From Pseudobdellovibrionaceae bacterium (GTDB lineage: Bacteria > Bdellovibrionota > Bdellovibrionia > Bdellovibrionales > Bdellovibrionaceae), in the NCBI GenBank assembly GCA_016785955.1, contig JAEUWH010000084.1, forward strand, positions 1 to 64,000: a stretch of 64,000 nucleotides of DNA. The letters are read 5' to 3'. Each line of letters opens with the position of its first letter. Position 1 is the first letter of the stretch. This document shows positions 1 through 64,000 of the stretch, piece after piece. The notes below the pieces were generated by a model. That model was not told the origin of the DNA and searched no databases. It saw only the letters and a list, made by a program, of their open reading frames with translations. A program made the translations under genes and the position numbers.

Positions 1-1
1 T

Positions 2-130
2 CAAAATAACAAAGCAAAAGTGGTGATCAGAAAATCCTACGGATTTAAGACGGCAGAAGTTCTTAAAATCATGTTATATCATAAACTTGGAAAGCTTGAA
101 GTCCCAGACCTAGCCCACAAATATTTTTAA
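2..130 (+). mobile_element. ISL3-type transposase, C-terminal fragment
   Basis: An open frame enters from the left edge and stops at TAA 128-130. The 42 visible residues contain KSYGFKT and end LAHKYF, which resembles the extreme C-terminus of ISL3-family transposases (basic segment, Y-G-[FY], short helix, aromatic tail). Only the tail is visible, so intactness cannot be judged. No terminal inverted repeat was recognised downstream. The family call rests on motif memory only. Confidence 0.55.
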
Positions 131-497
131 CGAACCAGAAATATAACTAAATTTAAAAATAGGGAATTAACCAGTGAAATCAATACTCTTAACCTGTTAG
201 GCATTCAGACAGCAAGCGGAAGCCGTCTCAAACAAAATTTCAATGTGTTACCGAATCTTAAAATGGGAGCATGTCCCGCAGTGAGACCTGTAGAAACAAA
301 ACAGCACTTCAACATCTATTTTTAGAAACTGCCGAAGTTGACTGTGTACTTTATCTAATATTCTCTAATTATTTTAATAGGTTAGCCTAGTTTTTGTAAC
401 AATTTTTGCAAAATCATAGCTAACTAATTAGAATCAATAATTATTTCTCAGATTTTTGCACACACAAGCCTGGCAGTTACTATTTTTTAGATTATTT
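131..497. other. Intergenic stretch without a recognised gene
   Basis: The transposase frame stays open after its stop from 131 to the TAG at 323-325, but it has no plausible start or Shine-Dalgarno site and resembles nothing I know; it may be degraded insertion-sequence DNA. From about 340 to 497 the sequence is AT-rich, with no gene or clear terminator. It lies beyond the 3' end of the minus-strand gene that follows. Confidence 0.4.
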
Positions 498-1004
498 TCA
501 ATCTTCCAAGCAGTATCCAATGGCCCACTTCTGATAAGCGGCTACCACTGAATAATGCGCAGTGGTTTCAGCCCTCTGTACAAGAGCGGATGCAACCTGT
601 ACGCCATTAAACACTAGGTAGATCCATATGGGGTTCTTGGCGTCATTGGCGCCCACCAAGCTTATGTGCAGTTGAATATTCAATCCCGAGGCAACATAAG
701 ACCATTCCGGAGCCGTCTTAAGTGTGCTGGTAATATGAGACCATTTCCCTGTGCCGATCACTGGTTGAGATTTCTGTGCAAATGACTCAGAAGCGGTTGG
801 AAGCGGGCCATTTTTTAACGAAGCAACCAATGAAAAACCACTAGGACATGTTACGGGGCTATCTGTATTCGTAGCAATAAATCGATACTCTTTCTCTTTC
901 GGTGAGAGCACACCTCCGCCAATAAATTTTTTAATTGTGAACGGTCCAGCGGACGCCACATTAAACAGACTAGTGACAAGGAAAAACAAAAGTAATCGTG
1001 TCAT
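498..1004 (-). CDS. Small secreted protein of unknown function, downstream of a pilin-like gene
   Basis: 168 residues. ATG 1002-1004 is chosen over the longer frame because it gives a clean Sec signal peptide (MTRLLLFFLVTSLFNVASA, likely cut after ASA) and has a GGAG sequence 11 nt upstream. The mature part (about 149 residues) has Cys only near the middle (VTCPSGF) and near the C-terminus (GYCLED), so a single disulfide is possible. It follows the pilin-like gene on the same strand with a gap of about 70 nt, so the two are probably co-transcribed. The export and the pairing suggest a partner or client of the pilin-like protein, but this is inference. The family is not recognised. Confidence 0.6.
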   Translation of the reverse strand: MTRLLLFFLVTSLFNVASAGPFTIKKFIGGGVLSPKEKEYRFIATNTDSPVTCPSGFSLVASLKNGPLPTASESFAQKSQPVIGTGKWSHITSTLKTAPEWSYVASGLNIQLHISLVGANDAKNPIWIYLVFNGVQVASALVQRAETTAHYSVVAAYQKWAIGYCLED

Positions 1005-1076
1005 AGAACTATTGTCTCCAAATTTTGAGGCAAATTCAAATTTCACCGAGATATCGTATCAATACGAACATTTGCC

Positions 1077-1973
1077 CTATTTAATTCTCCAGCCATTCGC
1101 TGTATCAAAATACATCAACTCAAAGGACATATATTTAACATCGACATCCATAGAATCACCAACAGGCTCGCCCATAATTTTCTGTCCATTTCCATCAATG
1201 GTTAATTTATAGGTATCAAAGGTCCCCGCACCATCGACAAATGCAATCGTGTCACCAATGGACGGGCTACCAGGAAGAACGGCCGTAATATCCAAGCCAC
1301 CCGAAGTGTCTACGATATAGTTTTCGCCACTGTCGGCGTTGAAATTCGAGTTTTTTGAAATCCAGCGCGGAGCAAAAACACCAAATGAATTCTGATTAAA
1401 TATATATTTTCCCAGGTTAATAAGCACAACATTACTCACGGGTTTGTATAGAAATGTGACGTCATAGAATATCTCAGGATTTTGACACGCACCTGTTGTC
1501 CCCGTGGGAACACAGCTGGCCAGCCATCGCATCTGGGCTTGAAATGGACAGGCATCACTTCCCGCCGTCGCATCAAATGTGGTGCATCGCTGGCCCGAGT
1601 AATCAAATCCCACATTGGCCGTAAGTGTCTCCACAACCAACGCTCCACTTTCATTCACAAAGTTTGCCGTCCCTCCGAATTGAGTTCCACACGCCCCCGC
1701 GGTCAATGGCGACGTTGGCGCCGGAGTTCCAGGATCGCAATCCTTTACATAATTAGCTGCGATCTTAATTGATTCCTTACGTGCTTTTGATTTAGTGATT
1801 TCATGCCCAATTATAGAACGTTTATTTTCAAGCATCGTGGCCACTTCTAGACGTCGTTTTTCTTTCTGAGCGGCGGCCAGATATTGCAAAAAGATTGTCG
1901 CGACAATCGAAATAACTCCTAATACCACAAGCATTTCGATTAAGGAAAAACCATTCCGATTGAGTAATTTCAT
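1077..1973 (-). CDS. Type IV pilin-like (pseudopilin) protein
   Basis: 298 residues from ATG 1971-1973; a TTG two codons upstream is also possible and neither start has a strong Shine-Dalgarno. The N-terminus is a class III prepilin signal: short basic leader KLLNRNG, then FSLIE with the conserved Glu5, then a hydrophobic helix to about residue 35. Prepilin peptidase should cut between G and F and methylate the Phe. The globular part (about 260 residues) is larger than a typical major pilin and carries several Cys (CDPG, GACGTQF, RCTTF, DACPF, ASC), suggesting disulfides. It is probably a minor pilin or type II secretion pseudopilin. No pilus assembly genes are nearby. It shares only the N-terminal signal with the two pilin-like proteins at 7-9.5 kb. 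Confidence 0.75.
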   Translation of the reverse strand: MKLLNRNGFSLIEMLVVLGVISIVATIFLQYLAAAQKEKRRLEVATMLENKRSIIGHEITKSKARKESIKIAANYVKDCDPGTPAPTSPLTAGACGTQFGGTANFVNESGALVVETLTANVGFDYSGQRCTTFDATAGSDACPFQAQMRWLASCVPTGTTGACQNPEIFYDVTFLYKPVSNVVLINLGKYIFNQNSFGVFAPRWISKNSNFNADSGENYIVDTSGGLDITAVLPGSPSIGDTIAFVDGAGTFDTYKLTIDGNGQKIMGEPVGDSMDVDVKYMSFELMYFDTANGWRIK

Positions 1974-2103
1974 ATCCAAAATTATCGGAGCTTTTCCATT
2001 CGTCTTTAAATAAATCGTTTAAAACCGGCGCCTCAGAACGAAGCATTGCTTATGAGAACCTCAGTTATTTCCTATCTAGAGTCCTTACCAACCTTTCTAG
2101 AGT

Positions 2104-2910
2104 TTATTTTATTCTAGAAAAAACAGTTTCTGAATTTCTAATCTCATTACTATCCATACTGTTGAAACTCAGTTTGGCTTTTTTGCTCACAATAAAATTC
2201 TCACCTTCGGTAAAGATAAACCATCTCATAAATTTAAATTTCGCCTCAAAAACAGTAAACTCATTGTCTTTTTTTATCTGAGCTTGTTTATCTTGAACCG
2301 CTTTTATATTCTCTTTCTTACATACGGAAGCATGATAATCCGAAGGAATGCTTTTACTCTTATCGGACTCTGTGGGTACACCTAACACATCCACAACATC
2401 AAATTCCAAATCGGCAATTTGTCCATAACCATTGCTTCTAATAACAGTAGCATCAGCCAATGGGGTTAAATTCTTTCCCGAGACGACCAAACTACACTTT
2501 AAATGGATCAACTGCTGCTTAGCCTCGGCTAAACCTTGTTTTTCGGCTTTATCCCAAGCTTCTTTGGAATCCGTTGGGGTTAGATCTTTTGTGGCAATGG
2601 CGGCGGCGTCTTTCAGATACTCTTCCATAGTTATATATAATCTATTGGGTACAGAGGCTCGGTAATAACCGTTCGTAAAACTAACCTTCACCTTAACAGT
2701 CCCATCCTTTTTAAAACTCATTCCATCCAGTTTCTCTTTGTTTTCTACGTAGGATACTTCCAAATCATCAGGGTCTGAAAAATTTTGTGAATAAAATTGC
2801 GTATACATTTTTTGATCAAAACTGGTTTCGTCTTTTTTAGATTTATCTCCGCAACTCACCATGACCGAACTGACCAAAAGTAATACACTTGTCTTTAATA
2901 ATTGCTTCAT
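2104..2910 (-). CDS. Lipoprotein of unknown function
   Basis: 268 residues. ATG 2908-2910 is chosen because GGGAGAGAG lies just upstream and the product then opens with a lipoprotein signal (MKQLLKTSVLLLVSSVMVSC, lipobox VMVSC, acylated Cys20). The residue after Cys is Gly, so outer-membrane sorting would be expected by the usual +2 rule. The mature protein is charged, Lys-rich and has two further Cys (HLKCSL, ASVCKK) that could pair. A stretch around residues 115-140 is helical and Ala/Lys-rich; the C-terminal third looks beta-rich. It is separated from the pilin-like gene by about 130 nt on the same strand. No family recognised. Confidence 0.65.
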   Translation of the reverse strand: MKQLLKTSVLLLVSSVMVSCGDKSKKDETSFDQKMYTQFYSQNFSDPDDLEVSYVENKEKLDGMSFKKDGTVKVKVSFTNGYYRASVPNRLYITMEEYLKDAAAIATKDLTPTDSKEAWDKAEKQGLAEAKQQLIHLKCSLVVSGKNLTPLADATVIRSNGYGQIADLEFDVVDVLGVPTESDKSKSIPSDYHASVCKKENIKAVQDKQAQIKKDNEFTVFEAKFKFMRWFIFTEGENFIVSKKAKLSFNSMDSNEIRNSETVFSRIK

Positions 2911-3129
2911 GATGAACTCTCTCCCGGTTTTATTGCCTATTAAGCCTAACAATGAGTTTAGTCTTTCCCTATACAACTCATAACTGAACACTGTAAAAAA
3001 TATTGCAAAGTAACGACCAAGCCATCAAAAGTAAGCTAAAATCACTATCCGATCCCAAATTTTATATGGGATCACTTTTTATTCAAACTCGTCTTGCCTT
3101 AAGTTCCTTTTTTTCTTACATTTTCCCGG

Positions 3130-4428
3130 ATGATAAGCCAAATAGATCCCGCCAGATTTTTCTTTCTCCTTGCCTTTCTTTCTTCTTCCGTATTTGCCGG
3201 TGGTCATCTTGTTGGCAATACCAGCTCGTTTTTGTTATGTACTCACGCTGGGCAAGCGTCATACCATCTGTACGATGTCTATGAGGCTCAATTTTCCGAA
3301 GGGCCACAACCCGATCGCTTTGATTACGGTTCGGGCCTTACTTATCTTGAGAAAGCTAAGTCAATCATCTCACGATTGGCTAAGTTGAACCCCACTCGTT
3401 ATCAACTCTATTTAAAATTTATCAATTCATTCCCCGAAAGAATACTGATCAAAACGGTTACACCCAAAAATAGAATTTCGAATGATAACACTTTAAATCT
3501 TATACCTCATAATTGCGAACTCATTCCGGTTATTATTAATAATATGAACTATTACACAATAGATGGAGAGGTTTGGCCTCATTTAACTGAAAATCAAAAA
3601 GCCGCCTTGCTTGTTCACGAAGTCATTTACAACGAAGCTTTGATGTTAGAAAACTCTCATCAAAACTCTTATTTTGTACGTGTTTTCACTCGCCATCTAC
3701 TAGCGAATAGTTTTAAAAATATGTCGCTGAAAGAGTACCATCAGTTCATCCAAAGTATTCAGTTCACCCAAGCCGATGCTCATGGATTTTCGATCGCCCT
3801 GAACTCTTATAACAATCTTAACGGCCTAAAGACACAGTTCCCCGTGGAATACTGGGACGAACATTCCGTAAAAAAAGCAAATTTATATTGGAATGGTCAA
3901 AGCTCCGCTTATGGAATCTCTTTGAAATACAATTTTATGTTGGCGCCATTGATGATGAATAGCAATTCGTTCGTCAGCTTTCATCCTAATCATCAAATAG
4001 AAATATTTAAAAATCCAATACAGTCTTTCCTGCATGATCCTTACGAACTAAACAAAATCAACCTATCAAAGATAGGATTTAGCGGCGAAATGGCATTTAA
4101 CTATATTCATTTTTCCGCTCAAGGAAAAATAGCTTCTGTAAAATATTTGGACTATTTTCCTGGTGGTAGTTTATTGAAACTCGACTATCCCGAACTTAAA
4201 ATGGAAATAGCGCCGTCCATGCCATTGTCACAAGTTGATCTTGAAGTGACACCTTTTCGTTCTATTCAGTTCGCCAATATTTCAAAAAATATTTGCCAAG
4301 AGCAACTTCTCAAATATTCCACAGTCGGGAAACAATCGAATGCTCACTCGCAACGCAAATTTATTTCGCTGACGTTGAAACAAAATGTGACTCCTTCCAC
4401 AATAGAAAAACTAGAGTGGTGTGAATAA
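3130..4428 (+). CDS. Secreted LLVHE-family protein (copy 1), unknown function
   Basis: 432 residues with an N-terminal signal sequence (hydrophobic FFFLLAFLSSSVFA, cut near residue 23). Near the mature N-terminus is GGHLVGN followed by a Cys (FLLC), and mid-protein PHNCELI and ALLVHEVIYNEAL. The same landmarks in the same order (VGNGGDLVQC, PPNC, LLVHEWLW) occur in the protein at 13524-14744, so the two are paralogues. HE recalls a metalloprotease, but no second His (HExxH) is present, so enzyme activity is not claimed. The C-terminal 200 residues have no counterpart I recognise. Its 3' end lies 12 nt from the end of a convergent TIGR02147 regulator gene. Start ATG 3130 has only a weak CCCGG before it. 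Confidence 0.7.
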   Translation: MISQIDPARFFFLLAFLSSSVFAGGHLVGNTSSFLLCTHAGQASYHLYDVYEAQFSEGPQPDRFDYGSGLTYLEKAKSIISRLAKLNPTRYQLYLKFINSFPERILIKTVTPKNRISNDNTLNLIPHNCELIPVIINNMNYYTIDGEVWPHLTENQKAALLVHEVIYNEALMLENSHQNSYFVRVFTRHLLANSFKNMSLKEYHQFIQSIQFTQADAHGFSIALNSYNNLNGLKTQFPVEYWDEHSVKKANLYWNGQSSAYGISLKYNFMLAPLMMNSNSFVSFHPNHQIEIFKNPIQSFLHDPYELNKINLSKIGFSGEMAFNYIHFSAQGKIASVKYLDYFPGGSLLKLDYPELKMEIAPSMPLSQVDLEVTPFRSIQFANISKNICQEQLLKYSTVGKQSNAHSQRKFISLTLKQNVTPSTIEKLEWCE

Positions 4429-4440
4429 AGCAGGTCGGTT

Positions 4441-5214
4441 TTATTTTTTGACCTTATTGATTTTTGTTAATGGTGAAAGGAAAATAGTGATTCCAAAAAC
4501 TTCAAGATTTTTTGATTTAGAACCCATTTTTTCCAGATCGGATAAAAAAGAACGTATTTTCTTTTTTGCTCTACTTAGTTGTGCAGGATTCATAGTGTAA
4601 ATAAGTGACTGAACTTCTCTTAACCCCAAGTCAATTTCTGACATAACCTGCTGGTGATAGTTGGCTAGATCACGATGAAATGATTGTGCCGCTGTGTTCA
4701 TTTTATCTTGTTCTGTGGTGGTAGAAAAACTGGCCAAAATATATCTCTTGTCTTCAAGTTTAAGCATACCAATTGATACTAAACTCTTAATCATCTCGTC
4801 CACATCCCCTAAGGAAACTCCTAGTTTTTCGGAAAAGAATTTACGACCGATATCGTCGGCATTCATTTCAGGAAAAGCCTCGATTAGCGCCATCAAGGCA
4901 TAATGGCGCCAGGTATTTACATGCTTGAATTTTTCAAAATCAATTAATTTTTTTATTGGCAAATCGGATTGTTTTAGTCCTTTTTGACCTCTAATCAGCA
5001 AAGAAAGCTCATCTAATTTTTTTTGACTTAGCTTAATATTTTGCGCCAACAAATTAGCCATCTTATAGGTGAGATGTCTTTTCCCAGACATAATCTCTGA
5101 GACTCGACCGGGTTGAATCCCCCAGTCTCTGGCAAATGCTCTTAACGAGTATGATTTGTTTCGAACTTTTTTTTCTTGAAATACTTCACAAACAAATCTT
5201 TGCACATCCTTCAA
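4441..5214 (-). CDS. TIGR02147/DUF4423-type DNA-binding regulator (copy 1)
   Basis: 257 residues. Residues about 1-70 contain SYSLRAFARDWGIQPGRVSEIMSGKRHLT, an XRE-like helix-turn-helix with the SLRAFAR lead typical of TIGR02147 proteins. The middle (about 95-150) looks like a winged-helix segment (WRHYALMALIEAF, GRKFF, VSIGMLKL), and the C-terminal part is helical (SFHRDLANYHQQVMSEI). The same order is found in the paralogue at 14741-15544. Such proteins are common in Bdellovibrionota and Fibrobacter. The gene converges on the LLVHE secreted protein and diverges from the Cys-module/pilin operon at 5504. An inverted repeat at 5274-5306 in that divergent promoter region is a plausible operator. 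Confidence 0.8.
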   Translation of the reverse strand: MKDVQRFVCEVFQEKKVRNKSYSLRAFARDWGIQPGRVSEIMSGKRHLTYKMANLLAQNIKLSQKKLDELSLLIRGQKGLKQSDLPIKKLIDFEKFKHVNTWRHYALMALIEAFPEMNADDIGRKFFSEKLGVSLGDVDEMIKSLVSIGMLKLEDKRYILASFSTTTEQDKMNTAAQSFHRDLANYHQQVMSEIDLGLREVQSLIYTMNPAQLSRAKKKIRSFLSDLEKMGSKSKNLEVFGITIFLSPLTKINKVKK

Positions 5215-5273
5215 AACACACTCTCCTGTATAGTTCGGCTATCATTAGAAATAAGAAGCTTAGCAAAAGTCAA

Positions 5274-5306
5274 CAATCGTTCCAATTTGGGATTTGGGAA
5301 CGATTG
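5274..5306. promoter_or_regulatory. Operator-like inverted repeat in the divergent promoter region
   Basis: CAATCGTTCC (5274-5283) and GGAACGATTG (5297-5306) are perfect 10-bp inverted arms separated by 13 nt. The spacer contains TTTGGGA, and a further half-site-like TTGTTCCCAAAAT begins at 5361. The site lies 60 bp upstream of the TIGR02147 gene start and 200 bp upstream of the lipoprotein start at 5504. The position suits an autoregulatory operator, and it could alternatively be an RNA hairpin in a leader. The role is inferred from position and symmetry only. Confidence 0.45.
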
Positions 5307-5503
5307 ATAAAAAGTCTCAAAATGAGAATTTAGGTCTTTCTCTCGTATTCAACACTACAGTTGTTCCCAAAATAGGAGCTGTACACTTATTGCTTTTCAA
5401 TATGAGAAAACAGTTAATTCTTATTTGGCTTGTCCGATTTTTAAAATATTCTGTTAGAAGGATGGTTAAAGTCTTTTTAACGATATCCAGGGGGAATACG
5501 ATA

Positions 5504-6997
5504 ATGAATAATTTAAAAAAAATCCTTTCTATTGTGGCGGCTGCCTTATTTGCAGTGGGGCTGACTTTGTCATTCCAAAACTGTGGTTCTAACTATCGAT
5601 TCTCATCAAGCGAGTCCTCGTCCGATATGGACAACGCGTCTTTAGCCTCTCGAGAGCCCTCCTCCCATGACCATGATGCCGGCAGTGGTAATAGCAGCAG
5701 TAGCAGCACGACCAATACTACTGACGACGGTGTGTTGTTGTGCAATGGCCGTCCTTGCCAAGCCGCTAGCGTTCCACCGCCGTCGTCGGCCCCGACTGCG
5801 CCTCCGAACACAACGGCCGGGCAAAACTCATCATCCGGCAGTTTACCCTTCAATCACTTAGAAAAAATACCTATAAATAGCGGCGCCTTCTTTTCCCTAG
5901 GCGCTAGTCCGTTTGTCTCTTCAAATCAAATTACCCTGCAATCATTGCCACCCGAAGGGGCCTTAATCAGCATCGTCGATGATCCCAGAATATCAGAGGA
6001 ATCTAACACCTGCCAATTTGCGTTCAACATTAACAATGAATCCGATTTTTATTGTCATGTAAAAAAGGATCGTAAAGTTTATAACGGCGACAAATTAAGA
6101 TTTGTGCATATACCTTCCCGCTATTGGTCCAAAAAAATGAGAGTGATTTACCAAATTGGCTCGGTATACAGTGGCGAGTGGTCTGTTGAAACCATGGCCG
6201 ATCCCGGAACGAAAGCGATACTGTCTGGTAGTTTCGGCTTTGGAACGACTCAAGCCCAAATCAATAAAACGATCTACTCGAACACGGTTACGATAAAAGG
6301 TCTAGCGGCCAGCGTCCGGGCCGTTCCTATTCAAGTTTCAGGATTGCAAGAGGGCTTTGAATTGTCCATCAACGGTCAATGGATTGTATCGTCGGGACAG
6401 TCTCCTGCCTATGGTGTTTGGATAAAAAATGATGATCAGCTTCAATTGAGAATCATACCACGACAGCTAGATACCATTTATCGGGCAAAAATTTTATTTG
6501 AAAAGATAGGCCTCAGAAATGGCACAGTCAATTACACTCAAAGCGACTATATTGATTGGTCTATCCACGTAGATAAAGGCGTGTCCTCGGAGCCGGCTAC
6601 GTCCTATTGCGCAGCTGGTGCTGTAAATGACATGCCTTCAATTGATGGCACGCAAATCTGTCATTTTTCATGGCAGGCCGCTGAAGTCGGGCGTCCAGCC
6701 GCAGTCAGAGTCAGAGGAGACAATGCCAGACTGGACGCAACATGTACAGAGAATGGGAAACTGTGGACGTATAACTTTCATTGCCCAGGAAAAGTGAAAA
6801 AATCTTGCCCGGGTGGACAGATTGCCAATATTGCCTCTAAATCAAAAGCCAATTCATTTTGTATCTTCAGTTGGGGCATGACCGAAGTTGGCAAAGCTGC
6901 CGGCATTAGCGATAGCTCTTCCAACGCAGGAAAAGCCTCAAACTGGATCTGTAAAGATGATGGAACGTATTCTGTAGGCTCTTTTGAGTGTCCATAG
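5504..6997 (+). CDS. Lipoprotein with tandem four-Cys C-terminal modules
   Basis: 497 residues from ATG 5504, which follows AGGGGGAAT; the frame is open further upstream but without a signal. Residues 1-27 form a lipoprotein signal with the unusual lipobox FQNC (Cys27, then Gly). A low-complexity Ser/Thr/Asp/His linker (about 33-115, including a run of Ser codons) follows, then two beta-type domains of about 90-110 residues that resemble each other (ending ...VIYQIG and ...ILFEKIG). The C-terminus holds two modules of the form C-x-x-G ... C-x-F-x-W ... VG ... C ... C-P. The same module occurs three times in the next gene, whose start is 40 nt downstream. It probably acts at the outer membrane surface as an anchor or partner of the pilin-like proteins. 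The function is inferred. Confidence 0.75.
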   Translation: MNNLKKILSIVAAALFAVGLTLSFQNCGSNYRFSSSESSSDMDNASLASREPSSHDHDAGSGNSSSSSTTNTTDDGVLLCNGRPCQAASVPPPSSAPTAPPNTTAGQNSSSGSLPFNHLEKIPINSGAFFSLGASPFVSSNQITLQSLPPEGALISIVDDPRISEESNTCQFAFNINNESDFYCHVKKDRKVYNGDKLRFVHIPSRYWSKKMRVIYQIGSVYSGEWSVETMADPGTKAILSGSFGFGTTQAQINKTIYSNTVTIKGLAASVRAVPIQVSGLQEGFELSINGQWIVSSGQSPAYGVWIKNDDQLQLRIIPRQLDTIYRAKILFEKIGLRNGTVNYTQSDYIDWSIHVDKGVSSEPATSYCAAGAVNDMPSIDGTQICHFSWQAAEVGRPAAVRVRGDNARLDATCTENGKLWTYNFHCPGKVKKSCPGGQIANIASKSKANSFCIFSWGMTEVGKAAGISDSSSNAGKASNWICKDDGTYSVGSFECP

Positions 6998-7037
6998 AAT
7001 ACAGCAGAAGCGTTATATAAAAATATGGAGAAAGCCT

Positions 7038-8471
7038 ATGGATAAACAGTCCTCAGTGTTACGTAATGACGGATTTGCAGTCATTCAAGCCCTCATAGTC
7101 AGTGGCGTAACGATCGCCCTGTTCGCTGGACTCACATCGCTTTCGTTGGCTCAAAATAAAAATCAAAAGAAAATGGCTATGAAGTTTGAACTACAAGACT
7201 TTCGCAACACGCTGGCTCAAGCTCTTGCGGTCCCAGCAACGTGTCGACAGGTTTTAACATCTATAGCAACACCTATCGATGTCAGCACTCCTGGGGAGCT
7301 GACATCGATATCCCTGGTCGGAAGTAAAAAATTATGGGACACCAATATTGGAAAACCCGAAGGAAGTACCAGTGGACTCTCGATTAAATCCATCAAATTC
7401 TTTGTCGATGGAGTTGTCGTCGGTACGACGGATCGTTTTATCGGGCACTTAGAAATCACGCCTCTTTGGGAGCCTAATTCATTTCCCTTAGCGTCCGAGG
7501 TTTTGCGACAAATTGTTGTTGTTGATAGCACTCACAAGATAGTCGATTGCATTTCAACAACGATCCCTAGCTGCCCGACAGGACAAATATACTCTGGAAT
7601 AAATCCATCAGGACTTCCTGATTGTGTTTCTTTGCAGTGCCCCGCTGGAAAAGTGATCGCGGGTGTATCGGCGGGTGGCACTCCGACCTGTGTAGATGAG
7701 ACCCAAATCACTTTGAAAACTTGGTCTTGCCCTGTGGGGCAAGCCGCACGCTCTATTTCTTCGGACGGAGTTCCTGAGTGCATCTCGGTCACGGCCGTCG
7801 CACCGACAAACCCCAACAGTTCGCCTCCAAACTCGGTACCAACATCAAACCCGGCACCAACATCAAATACCACGTCCAATACCGTAAAGTCTCCCTGCAC
7901 AGGAGGTATTTTTAAGGAACCGTCAGCTGATAAATCTAATAATTGCGAATGGACTGTTCCAGATGCGCAACCTGGCGTTTCAATCAGCCGAATTTCCGGC
8001 TCAAATGGAAGTTGGGTAGATGCTGTTTGTTCCAGCTCTGGTTCTGGAAAGTGGGATTATACGTATCATTGTCCAAGCATCAAAGGCGCATTTTCGTGTT
8101 CTGGAGGGGGACATACAATCACGTCCCCTGATGGCAAAAATACTTGTGATTTCAATTGGCCTGACACCAGCGCAGGAAGTACAGTCAATCTTTCTTCCGT
8201 AACTGGCGGAACAGGTACAGCCACCTGCACCGACCCCTCTGGCTGGAGCTTTATGTACAATTGCCCCAATACTTCAGGCGCACCCACATGTCCTGGTGGA
8301 GGCGAACCTAGTTATCCCTCCAATAGCAAGGGAACAAACTGCGCTTTTAGTTGGTCCGGAGCCAATGTGGGAACGCGTATCAACCTAACTTCCTCTGTAG
8401 GAAACGGAACAGCGACTGCTTATTGCAAAGCCGCTGATGAGTGGGTCCTGGAAAAAATTGAATGCAAATAA
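7038..8471 (+). CDS. Pilin-like protein with Gln at position 5 and Cys-rich C-terminal modules
   Basis: 477 residues from ATG 7038, eight nt after GGAG. The leader ends ND-G and the mature protein starts FAVIQALIVSG, so the usual Glu5 is Gln; loss of Glu5 is known in tip-forming minor pilins such as GspK. After the hydrophobic helix comes an N-terminal domain (to about residue 170), then three short repeats of the form C-P-x-G-x(7-9)-S-x-x-G-x-P-x-C (about 174-250). A Pro/Asn/Ser/Thr linker (VAPTNPNSSPP...) follows, then three four-Cys modules (C-x-G-G ... C-x-[FW] ... G ... C ... W ... C-P) to the C-terminus. The stop overlaps the start of the next gene. The N-terminal and C-P-x-G parts are clearly homologous to the next protein. 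Confidence 0.75.
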   Translation: MDKQSSVLRNDGFAVIQALIVSGVTIALFAGLTSLSLAQNKNQKKMAMKFELQDFRNTLAQALAVPATCRQVLTSIATPIDVSTPGELTSISLVGSKKLWDTNIGKPEGSTSGLSIKSIKFFVDGVVVGTTDRFIGHLEITPLWEPNSFPLASEVLRQIVVVDSTHKIVDCISTTIPSCPTGQIYSGINPSGLPDCVSLQCPAGKVIAGVSAGGTPTCVDETQITLKTWSCPVGQAARSISSDGVPECISVTAVAPTNPNSSPPNSVPTSNPAPTSNTTSNTVKSPCTGGIFKEPSADKSNNCEWTVPDAQPGVSISRISGSNGSWVDAVCSSSGSGKWDYTYHCPSIKGAFSCSGGGHTITSPDGKNTCDFNWPDTSAGSTVNLSSVTGGTGTATCTDPSGWSFMYNCPNTSGAPTCPGGGEPSYPSNSKGTNCAFSWSGANVGTRINLTSSVGNGTATAYCKAADEWVLEKIECK

Positions 8472-9523
8472 AAAAAATAATTTTAGTAAAAATGGGAAAC
8501 CCTAAAGGATTCGGACTGATCGAAACACTTGTTTCCATCACCATTACTATGATTGGTTTAGTTGGAGTTGGAACATTCTTAATATACCAAAATAAGGAAA
8601 TCATGAGGCACTCGCAAAAATATGAGGTGGTCGAAATTAGAAATAACTTATACTCAGCGTTGTTAGACTCGTCCGCATGCAAAACTATACTCAACAACAT
8701 GAACGATTCATTCAGCGAAGGGGCAGTCATCAACCTGACCCAAATTTCTGTTCCAAAGTACGGCTTAAACTTAAAAAAACCCTCTGCTCAAAGTGAACCT
8801 ATTCTCAACAGCAGTTCGGGATTAAAATTAAAATCGCTCACATTTAATGTAAATAGCTTGGTTTCAAATACCACCGATCAGTATTTGGGATACTTTGAAG
8901 TTCAAATAGAAAGTAATGATCAAAGCTTTAAACCTATAAAGACCAGTAAAATAGTCAAAGTAAACTCTTTAGGAAAAGCAGAAAGCTGTGTCGCGGAACT
9001 CACTCTGAGCTGCCCCGCAGGAGAGTTCTATTCCGGTATAGACTCCTCGGGCCTACCTGTATGCATCTCCTTAGACTGCCCCACAGGAAAAGTAGCACAA
9101 GGAGTTTCCCCCACTGGAGTTGTTATTTGTGTCGATGATACGGCGATCACTCAAAAGGTATTAGCCTGCGCTTCCAACGAATATCTTTCTGGGGTCAGTG
9201 CCTCTGGTAGTGCCATTTGTTTGCGTTTACCCGCGGTCACATCCGCCCCAGTGTCACCGCCGCCTCCCACCCCTGCCTGCGTTCTGGATTTTATTTCTGA
9301 CCAAAATGACGGATGGGATTTTCCGGGCAGCATTCCCGTAGGCTCCACTGATGTTTCTGGAACCAAAACACAAGGGGGATGTATTCCGACGACATCGGTT
9401 TGTATTGGAACCACGCTCACATTTTCTTTTGATATGATTCAAGGTCAGCGACATTTTTTTGCTGCCAACACGATCAAAGGAGTCTCAGGACGAAGCGGAA
9501 ACGTCGCGTACAGATGTCCTTAG
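8462..9523 (+). CDS. Pilin-like protein with Glu5, paralogue of the preceding gene
   Basis: 353 residues from ATG 8462, which overlaps the previous stop by 10 nt; ATG 8492 is an alternative giving the short leader MGNPKG. The prepilin motif is G-FGLIE with Glu5, followed by TLVSITITMIGLVGVGTFLI. The N-terminal domain aligns with the preceding protein (LKLKSLTFNV...TTDQYLGYFEV against LSIKSIKFFV...TTDRFIGHLEI). Three C-P-x-G...G-x-P-x-C-type repeats follow at about 180-260 (the third has lost CP). A Pro-rich linker then leads to an unrelated C-terminal Cys-containing domain of about 80 residues instead of the four-Cys modules. The two genes thus look like a tandem duplication with C-terminal replacement, presumably co-assembling in one pilus- or pseudopilus-like fibre. 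Confidence 0.75.
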   Translation: MQIKKIILVKMGNPKGFGLIETLVSITITMIGLVGVGTFLIYQNKEIMRHSQKYEVVEIRNNLYSALLDSSACKTILNNMNDSFSEGAVINLTQISVPKYGLNLKKPSAQSEPILNSSSGLKLKSLTFNVNSLVSNTTDQYLGYFEVQIESNDQSFKPIKTSKIVKVNSLGKAESCVAELTLSCPAGEFYSGIDSSGLPVCISLDCPTGKVAQGVSPTGVVICVDDTAITQKVLACASNEYLSGVSASGSAICLRLPAVTSAPVSPPPPTPACVLDFISDQNDGWDFPGSIPVGSTDVSGTKTQGGCIPTTSVCIGTTLTFSFDMIQGQRHFFAANTIKGVSGRSGNVAYRCP

Positions 9524-9618
9524 TTTTGTTCTTTCTGTCTGCTTGTCCATACCCAAGGATATCTTTACCCAAAGATGTCCTTGTCCAAAGAACTGTGTCA
9601 CGAAAAAAGGGGTTCATT

Positions 9619-11259
9619 ATGACCATCATGTTGAAAAAATTAAGTGTGTCTACACTCCTAATAACTCTTGTGATTGTTTTATTTCAAAACTGCGGCAGTT
9701 TTTCATCCGCGCCATTAGCTCACGAGGCCGAAGCAAGTCATTCGGAACTGTCTCTGACGCCAGACTTACCGAGTGAGGCAAGTAGCGTAAATGGGGCTGT
9801 CCATGGGGAATGGCTTGCCCCGGCGACAGCGTCCAGAACATGCCCGAATGATTTTCATCTAGAGTCTGATACGTGTGTCAATAATAACAAGATATGTTTT
9901 GCCGAGGGAATCCTGGGGACTCAGGGATGGGCGAATGCAAAATGGAGTGAATGCCGAACCTGTCTTCGTAGCCACACCTCTTGGCAAGGACTCTGCCACC
10001 CGAATGTCAACGCCATAGACTCTTTTGCATCACTGATGATGGCGGGTTGGAATGATGGCGTACTGGCCATTCCCGCGCTGGCCGAAAATGGATTTATCGG
10101 CATACCATCGCAACTGGTTGTGGACCAAAATCAATCGGTTTCATTTAAAGTTGGCTATGCCCGGGCTAAAACGATTTCTCTTTCACCCAAGCATATCCAG
10201 TTAGAAGGGCCCGGTGCAAAAGGATGCCAAATTAATATCCAAGGGAATGGACTCGCGGAACGACAAATCATTATTTCATCCTGCCAAGGCCTTGGCCCTT
10301 TACGTATCTCGATCACGGCAGGTTCTGCTCTATCTGAAAATAATGTAGCCTTTGGCCCCATAGGACCTAGCTCTGATGTGATCGTTTTCAACCCGTCTGC
10401 CTATGTCCAAACTCAGTTTAAAGACGATTATGTAGGCTCCTATTCTAGTGTTCAGGGAGAAACACTGGATTTTGCTATGTACTATCCCAAAGAGTATCTA
10501 AAAAACAAAAATTGGCCTGTGTTGATATGGATCCATGGAGGTGGCTGGATGGGTGGTACAAATAAAGAAGATGAGTACACAGCCAAAGCCTTTGCTGAAT
10601 CTGGATTCATTGTCATCAACGCAAACTACCGCGTCGCAAAGATGGATCCAAGAAGTTCATTTGCCGATGTTTCAAAAATATTTCCACCTTCACAAACGTA
10701 TTCTGCCGGCTCGGATGACATCAAAGCTCTGGTTCGTTTCGTTTACAATAATGTTCATTTGATGAACGGAGATAAAAATAAAATTTCAATAGCGGGAAGC
10801 TCGGCTGGTGCGCACTTGGCCATGCACCAAGCCACAAGAAAAGACGATGATATTCGCTTTAAATGTGTCATCAATGCCGCAGGCCCTACTCATTTACTCT
10901 CTTTACGACTCAACTCGGACTATCCTGTGACCCAGTTTATTGTCGGCTCTGTATTTGGATCTGTGGAGAATGATCTAAAAAATTATTCACCTAGCGAAAA
11001 TTTCGCTGGAATTCGAGCCGAAAGAATAGTGGTCCTTCATCAGCTCAGAGACAATCTAGTGCCCATTGACCAGGCTCTAGAAATTGCTTCGAAAAAGAAA
11101 AAACACTTACCCCACTTACCACTGACCTTTCTGATCGGTAATGCTCACCATGAACAACCCTTGCTGAAACCACAGTATGAACAAGTCACCCATGCCTTTT
11201 TTAACGAATCGGAAAATCAAAAAATTTTAAAAGCGGTGTCCTATTCCCAATGCCGATAG
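9619..11259 (+). CDS. Lipoprotein alpha/beta-hydrolase (esterase/lipase-type)
   Basis: 546 residues from ATG 9619 after AAGGGG; the longer upstream frame lacks a proper signal. The lipoprotein signal ends VLFQNC-G, the same unusual lipobox as the first gene of this run. Residues about 70-130 hold a small Cys-rich segment (CPNDF, DTCVN, KICFAEG, ECRTCLR, GLCHP). The C-terminal half is an esterase: oxyanion motif HGGGW (His306), nucleophile elbow GSSAG (Ser395), an acid in DNLVPID and a catalytic His in NAHHEQ. By family it hydrolyses carboxylic or acetyl esters, probably at the cell surface. It follows the pilin-like genes at 95 nt on the same strand, suggesting action on surface glycans or on prey or host polymers. 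The substrate is unknown. Confidence 0.8.
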   Translation: MTIMLKKLSVSTLLITLVIVLFQNCGSFSSAPLAHEAEASHSELSLTPDLPSEASSVNGAVHGEWLAPATASRTCPNDFHLESDTCVNNNKICFAEGILGTQGWANAKWSECRTCLRSHTSWQGLCHPNVNAIDSFASLMMAGWNDGVLAIPALAENGFIGIPSQLVVDQNQSVSFKVGYARAKTISLSPKHIQLEGPGAKGCQINIQGNGLAERQIIISSCQGLGPLRISITAGSALSENNVAFGPIGPSSDVIVFNPSAYVQTQFKDDYVGSYSSVQGETLDFAMYYPKEYLKNKNWPVLIWIHGGGWMGGTNKEDEYTAKAFAESGFIVINANYRVAKMDPRSSFADVSKIFPPSQTYSAGSDDIKALVRFVYNNVHLMNGDKNKISIAGSSAGAHLAMHQATRKDDDIRFKCVINAAGPTHLLSLRLNSDYPVTQFIVGSVFGSVENDLKNYSPSENFAGIRAERIVVLHQLRDNLVPIDQALEIASKKKKHLPHLPLTFLIGNAHHEQPLLKPQYEQVTHAFFNESENQKILKAVSYSQCR

Positions 11260-11350
11260 GGGCTAGCTGACTTATGGATGAATCAAGTTAGCAATAAACC
11301 GTACATTCCTATTGAGTTTTTCTTTAAACTCATTATACATTCGAAAATGC

Positions 11351-11752
11351 ATGTATCTAAAATTTTTAATCAGTTTAATTCTTAGTATCGCCCTTTCTCC
11401 CGTCACAAAGGCGTCTCAAATTGCTAATTCTCAAATCGCTAGTTCTCAGTTTATGAAGTCTCAGCTTGTGAAGATAGACACGGATATTAAATATTTGGCT
11501 TTAAAGACAGAGGGTAATTATCTTGTTGTTATAAATCCAAATTATTTAGCTAAAAAAGAGGGTGCAAATTACGCTTATTTTTTGGACTACCATAAAGACA
11601 ATATCACTCTTATTTGCCGACAAATGAATGCCTCGGTTGTTTTTGCGGCCGACAAAGTGATTCATGAAGCCGCTGTTAGATATACTGTAGATAATCAGAT
11701 GCAGATGATCCCATCAGAAAAGGCCATCGACCTTGTCATCTGCAAAAAGTAA
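11351..11752 (+). CDS. Small secreted protein with N-terminal pentapeptide repeats
   Basis: 133 residues from ATG 11351; an upstream in-frame start exists but would bury the signal peptide MYLKFLISLILSIALSPVTKA. Directly after the signal come four tandem SQxxx pentapeptides (SQIAN, SQIAS, SQFMK, SQLVK). The rest has one Cys mid-protein (LICRQ) and one at the C-terminus (VICKK), so it may hold one disulfide. No Shine-Dalgarno stands out. It ends 47 nt before the trypsin-like remnant on the same strand. No family recognised; it could be a residue of a once larger secreted gene. Confidence 0.5.
   Translation: MYLKFLISLILSIALSPVTKASQIANSQIASSQFMKSQLVKIDTDIKYLALKTEGNYLVVINPNYLAKKEGANYAYFLDYHKDNITLICRQMNASVVFAADKVIHEAAVRYTVDNQMQMIPSEKAIDLVICKK
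11414..11473 (+). repeat. Four tandem 15-bp in-frame repeats
   Basis: Four consecutive 15-nt units each begin TCTCA[AG] and encode SQxxx. The first two differ at two positions (AATTGCTAAT against AATCGCTAGT); the last two are more divergent but share T-C-T-C-A-G and end GAAG or GTGAAG. Recent expansion of units 1-2 is likely. Confidence 0.7.
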
Positions 11753-11798
11753 ATCCCTGGATTCCATATGGCGGTTCGCTTAATACACTGTCAATTGC

Positions 11799-12200
11799 GT
11801 GATCACCTTAGAAAAAGATATTCCACAAGAATATTCTGCCGCAGAATTTCTTCCGGGATCAATAGACCTTAAAAAGGGCGATATCGTTTATCCCGTTGGT
11901 TTTGGGCGTTCCTCTAATTCTCAGCCATTGGACAACAGCGCCTTTTACTTAAAAAAATCTGTAGGCGTAAACATCTTGGCAGACTGGGGTACCCACTTTC
12001 TTATTGACCAGAAAAATGGTGGTGGGATGTGTAAAGGCGACTCTGGTGGACCTACATTTTATTTTTTAAATAACAAAGTATACATTGCTGGGATCAACCA
12101 TGGCGTTTACCCAATTGACAACTGCCTGGACAAATCCATCGTCATTAAATCTCAAATATTCAAAGCTTGGGTCGAGCAATTTACCAGAGAAAGTCCTTAA
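11799..12200 (+). pseudogene. Trypsin-like serine protease remnant, C-terminal half
   Basis: The frame encodes the C-terminal half of a chymotrypsin-fold (S1) protease: VITLEKDIP, LKKGDIVYPVGFGR, the nucleophile box CKGDSGGPTF and GINHGV. The N-terminal half with the TAAHC His box is absent. The frame just upstream in phase 1 reads GGSLNTLSIA and would join VITLEKDIP after a single-base shift at about 11799, as expected for the S1 segment normally written D-I-A-L-I-x-L; the Asp position reads Ser. I infer a frameshifted and truncated gene. GTG 11799 is the first in-frame start but has no good Shine-Dalgarno. A short active protein is unlikely because two triad residues are missing. Confidence 0.6.
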
Positions 12201-12273
12201 ACCAATTCGACCACTAGAAAAATACCTCATCAACCCGTTCACATCGACATCGGCTGACGCCGTTTACAGCTGC

Positions 12274-13329
12274 CTACTCCTGAAAAACACATCCTGCTTT
12301 TAATAGATCGGCTTGAATCTCTTCAAGCTTTATAAATTCATGTATGTGAAAAATGCCGTTCTTTTGTTTTTCATGAACTTTCATACAGGCCAACGCACCA
12401 ACAAGCCCTGTGATCTTCCCCTCGCCGTACCCACGCAGAACTTTTATACCCACTCGTTTTGATGACGCGCTCTTTTGAAATCCTTCTACCAAAACTGAAA
12501 AAACATCAGACTCTGATTTAAACAACAAAAGCATGTCCACTAGAGAATCTATGCTCAACAGTTTAAGCAATTTCGCTAGATAAGGAATTTTATAAATACT
12601 TAAAATAGAAAAATTAAGAAGTGATCGATCTAAACTCAATCTGGTCTGGAACATTACGTTCTTTTGCGTTCGTTGCAAAGAGTACTGATCAGAAAAGTTA
12701 AATGGAAATGCCATCCGCGTTCCTAACTCCGCTCCAAAAAATTTCTTTCGAATTCGATTTTTTCTTTTTTGAATTGCACTATTCAAAAGCTCTTTAATGG
12801 TCCAATGAATCGCGGCACGACCGTGGTTCTCGCCACTGCCAAGAAGGATGGAAATATCTACGCAATCTGCGGATGAAGAACGAACGACATCCGCTGCCAG
12901 CAAATTTGTTAGTCCGGGGGCAAGTCCAATACTCATCAACACGGTCGAGCGAACATCGTATCTGGCAGCCAATTTCTCAACTTGTTGATGATAGACATCA
13001 TTAGCGGTCACATCCAAATAATGGATCCCTAATTTAATGCAGGCTTCCACCAAATTCGTCTGATCGGTATCGATGCATGTAATGACAATGTTGAACATTT
13101 TCAATGTGTCATCCCAGTCGCTTTTATCTGAATTCACATCAAACAAAATAGAATCAACCACGGCCAACGATTGAAATCGTCGTAAAGCCGCAACGCCTTT
13201 TTCGGGATGCCGTCCAGCTAGAGTGATTCGATAGCCCGTGCAACCCACAAGGTACTCTGTAATGGCTAATCCAACTTTTCCGTAGCCTCCCACGATAAGG
13301 ACTCTAGGATCTTTTACGGAATCTATCAT
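12274..13329 (-). CDS. Saccharopine dehydrogenase-like NAD(P)-binding oxidoreductase
   Basis: 351 residues from ATG 13327-13329, preceded by GGAAAGGG. The N-terminus is a Rossmann fold, VLIVGGYGKVGLAI, with a basic residue pattern (AGRHPEK) after strand 2 that favours NADP. The next segment (SILFDVNSDKSDWDDTLK, VVITCIDTDQTNLVEACI, HYLDVTANDVY) matches the saccharopine dehydrogenase NADP-binding domain, in which homologues act on amino-acid adducts. The C-terminal half (SIGLAPGLTNLLAADVV, LLGSGENHGRAAIHWT) also fits the family. The substrate is unknown. It converges on the trypsin remnant and diverges from the LLVHE gene at 13524. Confidence 0.75.
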   Translation of the reverse strand: MIDSVKDPRVLIVGGYGKVGLAITEYLVGCTGYRITLAGRHPEKGVAALRRFQSLAVVDSILFDVNSDKSDWDDTLKMFNIVITCIDTDQTNLVEACIKLGIHYLDVTANDVYHQQVEKLAARYDVRSTVLMSIGLAPGLTNLLAADVVRSSSADCVDISILLGSGENHGRAAIHWTIKELLNSAIQKRKNRIRKKFFGAELGTRMAFPFNFSDQYSLQRTQKNVMFQTRLSLDRSLLNFSILSIYKIPYLAKLLKLLSIDSLVDMLLLFKSESDVFSVLVEGFQKSASSKRVGIKVLRGYGEGKITGLVGALACMKVHEKQKNGIFHIHEFIKLEEIQADLLKAGCVFQE

Positions 13330-13405
13330 GATAGCACCCTTTCCACACCACACAGTGGCTCATCTACTCATCTACTCATCATCGTGATATTATACGTAGG
13401 CAAGA

Positions 13406-13479
13406 ACTTCGGAAATCTGTTTGCCACCAGAGAACAGTATTTGCCATTGACGTAAGCAATGATGTTTGCTATCCGAAGT
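13406..13479. promoter_or_regulatory. Repeat-rich promoter region of the second LLVHE/TIGR02147 operon
   Basis: ACTTCGGA (13406-13413) and TCCGAAGT (13472-13479) form an 8-bp inverted repeat. Between them TTTGCCA occurs at 13420 and 13440 and TTTGCTA at 13465. The motif GAAATCTG follows or overlaps each outer arm in direct orientation. The block ends 45 bp before the TTG start at 13524. It could be an operator for the regulator encoded in the same operon. It does not match the inverted repeat at 5274. Confidence 0.3.
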
Positions 13480-13523
13480 GAAATCTGACTAAAAGCAAAT
13501 ATAAAAATTTAAAAGTAGGTCTT

Positions 13524-14744
13524 TTGAAAACATTCTTATTTCTAATTTTCGTATTTTTTTGCCATGCCAGTTTAGCCTCTTTTTCTGTGGGAAATGGCGG
13601 CGATCTTGTGCAATGCCGTCCACAGCCAGGATCACCTTTTAATGGGCATTACAGTCTGGATTTCTTGGTTACATACCAAATTTCTAGTCAATACAAGGTA
13701 CTACCGACAGCCAGTTTGCAACAGTCATTGGATCGTATTTATAAAAATCTAACTCTCAAAGTTCCAACCATTGCTAAGAACTTTTATGACTTTGCTCGTA
13801 ACTATAAAAATACGACTAACTTCATGGAAAAATACATATGGGAAATCGCTCAGTTTGGGCTTGCCGATTTAAAAGACGAGCGTATCGTCAGTTTGTTTCC
13901 ACCGAATTGTGTTTCAGATAATAAAGTACAACTCATTCAAACCATTATTCGGCAAGTGCGCGATCATCATGGCGACACCAAGGTTATTTTCAAATATGAT
14001 CCTCGTATAATTGACCCACTTGAAAAAGCAAATCCCCTGCAGGTTTCTTTTTTACTTGTGCATGAATGGCTATGGAACTACACCGCTAATGTCGAGGTGT
14101 TAAGAAAGGTGAATTGGTTTCTGCATACCAACGCCTTTGATATGCTTTCGGCGACAGAGGTTACCAAGCAACTGGCCGGCCTGGGGATACAGGTTCCCAC
14201 AGAAGATCCGTCCGCTGTCGCACAACTAGAATGCACCCACGACATTATTGGACTCGACAGCATTGTTTCACGAATCTTCGTCGGTCTAGGATCCAGGGAA
14301 TTTCGGGTCGCCAAATTTGAACCCTACATTTTACGGCGACTATGCAATAGCTACGCGGGATGTAGAGACTCCAGTATCGTACGACCGTTCAGTCGGGACG
14401 GATTTTTCTCTCGAAGTCCAAAATATTTTGCAGAAGATACATTTATTTCATTCCTCCCCTACGGGCAACCGATGAGCCTGATCATCAATCTGAGATCACC
14501 GAATACAGGCCATGTATTTTCCCAATGTGACATGAATCTGGGTACCAACCGAGCCAAATGCGCGGATCAATACATTTGGCATGATCAATCATTGACCGAC
14601 ATGCGTATGAAATTATACATGAATCGAGAGTGCCTAAAAATTGTCTCAACAGTCCGTCACCCTGCGTCTTCTCGCCAAGGACAAACTTATTGGTTTGAAG
14701 ACGATTATATTATATTTTCACGCTATCGATTGGATCAAATGTGA
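13524..14744 (+). CDS. Secreted LLVHE-family protein (copy 2), unknown function
   Basis: 406 residues from a TTG start with AGTAGGT seven nt upstream. The signal peptide is MKTFLFLIFVFFCHASLA. The mature N-terminus reads FSVGNGGDLVQC, a segment I associate with Bdellovibrionota secreted proteins. It is followed by FPPNC and FLLVHEWLWNYTA mid-protein, then a C-terminal half with several Cys (RRLCNSYAGCRDS, FSQCDMNL, RAKCADQY, RECLKI). It is the paralogue of 3130-4428, and like it is paired with a TIGR02147 regulator, here overlapping by 4 nt (GTGA), so translation of the two is coupled. The role is unknown; extracytoplasmic location is the only firm point. Confidence 0.75.
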   Translation: MKTFLFLIFVFFCHASLASFSVGNGGDLVQCRPQPGSPFNGHYSLDFLVTYQISSQYKVLPTASLQQSLDRIYKNLTLKVPTIAKNFYDFARNYKNTTNFMEKYIWEIAQFGLADLKDERIVSLFPPNCVSDNKVQLIQTIIRQVRDHHGDTKVIFKYDPRIIDPLEKANPLQVSFLLVHEWLWNYTANVEVLRKVNWFLHTNAFDMLSATEVTKQLAGLGIQVPTEDPSAVAQLECTHDIIGLDSIVSRIFVGLGSREFRVAKFEPYILRRLCNSYAGCRDSSIVRPFSRDGFFSRSPKYFAEDTFISFLPYGQPMSLIINLRSPNTGHVFSQCDMNLGTNRAKCADQYIWHDQSLTDMRMKLYMNRECLKIVSTVRHPASSRQGQTYWFEDDYIIFSRYRLDQM

Positions 14745-15544
14745 GCTTTGAAAATTTAGCCATTGTTAACTATCGAAGTAGTTTAGTCCAAGAATTAAAG
14801 CTACGGATGGAAAGAAACCCTAGCTACTCTCTACGTGCGTTTGCCCGCGATATTGATGTATCACCCGGCTATTTGTCTCAGCTCATCAATCAACAAAAGT
14901 CCCTCTCACCTCGGAAAGCCGTTTCCATTCTTAAACACCTTCGCTGGTCATATGACAAAGAAAAAAAATTTTTGAGTTCCGTACAATACGAGCATTCTGA
15001 AACGGTCCTCGACGAAGAACCATTCGGAACGCCTGCAAATGGTCCCGAGTTTTCTAATATGACCCTAGATATTTTTGAATTAATCTCTCGATGGCACTAT
15101 GGAGCCATTCTAGAGCTACTGTCCCTTCCCAATTGTACACCAAAGACGGAATGGATTAGTGACAAACTTGATCTTCCTCTGTCGACTGCCGACGAAGCGA
15201 TCAAACGCTTACTGCGCATGGGTTTCTTGAAAAAAACCAAAACTGGCTTTCAACGATGCGATCCTCATTTGCAAATAGAAAACATGCCCTCAGAGGCCAT
15301 TCGCAACTTTCATCGCGAATCATTAGATCGCGCCCGTGTGGCCATTGATTTACAAGAGCCTAATACACGATTTTTCTCCTCTGTTATTTTACCCTTCAAG
15401 TCTGATCGAATAAAAATAGTCGGCGATCAAATAGAAAAATTCAGAGACTCGGTCAATAGGCAAGAGTCAAAAGATCCTGGTAACTCTGTCTATCAACTCT
15501 GCGTTTCATTTTTTAGGGTCGATGCTAACACAAAAGATTCCTAA
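14741..15544 (+). CDS. TIGR02147/DUF4423-type DNA-binding regulator (copy 2)
   Basis: 267 residues from GTG 14741 overlapping the upstream stop. The N-terminal helix-turn-helix reads NPSYSLRAFARDIDVSPGYLSQLI followed by SLSPRKA, closely parallel to the first copy. The mid-segment (SRWHYGAILELLSL, KLDLPLSTADEAIKRLLRMGFL) is winged-helix-like, and the C-terminal segment (NFHRESLDRARVAIDL) corresponds to SFHRDLANYHQQVMSEI of copy 1. Being in one operon with the secreted protein, it probably controls that operon or responds to its product. No known ligand site was identified. Confidence 0.8.
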   Translation: MSFENLAIVNYRSSLVQELKLRMERNPSYSLRAFARDIDVSPGYLSQLINQQKSLSPRKAVSILKHLRWSYDKEKKFLSSVQYEHSETVLDEEPFGTPANGPEFSNMTLDIFELISRWHYGAILELLSLPNCTPKTEWISDKLDLPLSTADEAIKRLLRMGFLKKTKTGFQRCDPHLQIENMPSEAIRNFHRESLDRARVAIDLQEPNTRFFSSVILPFKSDRIKIVGDQIEKFRDSVNRQESKDPGNSVYQLCVSFFRVDANTKDS

Positions 15545-15592
15545 CAGATTCCCGCCGGCCACAACCTTCAGACCACCCCATTTATTTGCGGG

Positions 15593-17053
15593 ATGCCGTC
15601 GATTTTAGATGTCAGCGCCACTGAAATTGATTATACCCAGTGCGTGATAGCCATTCATAAGTTTCAAAACATTTTAATCATGACTCGTCAGCTAATTCAA
15701 AATCCTAAAAACACAGGCATTAAAACATTCGCTCGGAAGACGACACATTTTTTTGAATTTCCCAAAGTAGAAAGACATTATGAAAATGCAAAGCTTATCT
15801 GGATTGTTCGACTTCGTTGGGCCGCTATCGGTCTTTTCTTTTTTTTAGCCGGTCCGGGGTATATTTTCGGAGCGCTGAATGCCTCGACCCTTGGCTTTTT
15901 TATTGGCATTATTGGTTTTCTTTTTGTCTTTAATCTTTTTACTTATTTGATTTTTGCGGACAGCAAAAAACCAGTGGGATCTGTATTCATATGCTTTCAA
16001 TTGGCCTTAGATTTAACCGCGCTGGCAAGTCTTTTGTTGATTTCGGGTGGATTTGAAAACCCATTTATCGCCTTGTTTCTTCTGAATGCGGGCCTCGGCG
16101 GCGTACTTATTCGAGGGCAATTTTCTTTGCCCTTTATTTTCCTTTGCCATGCTTTTTTAGTCACTTTGCAAATTCCATATGTGATTGAAAACATCGAAGC
16201 AAGGCAGAATTTTTTTTGGATCTATATCTTCGCCTCTCATGTTTTAGTCTTTTCGGGATGGCTGGTGATGCGCTCTTTAGGGACTTATCTTGAGTCACAC
16301 TTTGAAAACCAATCATTACTCAGCATCCAAACAGAAAAACAAGATCGATTGCGGGCTCTGGGGGCATTAGCGGCGGGTTTTTCCCATGAGTTCGCTAGTC
16401 CTCTGAACGCCGCTGTATTGCAGCTTGATCGTCTTGAGCGAATACTTACAGAGTCCAATAAGGTAACCGTTCAACAAATTGAAGAGCGCTTAAGGCAAGC
16501 AAGGGAAGGCGTGCTAGAGACCAAAGACAGCATTCGCAAATGCGAGCATGTGATCCACTCGATGAACGCGGCTCAATTGGACGTACGTACCTACAATTTG
16601 AAGCCCGTCAATATGATGAATTTTATTCAGGAGATCGCGGACTCGTGGTGCGAAGAGCATAGAAATGCAAACCTGGTCATCTTAAACACATTGAAAAACT
16701 CTCTGTTAATTTCCCCTATCAATTTGGCACAAGTCATCTTGAACTTGCTGGACAATGCATTTGAAGCCAACCCAGGTGGGCAAATCCTGTTGTCTTTAAA
16801 AACAGAAAACAATTGGGTGATTTTGTCCGTGGATGACAGTGGGCCGGGCTTTAGCAAAAAAATGCTTCAGCACCGAGGCGAGCCTTTCATCACCACAAAA
16901 AAACAGGGAACCGGTTTAGGGCTCTACGTAAGTGAAATTTTTGTTCAAAGCCTGGGGGGACACCTTTCCATAAAAAATAAATCTGAATACGAAACGGGAG
17001 CCATCGTGACGCTCCGTTGGCCTCTTCAATCCACAATTGGTAGCCACCCATGA
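15593..17053 (+). CDS. RegB/PrrB-type membrane redox-sensor histidine kinase
   Basis: 486 residues; the start is uncertain (ATG 15593 or ATG 15680, neither with a good Shine-Dalgarno). Residues about 70-225 form several membrane helices, and between them lies GGFENPF (152-158), matching the GGxxNPF quinone-binding motif of RegB. The H-box is AGFSHEFASPLNAA with His265. A Cys at 317 (IRKCEHVI) lies where RegB has its redox-active Cys. The ATPase part carries the N-box NLLDNAFEA, DSGPGFS and GTGLGLY. The product phosphorylates a RegA-like regulator encoded by the next gene (4-nt ATGA overlap). In proteobacteria this pair adjusts respiration and energy genes to redox state. Family assignment is firm; targets here are unknown. 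Confidence 0.85.
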   Translation: MPSILDVSATEIDYTQCVIAIHKFQNILIMTRQLIQNPKNTGIKTFARKTTHFFEFPKVERHYENAKLIWIVRLRWAAIGLFFFLAGPGYIFGALNASTLGFFIGIIGFLFVFNLFTYLIFADSKKPVGSVFICFQLALDLTALASLLLISGGFENPFIALFLLNAGLGGVLIRGQFSLPFIFLCHAFLVTLQIPYVIENIEARQNFFWIYIFASHVLVFSGWLVMRSLGTYLESHFENQSLLSIQTEKQDRLRALGALAAGFSHEFASPLNAAVLQLDRLERILTESNKVTVQQIEERLRQAREGVLETKDSIRKCEHVIHSMNAAQLDVRTYNLKPVNMMNFIQEIADSWCEEHRNANLVILNTLKNSLLISPINLAQVILNLLDNAFEANPGGQILLSLKTENNWVILSVDDSGPGFSKKMLQHRGEPFITTKKQGTGLGLYVSEIFVQSLGGHLSIKNKSEYETGAIVTLRWPLQSTIGSHP

Positions 17054-17559
17054 AAAAATCTATATTGATTCTAGAAGATGACACTCAACTGGCTCGAAGC
17101 CTTAAACGTGATTTTGAAGAACATGATTTTGAAGTTACCTTGGCGGACGAAATCGACAAAATTCCTACAAGTGACCACTTCACGCATGCTCTTGTTGATC
17201 TCAGGCTGGGCAGCGGAGATTTTGGGTTAGAGGCAATTGCAAAGATCAGGTCGATCTCATTAGACATTAAAATTGTGATCCTTTCAGGATACGGCAGTAT
17301 CACGACCGCGGTCGAAGCTGTGAAACGTGGAGCTATTGACTATCTGACTAAACCCGCACGCTTAGAAGAAATCATGCGCGCTCTCAACGGCCATCGAGTC
17401 ACGACCAACGCCGAATTTAAACGACGTTCACTTTCAGAAGTAGAACATGAATATATTGATTTTGTCTTAACAAAAAACGAGGGCAACATCAGCAAAACGG
17501 CGAAAGACTTAGGTCTTCATCGTCAGAGCCTACAAAGAAAGCTTAAAAAATACATTTAA
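17050..17559 (+). CDS. RegA/ActR/PrrA-type response regulator
   Basis: 169 residues, start overlapping the kinase stop (ATGA). The receiver domain has the acidic pocket LEDD, phospho-acceptor Asp50 in ALVDLRL, and SGYGSITTAVEAVKRGA with Lys in YLTKPA. The C-terminal Fis-type helix-turn-helix reads GNISKTAKDLGLHRQSLQRKLKK, the hallmark of RegA-family regulators. The length is slightly below the usual 180-190 because the C-terminal tail is short. Together with the RegB-like kinase it forms a redox-responsive system. Confidence 0.9.
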   Translation: MKKSILILEDDTQLARSLKRDFEEHDFEVTLADEIDKIPTSDHFTHALVDLRLGSGDFGLEAIAKIRSISLDIKIVILSGYGSITTAVEAVKRGAIDYLTKPARLEEIMRALNGHRVTTNAEFKRRSLSEVEHEYIDFVLTKNEGNISKTAKDLGLHRQSLQRKLKKYI

Positions 17560-17619
17560 AAAATAAGCACCAGAAACAGAAATACTATTGATAAAAGATT
17601 TAATCCAGGACGGATAGCA

Positions 17620-17638
17620 GGGGGCCAGTGACGCCCCC
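17620..17638. terminator. GC-rich hairpin between convergent genes
   Basis: GGGGGC (17620-17625) and GCCCCC (17633-17638) form a perfect 6-bp stem with a 7-nt loop, 60 nt after the RegA stop and 8 nt before the end of the convergent gene. A weak T-rich tract follows at 17650-17657 inside the opposite gene's end. It may terminate transcription from one or both sides. Confidence 0.45.
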
Positions 17639-17646
17639 AATTTCAT

Positions 17647-18177
17647 CTAAATTTTTTGTAGGTTCACACAATCATAATCGGTCTCAGACATTCGATTCAT
17701 TTTGTGCATGCGTGTTTGAATAGGCTTTTTTGTTACAGGGGAATAGGTAACAAAAAAATCGAACTGAGTCGCCCCTTGCTTGCCTTGCCAAGAGAATAAT
17801 TGATTATAAAGAGTGGCATCGTCGTTCCCATAAATATCGTTTTCTGAAGTCTGTCCTTGAAGATTCATGGCACATGTTTTCAATTGAGGATATTCAGAGC
17901 GATGGTAATTGGTAATTCGCCCGAGAACGACAATTTCATCCTGAGGCAAGTTTGCACGATCCGTGGCAAACACTGGGCGCGTAGTCAGTTTATAGCAATG
18001 AAGTCCGACAGGGTTCGCCTCGACTGCGTCTAGATACAAGTAGCATGTCTTTCCCGTCGCTTTCTCATTTACGAACTCTGATCCCTGATAAAGCTCGCCA
18101 CCAACGCTGTGGATAGTAGCCGAGTGACCCGACAAACCAGTGAAAATCGTCAGCAAAGATATCAATATTTTTTTCAT
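17647..18177 (-). CDS. Secreted protein of unknown function
   Basis: 176 residues from ATG 18175-18177, set by the strong AAGGAGATG upstream; the longer frame runs back into unrelated sequence. The signal peptide is MKKILISLLTIFTGLSGHSA. The mature part has Cys at TCYLYL, GLHCYKL, LKTCAMNL and YDCVNL, giving two possible disulfides, and looks beta-rich. It lies about 100 nt downstream of 18280-19272 on the same strand and may be transcribed with it. No family recognised. Confidence 0.65.
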   Translation of the reverse strand: MKKILISLLTIFTGLSGHSATIHSVGGELYQGSEFVNEKATGKTCYLYLDAVEANPVGLHCYKLTTRPVFATDRANLPQDEIVVLGRITNYHRSEYPQLKTCAMNLQGQTSENDIYGNDDATLYNQLFSWQGKQGATQFDFFVTYSPVTKKPIQTRMHKMNRMSETDYDCVNLQKI

Positions 18178-18279
18178 TTTCGCATCTCCTTCATGAACAT
18201 ATTGGATATGTCCATGATTCAGAAATGTCACTGCAACATTCTGTTGCAGTGTTGTCGAAATTGAAACCGGCCACACTGT

Positions 18280-19272
18280 CTATTTAGTGTACCAACGCCC
18301 ACACGCGGACAAAGATCTTCTATAAGTTTTGTATTCAGCCAACCCATAACTCTTAAAATCATCTTTAATACTTTTACCAACCAAATGGGCCGCCAAATTA
18401 TCTTTTTCATTAACCAAGGATTCTGCCAAAAGCTCAAATTTATTTATAAGTGCATTTGCTTGCTTTTTTGAAACGTAATTTTGTTCAAACAGTATTTGAG
18501 TATAACTAATGAACGGGCCTCTATAACCCCTAACGTCGCTCGACTTCAACACTCGTGGATACATGTTCATAAATTTTTCTTTAACTAAAATCGATAAGGG
18601 GTCTGCACCAGTCCATTTTTCGTTGGGATTGGGAAGCTTCAAATATTCAGCAGCTATCTGTTCTCCCAAAACATATCTCACGAAATTAGCAGCACCCTTT
18701 CCGCCATCTGTGTTGTTTTTGACTAAACTGTCGTAAATAATTTTTGCAAATTTATTCGAAATGTCCTGCATTTGCCGATGAAGAGCATAAGCCGCTTGTT
18801 GCAAATCTATTTGACTAAAATAGTCATCCATACGTGCAAGATCAATTTCCGGCAATTGCGAGTACTTACCTTGCCCCACAGAGCGGAACCTATTTAAATG
18901 AGTTAGGTCTAAAATATCTCTTAAAGAAACCGGATACGCATTTTGCCCAGCGAAAGCCGACGCCTTTATTCTTTCAAGATTCTCGGCTTTCCGTACTAGG
19001 CCAAATGATGCTGGGTTAACATTGTCATTGTAGTAATCAAGGGCAGGATGATTTTTAGGTTCAATAACTCGCACTGAATAATGGTCTTCTGGGTTTCCCG
19101 AAAAGGGATACCTGGGGTACACATCTACAACACGGTCAGGGCGGTCATTTATACTTTGTCCATAATGATACCAATCTCGATCAACAGGGTCATTAGTGTT
19201 GGCGAATACCGAAAAGGTTATAAAAAAAGTAACCGTACATGATTTAAATAAATTAATTTTTTTAAAATCCAC
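18280..19272 (-). CDS. Secreted protein of unknown function
   Basis: 330 residues; ATG 19270-19272 has a near-perfect AGGAGG upstream. The signal peptide ends around SVFANTND. The mature protein opens with a proline- and tyrosine-rich stretch (DWYHYGQS, YPRYPFSG) and continues as a mainly helical protein (residues about 110-310). A lone Cys near the end (SACGRWY) is the only one in the mature chain. Nothing suggests an enzyme family. The gene is followed on the same strand by another exported protein. Confidence 0.65.
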   Translation of the reverse strand: MDFKKINLFKSCTVTFFITFSVFANTNDPVDRDWYHYGQSINDRPDRVVDVYPRYPFSGNPEDHYSVRVIEPKNHPALDYYNDNVNPASFGLVRKAENLERIKASAFAGQNAYPVSLRDILDLTHLNRFRSVGQGKYSQLPEIDLARMDDYFSQIDLQQAAYALHRQMQDISNKFAKIIYDSLVKNNTDGGKGAANFVRYVLGEQIAAEYLKLPNPNEKWTGADPLSILVKEKFMNMYPRVLKSSDVRGYRGPFISYTQILFEQNYVSKKQANALINKFELLAESLVNEKDNLAAHLVGKSIKDDFKSYGLAEYKTYRRSLSACGRWYTK

Positions 19273-19692
19273 GTGACCTCCTGAGGCTATACTTACAGAC
19301 TTATGCCAAAAATGGGTGATGCGAAAACCGAGCCAACTAGATTTCGCAACGCCAATTCAAATTTTCAAAATCCTTCATGCGCAGCTAAAGCAATCAGAAC
19401 ATCTAAAATTTTAGATTTCCTCTTAAGCAAACAAACCAATTTTCTGCTTCTTGTAACTTAGCCGAGATTAACATGTCGATCATGTTTGATGTCATTTTGT
19501 TAGACACTTGTCTAGAGTGAGACCAATAACCCTCTCCGTTTTGCCTCTCCTACTTTAAGCGGGGCGTGGCCATTTGAAGTAAAACTCGTCCGTGTTTATG
19601 GATATAGATAAATTACTCGCATCGTTGAAGGCTCTCTCGCATAAAGCTAGATACGTTGATAAAAACCCTTCACAACTTTCCATTCTCCCTGT
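19273..19692. other. Non-coding stretch upstream of the secreted-protein genes
   Basis: No gene, tRNA or clear terminator is seen. This is the 5' side of the minus-strand gene starting at 19272, so it presumably holds its promoter; I cannot place one convincingly. An 82-codon open frame beginning at 19592 runs into the repeat cluster and has no protein-like composition, so it is not called. Confidence 0.4.
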
Positions 19693-19795
19693 TGTCATTA
19701 CCAAGGCATGCCCTTACCATGCCCCTACCGTCACTTGTCCTTACCGTCATTTGTCACTAATTGCTGTCATTACTTACTTATGTCATTACTTACTT
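19693..19795. repeat. Cluster of TGTCATTACC-type motifs
   Basis: TGTCATTACCAA (19693-19704) is followed by CTTACCATG, CCTACCGTCA, TGTCCTTACCGTCA, TGTCACTAA and two direct copies of TGTCATTACTTACTTA. The first 12-mer is the exact reverse complement of TTGGTAATGACA found at 23970 and 28182. At least five units lie on the same strand within about 100 bp. The function is unknown. Confidence 0.6.
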
Positions 19796-19812
19796 ATTTT
19801 ACAAATCGAGTA

Positions 19813-19942
19813 TTTTCAGAGGGAAAGGGGTTCTAGATAAAATCCGGCTCTGCAGGCGCAGGATGCGCGCTCCCCTGCGGTTGCCCGAGGGCCCGGATGG
19901 CCCGAGATAGGATTTTATCTAGAACCCCTTTCCCTCTGAAAA
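19813..19942. repeat. Long perfect-stem palindromic element, copy A
   Basis: Perfect 33-bp inverted arms (19813-19845 and 19910-19942) enclose a 64-nt GC-rich loop that can fold into sub-hairpins: GCGCA/TGCGC (19856-19868), GGGCC/GGCCC (19889-19903), and CTGCAG paired with CTGCGG around the first. A second copy lies at 32609-32738 with the same loop but four altered arm positions, each compensated on the opposite arm. The 5' flank AAATCGAGTA is identical in both. It lies just past the 3' end of the minus-strand gene 19956-20354, so it could also stop transcription. Confidence 0.85.
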
Positions 19943-19955
19943 CTACTTTTTTTTC

Positions 19956-20354
19956 CTATAATTTAAGTTCAACAAATTTTGAAATAAAACTCAGCTCATC
20001 ATCCGTCAATTTTGATTCATTTTTTGTAATCTGCACCCAACGATCCCAAGTCAAAACAAGACGAGACACTGTCTTCCACCAAAGGATTCCCTCGAAAGAC
20101 TTTGGATCAACTATAACTACTAAATCATCAGTTTTATGCTGAATTCTAACCAAAAAAACTTCACTTTTCTCTGATGCTAATTTGTCAATTCTGCTGTCGT
20201 CTGGTGACGTCAAAAGAAGCGACGGCAGCCTTTTTGTCACCTCAAAGGTCGCATCTGGGATTAAAAGTAGTTTTTCAGATAGAATCAATTTTTCGTTTGC
20301 CATAGTATAAAATTTCAAAAAAGAAAGTACCAATAAACACTTAACAAATTGCAT
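19956..20354 (-). CDS. Small exported protein of unknown function
   Basis: 132 residues from ATG 20352-20354; only GAG is seen upstream. The N-terminus MQFVKCLLVLSFLKFYTMANE is a plausible signal peptide, although the cleavage site is unclear. The mature part is charged and mixed alpha/beta (EVFLVRIQHKTDDLVVIVDP, FEGILWWKTVSRLVLTW), with no Cys. No family recognised. The palindromic element copy A begins 14 nt past its stop. Confidence 0.5.
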   Translation of the reverse strand: MQFVKCLLVLSFLKFYTMANEKLILSEKLLLIPDATFEVTKRLPSLLLTSPDDSRIDKLASEKSEVFLVRIQHKTDDLVVIVDPKSFEGILWWKTVSRLVLTWDRWVQITKNESKLTDDELSFISKFVELKL

Positions 20355-20628
20355 ATCTCATACATGCTAATAGGACCTCTAGGTAAGTCAAAGAGTATTT
20401 GCAGTTTACAATAAATCCTTTTATTCTATCCTCAATTGTAGATCATTAGTTTTAATTTTTTAAAAGATTGGACCTTCGATTGTCGCCTACAAGCCTAGTA
20501 CGTGAAAAGTTGCCTGTTAAAAAATTATTTTTATTTTTAATAAATTTCTCACTCAGAAGACCGAACATCCACTCTAGACAAATTTACTTTAAACAAATCC
20601 GATAAAGACGAAATTCAACAGGAGCCAC

Positions 20629-21069
20629 ATGAACATTAAAAACTTACAGTCTATCCGCTCAAGAGCCGATATGATTATTTATTTAAAGCAGGAAATCAAA
20701 AGGGAAATAGACCAGTTCAAAAATGATATACAAGATCTAGAACTCCGCAACCAATCTGCCGAATGGGTCGATTACCAAAGAAAGGAATACGAAACCAAAA
20801 TTTTAGAACATCAAACCCTTTTATCAAAAGCGGATGAGTTTCAGAAAAACAGTAACCCTCTTGGAATTCTGATCTATCGCAGACTAGATCTAAAAGGCGA
20901 GTCCGAGTTGGCGACGTCAAGTTACATATGGAAAGACTTGGCCTGCTTCAAAAACAATCGCTTTCCATTGCATTCCTATAATATGAAAAAAACAGCTGAT
21001 TTTGAATTCAGCTATGACATGCATGGCACCACAATCACTGAACACTATAAAATAGTGGCTGAGTTTTAA
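20629..21069 (+). CDS. Cytoplasmic hypothetical protein with N-terminal coiled coil
   Basis: 146 residues from ATG 20629 after AGGAGCC. There is no signal peptide. Residues about 10-75 are strongly helical and charged (KQEIKREIDQFKNDIQDLELR, RKEYETKILEHQTLLSKADEF), suggesting a coiled coil. The C-terminal 70 residues look like a small beta domain (LGILIYRRLDLKGE, DFEFSYDMHGTTITEHYKIV). No family recognised. The stop converges on the minus-strand operon at 21156 across a repeat-containing gap. Confidence 0.6.
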   Translation: MNIKNLQSIRSRADMIIYLKQEIKREIDQFKNDIQDLELRNQSAEWVDYQRKEYETKILEHQTLLSKADEFQKNSNPLGILIYRRLDLKGESELATSSYIWKDLACFKNNRFPLHSYNMKKTADFEFSYDMHGTTITEHYKIVAEF

Positions 21070-21085
21070 AAACATGCAAACTATC

Positions 21086-21150
21086 TTTTATGCTTACCAA
21101 TGGCGCTTTGTCCTTACCAACTGTCCACCAACCGATATTTGCTACTTACC
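21086..21150. repeat. TTACC-motif cluster between convergent genes
   Basis: GCTTACCAA, TGTCCTTACCAA (21109-21120), TGTCCACCAACC and GCTACTTACC lie within 65 bp. The second matches the 12-mer at 19693 in 11 of 12 positions. It occupies nearly the whole gap between two convergent stop codons. Confidence 0.5.
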
Positions 21151-21155
21151 TTGTA

Positions 21156-21833
21156 TTAAAGTAAGGCCTCAAACTTAGACTTTAAGGATTCTGATTTTTT
21201 AGGATGAAAATGAAAGTCAAACTTGCATACAATCGATTGACCATCACGAGAGCACTGAGCCTCTGAGTTTTTCTGATACTCGAGTCTGAATTCTGAAATG
21301 ACCTTCAGACTGGCTTGGCCGATTTCATCTTTTGCAATATCCTTGAAAATACCAATTATTCCATCAACCGTCGTCTTTAAATAACTATTATAATCATCAT
21401 CATTCAGTGGCAAAGTATCCCAATCAATAACAATTGGAAAATTCAGCTGTGAATCCAGCCAAGACTGCTGAACTCGTCTTTTAGCTTCTAATCGAGTGAT
21501 CTGCTCTTCCTTTTTTAACGGAGCTAAGAATTTTCCCGAGCTAAGAACCTGCACATATTCCATGGCATTATAAATCCTGACTGCAGAAATTGAAGAGATA
21601 GAAACATAAATAAGATCCTCATCTAGTTTATCTTTCATCATGACCATATCAGAATGACCGCGCTCACCACAGGATACCTGTACAGGGTATCCTGTGATAA
21701 CGGCACCACAATTTAAATTAAGACTTATCAAACAGCGAAATTCGTCCACTTCGTTTTGAAAATCGACTATTTTTTTTAAAATGACTCCTGTCGAGTCAAA
21801 TTGAAACTTCTGATAAGTTTTTAATTTATTCAT
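21156..21833 (-). CDS. Operon protein with shared FPxxxDW domain (gene 5 of 5)
   Basis: 225 residues from ATG 21831-21833. No signal peptide. The N-terminal 100 residues are specific to this protein and contain Cys in FRCLISLNLNCG and VQVSCGERGH. From about residue 130 the sequence LNFPIVIDWDTL ... IFKDIAKDEIGQASL ... SIVCKFDFHF follows the same plan as the C-terminal domains of 21851-22270 and 22780-23193. The gene follows 21851-22270 with 17 nt between, so it belongs to a five-gene unit. Function is unknown; the shared domain suggests related binding partners. Confidence 0.6.
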   Translation of the reverse strand: MNKLKTYQKFQFDSTGVILKKIVDFQNEVDEFRCLISLNLNCGAVITGYPVQVSCGERGHSDMVMMKDKLDEDLIYVSISSISAVRIYNAMEYVQVLSSGKFLAPLKKEEQITRLEAKRRVQQSWLDSQLNFPIVIDWDTLPLNDDDYNSYLKTTVDGIIGIFKDIAKDEIGQASLKVISEFRLEYQKNSEAQCSRDGQSIVCKFDFHFHPKKSESLKSKFEALL

Positions 21834-21850
21834 AAAATCCTATTTTAAAC

Positions 21851-22270
21851 CTATAACGCCGATTCAACCTTAGTTCGAATTGCGGCTTCACGTTCAGCAA
21901 CCTGATCTACATTGGTATAATAAAAATCCAGTTTCAAAACACCGGAATCATAACTTACGCCATACTCACCGTAATGACTTCCCGTATTTATCATCTGGAT
22001 TTTTTTAAGCGAACCTTTAAGAGCCGTTTTCCCCATGTCATCAGAACAAATAGAGCGAAATGCATTTATGATTGGATTAAAAAACATTCCTTCCATGTAT
22101 TCATTCATCGCCTCTGCCGGATTCGACTTTCCTTCCAGCTGTGATCCAAAATTGTCCCAAGCAATATCAAACTCAACAGGAAAACCAGTGATGCTTTCTA
22201 TTTGCTTTTGAATTTCATTAAACTTGCCACCTTTAAATCCCTCGATAGCTCTTTTTTCTGCTAATCCCAT
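21851..22270 (-). CDS. Operon protein with shared FPxxxDW domain (gene 4 of 5)
   Basis: 139 residues from ATG 22268-22270, with GGGAGAG upstream. No signal peptide is visible. Nearly the whole protein is the shared domain: TGFPVEFDIAWDNF, a helical middle (MNEYMEGMFFNPIINAF), RSICSDDMGKTALKGSLKKI, then VLKLDFYYTN. The CSDDMGK segment parallels CTDDESK in 22780-23193 and AKDEIGQ in 21156-21833. It may be a cytoplasmic member of a family that also has a secreted member in the same operon. Confidence 0.65.
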   Translation of the reverse strand: MGLAEKRAIEGFKGGKFNEIQKQIESITGFPVEFDIAWDNFGSQLEGKSNPAEAMNEYMEGMFFNPIINAFRSICSDDMGKTALKGSLKKIQMINTGSHYGEYGVSYDSGVLKLDFYYTNVDQVAEREAAIRTKVESAL

Positions 22271-22294
22271 ATAACTCTCCCTTTGTTGTATATT

Positions 22295-22774
22295 TTATTT
22301 CGATGTGTCTTTTTGTGATTGAGCCCATAGATCCAGAGGCTTCACTTCTTTTGATTTAGTTTCATCAAAAGAAACTTTAATTGTTTTACCCTGAAGATAA
22401 ACCTCGAAAAATGACCAATTTCCCCAACTTTGACGGGTTCCCATACGACTTCTGTGATCTTTTTTTACCTGATATTTGAAATCCACGCCTGTTCCGGCGG
22501 GCACCGCCTTATACTTTAGACACTTGCCATCTATACCTTCGGCAACAGCCAGCTCGCCAGAGATTTTAATGATCGCATCGTGCAGATTATGGCTATTTTT
22601 TTCTGTAAAAACAGCCATCTCGACCTCAAGGCCTTCGCCTTTAAAGTATTTCCCATAAGGATTTATCTTTTGCTTAGAAGATTCTGATTTACCTGACGAT
22701 TGCCCCCATGAAATGGCGGGCATCGTAAAAATAAAACTGGTAATGATAAATAGAAAGATTTTTTTAGCCAGCAT
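22295..22774 (-). CDS. Secreted operon protein (gene 3 of 5)
   Basis: 159 residues from ATG 22772-22774, five nt after the upstream gene's stop, so translation is probably coupled; the longer in-frame start would hide the signal peptide MLAKKIFLFIITSFIFTMPAISWG. A Ser/Lys linker (GKSESSKQK) precedes a mixed domain with VEMAVFTEKNSHNLHDAIIKISGELA and SFFEVYLQGKTIKVSF. One Cys (GKCLKY). It does not show the FPxxxDW plan of its neighbours. No family recognised. Confidence 0.6.
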   Translation of the reverse strand: MLAKKIFLFIITSFIFTMPAISWGQSSGKSESSKQKINPYGKYFKGEGLEVEMAVFTEKNSHNLHDAIIKISGELAVAEGIDGKCLKYKAVPAGTGVDFKYQVKKDHRSRMGTRQSWGNWSFFEVYLQGKTIKVSFDETKSKEVKPLDLWAQSQKDTSK

Positions 22775-22779
22775 CAGAA

Positions 22780-23193
22780 CTACTGGTCTACCAGTTTTGC
22801 CATCTGATCCCACGAATTATAACCCGTACTATCCGTGCTTGCCGTGATTTTGCCACTTTTGAACTTAGGCCCTTGATCGGTTTTGCCAAACACATAGTCA
22901 ATAGACTTTACGGTGCTCATTATTTTTTTACTCTCATCATCCGTGCAATATGCCGCAGCTCCATCTTTGATCGCATCCATCGCATACCCTATTTGAGACA
23001 TATCATTCACCGTTTTATAACTTTTCCAATCGACAGTAATTGAAACTCCTCCACCACATTTACTTTTAAATGCTTCCGCTGCCGCTTTTACACGTGGCTC
23101 AAGTTCGGTCTTCTTTTCTCGTTCTTCTTTCCCCGCCCATGCCCCAGTACTGACGATCAACATCAATCCCATGAGTAATGACTTTCTTTGCAT
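22780..23193 (-). CDS. Secreted protein with shared domain (gene 2 of 5)
   Basis: 137 residues from ATG 23191-23193 with AAAGGAGATAC upstream. The signal peptide is MQRKSLLMGLMLIVSTGAWA. The mature part is one domain: a charged helix (KTELEPRVKAAAEAFKSKCG), VSITVDWKSY, MDAIKDGAAAYCTDDESKKI and FKSGKITAS. The two Cys (KSKCGG, AYCTDD) may bond. Its plan matches 21851-22270 and the C-terminus of 21156-21833, making it the exported member of that set. Confidence 0.65.
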   Translation of the reverse strand: MQRKSLLMGLMLIVSTGAWAGKEEREKKTELEPRVKAAAEAFKSKCGGGVSITVDWKSYKTVNDMSQIGYAMDAIKDGAAAYCTDDESKKIMSTVKSIDYVFGKTDQGPKFKSGKITASTDSTGYNSWDQMAKLVDQ

Positions 23194-23224
23194 TGTATCT
23201 CCTTTTGTTTGTTTTTTGTTTTAT

Positions 23225-23809
23225 CTAGCCAGAATTTTTTTGCATCTGGCATTGACTTATTTTTTTATTTTTTGAATTAAAAAATTGACATAAATTTTGC
23301 GTTAGATAGGCATCGTCTTTCTCTAGTTCTTCTTGCAAGTCTTCATAAAATGACTTGTGCGACAGACACACATCCATCACCTCATAAGCTGCTTTTACAT
23401 CTGACGTTTCCTCACTTGGAAAATGAACGGGATGCCTTAGTCCTGCCATAATTGCCGAGTACAGCTTCATATTGTCACAAACAACACGATTTTTAGACTG
23501 TGCGGCCACAATCTTGAAGATAGGCAGACTGGCTTCTATACGATGCCCTTTTCGCACTTCCTCTGCAATATCTAAAAGTTCACTTTCTGAATGCACAGAC
23601 AATTTCGTCCAGCTCATGACTTTACGTGTACAACTATTTAAAATTTCATTTGAACTGATTTGTTTTTTCTGAAATTCATAGGGATTGATCGCATAACATT
23701 TAGAAATCGATTCAACACTGTCAATTTTATGCAGCGATAGAAAATCTTGACTGTAAAGGCTTAAAGACAAAAAAAATATCAATATCGGAATCTTCTTTTG
23801 TATTTTCAT
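23225..23809 (-). CDS. Secreted helical protein (gene 1 of 5)
   Basis: 194 residues from ATG 23807-23809, after AAAAGGCG; this start exposes the signal peptide MKIQKKIPILIFFLSLSLYSQ. The mature protein is mostly helical and has Cys at SKCYAI, NSCTRK, VVCDNM, DVCLSH, NLCQFF and SQCQMQ, six in all and therefore up to three disulfides. It opens the minus-strand unit that continues to 21156 (gap of 31 nt to the next gene). No family recognised. Confidence 0.6.
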   Translation of the reverse strand: MKIQKKIPILIFFLSLSLYSQDFLSLHKIDSVESISKCYAINPYEFQKKQISSNEILNSCTRKVMSWTKLSVHSESELLDIAEEVRKGHRIEASLPIFKIVAAQSKNRVVCDNMKLYSAIMAGLRHPVHFPSEETSDVKAAYEVMDVCLSHKSFYEDLQEELEKDDAYLTQNLCQFFNSKNKKISQCQMQKNSG

Positions 23810-23958
23810 CGTCACGCCTTTTGACACTAAAAGCACTACTACAGATCATTTCTTTTTGTCTTTCAATTAAATTTCTATTCCCACTGGACCATCATCCAAA
23901 CAAACAAAAAAAGCGCTACGCAGCACTATGCAAACAGGTGAATCGACCTAGATCGGCT

Positions 23959-23981
23959 GGCAATGACAGTTGGTAATGACA
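23959..23981. repeat. Paired 12-mer repeat (TTGGTAATGACA)
   Basis: GGCAATGACA (23959-23968) is followed by TTGGTAATGACA (23970-23981) and then ATACCAACAG, which reverses the TTGGTA. The second unit is identical to that at 28182 and is the reverse complement of 19693-19704. The pair sits between the end of the beta-helix lipoprotein gene and the start of the five-gene operon. Confidence 0.55.
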
Positions 23982-24017
23982 CAATACCAACAGAGGTATT
24001 AAAAAAGCACCACATGT

Positions 24018-26300
24018 TTATATGCCGATCGTGGGATAACTGTACATTTTAACACCGCTGACTGTCCCATCGTTGAACAAACATGTGCCATTGCTATAGT
24101 AATCGCCTTCCCCCTGATAAGATCCAAAGTTGGGATTATAAACGCAAGACTCATTTGACTCACAAAGCGTATCATCATCCCCTAGACCGTCATCTAAAAT
24201 CTCGTGGGCGTTTGTAAGAAACGTGTTCGTTCCACTACCGAAATCAAACAAGGTCACTTTGTTACCACTAACAGCTGTTGGGCAGGGGCTTCCCGCTATA
24301 AACGGTTGATTTTGACTTGTGACCAAATCCGTTCTGTTGAACGCTCGATTATTAGAATCGGCCTTCAGGCGTAAATCCCAAACCTGACAATCGCCGCCTG
24401 TTGTACAAGGACCGACAATGTTCGTGTGCGTGATATTGTCCTTACGTCCCCACAGGCGAAACGGATTTTCAAATTGAAACCAATCAAGAAGGCTATCAAA
24501 TAATCTTATCCCCAAAATATCGCTTAGATTCTTGCTATCGTCTACACCGACGGGCCCCACAAATAGCTTGTCCAGATCTAATCCAATATTTAAAGTAGCG
24601 TCACTCACAATGGACGGGATACAGGTACCGTTGGTGATACCAGAATCAAAAGAGTTTCCGGCCTCAATACAATTCGCATGTGAAAGAACCATATGATTGG
24701 TAAATTTATTGGCTACGCCATCTAAACCGGTAATATTTATTAAATCGTCCGCACTGTTTGAGGTGCCAACCATAATATTTGAATACATATTTCCTCCCGC
24801 GCGCCACTGATAGATTTTACCGGCATTCGAAGAAAGAAAATTATGAACGAGTGTTCTATTATTGGCACCATTGAATGTTACGATATGAAGAGAGTTTCTA
24901 TAGGAATTCGCAATAGTCAAATTTCTGGCAATACTGCCCATGGGTAAATAACCAAGGCTACCACTCAGCGCCGGGGTCCCTCCACCGATGATGGTAATTC
25001 CCATTGCTTTGATTATCATTGAGTTTGAAAAATCCAGAGGAAAAGTTGCAGAATTTGAAAACACGGCATTTTCAATAGTCAGCCAATTGGAGTTATAGGT
25101 GGAAAATGAACCAATATGATGAAGTTGGGAAACAAAGGAATCACGTGATTGCACAAGTTCTATATTAGAACCCTTCACCATATGAATACGGGACATAGCA
25201 ACCCACTCCAAATGTATGGAACTCCCACCAGTTCCCACATCGAAAACCCCTTCAAACCATAGGTTTTTCTTGGGAGTTGCTATTGTTCCTGCTTTAATTA
25301 ACGGAGCCACCGTTCCCGACAATTTAAGACTGCCTTCTGGCAAGACAACAATAGAAATATCATTACTGTCGACCGTGTAGGCACCACTTATTCGCTGATC
25401 CGGCACATAAAATATTTTACCCACAGAGCTAGCGCCATTTGTTAAGCTGACCGTAGCTCCTGGCGTTGATAACGGCAAAACTTCGACGGGGTTATCCCAC
25501 CAGATTTCTGCATTGGAAACATAGGCAACGGTATTATCAACTTCGACAACAATACGATTTTTTAAAAAACCCTGAGTAGAAATAAGACTCTGTAAACCTT
25601 TTCCTTTTTTAATTCCTGAACTGTAAACATAGGCTGGGCTAACAGAATCATTACAGTTCCAAATAAAAACTTGGAGCTGATCATACGCTTTGACTTGAGC
25701 GCATGTGGTCCCAGCAGCTAAGAATGCTTTAAATAAAACCCCACCATGTAAGCATGCGGAATATCCTTGATAGATCGCAGAGCAAGTCGCCCCCGTTGCA
25801 CTGACAATATCAGAGCCATCGTTATTTAAATACTGGTTCCAACTTTTAAATGCTGGATAAAGAGACAAGCGCTCTAGATACCTCAGTGTCGTAAATTGTC
25901 CGGTAACTCCAGCTGATACTTTGCCGTCCTCTGGAGATACACTGCATAACCTGTAAGAGTAACTTACGTTCGAATTAAGACCTGTTAAGCTGATCGAGGT
26001 TCCTGTGATAGAAATCGCATTTTCATTTTCACAAGATGCGGGAGACTCGGATCCCTCTATGACAACAATTTTGTAGCTGCGGACAGAGTCACTTGGGGCC
26101 TCCCACGTCATTGTGACTGCGCTATAAGAAATATCTGTGTATTTAATGTTAAATGGTTCTAACAGGAAAGCTGTCTTTTCTTTAGCGGCCCTGTCCTCTT
26201 GAGATGTAAGTGAGTATATTGAAGCCCGCAGAGTACACGAGGTGGTAATCAAAAATATCATATTCGCAAAAATAATGCTTATAAAAGTATTTTTAATCAC
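24018..26300 (-). CDS. Fibronectin type III / beta-helix surface lipoprotein
   Basis: 760 residues from GTG 26298-26300, chosen because GGGGG and CCAGG lie directly upstream and the product then begins with a lipoprotein signal ending LITTSC. Residues about 40-145 form a fibronectin type III-like domain (VTMTWEAPSDSVRSYKIVV, YSYRLCSVSPEDG). The rest is a long beta-rich region with the rhythm of a right-handed parallel beta-helix (NWLTIENAVFSNSATFPLDFS, IKAMGITIIGGG, ARNLTIANSYRNS, VHNFLSSNAGK). Such proteins are surface adhesins or glycan-active proteins. No catalytic signature was identified. Divergent from 26615, with a shared gap holding two related palindromic half-sites. Confidence 0.7.
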   Translation of the reverse strand: MIKNTFISIIFANMIFLITTSCTLRASIYSLTSQEDRAAKEKTAFLLEPFNIKYTDISYSAVTMTWEAPSDSVRSYKIVVIEGSESPASCENENAISITGTSISLTGLNSNVSYSYRLCSVSPEDGKVSAGVTGQFTTLRYLERLSLYPAFKSWNQYLNNDGSDIVSATGATCSAIYQGYSACLHGGVLFKAFLAAGTTCAQVKAYDQLQVFIWNCNDSVSPAYVYSSGIKKGKGLQSLISTQGFLKNRIVVEVDNTVAYVSNAEIWWDNPVEVLPLSTPGATVSLTNGASSVGKIFYVPDQRISGAYTVDSNDISIVVLPEGSLKLSGTVAPLIKAGTIATPKKNLWFEGVFDVGTGGSSIHLEWVAMSRIHMVKGSNIELVQSRDSFVSQLHHIGSFSTYNSNWLTIENAVFSNSATFPLDFSNSMIIKAMGITIIGGGTPALSGSLGYLPMGSIARNLTIANSYRNSLHIVTFNGANNRTLVHNFLSSNAGKIYQWRAGGNMYSNIMVGTSNSADDLINITGLDGVANKFTNHMVLSHANCIEAGNSFDSGITNGTCIPSIVSDATLNIGLDLDKLFVGPVGVDDSKNLSDILGIRLFDSLLDWFQFENPFRLWGRKDNITHTNIVGPCTTGGDCQVWDLRLKADSNNRAFNRTDLVTSQNQPFIAGSPCPTAVSGNKVTLFDFGSGTNTFLTNAHEILDDGLGDDDTLCESNESCVYNPNFGSYQGEGDYYSNGTCLFNDGTVSGVKMYSYPTIGI

Positions 26301-26313
26301 CCTGGACCCCCAC

Positions 26314-26516
26314 TTAAGACTAGCCACTGTATATTTATCGGAAAGATTAAGTGTTTTATTTACAATAAACATGAACACTAAGACAAAATCTCATTATGAG
26401 TTAAAATACTGGCTCAAATTGAGATCCTCATCGTGTAGGTAAAAAATTAAATCTTTTAATCCGACCTCAACCCGTTGAAACGATTTTCAACAACACTGAC
26501 TTAAGGCTAGCCTTAA
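26314..26516. promoter_or_regulatory. Palindrome pair in a divergent promoter region
   Basis: TTAAGGCTAGCCTTAA (26501-26516) is a perfect 16-bp palindrome. TTAAGACTAGCC (26314-26325) matches its first 12 bases at 11 positions. They flank the gap between the minus-strand gene starting at 26300 and the plus-strand gene starting at 26615. A dimeric regulator could bind both. Nothing else is recognised in this 314-bp gap. Confidence 0.4.
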
Positions 26517-26614
26517 TCTGGGCAACCTTTTATTTATCTATTCATTTTTTACAAATGAAATATAAACACATTTCATGTTGAGTAGTTCGCCGCTTATTAC
26601 TAAGATTGAAATTC

Positions 26615-26992
26615 ATGAAAGTTATTTTAGTCATTGTGGTTATCCTGCTTCTTGTCGCGGCCTGCATTTATGTCTTTTTGATCAAAGAACCCACGAACCT
26701 GGGCGACTCGAAATCAGGATTTACAAATCCACCACAGAACGTCCACGTCGATGCGCAGACGGCCGTTCAATTAGCACAACCATTTTTAGAAAACTCCTAT
26801 GCATTAAGACGAAAGATGAGAGGTGAAATTCAGCAAAATCCAAACAGAGAACCTGTCATTAGACTTCTCTTGAAAGGCGCTTGGTATTTTGTATCATTGG
26901 ATGACTACCCATCCATGACAAATTATTATTATCTGCAACATGCGGTTCGCGTTCATACCGACACTGGCCAAGTCATTCCCCCAAGTCCATAA
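26615..26992 (+). CDS. Small membrane-anchored or lipoprotein-like protein
   Basis: 125 residues from ATG 26615; a TTG nine nt upstream in frame is an alternative. The N-terminus MKVILVIVVILLLVAAC is hydrophobic and ends like a lipobox, but the following residues (IYVFLIK) continue the hydrophobic run, so it may be a simple membrane anchor. The soluble part (VDAQTAVQLAQPFLENSYALRRK, GAWYFVSLDDYPS) is unfamiliar. No clear Shine-Dalgarno. It stands alone between a divergent lipoprotein gene and galE. Confidence 0.5.
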   Translation: MKVILVIVVILLLVAACIYVFLIKEPTNLGDSKSGFTNPPQNVHVDAQTAVQLAQPFLENSYALRRKMRGEIQQNPNREPVIRLLLKGAWYFVSLDDYPSMTNYYYLQHAVRVHTDTGQVIPPSP

Positions 26993-27046
26993 GTTTGATA
27001 AATTCAATCCATCATCAGCAGAAAAGCAACGCCCGAATCTGAAGTT

Positions 27047-28030
27047 CTATGAAGACGTCGTCTTTGCTTTCCAATCTAAAGCTGTTTTACAAATAATTTC
27101 TAAATCATCAAATTGAGGATGCCAATTTAGCTCTTTTTTAATTTTTTCCGACCGAGCTAACACTTTGGCTGGATCACCAGGTCGGCGGGGAATAATTTCA
27201 TAGGGAATAGACCGACCAGCCACGTTTTCCATCATATGAAGCGCCTCTAAAACACTATAACCATGGCCATAACCACAGTTAAATACATGTCGATAATGAT
27301 CTTCCACCATCAGCTTTTCGGCCGCCAAAATATGGGCGTGAGCAATGTCTTCTACATGAATAAAATCTCGCACACCCGTACCATCCACTGTTGGGTAATC
27401 GTTGCCATAAATATGCAGATTTTTTTGCCGTCCCAAGGCCGTCTCCGTCAGGAAGTGGAACAAATGATTAGCGACCGGATTCTTTTGTCCTAACTGATTA
27501 TCAAGACTCGCTCCCGCAACATTAAAATAACGTAAGATGACAGAACTTAACCCATGAATTTCCGCCACATAATGAATCATTTTTTCACTAGATGCTTTGG
27601 ACTCACCATACGGATTAATCGGAGACAATATATCCATTTCATCAACAAAATCTTTGCGAGTATCGCCATACACGGCAGCTGTCGAAGAGAAAATAAACTT
27701 CTTCACTCCAGACTTAACCATATTTTGCAGAATGTTCATCGTTCCAAACGTATTATTTTCAAAATAATCCAAGGGTTGAGTATTGGCTTCTGTCACCGAT
27801 GTCTTCGCCGCGAAATGCATCACAATATCAACTTTGTTGTCTTTCATCACACGAGCTGGAAGTTCGCGATCACGCACATCACCAAGGACAAACTTACATT
27901 TTGGATGTAAAAATTCTTTTCGGCCGGTCGAAAAATTATCGTAAACAATAACATGGTGACCACGTTCAATTAAGCGATGACTCACAAACGATCCAATATA
28001 GCCGGCACCGCCGGTAACAAGTACATTCAT
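27047..28030 (-). CDS. galE: UDP-glucose 4-epimerase
   Basis: 327 residues, close to the usual 330-340. The Rossmann motif GGAGYIGS is at the N-terminus, VYDNFSTG follows strand 2, and the SDR catalytic residues are in SSTAAVYGD and YGESK. Late family motifs are present (FNVAGAS, DYPTVDGTGVRDFIHVEDIA, RRPGDPA). It interconverts UDP-glucose and UDP-galactose for surface glycans. It is a single gene, not adjacent to the polysaccharide loci, whose products would use its nucleotide sugars. Confidence 0.92.
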   Translation of the reverse strand: MNVLVTGGAGYIGSFVSHRLIERGHHVIVYDNFSTGRKEFLHPKCKFVLGDVRDRELPARVMKDNKVDIVMHFAAKTSVTEANTQPLDYFENNTFGTMNILQNMVKSGVKKFIFSSTAAVYGDTRKDFVDEMDILSPINPYGESKASSEKMIHYVAEIHGLSSVILRYFNVAGASLDNQLGQKNPVANHLFHFLTETALGRQKNLHIYGNDYPTVDGTGVRDFIHVEDIAHAHILAAEKLMVEDHYRHVFNCGYGHGYSVLEALHMMENVAGRSIPYEIIPRRPGDPAKVLARSEKIKKELNWHPQFDDLEIICKTALDWKAKTTSS

Positions 28031-28425
28031 GCCCCGACCCTACCGCGGGTTTTTCCTAGAATCAAGCAGGGACCATAGAAAAAAGTTCGTTGTTTGATGC
28101 AACCTTTTTACATTTTTGTACGTCAAGACCTAGCCAGCATAAGTCAGTTCGCCATACGATCTAGACAGGTTGGTACTGACATTGGTAATGACATGCTAAG
28201 GATATGGTAAGTACAGACATATCATTTTAAAACGAACAATGACTGTTCACCTGTTTAGGTCGTTTACAAAACAGCATCTCAATTTGAAACAAACTAAGAA
28301 TCCCTAACCTCATTGAATCACAACAATGCTTTCATAACGAGAATACATGAGAGTTCCCCTTGGGTATGGCAAAATTATCTTATGTCTGAAGGCATTCAAC
28401 CGATGTTTTGGACAGGGGGAATCAC
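28031..28425. other. Divergent intergenic region with tandem 12-mers
   Basis: The gap between galE and the large lipoprotein gene contains TTGGTACTGACA (28170-28181) directly abutting TTGGTAATGACA (28182-28193), then TGGTAAGTACAGACA. The second is identical to the unit at 23970. No other gene or terminator is evident; promoters for both flanking genes must lie here. Confidence 0.55.
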
Positions 28426-31400
28426 ATGAAAATGAACGTTGTTTTTTACCTACTATTGTCATGGACTTTAGCTTTCACAATTTCATGTACGCCTCAGATG
28501 TCTCTAGATCCCAACAGTGTGTATACTGATGCCAAAAATCAGTTTTCTCTTGGTAATTCCGACATGACTTTAGACGAAGCTCAAAGTTTTCTAGATCAAC
28601 TCAAACTTGAGTTTTTTACCAAAGAAGACATCGACGCTGATTTCGCAATCATTTCTGCAAAACATGTTGAAAAGCTAGGTTCTTGGCAAGTTAAAATCAT
28701 AAAAAATCCGGTTGGCAAGCTGACCCGGGGTTCGTCACCAGGGTCTTACCGTTACGAACCACCGACCGATTTCAATGGAACGACGTCATTTGAAATCGCG
28801 CTCTTTTTAAATAACCAACAGACTAAAAGTGTGTCGGGAAAAATCAATGTCGAAAGCGTGATTGAAAGTGGCCAAGCAAATGATGTCAAGTTAACGTTGC
28901 TGGAAGATACGAAACTCAATGGATTCACCCTTAACTTTACCAATCCCGACAATTTGCAAATCACCACGGCATTTAACGACAATCAAGTTTTGTTTACAGA
29001 AAACGATACGCAGAAAGACCGACAGCTTCTAGATCCTGCAACGGGTAAAGTACTCGGCAAACTCAGTTCGGCTGGAAGTAACAAATTTAATTTTGAGCCT
29101 GTTGCCAACTTGAACGGCGACTTCGAGTTTAATTATCAAATATCATATTATTCTAACGGTAATTTTGTCGCCAGCTCACAGGCAAAGGTGCGACTATCTA
29201 TTACGCCTGTACACGACACGCCGACGATCAACACTTTTGCGTTTAACGCTCTTAAAAACAAAGTGTTTACACTTGAGCTATCGACGATCACAAGCGATCT
29301 TGATGGCTTTGGTTTAAATTTCAGCGTCGTTTCGGCAAATCATGGTTCGGCGATCATCGAAAACGGCAACAGTCTAAAATTCACTCCTGAAACTAACCAT
29401 GTCTCGACGGCAACTAATTTTGCAAGCGTAGTCTTAAAAGTCCGTGGCAAAAACTCTGGTTTGGAAGCCACTGGCAATCTAAAAATCAATGTCCTTGAAA
29501 CCAATCAAAACCCGGTTATTTCTATCGGAACGACGATTTACACATTAAACGAGGATCAAGTTTTCAATTTCGAGTTTACGGCGATGGACCCCGACAACGA
29601 CACACTCACCATGTCGGTTCAAAATACGAGCGATCGTGGACAATCCGTAGGGACCAGCAAAATTACTAAAAAAGCTGAAAACAAATATCAATTGACGTTT
29701 ACCCCACTTGTCAATTTTTATGGCAAAGTCACGCTGGAAATTGGAGCCTTTGATGGCATTGTTAAAACAACAAAGAGTCTTATAGTTACTTATAATGAAG
29801 TTTCAGACCCGTTAATCATTAATACCACGCCTTACACATTGAGCGAGAATACAAATCATCAAGTTAATTTAAAAGACATTGTGTCTGTACCAGATGCCGA
29901 TGCAATGATGTTGTATGATACCAGCACGACGGCTTCACTGACGGCGCAGGCACATCGTGACGCCCGTATTTCCGGTGTACTGAATGTTAAAACGGCTCCT
30001 TCTAACGGCTCCTTCGCCATCTTAAATTCAGGATCAGCGCGTATTCTGAAGTACACGCCATCAAAACGCTTTCATGGCAACGACTCGGTCGTTTTGGAAC
30101 TGACAGATACGGAAAGTACACAAAAGTACACCGTCAACTTAGGTTATACGATTAAAGCCGTAGTTCCGGCACTTTCGTTACTATCTAGTAGTTTTACATT
30201 TACTCAAAATACGGCAATCAACGAGGTACTTTTTTCGAACAATGGCGGAGGCATCGACAGCTGCAGTATCGATCCAACCCTTCCTTCGGGACTAGTGCTG
30301 AATACATTGAATTGCGGTATTTCGGGCACCCCTATGGAAACCTCCGACCTGCAGCAATACACTATCTTGGCCCACAATGACGGTGGAACGGCCGACGCCA
30401 AAATTAGCATTTCGGTCATCGCGGCCAAACCGAATTTGAGTGCCTCTATCACCGATATTTTGGGAACTGTCGGTAAGTTGCTGGACGCATCCAGTGTTGG
30501 TGCGATTAGTTCTGATAGCCCTATCGAGACGTGCCAGATTTCCCCAGAACTTCCGGCCGGTGTGTACCTGAATCTAGTAGACCGGTCGTCGTGTGTGATC
30601 TCGGGAACACCGACTCAGGAACTTGTCCACACTGTATTTACAGTCAAAGCATCAAACAGCGGTGGTTACGGAACCATCGCTATCACAATGACCATTGATC
30701 CTAGTAGCGAAAATCTGACAAAAATTAGCCTGAAAAAATATCTGAAAAGCTCTGAACTAGCAAAGGCAACTCAGTTCGTTGATGAACTGGATTCCTCTAT
30801 CTCTTATCTTCCGATTGATGCATGCGCTCGCGAGTTACAGACAAAGAAAACCATTGAATGGAGCAATTGCGAAAAGGGCCCTTCGAACGGTACACGTTTA
30901 TACTCACAGTACAGCAACAACAAAACGTATGTTAAAAAAGGGGACTCTCGCCAAGTGATTGCATTAAGAACTCGTACTGAAATCATCTATTCAAAATCTT
31001 TGCAAGATTGGCTTCCATGGGCAGAGCAAAGCTACCAAGAAATTGTTGAATACGATCGAGAGCCTCTTGGCAACAACCTTAAAGTCATTTCCTCTTATAA
31101 ATGTAGCGAACCAAATGTGTGTGGACTTAAGGGGAATAAAGAAGGTTTTAAATCGCTAATTCAAAATGAAGATGGATCGTTTGTCGTCCTTTGGAATGCC
31201 AGTCAGCGTGGTAACTCTGTGCAAATTATAAATATCAGTGTGGATGGAAAATTAGATCAGCGCCCGGCCGAGACAACAAATTCGATTGGATCACAATTTG
31301 CGAACAGTTTTTATCCAAACCAATTATTCCGCGACAAGGATGGCGACTATCTCGTTTGGTATAAAGAAAATGCGGACAGTCCTTCGGACGAGGCCACACG

Positions 31401-31872
31401 TTACATCGCTAAAATTAGCCCTCAAAATAAATTGATCTGGAAGGGCCTGGCTAAAGACCTGTGGCTTACAAGTTTTGTTCAAAGTTATATCTTAACTTCG
31501 GGCGAGCTAGCGCTGGCGGGACCGCCTCATAGCTCTACTTTGGGGGCTGCATTGGTTGGAGGGGGCTCAACGTTTGGTGCGGTTATCAATTCTGATCCCA
31601 TTTCATTTCGCTTAAAAGGTGATTTCGATGGTGATGGTATCATCACGCAGTACGATTTAGAACTTGGTCTTGCGGCGGTCAGCAATGTGACCGAGTATGA
31701 AGACAAATTTGGACACAATAATACTGTGTACATAGGCGATTTGAATTACGACCGCACGTTTGATTCGAATGATACCGCAATTTTAGATAAATTTTTAACT
31801 TCCAGTTCGAATGGTTTTATGAAAGGATTAGAGATAGTCTTACAAATGAATCCAAAGGACTTGGAGTTTTAA
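28426..31872 (+). CDS. Giant repeat lipoprotein with cadherin/Ig-like repeats and a dockerin-like C-terminus
   Basis: 1148 residues from ATG 28426 after AGGGGGA. The lipobox is TISC. Four repeats of the tandem-95 / cadherin-like type each end with a [YF]xPxxxF/LxG signature (YEPPTDFNG, FEPVANLNG, FTPLVNFYG, YTPSKRFHG) and contain EDT/EDQ or PDND-type acidic loops. Two putative Ig domains follow (LPSGLVLN...ISGTP and LPAGVYLN...ISGTP). After a region of unknown type, two EF-hand-like calcium loops close the protein: GDFDGDGIITQYDLELG (from about residue 1065) and GDLNYDRTFDSNDTAILD (from about 1105), spaced as in type I dockerins. It is probably a calcium-binding surface adhesin. Confidence 0.8.
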   Translation: MKMNVVFYLLLSWTLAFTISCTPQMSLDPNSVYTDAKNQFSLGNSDMTLDEAQSFLDQLKLEFFTKEDIDADFAIISAKHVEKLGSWQVKIIKNPVGKLTRGSSPGSYRYEPPTDFNGTTSFEIALFLNNQQTKSVSGKINVESVIESGQANDVKLTLLEDTKLNGFTLNFTNPDNLQITTAFNDNQVLFTENDTQKDRQLLDPATGKVLGKLSSAGSNKFNFEPVANLNGDFEFNYQISYYSNGNFVASSQAKVRLSITPVHDTPTINTFAFNALKNKVFTLELSTITSDLDGFGLNFSVVSANHGSAIIENGNSLKFTPETNHVSTATNFASVVLKVRGKNSGLEATGNLKINVLETNQNPVISIGTTIYTLNEDQVFNFEFTAMDPDNDTLTMSVQNTSDRGQSVGTSKITKKAENKYQLTFTPLVNFYGKVTLEIGAFDGIVKTTKSLIVTYNEVSDPLIINTTPYTLSENTNHQVNLKDIVSVPDADAMMLYDTSTTASLTAQAHRDARISGVLNVKTAPSNGSFAILNSGSARILKYTPSKRFHGNDSVVLELTDTESTQKYTVNLGYTIKAVVPALSLLSSSFTFTQNTAINEVLFSNNGGGIDSCSIDPTLPSGLVLNTLNCGISGTPMETSDLQQYTILAHNDGGTADAKISISVIAAKPNLSASITDILGTVGKLLDASSVGAISSDSPIETCQISPELPAGVYLNLVDRSSCVISGTPTQELVHTVFTVKASNSGGYGTIAITMTIDPSSENLTKISLKKYLKSSELAKATQFVDELDSSISYLPIDACARELQTKKTIEWSNCEKGPSNGTRLYSQYSNNKTYVKKGDSRQVIALRTRTEIIYSKSLQDWLPWAEQSYQEIVEYDREPLGNNLKVISSYKCSEPNVCGLKGNKEGFKSLIQNEDGSFVVLWNASQRGNSVQIINISVDGKLDQRPAETTNSIGSQFANSFYPNQLFRDKDGDYLVWYKENADSPSDEATRYIAKISPQNKLIWKGLAKDLWLTSFVQSYILTSGELALAGPPHSSTLGAALVGGGSTFGAVINSDPISFRLKGDFDGDGIITQYDLELGLAAVSNVTEYEDKFGHNNTVYIGDLNYDRTFDSNDTAILDKFLTSSSNGFMKGLEIVLQMNPKDLEF

Positions 31873-31878
31873 TTTCTT

Positions 31879-32292
31879 ATGAGAGTAAAATACTTAGTAC
31901 ATCCCAAGATACAAATTAAATTCTTAGTTCAAGCTCTGATGTTAAACATCTCAGGGCTTATAATTTTTGCGGGCGCCTTGTACTATTTTTTCAAAAACTA
32001 CGAAAACGCGGCCCACACAAAAGGTCTCCCCCCCGACCATTTATTTTTCAGCTTCATGAAGAACCAACAAGAAATGATGCTCAATGTTTTTCTAGTGGTG
32101 GTATTCTTATCGTCGGTAGTAACAATTATTTATTCTATTATGAATTCACACAAATTCATCGGTCCACTACACAAAATGCAAAAACAACTCAACAAAGACA
32201 CCTGGGAACCCATCATCTTACGCAAAGACGACGTATTATATGATTTATCCCTATCGATCAATGCGGCAATGGAAAAATCAAAACAAAAATAA
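31879..32292 (+). CDS. Two-TM membrane protein with HAMP-like tail, no output domain
   Basis: 137 residues, ATG six nt after the large lipoprotein stop, so co-transcribed. It begins with HPKIQIKFL, then a first membrane helix (about 18-39), a short periplasmic loop (about 40-65), a second helix (about 70-92) and MNSHKFIGPLHKMQKQLNK, which resembles the first HAMP helix with its conserved Pro. The chain stops 45 residues later, without kinase, cyclase or methyl-accepting output. It may transmit or modulate a signal through a partner. The linkage to the adhesin suggests a sensory or regulatory role for that protein; this is inference. Confidence 0.6.
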   Translation: MRVKYLVHPKIQIKFLVQALMLNISGLIIFAGALYYFFKNYENAAHTKGLPPDHLFFSFMKNQQEMMLNVFLVVVFLSSVVTIIYSIMNSHKFIGPLHKMQKQLNKDTWEPIILRKDDVLYDLSLSINAAMEKSKQK

Positions 32293-32303
32293 CTCACACT
32301 CTA

Positions 32304-32460
32304 GGGCTTTTCCTCATTTGCCTAGCCTACTACGAAAACGCAATTGGTTCGATTTGAGCGTCGCTCGTCGGCGAAATAGTTCTACTATTTCTTCTCCTCG
32401 CTTCTCCAACTCTAACCAATTGCATTTTCTCGCGACGTCTAGACAAATGAGGACAGGCCC
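32304..32460. repeat. Imperfect long palindromic element
   Basis: Outer arms GGGCTTTTCCTCATTTG (32304-32320) and CAAATGAGGACAGGCCC (32444-32460) pair with two mismatches. Pairing then continues imperfectly through CCTAG/CTAGA and ACGCAATTGGTT/AACCAATTGCAT. The centre holds a perfect hairpin GAAATAG-TTCTA-CTATTTC (32373-32391). The sequence differs from the elements at 19813 and 32609. It lies 12 nt after a stop codon, in the gap between convergent genes. It may be a miniature transposable element or a terminator. Confidence 0.7.
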
Positions 32461-32608
32461 GAATATTCAATTTCAAAAACACACTATTTTTCCCTTTTCT
32501 CCATGAAAAAAAGGCAATAGCCACACCCAACCTTTTAAAACACGCCACCAAGTGACGCAGTTTGAAAGCCTAAGTTCCTTCAAAAGACCAAGGCCCTCAA
32601 ATCGAGTA

Positions 32609-32738
32609 TTTTCAGTGAGCGAGGGGTTCTAGATAAAATCCGGCTCCGCAGGCGCAGGATGCGCGTCCCCCTGCGGTTGCCCGAGGGCCTGGATGGCCCG
32701 AGACAGGATTTTATCTAGAACCCCTCGCTCACTGAAAA
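32609..32738. repeat. Long perfect-stem palindromic element, copy B
   Basis: 33-bp perfect arms (32609-32641 and 32706-32738) enclose a 64-nt loop that differs from copy A (19813-19942) at five positions. One of these turns a U-G wobble in copy A (CTGCAG with CTGCGG) into a C-G pair. Four arm differences from copy A are all compensated. It lies between the imperfect palindrome and the 3' end of metH. Confidence 0.85.
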
Positions 32739-32777
32739 CCCGCAGATCTGAAAACCCAGCCTGGTTGCCCCTTGTCC

Positions 32778-35700
32778 TCATAACAAAGGCGAAAACCACC
32801 GCCGCAACTGCGCGTCGGAAACATCTCGCTGCTGGATATGCTCTTTGAGTTGGTCTTCACCGATACGTCCAATGTGGAAATAGGTGGCCTCGGGGTGAAA
32901 GAAATAAAAACCACTCACCGAGCTTGCAGGTTTCATGGCTGCCGATTCTGTCAGGGATACACCAATACGTTTTTCCACATCCATCATGTTCCAAATTTGA
33001 AATTTATGTAAATGATCTGGGCAGGCTGGGTAACCGGGTGCTGGACGAATTCCACGGTATTTTTCTTTGATTAAATCAGCAACACTGAGGTTTTCCTTTT
33101 GCCCGTGAGCAAACATTTTGCGCACGTGTACGTGTGCCCACTCGGCCAAGGCTTCGGCGATACGATCACCGATGGACTTGATGAGAATGGATTGATAGTC
33201 ATCACCGGCTGCAGTCGCAGCGGCCGCCAGGGTCTCGATCTCAGAACCGGCCGTCACGCAGAAGGTACCCACATAATCGGTCACCGCCGATGACTCCGGG
33301 GCCACAAAATCGCTCAGGCAATAATGAATACCGTTGTTCACTTCACCGAGACGTTGTTGTCGCAAAAATTGAAACACATGTTTTTGTTGATTTGGTCCTT
33401 GAATATAAACTGATTCATTTTTACTGGTTGCCGGGAACAGGCCAATCAAGACTTTGGGAGTTAATGTTTTTTCTAAAATCATTTTCTTTAAAAGCGCGTG
33501 TGCTTCATCAAACAGCTTTTGTGCTTCCACGCCCGAGTTTTGTTTTTCCAGTATTTGTGGGTATGTGCCTTTCAGGCCCCACGACCAAAAAAATGGGGAC
33601 CAATCAATGTACTCACTGACTTCCTGTAAAGAGGGAGCCAGTTCATGAATCCCCAGCTGTGCAGGGGTTTCGACGGCTGCGGTTTCCAATTTCCATTTAT
33701 ATCCGTGGGCGCGTGCATGAGCCAAAGGCACTAACTCGGTTTCCGATTTACGCGCCAGAAAGGCCTCGCGAATTTGGCGGTACTCGTCTTTCACCTTCAC
33801 GCGATGGGTTTCACGCTGCGACCCCAGCAATTGCGAGCAGGCTTCCACCACTAACGAGGCGTCTCCGACGTGGACCACCGGGCCTGGATAATTAGGATCG
33901 ATTTTCACGGCAGTGTGAACTTTCGATGTTGTGGCGCCTCCGATAAGGAGAGGAATATTATAGCCAAAATCACGAAACTGCTGAGCATTGAAAATCATTT
34001 CTTCCAGGGAGGGCGTGATCAACCCCGATAAACCAATAATATCGGCTTTTTGAGTTTTGGCTTCTTCTAATATTTTTTGAATAGAGACCATGACTCCCAG
34101 GTCGATCACTTTATAACCATTGCATGCCAGCACCACGCCGACGATATTTTTACCGATGTCATGCACGTCACCTTTGACGGTCGCTAAAACCACGACCGGC
34201 TGTTGATGAGAGGACACTTTTTCGGCATCCATCAAGGGTTCCAAAAAGGCCACCGCTTTTTTCATCACGCGCGCACTTTTGACGACCTGAGGTAAAAACA
34301 TTTTCCCTTGTCCAAACAAATCCCCGACGACCTTCATACCGTCCATCAAGGGACCTTCGATGATGCTCAACGGTTTTTTGTATTTGGTGACGGCTTCTTG
34401 AGTGTCCTGCACGACATAGTCATCGATACCTTTCACCAGCGCATATTCAAAGCGTTTTTCGAGCGATAAGTTCCGCCAATCCGCCGCAGCCTTACCCGCC
34501 TCGCGACGATTGGACGTATCGTTCATCGCCGCCATTTTTTCACTGTACGCCTGCGCCCACTGAATCAATTTCTCGGGGGCTTCGCCTGAATGATTCAGCA
34601 CCACAGCTTCGCACAGATCCCGCAGGTCAGGTTCGATGTTTTCGTAGACCTCTAACATGCCCGCGTTCACGATTCCCATATCCAGACCTGCGCGGATCGC
34701 GTGATACAGGAACACGCTGTGCATGGCTTCACGGACTTTGTTATTACCCCGAAATGAGAATGACAAATTCGAGACACCACCCGAGGTCAAGACCCCGGGG
34801 CATAGGGTTTTGATTTCCCGCAGAGCTTCGATAAAGTCTAGGGCAAAACGATTGTGTTCTTCCATGCCCGTGGCCACCGTCAAGATGTTGGGATCAAAGA
34901 TAATATCTTCGGGAACAAAATTTAATTTCTGGGTCAGCAGATGGTACGCTCGCTGGCAAATCCGCACTTTATCGGCCAGGCTGGCGGCTTGTCCGTGCTC
35001 ATCGAAGGCCATCACGACTACGGCGGCACCCAATTTTTGAATTTGTCGAGCCTGCGCCAGGAATACCGCTTCACCTTCTTTGAGTGAAATTGAGTTAACG
35101 ACGGATTTCCCTTGTAAACACTTTAGTCCGGCTTCGATCACTTCAAATTTTGAGGAATCGATCATGATTGGAATTTTCGAGATATCCGGTTCTGAAACGA
35201 TCAAATTTAAAAAATCCGTCATCAATTTTTTTGAATCCAGCATGCCTTCATCAAAATTCACGTCCAGAATATTGGCCCCATTTTCAACCTGCTGACGGGC
35301 AATGGTCAATGCACCACTCAAAGAATTTTCCTTGATCAGCTTAGCAAATTTGGGAGAGCCCGTCACATTGGTGCGCTCGCCGACCATCAAAAATGAACGC
35401 TCGCCGGAAACGGGTGTTTCTAAAGGCTCTAAGCCAGACAGGCGAAACCGCACGGGTTTGGCCGCAACGGTATGAGGGCGATCGTGCTTAACATGCGCGG
35501 CAATCGCGGCGATATGCGCCGGTGTGGTTCCGCAGCAACCGCCCACGATATTGACATGTCCCGCGTGCGACATTTTCTTTAATTCCGCAGCGATGGAGGC
35601 CGGGGTTTCATCATAGCCGGTGGGACTCAAGGGATTCGGTAGTCCTGCGTTGGGGTAACAGCTGATATAACAATCGGCCATTTCGGCCAGCTCTTGGATA

Positions 35701-36503
35701 TAAGGCCGCATATCTTGGGCACCCAGAGCGCAATTAATACCGACACTCAACGGCCGAGCGTGTTTCACGCTGAACCAGAATGATTTCAACGTTTGCCCCG
35801 ATAAGGTGCGTCCCGAAAGATCGGTGATGGTCACTGACAACATCAGAGGAAATTTCTGGCGATAGTGTTCTTGCAAGGTCTCGATGGCATATAAACAGGC
35901 CTTCAAGTTCAACGTATCAAATGTTGTTTCAGGGAGCAGGATATCCACTCCTTCCTCAATAAATACTTTGGCCTGAGCGTAGTACGAGGTCACAAGTTCA
36001 TCAAAAGAAATGGCCCGATACTCGGGACGTTCAACGTCCGGGGATAAGGACGCGGTTTTGGTGGTCGGCCCCAAGGCTCCGGCCACATACGTTTTACGTC
36101 CCGTTTTTTTGAAATAATCATCACGGGCTCGTCGAGCGACCCGCACGGCTTGGCGATTAATTTCATCTACCCAGGCCTCCAGTTCATAGTCTGCCTGAGA
36201 AACCGAATTTCCGTTAAAGGTGTTGGTTTCGATGATGTCCGCGCCAGCGTTCAAGTACTGAGTATGAATTTCATAAATCACTTCGGGTCGGGTGAGGCAC
36301 AAAAGATCATTATTACCTTTAAGATCTTTTTTAGGGTTTGGAAAATGCGTGCCTCGATAGTCGGCTTCGGTCAGCTTGTATTGCTGGATCATCGTGCCCA
36401 TGGCGCCGTCGATAATTAAAATTTCTTTTTTCAGCCGCTCTTCCAGCTCAAGCAAAGTCGGAGTTTTGATAAAATCGGTTTGGGATACCCAAGTTGTTTC
36501 CAA
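32778..36503 (-). CDS. metH: Cobalamin-dependent methionine synthase
   Basis: 1241 residues, the usual size for full-length MetH, from ATG 36501-36503 after AAAGGAAA. The homocysteine domain ([10 protein letters not shown]) carries the zinc-binding Cys residues in GINCALG and [11 protein letters not shown]. The pterin domain follows ([27 protein letters not shown]), then the cobalamin cap and B12 domain ([14 protein letters not shown] with the cobalt-ligating His) and the SAM-dependent reactivation domain at the end ([15 protein letters not shown]). It methylates homocysteine with methyltetrahydrofolate. metF, which makes that methyl donor, lies just upstream on the same strand with a 94-nt gap. 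The first 30 residues before IDGAMG are slightly extended. B12 must be made or imported. Confidence 0.96.
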
Positions 36504-36597
36504 TGCTGAATTTCCTTTAAAACGAGTTAGCTAACCAGTTCCCTTTTCACTAACCGCGACAAAGAGAACAACCCTTGTTTCTATTTTTAATTTTCTG

Positions 36598-37554
36598 CTA
36601 TTTAAATTTTTTAACGAGATCAATAACTAGGCTTGCATCATTCATAATATAAAAATGAATATTCTTTTCGCCATTTTTAATAAGATCTTGAACTTGCTGA
36701 TGTGCCCAGCGTCGACCAATTTCTTCCACATGATTGGGCGAAGCACTTATTTCGTCCACCAATGGTTCTGGTAGATCCACACTGAAGGTCTTCGGAACCG
36801 TTTTCAGCTGAGACACCTGCTTGATAATTTTCAATCCAGGCACGATCGGCACCTGGATACCGGCTTCGATGCACGCGCGCTTAAACGTGTAAAACTTAGA
36901 GTTATCGAAAAACATTTGCGTCACAATGTAGTCCGCACCCGCCTCCACTTTCTTTTTTAAAAATTGAATATCTGTTTTAAAATTAGCGGCTTCAAAATGC
37001 TTCTCGGGATAACCGGCGACACCCACACCATAATCCAAAGGCTCACATTTGGAAATTTCTTCGATGAATTGACCTTTCTTTAGACTTTTAATTTGCTCGA
37101 CCAAATCAGACGCGTATTGATTCACGGTGCGATTTTTTGAAATCTCTTTGCTGTAATTCAGAGTATCTCCGCGCAAAGCCAAGACATTGTGAATGCCCAA
37201 ATAATTTAGCTCGATCAATGCATCTTCGGTCTCTTCTTTGGTAAAGCCCTGACATAAAATATGCGCCACTGTATCAATGCGAAACCGATTCTGGATAATT
37301 CCACAAATCCCCAAGGTACCCGGACGCTTTTTAAAAGTTCGTTTGACGATCGAGCCGTCTCCATTTTCTTGATAGTACGCGCTGGAAGCATGGCTAGTCA
37401 CATCGATCCAAGGCGGATTCAGTGGACTTAAACCCTCGGCGATATCAATGATTTCCTTGACCGAGCGTCCCCGTGGTGGTGGCACAATTTCGTAACTGAA
37501 TTCCGGTGGATTAGATTTCTCTAAAGCCCTGTGGATGTGTTCAATGACTTTCAA
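36598..37554 (-). CDS. metF: Methylenetetrahydrofolate reductase
   Basis: 318 residues from TTG 37552-37554, preceded by GGAAGGTG. The sequence begins FSYEIVPPPRG, the usual F-E-[FI]-x-P-P motif with Glu, and has LALRGDTL (LRGD), GVGVAGYPEKH, GADYIVTQMFFDN and PIVPGLKII, all hallmarks of MetF. The flavoenzyme reduces methylene-THF to methyl-THF for MetH, whose gene follows. The preceding sugar transferase gene is on the same strand 22 nt upstream, so polysaccharide and methionine genes may share transcription. Confidence 0.93.
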   Translation of the reverse strand: MKVIEHIHRALEKSNPPEFSYEIVPPPRGRSVKEIIDIAEGLSPLNPPWIDVTSHASSAYYQENGDGSIVKRTFKKRPGTLGICGIIQNRFRIDTVAHILCQGFTKEETEDALIELNYLGIHNVLALRGDTLNYSKEISKNRTVNQYASDLVEQIKSLKKGQFIEEISKCEPLDYGVGVAGYPEKHFEAANFKTDIQFLKKKVEAGADYIVTQMFFDNSKFYTFKRACIEAGIQVPIVPGLKIIKQVSQLKTVPKTFSVDLPEPLVDEISASPNHVEEIGRRWAHQQVQDLIKNGEKNIHFYIMNDASLVIDLVKKFK

Positions 37555-37575
37555 AACTCAACACCTTCCCGCTGG

Positions 37576-38898
37576 TTATCGACCTTTTCCAAAAAGAACG
37601 ACCCGAACGGTTTTAAAAATAATTAGCATATCAAGCACGAAACTAAAATTTTTAATATAATATAAATCAAATTGCAATTTTTGTTTCGAATCTTCTACGC
37701 TGGCACCATACGCATACATCACTTGCGCCCATCCCGTAATCCCGGGGCGCACCAGATGGCGAAGTTTATAGAATGGAATTTTCTTTTCTAGATCGACGTT
37801 AAACTCGGGCCGTTCGGGCCGTGGGCCGATAAAACTCATGTCGCCTTTGATTACATTCCACAACTGAGGCAGCTCGTCGATACGTGTGAGACGAATAATT
37901 TTTCCCATTCGGGTCACCCTAGAGTCATTGCTCTTGGCCCATTGCGCGCCTTGCTTTTCAGCATCCGTGATCATGGAGCGCAATTTAAAAATAAGAAACT
38001 CGCGATCATTCAATCCCGTGCGGATCTGACTGTAAAACGCCGGTCCTTTTGACTCGAGTTTAATTAAAATCGCAAAAACTAAAATAATCGGCCACGTAAT
38101 GGCCAACAAAACCAGCGCCAACATCAAATCTAAAATGCGCTTCACGCGCAAACCCAACGGGTTGTGAAACAGTTCAAAACCTTTTTCGAAAATGAACCAT
38201 TCTTGACTTAAAAAATCGACGGGCACCTTTTTTTCTATTTCTTCAAAAAACTGCGACAAGTTTAAAATCTCAACGCCAGCAAATCGCACCTTCATCAGCT
38301 CGTCGGTCAGATTTTGATTCCATGCCCCCGAGGGCAACGACACCACAATGGCCTGCCAGTCTTGATGAATTTTGGCCAACGATTGTGATGGCTGCCAATT
38401 TAAAATTTCATGATTGATTTTAAATTTCTTGACGATTTCACTCTCGATGAATGCGTTGTGATTAACATCGGCCAAAAACAGATACGACGACTTTACAGCT
38501 TGGCGAGTTTGATAGCCCCACAAAATCCGCCGATAGGTCATCGCCATAAAACCAAACAGCACGGTGGAGCCGATCAAAATGCCTCGACCAAAAATACCCG
38601 AGCGATCCTTGCTCAATAAATAGTTAATGGTCAATACAAAGGCGATTGTCATCACAAAACTCGAGGCTTGACGAATAAAGATATCCTTGAATCGATGATG
38701 AGGCTCTACATCGTAGGTTCCAAATATATAGTTAAACCCCAGCAGTGAAAACGTGATGAACCACAACCCCGGAGAATTAAAATGCCAAGCGAATTCTTGC
38801 AGGCGGAACCAGGAAAACAAATGAACAGCCAACAAATAAACAAACCCATCAAACAATAACAGCAAAAATTTATTCCGGGCGGTCAAACGTATTTTCAT
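37576..38898 (-). CDS. Polyprenyl-phosphate sugar-1-phosphate transferase (WcaJ/WbaP type)
   Basis: 440 residues. The N-terminal 120 residues hold four predicted membrane helices (LLLFDGFVYLLAVHLFSW, LWFITFSLLGFNYIFG, FVMTIAFVLTINYLL, ILIGSTVLFGFMAM), then a soluble linker domain. The C-terminal catalytic domain has a membrane helix (LMLALVLLAITWPIILVFAIL), FYSQIRTGLNDREF, FKLRSM, TRIDELPQLWNVIKGDMSFIGPRPE and RPGITGWAQV, all diagnostic of the bacterial sugar transferase family. It transfers a sugar phosphate to undecaprenyl phosphate, starting a surface polysaccharide repeat unit. It diverges from the O-antigen ligase-like gene at 38983. Confidence 0.92.
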   Translation of the reverse strand: MKIRLTARNKFLLLLFDGFVYLLAVHLFSWFRLQEFAWHFNSPGLWFITFSLLGFNYIFGTYDVEPHHRFKDIFIRQASSFVMTIAFVLTINYLLSKDRSGIFGRGILIGSTVLFGFMAMTYRRILWGYQTRQAVKSSYLFLADVNHNAFIESEIVKKFKINHEILNWQPSQSLAKIHQDWQAIVVSLPSGAWNQNLTDELMKVRFAGVEILNLSQFFEEIEKKVPVDFLSQEWFIFEKGFELFHNPLGLRVKRILDLMLALVLLAITWPIILVFAILIKLESKGPAFYSQIRTGLNDREFLIFKLRSMITDAEKQGAQWAKSNDSRVTRMGKIIRLTRIDELPQLWNVIKGDMSFIGPRPERPEFNVDLEKKIPFYKLRHLVRPGITGWAQVMYAYGASVEDSKQKLQFDLYYIKNFSFVLDMLIIFKTVRVVLFGKGR

Positions 38899-38982
38899 TC
38901 CGCCATTGTCGTTAAAATTCCACCGTTTTTCAATTGCATTTTTCTTTAGCCAACCGCCCCTCGATAGCGCTATAGTGAGCCA

Positions 38983-40236
38983 ATGACCGGATTATTGTTT
39001 GTGTTCCTTAGCGCCACCTTGATTTCCCAATCTTTTATGGATGCCATGTCGGTGGTGATCATTCTTTACATGCTCGCCCTGCGATTCAGCAAAAAAACTC
39101 AAAAGACTCAATTTCAGGCGTTGCACTCACGACACTCGTTTTTGTTTGAAATCGGTTTCATCATTTTGTGGCTGGCCACCGTCGCGATCGGTTTGAAAGA
39201 CAGCGCCCATTTTGCCAAGAACCTGTGGGAATGGAAATGGATTCTGAATCTTTATTTTATGTATTGGTTTCTGAATCACTATCTTCAGCAGCACTCAGGC
39301 CTGAACCAACCCCGAGTGTTGGATGTGGGCTTTTGGCAACCTTTGTATTGGATACTGCTGGCCTGCTTTGGCTATGGTGCCATCAGTTACGCTTCCGGCA
39401 TCGATCTGTTCAAACAAATGCCACTGACTCATGGGCAACGTTTTGCCGGTCCCTTTGACGACCCCATGAATTTTGCCCATATCTATGGAATGTATACGGT
39501 GTTTTTAGCCCCATTCGTTTTGGATTTCTTGAAGACCGGGGCTCAGCAGAAAAAACACGCACGTGATTGGCGCGCGCATGCATTGGCCAGCGTTGCCTTT
39601 GCCTGCACAGCCGTCAGCGTTTACCTTTCACTTACGCGCGGGGCCTGGATCGGGTTATTCACGGGTGTGGTGGTTATATTTTTTGTGTATAATTGGCGCT
39701 GGGGATTGTCGTTATTTGTGGCAGGATGCTTGGCCGCAATGGTGATGTATTCGGCCTCGACGACTTTCAAAACCCGGGTGGATCAGGCCCTGAATCCTTC
39801 GCAAAGCTACGACAGCGAACGCTATAACCTGTGGCGATCCAATTGGGAGATGTTCAAGGATCACCCTGTGTTTGGCGTGGGTCATGGGGACTACAAAGAG
39901 TTTTTGCCCACTTATTTTGAAAAGTTGGACATCCCTGCTGACCATTTTCAAAGTCATGCCCACAATCAATACCTTCACTTTTTAAGCAACACAGGGTTGA
40001 TTGGTTTTATTTTTTATATGACTTTCATTTTGGCACTTATGGTGTGGACGCACCAAGGCTATCGTCGCTCTCGCAACCCGGTCTTGATCGGTGCCTTGGG
40101 GGCTCAGGTGGCATTTCACATGGGCTCGTTGACCGAGTGTAATTTTGAGCGCGCCAAGGTCCGTTTGGTTTATTTATTTTTCTGCGCACTGGCTTTAGCG
40201 GTGATGGCCCAGGAGCGCAAATCGTCCACGCCTTAG
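38983..40236 (+). CDS. O-antigen ligase / Wzy-like polymerase family membrane protein
   Basis: 417 residues with about ten hydrophobic helices. The second half carries the Wzy_C pattern: YLSLTRGAWIGLFTGVVV, then a large periplasmic loop with DSERYNLWRSNWEMFKDHPVFGVGHGDYKE and HAHNQYLHFLSNTGLIGFIFYM. The conserved R of LTRG and H of HNxYL are typical of WaaL- and Wzy-type enzymes, which join glycan to lipid A core or polymerise repeats. Sequence alone does not separate ligase from polymerase. It is divergent from the initiating sugar transferase, so both serve one polysaccharide pathway. Confidence 0.85.
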   Translation: MTGLLFVFLSATLISQSFMDAMSVVIILYMLALRFSKKTQKTQFQALHSRHSFLFEIGFIILWLATVAIGLKDSAHFAKNLWEWKWILNLYFMYWFLNHYLQQHSGLNQPRVLDVGFWQPLYWILLACFGYGAISYASGIDLFKQMPLTHGQRFAGPFDDPMNFAHIYGMYTVFLAPFVLDFLKTGAQQKKHARDWRAHALASVAFACTAVSVYLSLTRGAWIGLFTGVVVIFFVYNWRWGLSLFVAGCLAAMVMYSASTTFKTRVDQALNPSQSYDSERYNLWRSNWEMFKDHPVFGVGHGDYKEFLPTYFEKLDIPADHFQSHAHNQYLHFLSNTGLIGFIFYMTFILALMVWTHQGYRRSRNPVLIGALGAQVAFHMGSLTECNFERAKVRLVYLFFCALALAVMAQERKSSTP

Positions 40237-40324
40237 TCAATTGTGTCGAAATTACATTCTAAAACTTTTGCGCCATTATAAATTTAAATTCTGTGCTATA
40301 TGGCCAAGATCATTTGGAGACATT

Positions 40325-40756
40325 ATGAAATTAATCATGACAGCATTATTTTTTTTATCAACATACGCTTTGGCGACGGTTGATGGCCATTCGCGTGCTT
40401 ATATTGTTGTTCAAGACATTCAATCCGAAGAGTTTTTCATAGAGCGCGTGCCCGTTATTGGATGTTACGGATTGTCCTACGGTCCAAAACTGGTGCAATT
40501 TACGGCGCCTTACAAAGCCAGTTCAAACATCGGCTGCGGTGGCGAGCAGTTTTTTGACGATATCAATTATTTGGTATGCGCCAAAGTTACATCCACTGTG
40601 GAATCGAAGGACTACAGCACGATCACGCACATGACATTGGATATCTCGGGCTGCGAGGAAAAAAATAATCCACAATTGATCACCATGATCCGAACAGCCG
40701 CCAAATTGAATTTTCCGCAAGCCAAAGGCGAAATTAAACTTACAATTGTAAAATAA
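40325..40756 (+). CDS. Small secreted protein of unknown function
   Basis: 143 residues from ATG 40325 after TTGGAGAC; an 84-nt longer frame exists but lacks a signal. The signal peptide is MKLIMTALFFLSTYALA. The mature part has Cys at VIGCYGL, NIGCGGE, YLVCAKV and ISGCEEK, which could form two disulfides, and looks like a compact beta domain. It lies 88 nt after the O-antigen ligase-like gene. No family recognised. Confidence 0.6.
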   Translation: MKLIMTALFFLSTYALATVDGHSRAYIVVQDIQSEEFFIERVPVIGCYGLSYGPKLVQFTAPYKASSNIGCGGEQFFDDINYLVCAKVTSTVESKDYSTITHMTLDISGCEEKNNPQLITMIRTAAKLNFPQAKGEIKLTIVK

Positions 40757-40819
40757 TAGAACAGTAAAAATAGTTTTATATAATACAATTATCTGACGAC
40801 ACACGCGATGACCTCCTCT

Positions 40820-40846
40820 GAGAAAAGTTTTTTCTAGACTTTTCTC
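40820..40846. terminator. Hairpin downstream of the small secreted gene
   Basis: GAGAAAAGT (40820-40828) and ACTTTTCTC (40838-40846) pair perfectly over nine bases with a 9-nt loop. It lies 64 nt after the stop at 40756. The stem is AT-rich and no long T tract follows, so efficiency is doubtful. No gene is seen in the surrounding 293-bp gap. Confidence 0.4.
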
Positions 40847-41049
40847 TAAAAATATCACGTGAGAGCGCGTATAGGCCTCTTCATATTTTATCATTTCATT
40901 TTCGGCAATTTTGTCTGACAAATTTATTTTTATTTTCTATTCTAGGGTTTGTTCTTCTTCATTTTTTATTACTTATAGTCATTATTCATCATTCTGAATA
41001 ATTAAACAAACTGGGTCCTTTAGGGGGTCTTTAACGCGAGGATTTTCCT

Positions 41050-42177
41050 ATGTCGACATTGCCGTTTAAAGAAAATAAAGAAATACAGCTTGGTGTCGAG
41101 ATTGAAATTCAGCTGATTGACCCAACGACAGGAGACCTAAAACCCACGGGTGCCGAGATTTTACAATCGATAAAAAACACGCACGGCACGCCACGAATTA
41201 AGTCCGAGCTTTTTCAAAGCATGCTGGAAATCGACACACCCATTTCAAAAAACGCCATGGACGCCGCCCACTCTCTGCGGGATTCGCTGTCTCTGGTGCG
41301 CGCCACGGCCGCCAAATACGACACGCAAATCATCATGGCCGGCACGCATCCGTTTGCCCACTACACCGAGGGCGAACTGACGCCGCACACGCGGTATTAT
41401 CAATTGGTGGATCGCAATCAATGGATCACACGCCGTTTGCAAATTTTTGGGCTGCATGTTCATCTGGGCATGCGCAATGGAGATCATGCGATGGCGATGA
41501 ACAATGCGCTCTGCCATTATTTACCGATCATTCTGGCACTGTCGGCCAGTTCTCCGTATTGGCAGTCGCAGGACACGGGTCTGGCGTCCAGTCGGATCAC
41601 GTTCTTCGAATCCATGCCAACGGGTGGCCCGCCTTATTTATTAAATACCTGGAGCGAATTTGAAGCCTTAATCCAGCGCCTGATGTTTTCCAAGTCCATC
41701 ACGTCACTGAAAGATTTATGGTGGGATATTCGCCCGAATATCGAGTACGGAACCATTGAAATTCGCATCGCTGATTGCCCACCGACCATCACCGAAGTCG
41801 AAGCCTTGGTGGCCCTGATTCACAGCTTAGCGGTGTTTATCGACGCCGAACTACAAAGCGGTCAACTGTTCTCGCCACCGCCCGAGTGGATACTGCGAGA
41901 AAACAAATGGCGAGCATCCCGTTACGGGATCCAGTGCGAACTGATCCAGGACATCAGCGGCCGAACGTCATCGTTTTTAGCCTCATGGCAAACCCTGCGG
42001 GAAACACTCAAGTCCACCTCGGCTCGTTTGGGGTACGACCCACTTTTTGATTTTCTGAGCCAGCTTATCCATCGTGGCCCGTCTTATCTGCGACAACGCC
42101 GACAAGGCCCCGAACTGCAGAATGTGATTCAGCATCTTATCTGGGAAAATAAAAACGACAGACCTCAGTGGGACTAG
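41050..42177 (+). CDS. YbdK-type glutamate--cysteine ligase-like (GCS2) carboxylate-amine ligase
   Basis: 375 residues, near the family norm, start ATG 41050 with AGGA ten nt upstream. LGVEIEIQLIDPTTG at the N-terminus, HPFAHY, LGMRNGDHAMAMNN and IEYGTIEIRIADCPPT are the GCS2 family landmarks. The enzyme joins the gamma-carboxyl of glutamate to an amine such as cysteine with ATP; YbdK itself is a weak ligase with an unclear physiological substrate. Its stop overlaps the convergent gmhA stop by 4 nt. Activity on cysteine is not certain. Confidence 0.85.
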   Translation: MSTLPFKENKEIQLGVEIEIQLIDPTTGDLKPTGAEILQSIKNTHGTPRIKSELFQSMLEIDTPISKNAMDAAHSLRDSLSLVRATAAKYDTQIIMAGTHPFAHYTEGELTPHTRYYQLVDRNQWITRRLQIFGLHVHLGMRNGDHAMAMNNALCHYLPIILALSASSPYWQSQDTGLASSRITFFESMPTGGPPYLLNTWSEFEALIQRLMFSKSITSLKDLWWDIRPNIEYGTIEIRIADCPPTITEVEALVALIHSLAVFIDAELQSGQLFSPPPEWILRENKWRASRYGIQCELIQDISGRTSSFLASWQTLRETLKSTSARLGYDPLFDFLSQLIHRGPSYLRQRRQGPELQNVIQHLIWENKNDRPQWD

Positions 42178-42782
42178 ATTTTTTTATCGTTGTATTGAAT
42201 GACGCCTTTATCGGCCAGCCCTTTTTCCACTAAGAAACAAAGTGTATGGTACACAAGCTGATGACACTCTTGAATCATGTTTGTGGTCTCGCCTGGAACC
42301 AGAATTATGGTGTCGGCCAGCGCTTTACATTTACCACCCTCTTTGCCGGTCAACAAAACAGATTTACCACCCACATTTTTAACCGCCTCTAAGGCGCGAA
42401 GAATATTAGGCGAATTCCCCGAGGTTGTGATGCCCAGAAACAAATCATTGGGTTTCATGTGCGCATAAATCTGGCGACTGAAAACATAGTCATAGCCGTA
42501 GTCATTCCCGATGGCGGTCATGATCGAAGTGTCTGTTGACAAGGCAATTCCGCGAATGGGCGAACGATCGGGCCCCAGCTTGACTACTAGTTCTGCAATC
42601 ATGTGCTGAGCATCTGCTGCCGAGCCACCGTTACCGGCCGCCAACAACTGCCCACCCTTGGCACATGAATCAATAATCATTTGAGCCGCATGCGCCACCT
42701 GAGACTTCACCTCGGCGGATTCGGTCATTTTTTTAAGATTCATCAAAGCGGCACCAAAGGCTTCATCGATAAATGCATTCAT
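42174..42782 (-). CDS. gmhA: Phosphoheptose isomerase, SIS domain
   Basis: 202 residues. The SIS fold is shown by AAGNGGSAADAQHMIAELV, STDTSIMTAIGNDYGYDYVFSRQI and GITTSGNSPNILRALEA. His in AQHMIAE and in the ECHQLVYH segment correspond to the zinc-binding and catalytic residues of GmhA. It converts sedoheptulose 7-phosphate to glycero-manno-heptose 7-phosphate for the lipopolysaccharide inner core. No other heptose genes are in the window. DiaA-type SIS proteins are similar and not wholly excluded. Confidence 0.85.
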   Translation of the reverse strand: MNAFIDEAFGAALMNLKKMTESAEVKSQVAHAAQMIIDSCAKGGQLLAAGNGGSAADAQHMIAELVVKLGPDRSPIRGIALSTDTSIMTAIGNDYGYDYVFSRQIYAHMKPNDLFLGITTSGNSPNILRALEAVKNVGGKSVLLTGKEGGKCKALADTIILVPGETTNMIQECHQLVYHTLCFLVEKGLADKGVIQYNDKKI

Positions 42783-42945
42783 ACGTCTTTTACCTCTAGA
42801 GATTGAAGTTTTAACTCCGAAAATTCAATTTACGGATTTCTTCTATCTTACTCCTAAAAATACGGATTTCAACGGGATTTCAGCAATCCTCCACACCCGA
42901 CCAATTCTTGCTAAGCGCTGATTCCAAGACTTTTAAGGAGATTTC

Positions 42946-44058
42946 ATGAAACAAAACATATACGGCACACTGGCCCTTTCTATGCTGATGGGCCTCAGCG
43001 GATGCATTAAAAAATCAGATCTTAAAGACCAGCCGGTGTCCGCGCCGGTCGTTGCAGAGATTCAAGACCAAAAAAACATGTCGACACCGACTCCCCTCCT
43101 GGAGCCCCTGCCGATGAAACTCTGCGTACGACCGGCGCACCGACTGGGGGTTAAACGCTGTGTACGCAATGGAAAATGGGTGCGCCTGTCCCTGGCGTCC
43201 AACGATGTGGACAACGACCGAACGGACGTATTCACAAATCCTCGCATTTCGCTAAAAAAAGAAAATTTCTATCTCGACACATTCCGCTTTGAAGACGGGA
43301 TCAATCATGTAAACAATTATCCTGACTACTATCACGCCCATGCCGCATATGGCGGCTTTGCCCACTTTGTTTTTGCGATGCCTAACCGAAACGACGTGCC
43401 GATTACGTACGGCTTTGCAGGACGGGATGAAGCGTATGACGGGCGCCAAAGAATCCTCGCAAATATGAATCCCAACATCAAGGAAAACGTCAAGATTCAA
43501 CACTGGAACGACGGCCGCACTTTTAAAAAACATGCCGCGATCTATTTCGAAGTCATCGGTGACTATGCCGAAACCAATTTCCGTTACGACTGCGAATGGA
43601 TGGAATCTGACCAAGGTTATGATTTCACACAAACTCACACGAAGACACAAATCGAAATCCCAAAAATTCCCGAAACATTCATCTGGAGAAAAATCGCTGA
43701 ATCATGCGAAAGCCTTCCGAATCGATCTCAAGATGGACGATTTCAATATATGGCATTTCGCGACCTCAGCGCTAACCCCATCACGAATGACCACAAATTT
43801 ACGTTGTCCAGCAGAAACAAGATCAAGATCTACAATATCGCAAGCCCGATGCCCCAAGAAACAGACGACCGAGTGAACAGCCTGAATCCGATGAATCAAC
43901 CAGGAATGACTACCGATGGCAGCACCCCGATTTTTACGAACGATCAAAAAGCAGAGATTTCACGCTGGGAATCTATTTTTGATGAGGACCTAAAAGATAT
44001 CTCGTTCCAACCCGAACACGCGCGCCCTTTTACCTCTCCCAATCAAAGTACCAACTGA
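42946..44058 (+). CDS. Lipoprotein of unknown function
   Basis: 370 residues from ATG 42946 after AAGGAGATTTC. Lipobox LSGC (Cys20) with Ile then Lys-Lys after it. The mature protein has a short Pro-rich lead, then KLCVRPAHRLGVKRCVRNGKW (paired Cys), a His/Tyr-rich segment (YPDYYHAHAAYGGFAHF), YAETNFRYDCEWMES, and a C-terminal tail. It is unusually rich in Asp, Asn and aromatic residues and probably beta-structured. No family or catalytic signature was recognised. It ends just before a terminator-like hairpin that separates it from the SNF2 gene. Confidence 0.6.
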   Translation: MKQNIYGTLALSMLMGLSGCIKKSDLKDQPVSAPVVAEIQDQKNMSTPTPLLEPLPMKLCVRPAHRLGVKRCVRNGKWVRLSLASNDVDNDRTDVFTNPRISLKKENFYLDTFRFEDGINHVNNYPDYYHAHAAYGGFAHFVFAMPNRNDVPITYGFAGRDEAYDGRQRILANMNPNIKENVKIQHWNDGRTFKKHAAIYFEVIGDYAETNFRYDCEWMESDQGYDFTQTHTKTQIEIPKIPETFIWRKIAESCESLPNRSQDGRFQYMAFRDLSANPITNDHKFTLSSRNKIKIYNIASPMPQETDDRVNSLNPMNQPGMTTDGSTPIFTNDQKAEISRWESIFDEDLKDISFQPEHARPFTSPNQSTN

Positions 44059-44074
44059 TTCCCTGAACCACTCA

Positions 44075-44096
44075 CGCTGAACACGGACGTTCAGCG
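44075..44096. terminator. Hairpin between convergent genes
   Basis: CGCTGAAC (44075-44082), loop ACGGAC, GTTCAGCG (44089-44096): a perfect 8-bp stem midway between the stops of the lipoprotein gene (44058) and the SNF2 helicase gene (44103). No T tract is present, so it may act as a weak bidirectional terminator. Confidence 0.45.
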
Positions 44097-44102
44097 ACCT
44101 AT

Positions 44103-47100
44103 CTAACTGAACAAGTCCGATAAATCGTCCAGAGACAGTTCTTTTAAAATATTCGCATCCGAACTGATGATGTTTTCGGCTAAGATTTTTTTGCGTTCTT
44201 GCAGTTTCAGGATTTTTTCTTCCACGGTGTTTTTGGCAATTAATTTATATGCGAACACGGATTTCGTTTGACCGATACGATAGCAACGATCAATGGCTTG
44301 CGACTCGGCAGCCGGGTTCCACCAAGGATCGATGATAAACACATAATCGGCCGAGGTCAGATTTAAACCTACGCCGCCGGCCTTTAGGCTCAGCAGAAAC
44401 AGACTGATTTGTTCGTTGGTTTGAAAGTTCTGAACGCGTTCGGCTCGATCTTTGGTTTGCCCGTCGAGGTACTCAAAATGAATACTTTTTTCACGCAATT
44501 GTTGCGATAAAATTTTCAGCAATGACGTAAAGCTCGAGAAAACAAGCGCCTTATGACCTTCATTGATAAGGGTTTGAATTTGATCAATCAACAAATCAAA
44601 CTTCGCCGATGGCTCGCCCAGTTTGGTTTTATCGACCAGGCCCATGTGGCAGGAAATCTGTCGTAACCGCAGCAGTGCGCCTAAGATCTCGATTTTGGTG
44701 TTTTTAATTCCGTTGTCTTTGATTTTGGAATTCAGTTTTTGCCAGTAGTAATTTTTGATTTCGTTGTACTTATTGCGTTCTTCATCGCTCAGTTCACAGT
44801 ACAGGACCTGCTCGGTTTTTTGCGGCAAGTCTTTCAGCACTTGCTCTTTCGTTCGTCGCAAAATAAACGGTGACAAGGCTTTTGAAAAGCGTCGCAAATC
44901 TTCGGCCTCGGTCAACTTTAACATTTTTTGCCCTAAAGAATCCGTGATCAAACCGGGGTTTACGACGGACAAGATGGATACTAAATCGCCTATGGAATTT
45001 TCGATCGGCGTTCCGGTCAATGCAAATCTTTTTTCAGATTTGATCAGTTTTGTACTTAGGGTCAGTTGAGACCGGGGGTTCTTGATATTTTGAGCTTCGT
45101 CCAGAATGAAAAAATAAAATGGAACTTCTTTTAGACCTTCGATATCGTTTCGCAGGGTATGGTAGGTCGTCAACACGACATCGTATTTTATAATTTCCTT
45201 CAGTTGTTCTTTGCGATCATTGCCAAAATAGGTCAGCACTTTGATTTTGGGAGTGAATTTTTCAAATTCATTACGCCAATTGAAAACTAAACTTTTGGGA
45301 GCCACTACAAGACTGGGCCCTTTACTTTTTTCTTTGACTTGAGAAAACGCCGAAAATACGGCCAGCATTTGGATCGTTTTACCAAGACCCATATCATCTG
45401 CTAAGATGCCACCCAACGTATTTTCACTGAGGATGTGCATCCACGAAACACCTTTTTTCTGGTAATCGCGCAACTCTCCTTTGAAACCGGCACCGATTTT
45501 TACAGGTTTCAGTTCGCTGAGGTCTTTGATCAAGGACTCCATCTTGGAGTCTGACGGCACAACAAAATCATTTTCAATATAGGACTTCAAGAACAACGAC
45601 TGGATGCGATTTAATTTGATTCCCGTTTCCGTGGCTTGACCGATCTCGAAATATGGTTTTAATTTCTTCATGATTTCTGACGGCATGAAGGCCGTGGTAC
45701 CGTCTTTCAACGTGATCAAATTGCTTTGATTTTTTAGCGCCTTCAAAATATCGGGCCATTCGACGGTGACATCGCCAATCTTCAGATCAATTTTCAAATC
45801 CAGCCAATCCATTTGATGGGACACACGGAAGTTTAAATCCTTGGCTCGGCGAATACGATTGCGATTTAAAAAGATCTGCCAATCTTTCTGACCGATGCGA
45901 TCAATCAGATCGGGCAGATGAGGATTAAAAAATTTAAACTCGGTCCGAAAACCTGATTTTTTGATTGGACTTAGCTCGATGAACTGATTCAGCAATTCAT
46001 TTTCTTGATCCAGGTGGCGTTTGATTTTCAGTTTTTTAGTCAAATCCAGGATGTACTCTTGATACGCGCCGTCGACTTCATAGGTGTCGTACATAAAGCG
46101 CATTTCTGCGATCTGAATGGTGCTTTCTTCGTTCATGTGCAGAACGACTTTGGCTTTAGGCTGCATATCCTTGTTTTCTTCGAACTTTAAATCGTCCGGA
46201 AGATGAATAGAGGGCGTGTTCGTGAAATTCAGCCAATAGGTATTCAAGAAATCAAACACTTCATTTTTCGCCACGACCATGGGACGCAACGACAGCGCCT
46301 CATACCACATGCCGTATTTTTTAGAATCAAAGTAGGCCATGAAATCTTCAAAGAAAATGTAGTTATCCAGATAACCAATCACTTCTTTCATTTCTTTGGT
46401 TTGATTTTTTTCATTCTTCAGAACGACCGACAGTTTATAGTCCTCTTTATCGAATTCATAAAGATGCAGATCCAACGACCAACTTTCGTTCATTAACGGA
46501 TAGGCTTGCATATCGTTGATATTGAAATCGACGTACAATCCCGTTTTGTTTTTCTTTAAACGGTACAACTGCCCCAGCTCAGAAATATTTTGCAGGGTCG
46601 ACTCGTTCTGTTCGGGGTTCACCAGAAATTCATTAAATGTCGTTGCTTGGGATTTAGAAAAGTAATTCTTTTCTACTCGTCCGATCAAGTTCCAAAGAAT
46701 TTCCTGTTCCAGGGTATTTTCAAACGAGTTGATTTTTTCCTGATTCAGATCCGCTTTTTTTATAAAACCAAAATCACCATTGTATTTGCGTTCTTGAATA
46801 CGAAAATGCAGAACGAATTGGCGGTAACTCAAACTGGCTGGAATATCCAAAACATAAAAGCCTTTTTTCAAAAAATCATTAGAAGCCGAGCGAAACTTGG
46901 AAACGACGTTTTTGCTGTCGTACATTTCGCGCGCACGATCAAGAGAGCGTTTCCAATAGGGATCATTTGAATTAGACTTTGGCTGACCTTCGGTTATCGA
47001 AATGTCTTTTCCAACTTCAACCTCATGCTGTTTTTTTTGTTGATAGAAATAAAAAACTTTAGAGGTGAACTCGTCAGTCTTCGTATTTTTCTCCACAGCC

Positions 47101-47351
47101 AAAACGCTGGCCCAGATATGGGGACAATTGAAGCCTTGTTTGAATTGATTGCAAGTGCATTGAAAAGCCAAGTTTTGCTTTTCAGGATCAAAATTCAGAT
47201 TCACATTATATTTATGAACACCATAGACTTCAGATTTGATGGCTTCATTACCGATCTCGAGCAATTTAAATTGTTTGCGAATATAAAAACTGTAGCCTTT
47301 AGATCGAACGGTCGGATCAAACTCTTTAGTCAAAAATTCTGAAATGTTCAT
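44103..47351 (-). CDS. SWIM-zinc-finger SNF2-family helicase
   Basis: 1082 residues from ATG 47349-47351; a TTG 36 nt upstream is possible. The N-terminus has a SWIM zinc finger (CTC at 65-67, CPH at 76-78). A long middle region has repeated beta segments. The ATPase lobes lie in the C-terminal half: Walker A DMGLGKT, Walker B DEAQN, TGTPIENS, then the helicase C-lobe with FSSFTSLL, LSLKAGGVGLNLTSADYVFIIDPWWNPAAE and the arginine finger region DRCYRIGQT. SWI2/SNF2 ATPases translocate on duplex DNA and displace proteins; bacterial members may act in transcription or repair. Solitary gene, role unknown. Confidence 0.88.
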   Translation of the reverse strand: MNISEFLTKEFDPTVRSKGYSFYIRKQFKLLEIGNEAIKSEVYGVHKYNVNLNFDPEKQNLAFQCTCNQFKQGFNCPHIWASVLAVEKNTKTDEFTSKVFYFYQQKKQHEVEVGKDISITEGQPKSNSNDPYWKRSLDRAREMYDSKNVVSKFRSASNDFLKKGFYVLDIPASLSYRQFVLHFRIQERKYNGDFGFIKKADLNQEKINSFENTLEQEILWNLIGRVEKNYFSKSQATTFNEFLVNPEQNESTLQNISELGQLYRLKKNKTGLYVDFNINDMQAYPLMNESWSLDLHLYEFDKEDYKLSVVLKNEKNQTKEMKEVIGYLDNYIFFEDFMAYFDSKKYGMWYEALSLRPMVVAKNEVFDFLNTYWLNFTNTPSIHLPDDLKFEENKDMQPKAKVVLHMNEESTIQIAEMRFMYDTYEVDGAYQEYILDLTKKLKIKRHLDQENELLNQFIELSPIKKSGFRTEFKFFNPHLPDLIDRIGQKDWQIFLNRNRIRRAKDLNFRVSHQMDWLDLKIDLKIGDVTVEWPDILKALKNQSNLITLKDGTTAFMPSEIMKKLKPYFEIGQATETGIKLNRIQSLFLKSYIENDFVVPSDSKMESLIKDLSELKPVKIGAGFKGELRDYQKKGVSWMHILSENTLGGILADDMGLGKTIQMLAVFSAFSQVKEKSKGPSLVVAPKSLVFNWRNEFEKFTPKIKVLTYFGNDRKEQLKEIIKYDVVLTTYHTLRNDIEGLKEVPFYFFILDEAQNIKNPRSQLTLSTKLIKSEKRFALTGTPIENSIGDLVSILSVVNPGLITDSLGQKMLKLTEAEDLRRFSKALSPFILRRTKEQVLKDLPQKTEQVLYCELSDEERNKYNEIKNYYWQKLNSKIKDNGIKNTKIEILGALLRLRQISCHMGLVDKTKLGEPSAKFDLLIDQIQTLINEGHKALVFSSFTSLLKILSQQLREKSIHFEYLDGQTKDRAERVQNFQTNEQISLFLLSLKAGGVGLNLTSADYVFIIDPWWNPAAESQAIDRCYRIGQTKSVFAYKLIAKNTVEEKILKLQERKKILAENIISSDANILKELSLDDLSDLFS

Positions 47352-47483
47352 TCTTATTGGTTTACGGAATTTCCGCCTGAAAATCAAAGGCTTAATCGAA
47401 ACAGAACCAAATCAAAGACATTCGTATGAACAAAAAAATTACGGTTGAATAAGGAAAATAAACGCGTATAATACCACGCCTCT

Positions 47484-48362
47484 TCATTTAAGACACCCCC
47501 CTGGATCCCGCACTTCAACTATGTATTTTTGCAGTTCCGACCAAGGGGCCGTGTCGATATCAAGACCATAGAAAGCAGAATTCATCCAAGCCAAAGCACT
47601 ATTCAGATTCAGATAGATGTTTTTACTGCCGCATGATTGAAGCCTAACTTGATACCACCAGTTTGAATTTTTAATGGTCATTTTGGACGCAAAGGTGACG
47701 ACGTCATGGCGTTTCAAATTATTTTGTAAAAAATAGTACACGAGTTTATCAGCGGACGTGCGATTTACATTTAGATAATCAACCGTAAACAATTCTAAAT
47801 TAATCACGTATTGTCGGCGACCGATCTGTTCTTTCAGTTTATACAAGTCTTTGCCATACATACGCTCGGCCTGAAGACGCTCTTCCGAGGTGATGGGTGA
47901 ATAAGAACGACGATAGTCCCAACCATACCCCCAACGAAATGTGTTGGGACCTCGAGCCGCTCCTCCAACCGAAACACCTTCATAATAAATTCGAGCAACA
48001 ACCGAGTTGGCTTTTTCAGCAATACACATCTGAAGCGCCCGATCAGACTGCTCTTTCTCTTGACTTGTGCCGCCAAGCCAATATGCCAAATCATGCAGAA
48101 CGCAACAGTCGACAAAATCATACCCCAAGATCTCATTAGGACTTTGGCTACAACCATCACTGGCAAACGGGCGTAACACCGGCTTATCAAGTTTTTCCGT
48201 TCCTGGCCCAACGAGGTAGCCAAAAAGTGGGTTGGTTTTATTAAACTGACCTTGAATTCGAAGTTGAAGTCCGTCCAAACTAGAAAAGCCAAACGCATAG
48301 TCCATTGGCCAAAGAATCAGGATTTCAATAAAAACAAAGATCCCAAACAACACTCTCTTCAC
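47484..48362 (-). CDS. Secreted phospholipase A2-like protein
   Basis: 292 residues with an N-terminal hydrophobic signal (FGIFVFIEILILWPMDYAFG). The core has FASDGCSQSPNEILGYDFVDCCVLHDLAYW, matching the phospholipase A2 active site D-x-C-C-x-x-H-D-x-x-Y (His90, Asp91), and further on EKEQSDRALQMC, where Asp107 would be the second catalytic Asp. The C-terminal 170 residues (RYSPIT..., LYKLKEQIGRRQYVI) are not recognised and may be a separate domain. The predicted reaction is hydrolysis of the sn-2 acyl ester of phospholipids, in the periplasm or outside. Calcium-loop residues could not be placed with certainty. The family call rests on the active-site pattern alone. Confidence 0.65.
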   Translation of the reverse strand: MKRVLFGIFVFIEILILWPMDYAFGFSSLDGLQLRIQGQFNKTNPLFGYLVGPGTEKLDKPVLRPFASDGCSQSPNEILGYDFVDCCVLHDLAYWLGGTSQEKEQSDRALQMCIAEKANSVVARIYYEGVSVGGAARGPNTFRWGYGWDYRRSYSPITSEERLQAERMYGKDLYKLKEQIGRRQYVINLELFTVDYLNVNRTSADKLVYYFLQNNLKRHDVVTFASKMTIKNSNWWYQVRLQSCGSKNIYLNLNSALAWMNSAFYGLDIDTAPWSELQKYIVEVRDPGGCLK

Positions 48363-48738
48363 AGGGACATACCTCCAAGAAAAAAAGATACAAATTCTGG
48401 GCCTTCGCTGATTAGAAGCCTATTCAGATATATTTGAAGTTACTGGTGTTTTTTAAAATCTAGGCCTATATTAAGAGCATGCCTGTGTAGCAAAACATAT
48501 GTCAGTGTCAAAAATTGCGGCCCTTTATTGTTTTTTTCAATATCATAGATTTTTTAACCAACTCTTGATCCCGAGCCGGCTCTTTAAAGATTTAAGTTGG
48601 ACTTTAAGTTGATTTAAAACCACTTAAAGTCTCACCAATCACATCCTATAGAAAAAAATCCAAGAACCACAGTTTATGCTTCTCCTAGGGCGTCGAAAGG
48701 AATAACAATAACCATCTCACCATCACGGGAGGGGTCAC
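48363..48738. promoter_or_regulatory. Intergenic region with inverted and direct repeats upstream of the HisKA mini-protein
   Basis: TTTAAGTTG occurs at 48591-48599 and 48603-48611, 12 bp apart. GACTTTAAGT (48600-48609) and ACTTAAAGTC (48622-48631) form a perfect 10-bp inverted repeat with a 12-nt spacer. The cluster ends about 110 bp before the start at 48739 and may be an operator or a leader-RNA hairpin. Nothing else is recognised in this 376-bp gap. Confidence 0.4.
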
Positions 48739-48951
48739 ATGGAACAGCCAGAAAGCACAAATCAAAAAGTTGCTTTTGCAATTCAAAAAAATAATCAACA
48801 CCTGGCTCATGACTTGCGATCTCCGATTTCAGCGTTGAATATAGTAGCTAGCCTATCTGCCGAGCAACTTCCCGAAGGCTCAAGAGAATTACTAAATATG
48901 GCTCTTACACGACTGCAAGAAATAGCTAATAAATTAGAATCAAAGAATTAA
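48739..48951 (+). CDS. Stand-alone HisKA (dimerisation/phospho-His) mini-protein
   Basis: 70 residues from ATG 48739 with a strong GGGAGGGG upstream. Almost the whole protein is a histidine-kinase H-box hairpin: HLAHDLRSPISALNIVA with the phospho-acceptor His24, then a second helix (ELLNMALTRLQEIANKL). No ATPase domain follows in any frame before the next gene at 49021. It could be a phosphotransfer or adaptor protein acting with other kinases, a decoy, or a decayed kinase; the intact start and strong ribosome site favour a real product. It sits directly upstream of the polysaccharide locus. Confidence 0.65.
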   Translation: MEQPESTNQKVAFAIQKNNQHLAHDLRSPISALNIVASLSAEQLPEGSRELLNMALTRLQEIANKLESKN

Positions 48952-49020
48952 GCAACCTGTCTCGGTGAAATCAATAGACTTTTAAAGGCTTTGGGCTAAT
49001 AATTCTTGGACGGGGGAATT

Positions 49021-50400
49021 ATGATTCCAGTAGTGATTTCAGGTGGAAGCGGCACACGTTTATGGCCCGTTTCTCGAGTTAAGCTGCCAAAGCAGTTCTG
49101 CGAATTATTTGATGAGTCTTTACAAACATTAAGCTTAAAGCGGGCAGAAAAATTAGGTCAACCAATCGTTTTAACAAACACTGACCTTAAGGCCTTGACC
49201 GAAAAAAATATCAAAACAGCAGAATCGAAAGCGGATGTCTTGTATGAGCCGATGGCCAAGAATACGGCTCCCGCCATTGCATTTTTATGCCGCTATTTGG
49301 AACTTAATGGGAAATCGGAAGAAGCCGTTGCCGTATTTCCGTCTGATCATATGATCGAAGATGAAACTGGGTTTCAATCAGTAATTGAAACCGCAATTAA
49401 AGAAGCTAATAAGGGTTATGTTGTTACTTTAGGAATCAAGCCCTCTTTTCCTTCGACTGGTTATGGATATATTAATACCCAGTCTAACACTTTGAATACA
49501 CCAGTAGATGTAATCTCTTTTAAAGAAAAACCAAATTTAGAAGCGGCTTCTAATTATTTAAAGGCAGGAACCTATTTTTGGAATGCAGGAATATTTATCT
49601 TTAAAGTTTCTACAATGATTCATCACTTCAAAGCAAAATGCCCCGAAGTATGGGCTGTGGCTTCGCAAATCACGAAAGAACAAATTGATTCTGGTGATTT
49701 AAAATCTATTTACGAAAAATTCCCAAACATCAGTATCGATTATGCTATTATGGAGAAATTAAAATCTTCAGATCTTCGTTGCATTCCTTGTGACATAGGC
49801 TGGAGCGACGTGGGTTCATGGGATGCCGTTGCGGGAATGTTTAACAATCGCAAAACCGATTTCGTAGCCGTCGATTTTATGTCTAGTAATAACTTTACCC
49901 AAGGCTTAAAGGACAAGGTCTACGCGTTTATTGGTATTCATAACTTGGTTGTGGTTGATACCGCAGATGCATTGTTGATTTCCCAAAAAGGACTCACTCA
50001 AAATGTAAAAGACGTGGTTGATCAACTTAAGAAACTGGATCACAAAGCCATCCGCGAGCATACTTTTGAAGATCGCCCATGGGGACGTTACGAAGTTTTA
50101 AAAGAATCGGAAAATTTTAAATCGAAAGTTATTCACGTCGAAGCTGGACAACAATTATCATATCAATCTCACAATCAGCGAGAGGAACATTGGGTAATCA
50201 CACAAGGCAGCGGCGAGGTCGTATTAAACGAAAAGGTTATTCCGGTAAAGCGTGGGACTTATATCAATATCCCTCTTAAAGCCAAACACCGTATTCGCAA
50301 TACAGGCTCTGTCACAATGGAGTTTATTGAAGTACAAATGGGTGATTATTTTGGCGAAGACGATATCATTCGATATCAAGATGACTACAAACGCATCTAA
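49021..50400 (+). CDS. Mannose-1-phosphate guanylyltransferase / mannose-6-phosphate isomerase
   Basis: 459 residues from ATG 49021 after GGGGGAATT. The N-terminal nucleotidyltransferase domain has SGGSGTRLWPVSR and LPKQF, then VFPSDHMI and FKEKPNLE. The C-terminal cupin (about 345-459) has RPWGRYEVL, HNQREEHW and RNTGSVTMEFIEVQ, as in bifunctional ManC/AlgA/XanB proteins. It makes GDP-mannose, and possibly mannose-6-phosphate, for the surface polysaccharide made by this locus. The isomerase activity is usual for the fused form but not proven here. A strong hairpin follows the stop. Confidence 0.92.
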   Translation: MIPVVISGGSGTRLWPVSRVKLPKQFCELFDESLQTLSLKRAEKLGQPIVLTNTDLKALTEKNIKTAESKADVLYEPMAKNTAPAIAFLCRYLELNGKSEEAVAVFPSDHMIEDETGFQSVIETAIKEANKGYVVTLGIKPSFPSTGYGYINTQSNTLNTPVDVISFKEKPNLEAASNYLKAGTYFWNAGIFIFKVSTMIHHFKAKCPEVWAVASQITKEQIDSGDLKSIYEKFPNISIDYAIMEKLKSSDLRCIPCDIGWSDVGSWDAVAGMFNNRKTDFVAVDFMSSNNFTQGLKDKVYAFIGIHNLVVVDTADALLISQKGLTQNVKDVVDQLKKLDHKAIREHTFEDRPWGRYEVLKESENFKSKVIHVEAGQQLSYQSHNQREEHWVITQGSGEVVLNEKVIPVKRGTYINIPLKAKHRIRNTGSVTMEFIEVQMGDYFGEDDIIRYQDDYKRI

Positions 50401-50407
50401 ATTACTT

Positions 50408-50440
50408 AGGACAATCGAAGAGACCTTTTTCGATTGTCCT
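50408..50440. terminator. Bidirectional terminator between convergent genes
   Basis: AGGACAATCGAA (50408-50419) and TTCGATTGTCCT (50429-50440) form a perfect 12-bp stem with a 9-nt loop. A T-rich run follows on the plus strand and an AAT-rich run on the other, between the stops at 50400 and 50457. Confidence 0.75.
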
Positions 50441-50456
50441 TTAAAAAAGTACAAAA

Positions 50457-52244
50457 TTAAATTTCTGCCTGCGCAAATGTTGGTTTCGCTACTCGACTAT
50501 AATTATCGTACTGATTAATTTTTTCATTCAGAATAAAGAAATTCCAAAGCTTTAAAGCATTAGAATGATCATTAGATTTAAAGAAATTGTTCTTCATTTG
50601 TTCGAAGTAGTTCCAATTCACAATTTCCTTCAATTGCTGATTAGGAGACTCGAAAGCAGTATTAACACGGTCGCCAAGCTTGGTTAGTAGTTCCGGAACT
50701 GGTACAGAAAAACCCATTTTAGGACGCTCTAATACACTTTTAGGAAGGTTAGGCTCTACAAGTTTCCTTAAAATATACTTAGTAATCAAAGAGTCGTTAA
50801 TTTTCATTTTCTCTGGGAGTCGGAACGAGAAATCTAACAAATCGTTATCCAAAAACGGAAAACGTCCTTCTAATGAATGATACATCAATGTTTTGTCTGC
50901 CTTCATCATCAAATTATCTGGCATCCAAGTAACCAAATCATAAATATTCATAGATAAAATCGGAGCTTCATAAAAATATTTTTTAAAGCGTAAATAATCT
51001 TTAGGAAGCATTTTTTGATTCATATAATGATTCACATCAGTAAAATAAAAACTATTCTCAATAAAAGCATTATAACGATCATCTACAGTTGTTGATGCAT
51101 CAAACTTTTTAAGGATATTTACATATTGATTATAACCACCAAAAAGTTCGTCTCCACCTTCGCCAGATAAAACTACCGTAACGTGTTTCTTTAACTCTTT
51201 CGCTAATATGAATAAAGGAAAACACGCGGGATCCGCGATTGGCTCATCGATACTTTCTAAAATCCCCTCATAGTTTGCAATCAGTTCATCAACAGAAGTC
51301 TCAAGTTCGTAGTGCTGAAGACCAAATTTTTTAGCTACGGCACGAGAAAACTCAAACTCATTTAATTCTTTAAACCCAATATTGAACGTCTTTAAATCCT
51401 GCCCAAATTTGTGAATGTAATAACTAATGGTACTTGAATCCAATCCGCCGCTAAGTAAAACACCGACTGGAACCTCGCCCATAAGTTGCGATTTGATGGC
51501 TTTCTCTAAAAGCACGTCTAATTCGCGAACGGCCTCGGCTTCACTCTCAAATTTTTTAAATGGACCGTGATTAGAAACATTCCAAAATGGCCATCGAGTA
51601 TAATTCGTACCTTTAAAGTGAAGATATGTTCCGGGATCCAATTTAGTAACATTTTTGTATATCGTATGAGGTGCTGGATTATACCTAAAATACAAGTTAT
51701 CCTGAATTCCCAATGGATTTAGCTCTAAATTTACCCCAGGGTACTGAGCGATTGTTTTAAGTTCAGAAGAAAAAATAAATCTTCCAACATCTTCGTAAAT
51801 GTAAAGTGGCTTAATTCCTAAACGGTCACGAGCAATAAAATATTCATTCTTTTTAATGTTCCAGATACAAAAACTAAACATTCCATTTAGGTCTTTGATT
51901 CCATCAACTCCGCTGGCAATAAAATGCTTTAAAACAACTTCTGTATCTGACTTCGTTTTAAAGGACCAACCCTTGGCAATAAGTCTTTCGCGAAGTTCAG
52001 AGTGATTATAGACTTCACCATTATAAACAATACCCCAATCACCCGTATCATCAAAAATAGGCTGCTGGCCTAAAGATCGGTCAACGATGGCTAAACGAAC
52101 ATTTCCAAATACAGCAAAATTATTAAACTTATAAAAGCCATTACCATCAGGGCCACGATGTTGAATCGACTTTTGAAGAAGTTCAATTTTTAAATCGGAT
52201 AATCCCTGATTTGATTTTTCAATCGCCCCGAAAATACCGCACAT
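50457..52244 (-). CDS. asnB: Asparagine synthase (glutamine-hydrolysing), AsnB type
   Basis: 595 residues. Met-Cys at the start exposes the catalytic Cys2 of the class II glutaminase domain (MCGIFGA, RHRGPD-like QHRGPDGNG, VYNGEVYNH). The synthetase domain has the PP-loop SGGLDSSTIS and LSGEGGDELFGGY. In polysaccharide loci such proteins often amidate uronic acids or other glycan carboxylates rather than free aspartate; the neighbouring ugd and epimerase genes fit that, but it is inference. It follows ugd on the same strand with only 2 nt between them. Confidence 0.88.
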   Translation of the reverse strand: MCGIFGAIEKSNQGLSDLKIELLQKSIQHRGPDGNGFYKFNNFAVFGNVRLAIVDRSLGQQPIFDDTGDWGIVYNGEVYNHSELRERLIAKGWSFKTKSDTEVVLKHFIASGVDGIKDLNGMFSFCIWNIKKNEYFIARDRLGIKPLYIYEDVGRFIFSSELKTIAQYPGVNLELNPLGIQDNLYFRYNPAPHTIYKNVTKLDPGTYLHFKGTNYTRWPFWNVSNHGPFKKFESEAEAVRELDVLLEKAIKSQLMGEVPVGVLLSGGLDSSTISYYIHKFGQDLKTFNIGFKELNEFEFSRAVAKKFGLQHYELETSVDELIANYEGILESIDEPIADPACFPLFILAKELKKHVTVVLSGEGGDELFGGYNQYVNILKKFDASTTVDDRYNAFIENSFYFTDVNHYMNQKMLPKDYLRFKKYFYEAPILSMNIYDLVTWMPDNLMMKADKTLMYHSLEGRFPFLDNDLLDFSFRLPEKMKINDSLITKYILRKLVEPNLPKSVLERPKMGFSVPVPELLTKLGDRVNTAFESPNQQLKEIVNWNYFEQMKNNFFKSNDHSNALKLWNFFILNEKINQYDNYSRVAKPTFAQAEI

Positions 52245-52246
52245 AT

Positions 52247-53566
52247 CTATTTTTTTCCTATTCCAAAGTACTCAAAACCGTTTCTTCTGACGACCTTACC
52301 ATCGTATATATTACGACCATCAAAAATAGCTTTACCCTTCATTTTTTTAGAGAGCATTTCAAAATCTAATGCTTTAAATTCTGACCACTCAGTAAAAACT
52401 ATCAATGCATCAGCACCGTCAAGCGTCTCTGCTTGGTTTTGACAGTATTTAACTTTTGAACTTGCTAAAACTTTCTTAGCTTCAGTCATTGAAACAGGAT
52501 CAAATACGCTAAATGTACAGCCTTGAGTTTCAAGGTCAGCAATTACATCCAAACTTGGAGCTTCTCGCATGTCATCTGTATTTGGTTTAAACGCCAATCC
52601 CCAAACCGCAATTTTCTTTCCGCTTATTGAAGATCCAAAATATTTTTTAACCTTGTCTCCAAAAAATTTCTTTTGGTTTTTGTTTGCACGCTCCGCGGCT
52701 TCGACGACTTCGAGACCTACTTCGTTCTGACGACCAGTACGGATTAAAGCTTTGACGTCTTTTGGAAAACACGATCCACCATACCCAACACCAGCATACA
52801 AGAAGTTGAAACCGATACGAGGGTCTGATCCGATACCTTTTCTCACGGAATCGATATCGGCCCCGACGACTTCAGCTAATCGTGAAAGTTCGTTCATGAA
52901 TGAAATTCGCACCGCTAACATACAATTTGCGGCGTACTTAGTTAATTCGGCTGATGGAACATCCATGTAGACAATTTTGTCATGGTTTTTCTGGAAGGGA
53001 GCATAGAGTTCTTCCATCGCAGGCTTACACTCTTGGTTTTCAATTCCAATGATGATTCGAGCCGGCTTCATGAAATCATCAATAGCCGCGCCTTCCTTTA
53101 AAAATTCAGGATTTGAAATTACATCAAACTTGATATCTTTTCCGCGCGTTTTCAATTGCGCATTGATTGTAGTCTTAACTTTTTCAGCTGTTCCAACCGG
53201 AACAGTACTTTTATTAATTATATATTTTTGTTCGGCCATATGTTTACCGATATTTTCAGCAGCTTTTAAAACATAGTTCAAGTCAGCCGAGCCATCTTCT
53301 CCTGATGGAGTGCCGACTGCGATAAACTGGACAGATCCAAAAGCAACGCTGTCCTCAACATTATCGGTAAACAACAAACGTTCTTTTTTAATATTTTTAA
53401 CAACTAATTCATCAAGGCCTGGTTCATAAATAGGAATTTTACCTTCGCGCAATGTACTGATTTTATTTTTATCAACATCAAAGCACATAACTTGGTGACC
53501 AATTTCTGCTAAACATGCGCCTGTTACTAAGCCTACATAACCGGATCCAATGACCGTAATTTTCAT
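52247..53566 (-). CDS. UDP-glucose 6-dehydrogenase
   Basis: 439 residues. GYVGLVTGACLAEIGH (NAD fold), STVPVGT, SNPEFLKEG and the catalytic Cys in GVGYGGSCFPKD are all present, and WGLAFKPNTDDMREAPS marks the C-terminal domain. It oxidises UDP-glucose to UDP-glucuronate. The epimerase gene upstream on the same strand (3 nt gap) would then make UDP-galacturonate. Start ATG 53564-53566. Confidence 0.93.
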   Translation of the reverse strand: MKITVIGSGYVGLVTGACLAEIGHQVMCFDVDKNKISTLREGKIPIYEPGLDELVVKNIKKERLLFTDNVEDSVAFGSVQFIAVGTPSGEDGSADLNYVLKAAENIGKHMAEQKYIINKSTVPVGTAEKVKTTINAQLKTRGKDIKFDVISNPEFLKEGAAIDDFMKPARIIIGIENQECKPAMEELYAPFQKNHDKIVYMDVPSAELTKYAANCMLAVRISFMNELSRLAEVVGADIDSVRKGIGSDPRIGFNFLYAGVGYGGSCFPKDVKALIRTGRQNEVGLEVVEAAERANKNQKKFFGDKVKKYFGSSISGKKIAVWGLAFKPNTDDMREAPSLDVIADLETQGCTFSVFDPVSMTEAKKVLASSKVKYCQNQAETLDGADALIVFTEWSEFKALDFEMLSKKMKGKAIFDGRNIYDGKVVRRNGFEYFGIGKK

Positions 53567-53569
53567 TTG

Positions 53570-54544
53570 TTACCTTCTAATATTCTTCAATAGTTTGATA
53601 AAATCTCTATTGTTTAAGTGCCAGTCAATAGATTTCTGAATTCCTTCTTTAAATGAAGTATTTGGCTTCCAATTCATCCATTTATTCGCTTCGGAAATGT
53701 CCGCCCAAGTAACTTTCATATCAGAATCCATAAATGGCTTTTTAACAACATTTAGTTTTTTTCCAGTGATAGACTCGACAGTTTCGATAAGTTCTGTAAC
53801 CGTAATAGGATTATTTCCACCTCCCAAATTAAGCGTCTGAAAGCCTCTTAAAGCAATAGAACTACAGACTCCCCTCGCAATATCCTCGACATAGGTAAAA
53901 TCACGCGCTTGCGAACCATCTCCAAAAAGCTCAACCGACTCACCCTCTAATACACCCTCGATAAAGCGGTAAACACTCATATCGGGCCTTCCTGCCGGCC
54001 CGTAGACCGTGAAAAACCGAGTGATGGTTACATCCATTTTGTACAAATAGTGGTAAGTATATGACAAAACCTCAGCCGATTTCTTAGATGCGGCGTAGGG
54101 AGAAAGTGGAAAATTTACGGGACGCGTTTCTACATATGGCATCGGTTCTCCGGCATACAGAGACGACGTGGAAGCTAGAATAAACTTTTTGACACCAAAC
54201 TCCCGGTTGAGTTCAAGAATGTTTAAAGTCCCCGTTACATTCACATCGAAATACAAATGCGGATTCAGCTGACTATACCGCACCCCGGCCATAGCACCCA
54301 AATGAACAACAGCATCAAATTTGTGTTGTTTAAACAACGATTTTAAGAAATCTTTGTCTAGAATCGACTTTTCAAAAAACTTCAAACCCTTTTTCAGATT
54401 CTGGGCATTTCTATACGCTTTTAAAGCGGGATCATAGTAGTCATTGTGATCATCAATACCGACAACGTCGTGTCCGTCATTCAACAATCTTTTCACTACG
54501 CTAGCAGCAATAAATCCTGATGAACCTGTCACTAAAATAGTCAT
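53570..54544 (-). CDS. NAD-dependent epimerase, probable UDP-glucuronate 4-epimerase
   Basis: 324 residues. GSSGFIAASVV is the NAD-binding loop (Gly-x-x-Gly), IDDHNDYYDPALKAYR is typical of UDP-glucuronate epimerases, and STSSLYAG plus YAASKKS give the catalytic Tyr-x-x-x-Lys. RFFTVYGPAGRPDMSVYRF supports the same subfamily. It would convert UDP-glucuronate from the next gene into UDP-galacturonate. Divergent from the glycosyltransferase gene at 54612. Confidence 0.88.
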   Translation of the reverse strand: MTILVTGSSGFIAASVVKRLLNDGHDVVGIDDHNDYYDPALKAYRNAQNLKKGLKFFEKSILDKDFLKSLFKQHKFDAVVHLGAMAGVRYSQLNPHLYFDVNVTGTLNILELNREFGVKKFILASTSSLYAGEPMPYVETRPVNFPLSPYAASKKSAEVLSYTYHYLYKMDVTITRFFTVYGPAGRPDMSVYRFIEGVLEGESVELFGDGSQARDFTYVEDIARGVCSSIALRGFQTLNLGGGNNPITVTELIETVESITGKKLNVVKKPFMDSDMKVTWADISEANKWMNWKPNTSFKEGIQKSIDWHLNNRDFIKLLKNIRR

Positions 54545-54611
54545 TTTTCTTCCTAACTAAATATACAATAATTTATTTGTAGTATTATTCATAACTTGAT
54601 AACAAATCACA

Positions 54612-56831
54612 ATGCCAAGCGAAACAATGCGAAAAACAGAGTATAAAAGTTTAGCCGTTAAATCACTAAAATTAGTTGTCGGAAATAGCTTTATTTACAG
54701 AGCGATCCGAGTTCTTTATCGCCAAGGACCGAAAGTTTTTTTTAAAAATTCAACACTGTTTGTGGGACAGAAAATCAGATTTGCCTTGGGGCTCGTGCCG
54801 CATTTTCATCCGTTTTCGACAATAGAAAATCAAGATAGACTTTTTAATCTACCTGCGAAGCTTCCCAAGGTATCAATAGTTTCCATTCTATACAACAAAG
54901 CGAATGAAGTTGGTTGGTTTCTAGAAAGCATCTATACACAAACATATGCTGGTGAAATTGAAATTATTTTTATCAATGACCGGAGCCCAGGTAAGGATGT
55001 CGAAATCGTCGAAAGGTTCGCCGCAGAAAAACGTCGACTTAATTTAGGCGTAAATGTTAATTACAAGATTATTCAAAATGAAAAAAATCTTGGCAATTGC
55101 GTATCAAGAAATGAAGGTATACAGAAAGCAACTGGTGAACTTTTAATTATTGTCGATGCGGATTCGTTTTTAAATGCAGAGTTTGTCGAAGCGCATGTAG
55201 AGTCTCATTTTACTTATGGATTCGACGCAGCCATCGGACCAATGAATATCGAAACTGAAGGACGCAATCCGGTGAAATTGGCGCAGGCTCTATCAAAAGA
55301 TCATGCAAAGTTATTTTCACGTATGGAATTGCAAGACCAGACAAATGTAAATACTTTTCTAAATTGCATCACTCGTAACTTTTCGATTAAGAAATCAGTC
55401 ATCACAGAAGATTTATTTGATCCACAGTTTTCTTATTCTAAAGATCCAGAGTCTGGCTTTGGTTGGGAAGACGTTGAAATGGGATATAGACTGTATCAAC
55501 GTGGATTAAAAATTCAGTTCTTAAATAAAACATTCAGTTTGCATGTATCACACCCATCATCTACACCAGAAGACCAAAAAGTAATTAAGTCGATCATCAA
55601 TTTAAATAAGTTATTCACCAAACATCCTGATTTTACAAATGTAGCCAGAATGTGGACAAACGATTTAGCGTCCAAAATAGATCTTTGGTATAAACACCAC
55701 CACGAAAAATCTTCGAATAAGCATCATCAAACATTTTTGGAGTTAACGACTCCAATAAAAAAAAATAAAATGCAGCCGCGAAAGCGCGTATATAATATTT
55801 TAACTTACCGTTGGCACGTCCCACATCAATATGAGCTTTACAAAACTGGTCATCGCTTCACACTTTTAAAAGATGTTTGCCCTGGCTTTACAAATGTATG
55901 GTCATACGATCAAAGGCCATTTCCTGCCAATGCTCAGTTCTTAGAGTTGGAAAAATTAAACTTTAAAGATTACGATTTAGCACTTCTTCATTTCGATGAA
56001 AATGCTCTAGATTGGCAAAATTGCAATGGTATTTTGGACACTAATTGGGGCGCTAACTTCCGTTACTTTATGGAAAATGTGCCTCTTCCAAAAGTAGCTA
56101 TTTGCCATGGAACACCTCAGTTCTACGGTCAGTATAATAACGATAACATCGACCCGACTCTAAAGTACAAGGTGATTGAGGAGTCTCGTCAAAAACTTGT
56201 GGAATATACCAAAGACATTAAGGTCGTTTGTAATTCTTACCAGGCTCATTCCGAATGGGGATTTAAAAACTCAAAAGTCATTTGGCAAGGATTCGATCCT
56301 TGCGAGTATCCCATTTCAACATATGAGGAAAAAATTGTTTCATTAGGCAAAGCAATCAAAGAACGGCCTCATTATCGCGGATACGAAATTTATAAAGAGA
56401 CCTTTAAAAATGTGCCTGACGAATTTCACCCTAAAGAATTTAAAGTTAAGGACCCATTCACTCGCTCATTTAATAATACTTTTGCAGTCGCTAAGTACTA
56501 TGAATATATAAATGAGGTTCGCAAGCACTCCATTTACTTTAACCCTACTATTCGCTCGCCCATGCCTCGCTCTCGCGGCGAAGCAATGATGTGCGGGTTA
56601 TCTACAGTCAGTTTAAATAATCATGACGTGAATCTCTTTATAAAAAATGGAATCAATGGGTTTTATTCGAATGACCCCGCAGAGTTAGCAGAGTATCTAA
56701 ATTATCTTTTGAACAATCCTTCAATAAATAGAAAAATTGGTATGGAAGGTCGCCGAACCTCTTTGGATATGTTCAATTTAGATCGATACCTCAGCGAATG
56801 GCAAAAAAACTTCCATGATTTAAGTGATTAA
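54612..56831 (+). CDS. Bifunctional glycosyltransferase (GT2 N-terminus plus a GT4-like C-terminus)
   Basis: 739 residues; the start has little Shine-Dalgarno. Residues about 90-330 are a GT-A family 2 domain: VSIVSILYNKANEVGWFLESI, INDRSPG, DADSF (metal-binding DxD) and GFGWEDVEMGYRLYQRG. From about 395 a second Rossmann-like domain follows (LALLHFDENAL, VPLPKVAICHG, VVCNSYQAHSEWG, VIWQGFDP) and the late motif RSPMPRSRGEAMMCGLSTVSLN, as in GT-B enzymes. The protein probably adds two sugars in sequence, or one domain is regulatory. Sugar specificity cannot be read from sequence. Confidence 0.8.
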   Translation: MPSETMRKTEYKSLAVKSLKLVVGNSFIYRAIRVLYRQGPKVFFKNSTLFVGQKIRFALGLVPHFHPFSTIENQDRLFNLPAKLPKVSIVSILYNKANEVGWFLESIYTQTYAGEIEIIFINDRSPGKDVEIVERFAAEKRRLNLGVNVNYKIIQNEKNLGNCVSRNEGIQKATGELLIIVDADSFLNAEFVEAHVESHFTYGFDAAIGPMNIETEGRNPVKLAQALSKDHAKLFSRMELQDQTNVNTFLNCITRNFSIKKSVITEDLFDPQFSYSKDPESGFGWEDVEMGYRLYQRGLKIQFLNKTFSLHVSHPSSTPEDQKVIKSIINLNKLFTKHPDFTNVARMWTNDLASKIDLWYKHHHEKSSNKHHQTFLELTTPIKKNKMQPRKRVYNILTYRWHVPHQYELYKTGHRFTLLKDVCPGFTNVWSYDQRPFPANAQFLELEKLNFKDYDLALLHFDENALDWQNCNGILDTNWGANFRYFMENVPLPKVAICHGTPQFYGQYNNDNIDPTLKYKVIEESRQKLVEYTKDIKVVCNSYQAHSEWGFKNSKVIWQGFDPCEYPISTYEEKIVSLGKAIKERPHYRGYEIYKETFKNVPDEFHPKEFKVKDPFTRSFNNTFAVAKYYEYINEVRKHSIYFNPTIRSPMPRSRGEAMMCGLSTVSLNNHDVNLFIKNGINGFYSNDPAELAEYLNYLLNNPSINRKIGMEGRRTSLDMFNLDRYLSEWQKNFHDLSD

Positions 56832-56839
56832 GGTACCAA

Positions 56840-56866
56840 CGAAGATCTATCCAAACTATATCTTCG
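56840..56866. terminator. Hairpin after the bifunctional glycosyltransferase gene
   Basis: CGAAGAT (56840-56846) and ATCTTCG (56860-56866) pair perfectly around a 13-nt loop, with GGT/ACC extending the stem imperfectly outward. No T tract follows. Weak terminator or leader hairpin before the gene at 56965. Confidence 0.35.
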
Positions 56867-56964
56867 CCACCGGTAGAAATTCTGTTCTGAAAATTTCTTC
56901 GTTTGATTAGTAGTATTTCATATTCCTATTAGGAAATTTTCATGTTTTTTGATATAAAATTTCT

Positions 56965-58380
56965 ATGGGCCGAACTGCAATTATCTATTTTTCAATTTTA
57001 CTTACCATTTTTTTTATAGCTCTTAGTTGGTTTGATGTTGTGTTCGGCTCTTGGGACCACGATTCTGGTTACTTTTTGCTTACTTCATTCTTAATAAACC
57101 AAGGGCACGAAGCATTTATTGAGTTCCCCCTTCAGTATCCTCCGCTAATGCTTATAATAAATTCGTGGATATTAAAAATGGGAGTTCCACATGACATAGC
57201 TATCATTTGGATTCCATTATTTTGGATTTATTCTAACGGTTTTTTAACATTCATCACCTCATTCAGAATCAATAAGAACGTGCAAATAAGTTTGTTTTTG
57301 ATGATCTTATTCACATTTATTTCTATAGAGAATGGCGGCAATCACGTCACACTTGAACACGGAATAATTTTTTTCAGCCTCTTATCATACAATATTTACT
57401 TATCTAAAGAGAGTATTAAAAATAAATATTTGTTTTTTTTTCTGTATGGCCTCAGCGTATTGTCGATCGCAATGGTTAAGCAGGTAGGTATCTTACTTTT
57501 GCCATATTTTCTATTTATTGTTTTAGATCGAAACTTCTTCTTAAATAAAAAAGAGTCGTTAAAAAAAATATCATGCTTTGTTTTTGGAGCTTTTACTGCT
57601 TTATACATTACCTTTCACTCCTTCAAAGCAAATGTAAATCAAATTTATTCCCAATTATTTCATCGAATTGCAAACTACTTAGCCGATAGCCCTTCCAACC
57701 AAACATTTTTACTAAGTGAGCTACTACGGAGTCCCTATACTGTATCTCTTTTTGCAAGCACTTTGATTCTTGCTTATTTTTTTATTTCTAGTCAGAATTT
57801 GAAATTGATCAAAAAAATGGAAATATTGATGCTGATAGGATTAGTTTTCGGTTACGCATTTGCCCGAACTATCCGCAACTATCCGCACTACACGCTGAAC
57901 TCTTGGTTTCCCATTCTAATTCTATTTGCGCTTTTTTTTCAATTTGAAGGAACTAAAAATAGAAAATTTTTATTCACATTATTCTTTCTCTTAACTGTCG
58001 GCAGTGTAGGTACGCTAGTTACGAGATGGAATACTTCTTACAAATTTAGCGAAATTAATTCATTTTTTCTCCCGAGCGCAAAATTTATTCGAGAATCGAC
58101 AACACCAGACCAACCAATTCTTCAATTAGGGGAAGAGCCCGTAATTGAGTTTTTATCATATAGACGCCCTCAACGAATGGACATAGAATGGGCGTGGAAG
58201 TATAGTAAATTTTCCGATGATGGGAACCCAACCGTAGTTATCAATAATTACAATCGAATAGAAGAAGTACGAGAAAAAGAACTAGTTCTTTCAACTTCAG
58301 GATATAAAGTCATATTCGAACATCATCTTGGGAAAATTGAGCAACCCAACCGAGTTTTGAAATTTTGGATCAAGAAATAG
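56965..58380 (+). CDS. Polytopic membrane glycosyltransferase-like protein (GT-C / GT39-like)
   Basis: 471 residues, with about eleven hydrophobic segments over residues 5-365 and a C-terminal soluble segment. Near the N-terminus WDHDSGYFLLTSFLINQGHEAFIEFPLQYPPL resembles the first periplasmic loop of lipid-linked-sugar glycosyltransferases, which carry an acidic motif and a Y-P-P-L. It is probably a membrane enzyme of the PMT/ArnT superfamily that transfers a sugar from a polyprenyl carrier, and it lies 6 nt upstream of a GT2 gene typical of polyprenyl-sugar synthases. Exact family unproven. Confidence 0.65.
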   Translation: MGRTAIIYFSILLTIFFIALSWFDVVFGSWDHDSGYFLLTSFLINQGHEAFIEFPLQYPPLMLIINSWILKMGVPHDIAIIWIPLFWIYSNGFLTFITSFRINKNVQISLFLMILFTFISIENGGNHVTLEHGIIFFSLLSYNIYLSKESIKNKYLFFFLYGLSVLSIAMVKQVGILLLPYFLFIVLDRNFFLNKKESLKKISCFVFGAFTALYITFHSFKANVNQIYSQLFHRIANYLADSPSNQTFLLSELLRSPYTVSLFASTLILAYFFISSQNLKLIKKMEILMLIGLVFGYAFARTIRNYPHYTLNSWFPILILFALFFQFEGTKNRKFLFTLFFLLTVGSVGTLVTRWNTSYKFSEINSFFLPSAKFIRESTTPDQPILQLGEEPVIEFLSYRRPQRMDIEWAWKYSKFSDDGNPTVVINNYNRIEEVREKELVLSTSGYKVIFEHHLGKIEQPNRVLKFWIKK

Positions 58381-58386
58381 GAATAT

Positions 58387-59322
58387 ATGTCAAACTACTT
58401 GTATGATTTTTCAATTGTGGTTACTTGTTTTAACGAAGAAAAAACGATCGACGAATTTATAACTAGATTGGTTAAGACCATTCAAAAAATGAAAATTCGA
58501 GCTGAAATAATATTAGTAAACGACGGAAGCAGAGACCAAACTTGGCTAAAACTACAGGACTTATTCCGTTCAAATACCGAAATTAAACAAATAATTAATT
58601 TTTTTAGGAATTCTGGTCAGGGGCCAGCAATGACTGCTGGTGTAGTAAACTCACAAGGAAGAGATTTCATTTTTATTGATAGCGATTTACAAATCGATCC
58701 GGAAGACTTGGAATTGGTTATGGAGCGTTATAATACCGGTCTCGATGCCATCGTCGGAGTCAGAAAACAGAGGATAGACTCATTCTTCCGAAAAATGATG
58801 TCTAAAATGGCCAATGTAGTACTAAGAAAAGTATCCAAGTCCTCCCATCCGGATTTAGGATGTAACTTGAAAATTATTAATGGAAAATTAGTTCGAAGCT
58901 TCAACTATAGCGATAAGAAGGCCTTTGACTCGATTGAAATCCTAGGCAAAGCAGGTACTTTAGGAGCTATTGATATAAACCACCATGCCAGGAGGGTCGG
59001 TAAATCAGGGTGGAAATTCTTTAATCTACTGAAATTTTTTATCGACAAATTGCTACAACTTAACGATCAACTTTTTATTTATCTTGGAATTACAATGATA
59101 CTCTTGGGTATTTTGATTGTAATGAGACTTATCATCTCTTTTTATTTCGATTTTTCGATTCTAAATTCAATTACCAGTGGTATTTTATTTAATTTCATTG
59201 CACTCGGCTTTTTACTTGTTTCAGGCCTACTGATTTGCGTCGGCGAATATATAATTCGTATATATAAATTTATACAGGGAAATCCTATTTATGTTATTAA
59301 GGAAATCATAAAAAGAGATTAA
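58387..59322 (+). CDS. Polyprenyl-phosphate glycosyltransferase, GT2 with two TM helices
   Basis: 311 residues. The GT2 domain has FSIVVTCFNEEKTIDEF, ILVNDGSRDQTW and DSDLQIDPEDL. The C-terminus has two membrane helices (about 228-252 and 262-292), as in GtrB, ArnC and DPM1-type enzymes that load a sugar onto polyprenyl phosphate. Six nt separate it from the membrane protein upstream, which would use its product. Its stop overlaps the convergent DegT-type gene by 4 nt. Confidence 0.85.
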   Translation: MSNYLYDFSIVVTCFNEEKTIDEFITRLVKTIQKMKIRAEIILVNDGSRDQTWLKLQDLFRSNTEIKQIINFFRNSGQGPAMTAGVVNSQGRDFIFIDSDLQIDPEDLELVMERYNTGLDAIVGVRKQRIDSFFRKMMSKMANVVLRKVSKSSHPDLGCNLKIINGKLVRSFNYSDKKAFDSIEILGKAGTLGAIDINHHARRVGKSGWKFFNLLKFFIDKLLQLNDQLFIYLGITMILLGILIVMRLIISFYFDFSILNSITSGILFNFIALGFLLVSGLLICVGEYIIRIYKFIQGNPIYVIKEIIKRD

Positions 59323-60539
59323 TATCCATTCTTGCTTCTCTCTTGAAAAGCAATTTTTACGGGTCGAAAAAAATCTTCGTTCTCTTTAGATTTAACCGCT
59401 TCCTCTATTGCTGTCGCTCCAATCGATATTGCTTTCTGTATGCCAGCGACCACCTTTCTTGCGGAATCATCACTTAAATCAAAATAGCACGGAAGGCATA
59501 ATATCTCTTCACTCGCTTGAGCAGCAATTGGAGTTTCCTCAAAAAACTCTCTGTAAGGTGAAAACTTTGATATTAAAGGGTAAAAATATCTGCGGGTTTG
59601 GATACCCTGACTCCATAAGTAAGCCCAGATCAGATCGCGATTTACACCATTTTTTTTTTCATTTATTCGAATTGGATAGTAATGATGGTTTGAATTATAA
59701 TTACTATTTCCTACAAACTCAATACATGGAATCTTGCTGATCTCACTAGTATAATACCGGTTGATTTCCCTTAGCCGTTCTTTAACTTTGTAAAAAAATA
59801 GAAGCTGATGCAATCCAAACGATGCTCTAAATTCATCCATTTTCCCATTAGTCCCCACCTCGGTTACATGATCCATACCTGCAAATCCAAAATTCCGAAC
59901 TTGGACAATTTTTTCGTACAAAGCACGGTTGTTAGTCAGTATCGCACCGCCTTCAATAGTACTAAAAACTTTCGTGGAATGAAAACTAAGGACCTGAACA
60001 CTTGAGCGGTCAAACCCTTTACTGTCTACAATTCCAAATGAGTGGGCATTATCATAAATTTCGAAGATATCATTTTTTTTACAAATGTATGATATTGCAT
60101 CATAGTCGCAGGAGTTACCAAAAACGTTCACGCCTAAAATAGCTTCCGTGCTATTGTCGATAGATTTCTCAATTTTTTTTGAATCAATTGTAAGGTTTCT
60201 CTCTTCTATATCGACAAATTTCGGTTGAATTGATTCCCATACCAAAGTTGAAGTAGTAGCAACAAATGAGAAAGGAGTTGTGATAACTCTTTTTTTTAAG
60301 TTTAAAGTTTTATACAAAATTTGAAGTCCAATAGTCGCATTCGTAACTACTGCGCAATATTTAAACTCATGAATCCTGGCAATTTCCTTTTCTAAACTCA
60401 ATGCTTTAGGACCATTATTAGTAAATATCGCTGAGTCAAATACCTCATCTAGTAGTTCGTAATATTTTTCCCTTTCAACTGTCAGAGGTTTAAAGTAAGG
60501 AACAACTATTGGATTTTCAGCTGTTGACAAATTCTTCAC
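59319..60539 (-). CDS. DegT/DnrJ/EryC1/StrS-type sugar aminotransferase
   Basis: 406 residues. PLP-binding signs are present: [39 protein letters not shown] and SFHSTKVFSTIEGGAI with the Schiff-base Lys in STK. It transaminates a nucleotide-linked keto sugar to an amino sugar, so a dideoxy- or deoxyamino sugar is expected in the polysaccharide. The start overlaps the PhyH-type gene stop (4 nt), placing it last in a six-gene minus-strand operon. The exact sugar is unknown. Confidence 0.88.
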   Translation of the reverse strand: MKNLSTAENPIVVPYFKPLTVEREKYYELLDEVFDSAIFTNNGPKALSLEKEIARIHEFKYCAVVTNATIGLQILYKTLNLKKRVITTPFSFVATTSTLVWESIQPKFVDIEERNLTIDSKKIEKSIDNSTEAILGVNVFGNSCDYDAISYICKKNDIFEIYDNAHSFGIVDSKGFDRSSVQVLSFHSTKVFSTIEGGAILTNNRALYEKIVQVRNFGFAGMDHVTEVGTNGKMDEFRASFGLHQLLFFYKVKERLREINRYYTSEISKIPCIEFVGNSNYNSNHHYYPIRINEKKNGVNRDLIWAYLWSQGIQTRRYFYPLISKFSPYREFFEETPIAAQASEEILCLPCYFDLSDDSARKVVAGIQKAISIGATAIEEAVKSKENEDFFRPVKIAFQERSKNGY

Positions 60540-61354
60540 GTATTTTCTTTCTCCATAAACTGCTCCAATACCTGTTCATTTTTAGGAAATCCGGTCTCCA
60601 ATAGTTTCCTTTCAACTGTACGCTTATATACAGTTGGATAACCCCTTTTTACAAATGTTTCCTCTGCCCCGTCATCGAAACGGTAAGATACTCCTACTCT
60701 GAATCCTTTCATATTATTTAAACCTGTACGATGGATTAAAAAGCTTGAAAAAAACATTGCCGTGCCTTTTTTCATTTTTACAGGGACAAAATCTTCTTCT
60801 CGGTAGCATTTTGGATTAATCTCAAAATAGTCTGCTTTTACTTCGCCCTCAGCTATTCCACCTAAATGTGATTTAGGAATTACTTCGACAGGAAAACAAT
60901 TTTCACTCACGTCTGTTAAGGCAATCCAAACACCTAATGAATTTAAAGAACCTTGCATCGAAGTCCAATCTTGATGGACCCCCTGACCAAAATATCCCCC
61001 TGGAATTTTTAAAGAGTCACTTATCAAATGAACGACTGGCGAGGTTGGTACGGTCGGAAATTCAATTCCTATTTGTCGAGCGTATTCGTATACCTTTTCG
61101 TTATTTAAAATCCGATTTAAAGCTTCGATACGCGAAAAAGATCTTAAGCTAGCAAGATAATCATCTAAATTTTCAGAAAATTGAATTTTCAAGTTCTCAA
61201 ACAAATCCGGAGTCACTCGTAATTTTTTTTGGTTTAACTTTTGGAAAATGAGACGATCAAATTGTTTCAAGATTTGTTGCACTTCTTCTGCTGATAAAAA
61301 ATTTTCAACAATAACAAACCCATCGCGATTATATTTATTTTTTAAATCTTTCAA
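60536..61354 (-). CDS. Phytanoyl-CoA dioxygenase-like (PhyH) non-heme iron enzyme
   Basis: 272 residues. NRDGFVIVENFLSAEEVQQI opens the family fold. The metal-binding H-x-D is in GVHQDWTSMQG, and the distal His and 2-oxoglutarate-binding Arg are in FLIHRTGLNNMKGFRVGVSYRF. It should be a 2-oxoglutarate/Fe(II)-dependent oxygenase; in glycan loci such enzymes probably hydroxylate or modify sugars or acyl groups. The gene overlaps the DegT gene and follows the propeller protein by 3 nt. Confidence 0.8.
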   Translation of the reverse strand: MKDLKNKYNRDGFVIVENFLSAEEVQQILKQFDRLIFQKLNQKKLRVTPDLFENLKIQFSENLDDYLASLRSFSRIEALNRILNNEKVYEYARQIGIEFPTVPTSPVVHLISDSLKIPGGYFGQGVHQDWTSMQGSLNSLGVWIALTDVSENCFPVEVIPKSHLGGIAEGEVKADYFEINPKCYREEDFVPVKMKKGTAMFFSSFLIHRTGLNNMKGFRVGVSYRFDDGAEETFVKRGYPTVYKRTVERKLLETGFPKNEQVLEQFMEKENT

Positions 61355-61357
61355 TTT

Positions 61358-62302
61358 TCACCCACTAAATAAACTCTGAATTGGTAATTTTGCCATACCA
61401 ATCCCCGATTTTCCAAAACCATTTCCATTATAAAGCATTACTAACTGCTCACCGATATTGAATACGTATGGATAGCATATCATCTCACTATCCCACTCTC
61501 CCTTTTGCCCGAGGCTAATTCCTACATTCAAATCGTCACGCTGCCATTGAGTTCCGTCGCGGGACTTAGCATAACCAATACGGTATGTTTCTTTTAGATT
61601 TGATCGGTAATCCTGAGAGCCACGGAAGCTATACCACATATGAAACAAATTTTGATTTGCTACAACCGATGCACTCGCGATGCCACCCTCGTTATCATTA
61701 GAATATTCTATCGCAGCCCTATTCAACTTTTTCCATTCAACTAGATTCTCAGAGGTTGCCATTTTAATATTATACCGTGGCTCTTTAGAGCGCCATTCCG
61801 TGCAGCTTAAATAATAACTTATGAATCCTGACCCATGAGGCATGACCCAACAAGTGCCAGTAAAAATAGGGTCAAACCTATCTTGCCCAATAACTGGTCC
61901 CTCAAAGCACTTCCTAAATTGACCATTTTTTTTTCGTATTGCTAAACCAATTGAGTTTTGATAGGAGGTTCTAACTTTTTGCGTCCAACCGATATAAAAC
62001 AAATATACTTGGCCCTGATGTCGTACAATCGAAGTCGGCATAACTCCAGAATCATCGAAACAACCATCTCGCCCCAGGTCCAATAGTGGACGGTCGGACA
62101 ATGAAACAACGATTTTCTTGTTAAAGTCATAATTGAAGCTGCCGATGCGACTAACGTTCTTTTGATCTCGACTAGAGAAATAAATTGTAAAAGTTCCATC
62201 CGGATTCGCCACAGTATCGACCACAGGGCATTGAACATGAGTCTTTGCCCATTCAAAAGTATTTGGTACTTCAAAAATACGACCAAACTTCTCCCACTTC
62301 AC
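61358..62302 (-). CDS. Five-bladed beta-propeller protein, GH43/GH32-like fold
   Basis: 314 residues without a signal peptide. Blade-like repeats are visible: VDTVANPDGTFTIYFSSRD, IVRHQGQVYLFYIGWT, FISYYLSCTEWRSKEPRYNIKMATSENLVEW, ASASVVANQNLFHMWYSFRG, VFNIGEQLVMLYNGNGFG. The pattern of Asp/Glu between W/Y-rich strands resembles the GH43/GH32/GH130 propeller superfamily, but which residue is catalytic cannot be assigned. A cytoplasmic location suggests a phosphorylase or transferase role in sugar modification rather than polymer digestion. Confidence 0.6.
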   Translation of the reverse strand: MKWEKFGRIFEVPNTFEWAKTHVQCPVVDTVANPDGTFTIYFSSRDQKNVSRIGSFNYDFNKKIVVSLSDRPLLDLGRDGCFDDSGVMPTSIVRHQGQVYLFYIGWTQKVRTSYQNSIGLAIRKKNGQFRKCFEGPVIGQDRFDPIFTGTCWVMPHGSGFISYYLSCTEWRSKEPRYNIKMATSENLVEWKKLNRAAIEYSNDNEGGIASASVVANQNLFHMWYSFRGSQDYRSNLKETYRIGYAKSRDGTQWQRDDLNVGISLGQKGEWDSEMICYPYVFNIGEQLVMLYNGNGFGKSGIGMAKLPIQSLFSG

Positions 62303-62305
62303 AAT

Positions 62306-62965
62306 TTAAATTCCTTTAGACTCATAGCTTAGGTATGGAGCTTTCTCAGAACGACTTCCCTTGTAAACAGAATTCTCTTCCGTATTCTTTGTGATAATAG
62401 CTCCGGGTCCAACTAGATTATATTTTGCTATACTGACATTATTGCTAATTGTTGAATTTACACCTAGAAAAGAACCCTCACCAACTTGACAATGACCCGA
62501 CACCACAACATGGGATGAAACAAACACATGGTCTTCAATAGTGCTGTGGTGGCCAATATGGTTTCCACTCCACAAAATCACGTTACTACCAATCTTTGTA
62601 AAAGGTTGAATTACATTACTCTCAAATATAAAGCAATTATCACCTACTGGAGTATTGTAGTACGTAGCTTTTGAACTAATGTAGTTCACCAAGGTATAAC
62701 CTTTTTTCTTTCCGGCGTAATACTTCTCTTTTCGATATTCATTCATTTTCGCGAAACTCATTGGAATAAACAATCCATATTCATTAGGTGAAAATTCATT
62801 TTCAATAGTTTCAAATGGTACAATCGGCAAATTTTTAAATTTGGACTCTTTAATGTAAGAGGAATCCATCGTAAATGCGACAACCTCATAACTCGAATCA
62901 TACCCAAAATAAAAATGCGCAAGTTCAGCAAAGTCTCTATTTCCAAAAATGACTATTTTCTTCAT
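62306..62965 (-). CDS. NeuD/PglD-type sugar O- or N-acetyltransferase
   Basis: 219 residues. The N-terminal Rossmann-like domain (KIVIFGNRDFAELAHF) binds nucleotide sugar in PglD-type enzymes. The C-terminal half is a left-handed beta-helix with hexapeptide repeats (GDNCFIFESNVIQPFTKIGSNVIL, GNHIGHHSTIEDHVFVSSHVVVSG) including the His of GHHST expected to act as base. It would acetylate the amino group made by the DegT enzyme, or a hydroxyl. Overlaps the methyltransferase stop by 4 nt. Confidence 0.85.
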   Translation of the reverse strand: MKKIVIFGNRDFAELAHFYFGYDSSYEVVAFTMDSSYIKESKFKNLPIVPFETIENEFSPNEYGLFIPMSFAKMNEYRKEKYYAGKKKGYTLVNYISSKATYYNTPVGDNCFIFESNVIQPFTKIGSNVILWSGNHIGHHSTIEDHVFVSSHVVVSGHCQVGEGSFLGVNSTISNNVSIAKYNLVGPGAIITKNTEENSVYKGSRSEKAPYLSYESKGI

Positions 62966-63597
62966 TCTACGCCTCTAGGTGTTTTATAGACATATACCGT
63001 GTACTCATATAGTCCGTAATCACTACGCACTACAAAGTGCCTCGATAAATTTTTGCACAAGTATTGAGTCAGTTGATCTAAGGAAACGTGAAATAAGTCG
63101 TCTCGTTCCCAGTCTACATTCTTGCTCATTACATTAAATGCGATCCCTTTGTTTGATTGAGAATATAACTTCGAAATTACGTCGACCATAAATTGCCACA
63201 TTACTTCATATTGCAAATCTTTCTTAACAGTAAAAACGCCATTGCAAACGGCATAGTCGAAAGAAAAAGGAACGTTGTCTTTAAGAATATCGATCTGAGC
63301 AAACTTTGAATGTGGATACTTAACCTGACATTGCTTTATGAACGGTTCGGAGATATCGGCACCAAAATACTCTAACTCTCCCAATAAGCTCACACCTTTA
63401 AGATAGTCGAGATAGTGCCCGAGACCACATCCGAAATCCAAAATTTTTGTAGGGTAATCTTTTATAAAAAGCTCAGTCATCACTTTATGTCTTAGATTAA
63501 CGTCTTTTTCTACGGGCCAATCGACCCCTCGATGGTTATCACCTTGGATTTTAAAACACTCTTCATAATGCTGATAGATTTTTTTGTAGTCTGCCAA
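62962..63597 (-). CDS. SAM-dependent methyltransferase
   Basis: 211 residues. The class I motif I is KILDFGCGLGHYLDYL, followed by FGADISEPFIKQC (motif II with the acidic residue binding ribose) and FAQIDILKDNVPFSFDYAVCNGVF. It probably methylates a sugar or a lipid-linked intermediate. It is one nt from the WbqC-like gene, in the same operon. Confidence 0.8.
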   Translation of the reverse strand: MADYKKIYQHYEECFKIQGDNHRGVDWPVEKDVNLRHKVMTELFIKDYPTKILDFGCGLGHYLDYLKGVSLLGELEYFGADISEPFIKQCQVKYPHSKFAQIDILKDNVPFSFDYAVCNGVFTVKKDLQYEVMWQFMVDVISKLYSQSNKGIAFNVMSKNVDWERDDLFHVSLDQLTQYLCKNLSRHFVVRSDYGLYEYTVYVYKTPRGVE

Positions 63598-63598
63598 A

Positions 63599-64000
63599 TC
63601 AGTCCTCTAATTCGTACGATCTTACCATATTTATAAGTAAGTTTCTATCCACATTCATAACTAAATCGATTATGGATAAGTAAGGAATAAATTTATTCGA
63701 CAATTGACTATATTCCTTAGCAAGGGGAAGCTTTAAAAATTTCAAATTTAGATTATTTTCTTTAAATTTTTCTTGTGAATAAAGCTCGCGCCCACCAGGT
63801 GGATTTACATAAGTTTTCACCTCAAAATGAGATAGAATATCAATTATTTTATCTTCGCCTTTGAGCTCGGAAATACCTTGAATTTCTGAGGCCACGAAAA
63901 TAGGCGTTGTAATATTTAAATATTCACAAAATACCCGGAGTGTATTCTTTATAACTGCTACCAACTGATCATCAGAAATATTTAAGGATTCTGTTAAAAC
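63599..64000 (-). CDS. WbqC-like protein, C-terminal part (cut by the window edge)
   Basis: The frame is open to the right edge; 133 residues are visible and the start lies outside. CEYLNITTPIFVASEI, KIIDILSHFEVKTYVNPPGGRELYSQEKFKENNLNLKFLKLP and KFIPYLSIIDLVMNV match the C-terminal half of the WbqC family, which occurs in O-antigen loci and whose biochemical activity is, to my knowledge, unestablished. It appears to head the minus-strand operon that runs to 59319. Confidence 0.75.
   Translation of the reverse strand, partial: VLTESLNISDDQLVAVIKNTLRVFCEYLNITTPIFVASEIQGISELKGEDKIIDILSHFEVKTYVNPPGGRELYSQEKFKENNLNLKFLKLPLAKEYSQLSNKFIPYLSIIDLVMNVDRNLLINMVRSYELED

Follow-up and report, generated by a model that had tools for sequence, protein, structure and literature searches.

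Results

Two copies of a hairpin element in the window

The window, by which we mean the whole stretch of 64,000 nucleotides that was analysed, contains two 130-nt copies of one element, each made of 33-bp perfect arms (33 nt per side, 100% complementary) spaced by a 64-nt tip. Both copies lie between genes and near ORF ends: 14 bp separate copy 1 from the stop end of ORF 19956-20354 (-), and copy 2 is located between the ends of ORF 31879-32292 (+) and ORF 32778-36503 (-), the latter being the C-terminus of metH. The earlier note, made from the letters alone, had described two covarying copies behind ORFs, and this observation was confirmed. The tips differ at exactly five positions, the four arm differences are all compensated (A-U to U-A, G-C to A-U, A-U to C-G and A-U to G-C), the pair at loop position 6 is U19851-G19879 in copy 1 and C-G in copy 2, the 5' flank AAATCGAGTA is common to both, and the nested sub-hairpins seen in the loop are those of a three-way junction with two hairpins. 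Regarding the extent of the element, arms and tip had been placed correctly but its true length is slightly greater, with termini of approximately CAAATCGAGTATTTTCAG ... CTGAAAACCCGCAGATTTAG. Its parts are the following:

Copy 1
19802..19812 (+): 5' terminus CAAATCGAGTA, defined from the flanks of nine genomic copies
19813..19845 (+): long stem P1, 5' arm, 100% complementary to 19910-19942
19846..19909 (+): conserved tip, a three-way junction (P2, P2a, P3), from RNAalifold and pair counts
19856..19868 (+): hairpin P2a, GCGCA-GGA-UGCGC, with GGA at 19861-19863 in the local sequence CAGGAUG
19869..19874 (+): unpaired bulge GCUCCC
19889..19903 (+): hairpin P3, GGGCC-CGGAU-GGCCC, with GGA at 19895-19897
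19910..19942 (+): long stem P1', 3' arm

Copy 2
32598..32608 (+): 5' terminus CAAATCGAGTA, conserved
32609..32641 (+): long stem, 5' arm
32642..32705 (+): conserved tip, from RNAalifold and pair counts
32652-32664 (+): P2a, with GGA at 32657-32659
32685-32699 (+): P3, with GGA at 32691-32693
32706..32738 (+): long stem, 3' arm
32739..32749 (+): 3' terminus CCCGCAGATCT, conserved (CCCGCAGATTTAG in other copies)

In copy 1, CAAATCGAGTA makes up the 5' side of an asymmetric internal loop plus the short outer helix AAATC/GATTT, which is complete in other copies, and the conserved 3' terminus (CCCGCAGATCT/CCCGCAGATTTAG) is missing. The bulge, GCUCCC in this copy, reads GUUCCC in most copies of the genus. 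The two window copies are not a product of chance, as indicated by their fold z-scores (-9.2 to -12.3 against dinucleotide shuffles), by the nine copies of the genome and by a covariation that was unmatched in 500 shuffles.

Other repeated sequences were observed close by. The intergenic region just upstream of copy 2 (window 32299-32501) is a dispersed repeat different from the hairpin element, and it recurs in contigs C58 (84%), C77 (95%) and C38 (83%); a 40-bp part of it, at window 32423-32465, is also present in C40, C22 and C5. Upstream of copy 1, window 19662-19800 holds a degenerate array of TGTCATTACC/GCCCTTACC words, and the TTACC word is found upstream of five other genomic copies too (expectation ~0.16 per 180 bp).

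Size and spread of the family

The genome search and the covariance models that the earlier note had proposed yielded many further copies. Nine are present in the source genome, that of an uncultured Bdellovibrionaceae (E 6.7e-70 to 1.9e-24), spread over eight contigs and forming no array. The tip is common to all of them, as are the termini CAAATCGAGTATTTTCAG and CTGAAAACCCGCAGATTTAG apart from some drift; their flanks are unrelated, and where their arms vary, in sequence or in length, the two sides almost always do so together. The earlier suggestion of a mobile structured repeat thus stands at the level of dispersal, given the nine copies with common termini and unrelated flanks. Two more genomes of the genus carry copies whose arms share little or nothing with those of the source genome and are equally complementary; past the asymmetric internal loop, these copies have a second outer helix of 25-37 bp. 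A pattern scan of a public genome collection found two true copies, in Bdellovibrionaceae bacterium UBA2351 and Bdellovibrio sp. 28-41-41; a third match had no arms and was discarded as chance.

A first covariance model, consisting of the tip plus 13 bp of stem, reached other genera, and later models were built from the relatives found there. With these models the hairpin was detected in 26 of the 66 genomes of the bacterial family (E <= 0.01) and in 53 of the 369 genomes of the phylum, belonging to 28 genera (E <= 0.001). Copy number reaches about 35 in genome G015, 20 in G024 and 14 in G011. The virus, phage and plasmid collections that we searched gave no match, and no family of Rfam 15 was reached at the gathering threshold. 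Most of the low-threshold Rfam matches were to microRNA precursors, families that give a score to any long perfect hairpin whatever its strand, and we disregarded them. We found no paper describing this hairpin in the open-access literature, and the two window copies are members of an apparently undescribed family of long RNA hairpins that spans the Bdellovibrio-like phylum.

Some copies show peculiarities of their own. Two of them, L207 1500-1545 (G003:C4) and L036 1501-1589 (G001:C75), are partial, having kept the 3' arm and lost the 5' part, and L207 is without any tip; this shape recalls the 5' truncation of retroelements, although it may be due to ordinary deletion. At L047 (G000:C43) a tandem array of ~40-bp units (AATTCATCAAAGCCAACCGAACCAAAAAATGCATGAATC) directly adjoins the copy, within the 180 bp upstream, and at L032 (~1660-1740, G001:C104) another inverted repeat, GGACATCCATCGATTC...GAATCGATGGATGTCC, lies beside an A-type copy.

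Fold and covariation

The common fold runs in the order P1, CUC, P2, hairpin P2a, a bulge of 5-9 nt, P2', GAG, hairpin P3 and P1'. The inner stem segment is about 30-37 bp long, and in many copies an asymmetric internal loop and at least one outer segment come after it. In an alignment of 11 sequences made with no structure model, changes on both sides were seen at 17 of 32 pairs, and the covariation score was 0.348, against 0.103 in shuffles (0/500 reached the observed value) and at most 0.07 for slid structures. Among 98 model-aligned sequences, in which the alignment itself leans towards the structure, the corresponding figures were 21 of 24 pairs, with 96.3% of cells paired. As the models hold 10-13 bp of stem, the length of the stem further out is independent of them: it extends past 10 modelled pairs in 113 of the 117 fetched copies, with a median of 44 Watson-Crick pairs and about 75-80 in the longest noted (L213). 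Between lineages the arms are unrelated, and their complementarity is almost perfect.

Strand of the folded molecule

If the fold matters as RNA, G-U pairs should be tolerated and A-C pairs should not, and this was examined in 106 de-duplicated copies. In the inner stem, G-U outnumbered A-C by 79 to 9 in the plus orientation, with 23:4, 27:3 and 29:2 in stem columns 0-10, 10-20 and 20-30 from the tip. The bias persists in columns 10-30, outside models R2 and R3 (56:5), and is gone beyond column 45. It is seen both with a convergent gene end nearby (24:1) and elsewhere (32:4). In 70 of the 106 copies the plus strand folds with the lower energy (p = 8e-7), an advantage that comes through the stem and not through the tip alone. 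Both results agree with the plus orientation that had been guessed from a single wobble pair, and together they strongly support the option of an RNA element. Given the 79 G-U against 9 A-C pairs of the inner stem, it is most probable that the plus strand folds as RNA; the strand bias on its own would also fit single-stranded DNA.

The arms change as mirror images

Changes were counted on minimum spanning trees that connect closely related copies. The stems had undergone 237 double changes (118 of transition type and 119 of transversion type), and changes on one side only comprised 40 in which a G-U pair was gained or lost and 30 mismatches; the group of the source genome accounts for 53, 1 and 5 of these three classes, respectively. 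Uncompensated arm changes had been named in the earlier note as one finding that would speak against a structured element, and what we observed is overwhelming compensation. In the tip helices 31 of the 40 double changes are transversions, and G-U is involved in only 4 changes. Compensation through G-U intermediates, as in rRNA stems, would favour transitions and leave more intermediates. All these counts suggest that, besides selection on the RNA, one arm has been copied onto the other at the DNA level. Template switching within an inverted repeat would renew one arm from the other and be one of the causes that keep the arms identical, and both sides would therefore change together. Acting along with RNA-level selection, such a process would be a natural explanation of the perfect arms.

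GGA loops

GGA is present in the P3 region in 104 of the 106 copies, in the P2a region in 92 and in both in 90, and these loops are kept while the stems closing them vary. In about 13% of the copies P2a lacks GGA and has CGA, UGA or another sequence instead. P3 often carries an AUGGAU hexaloop closed by C-G, and AUGGAU or ACGGAU is found in about a quarter of the copies. The motifs reported for CsrA/RsmE are the CsrB repeat CAGGA(U/A/C)G and the ANGGAN hexaloop (PMC7652899). The local CAGGAUG of P2a fits the former and C-AUGGAU-G of P3 the latter, so that the hairpin loops display GGA within the consensus of CsrA, as is expected of a decoy RNA that binds this protein. Of the 66 genomes of the bacterial family, 65 encode CsrA, a near-universal presence which makes co-occurrence unable to discriminate, and the CsrA of the source genome has the RNA-binding residues L4 and R44.

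Genomic setting

The copies lie in intergenic DNA, and 67 of 117 have a convergent gene on their 3' side, whose end is in most cases at a distance of 35-100 bp. T-runs on the coding strand of this convergent neighbour are enriched at 40-80 bp (38 vs 3). The neighbours tested are assorted and mostly housekeeping genes (metH, lipB, dbpA, hpt, groEL, fadJ, gspK-like, purF, hrpB, rlmL-like, lpxB, nuoN, rlmB-like, ettA, rpoD and rpsA). Among copies less than 1 kb apart, 14 pairs are divergent, 2 tandem and none convergent, and several of the pairs are orthologous. In several Bdellovibrio species (L119, L120, L121, L122 and L093) two hairpins that differ from each other form a divergent pair behind rplL, between this gene and rpoB by operon order, the genes being named from sequence; part of the family has therefore been inherited in place. 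An intrinsic terminator of rplL immediately precedes its copy. In this region the outer arm of one hairpin repeats half of the rplL terminator, inverted.

Promoter-like sites were absent from the spacers of two divergent pairs, -10-like words were not enriched upstream of the copies, and neither promoters nor terminators around them were convincing. The earlier option of a strong terminator was not supported either: a scan for intrinsic terminators (a G+C-rich short stem-loop followed by a T-run) made no call at either window copy, and a T-run is present only at copy 1, behind a stem with a 64-nt loop. Comparison of copy 2 with genomes in which the metH end has no hairpin (G001, G004, G005 and G003) gave no clean empty site or target duplication, because synteny on the other side of the metH end differs. 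We also considered that paired hairpins could be the ends of insertion sequences, and this was rejected: the intervals of about 1.2 kb in G015 hold no transposase and carry a toxin-antitoxin-like gene pair and a nuclease-like gene.

Discussion

Relation to known elements

The hairpin family combines a layout like that of TwoAYGGAY RNA with a dispersal like that of intergenic repeats, and freely changing mirrored arms have been described for neither. REP/BIME, ERIC, NEMIS and bcr1 elements are short, dispersed, intergenic long inverted repeats that are probably mobilised in trans, and in these features our family is like them. However, in those elements the whole repeat sequence is conserved and each is restricted to a genus, whereas here only the tip is conserved, the arms are free and the distribution is phylum-wide.

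TwoAYGGAY RNA (RF01731) is the closest known structure. Both have a poorly conserved long external stem, an internal loop and a junction with two hairpins, the loops being of AYGGAY type in TwoAYGGAY; in our family GGA in both regions is widespread, and the full AUGGAU or ACGGAU is limited to the P3 of about a quarter of the copies. Over its full length, RF01731 is matched by the plus strand of three copies (L112, 37.0 bits; L124, 31.2; L037, 27.9). The best score of all, 37.1 bits, is below the gathering score of 43, most copies have no match, and neither window copy matched RF01731 in our Rfam searches. The matches rest on the P3 sequence GCCAUGGAUGGC plus stem pairing and may reflect convergence. 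CsrA binding has been proposed for TwoAYGGAY, one stem of which has two tandem G-A pairs (PMC4333381), and it has been listed for the human gut, gamma-Proteobacteria and Clostridiales, not for Bdellovibrionota (PMC2864571). In the passages that describe TwoAYGGAY there is mention neither of multi-copy dispersal nor of mirrored arms, and our family has both. The decoys CsrB, CsrC, RsmX, RsmY and RsmZ also display GGA in hairpin loops, with the CAGGA(U/A/C)G and ANGGAN motifs (PMC7652899), but they are encoded by one or two sRNA genes, whereas our hairpin is dispersed in many copies and has only two loops, set in a three-way junction on a long stem. Bacillaceae-1 RNA (RF01690, reverse complement) has two loops fitting the CsrA motif (PMC4333381), and no Rfam search of the copies matched it. 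As for other candidates, integron attC sites were rejected because the ends are TTTTCAG/CTGAAAA and not 7-bp core boxes of the GTTRRRY type, and because the nine copies over eight contigs are not arrayed; REP elements of a RAYT/Y1 transposase were rejected because this enzyme is missing from G024, G025 and G070, all of which have copies; across genomes, the co-occurrence of Y1 transposase with the hairpin did not discriminate.

What the hairpin could be

The fold, its strand, its presence across the phylum and the conservation of its GGA loops are direct observations, and the RNA nature is much better supported than the CsrA partner. Because of the GGA loops, the CsrA motifs, the presence of CsrA and the resemblance to TwoAYGGAY, we tentatively favour, as a reading of the sequences, a structured RNA that acts as a CsrA-binding decoy or tether and is in some lineages also a mobile repeat. 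The long double-stranded stem, topped by the three-way junction, would present two short GGA-loop hairpins to which CsrA would bind. Each transcript would then be a small CsrA decoy, or the hairpin would tether CsrA to the transcript containing it, and the stem would serve as a sequence-independent handle that need only stay double-stranded. In the source genome and in G015 the hairpin would also be a small mobile intergenic repeat, with its machinery probably provided in trans; our search for a mobilising protein found none. CsrA sponges usually have many GGA sites and this element has two, which counts against a decoy, as do the roughly 13% of copies whose P2a lacks GGA and the absence of promoter signals from the spacers and upstream regions examined. 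At least two copies, at 1515877-1515971 (-) and 3086150-3086222 (-), are present in the 3,782,950-bp genome taken to be B. bacteriovorus HD100, and it also counts against this function that neither is one of the eight sRNAs published for the attack phase of this strain (PMC3627812).

The same observations can be read in other ways. The folded plus strand could be a single-stranded DNA substrate, recognised by a recombinase or transposase through its loop bases as in integron attC sites and IS200/IS605 and REP ends, with no RNA function. Strand-specific folding is expected there too, the dispersed copies have common termini, and close pairs are almost always divergent, like the ends of a unit. 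We consider it unlikely, since there is no transposase between paired hairpins, Y1 transposases are absent even from G024 with its 20 copies as well as from G025 and G070, phages and plasmids gave no match, and the copies at conserved places, such as those behind rplL, are not merely mobile. A selfish or neutral miniature repeat, whose covariation would come purely from DNA template switching in inverted repeats, would account for double changes far exceeding one-sided ones and for transversions being as common as transitions, and even prevailing in the tip helices. Yet template switching treats both strands alike and cannot yield the excess of G-U over A-C, the GGA loops stay while the stems beneath them change, and the junction is conserved throughout the phylum; we regard this as improbable to a similar degree.

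Least probable in our opinion is that the hairpin serves as a 3'-end element of the neighbouring gene, blocking read-through, stabilising the mRNA 3' end or being cut by RNase III. It is true that its 3' side so often faces a convergent gene end, that T-runs are strongly enriched there on the coding strand of the neighbour and that the rplL terminator lies directly before its copy. However, the mRNA of the neighbour carries the opposite strand, in which A-C instead of G-U would be the pairs tolerated, so that the bias is the wrong way round even near convergent ends; the GGA loops would read UCC on it, and the neighbours are assorted housekeeping genes.

Beyond the decoy or tether that we favour, a bolder version, which we hold to be doubtful, would be a phylum-wide class of self-templating mobile hairpins that scatters CsrA-binding decoys behind the housekeeping genes of predatory bacteria, its arms being copied one from the other so that the stem is renewed and its pairing kept. 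In any case, the many copies whose arms have changed as mirror images offer a natural data set on how far 'compensatory' covariation in long stems is due to RNA selection and how far to template switching in the DNA, which is relevant to every RNA prediction based on covariation. If our reading is right, a widespread RNA family of the Bdellovibrionota is missing from Rfam and is possibly linked to the CsrA circuit, which would matter because the switch between attack and growth in these bacteria is largely unexplained.
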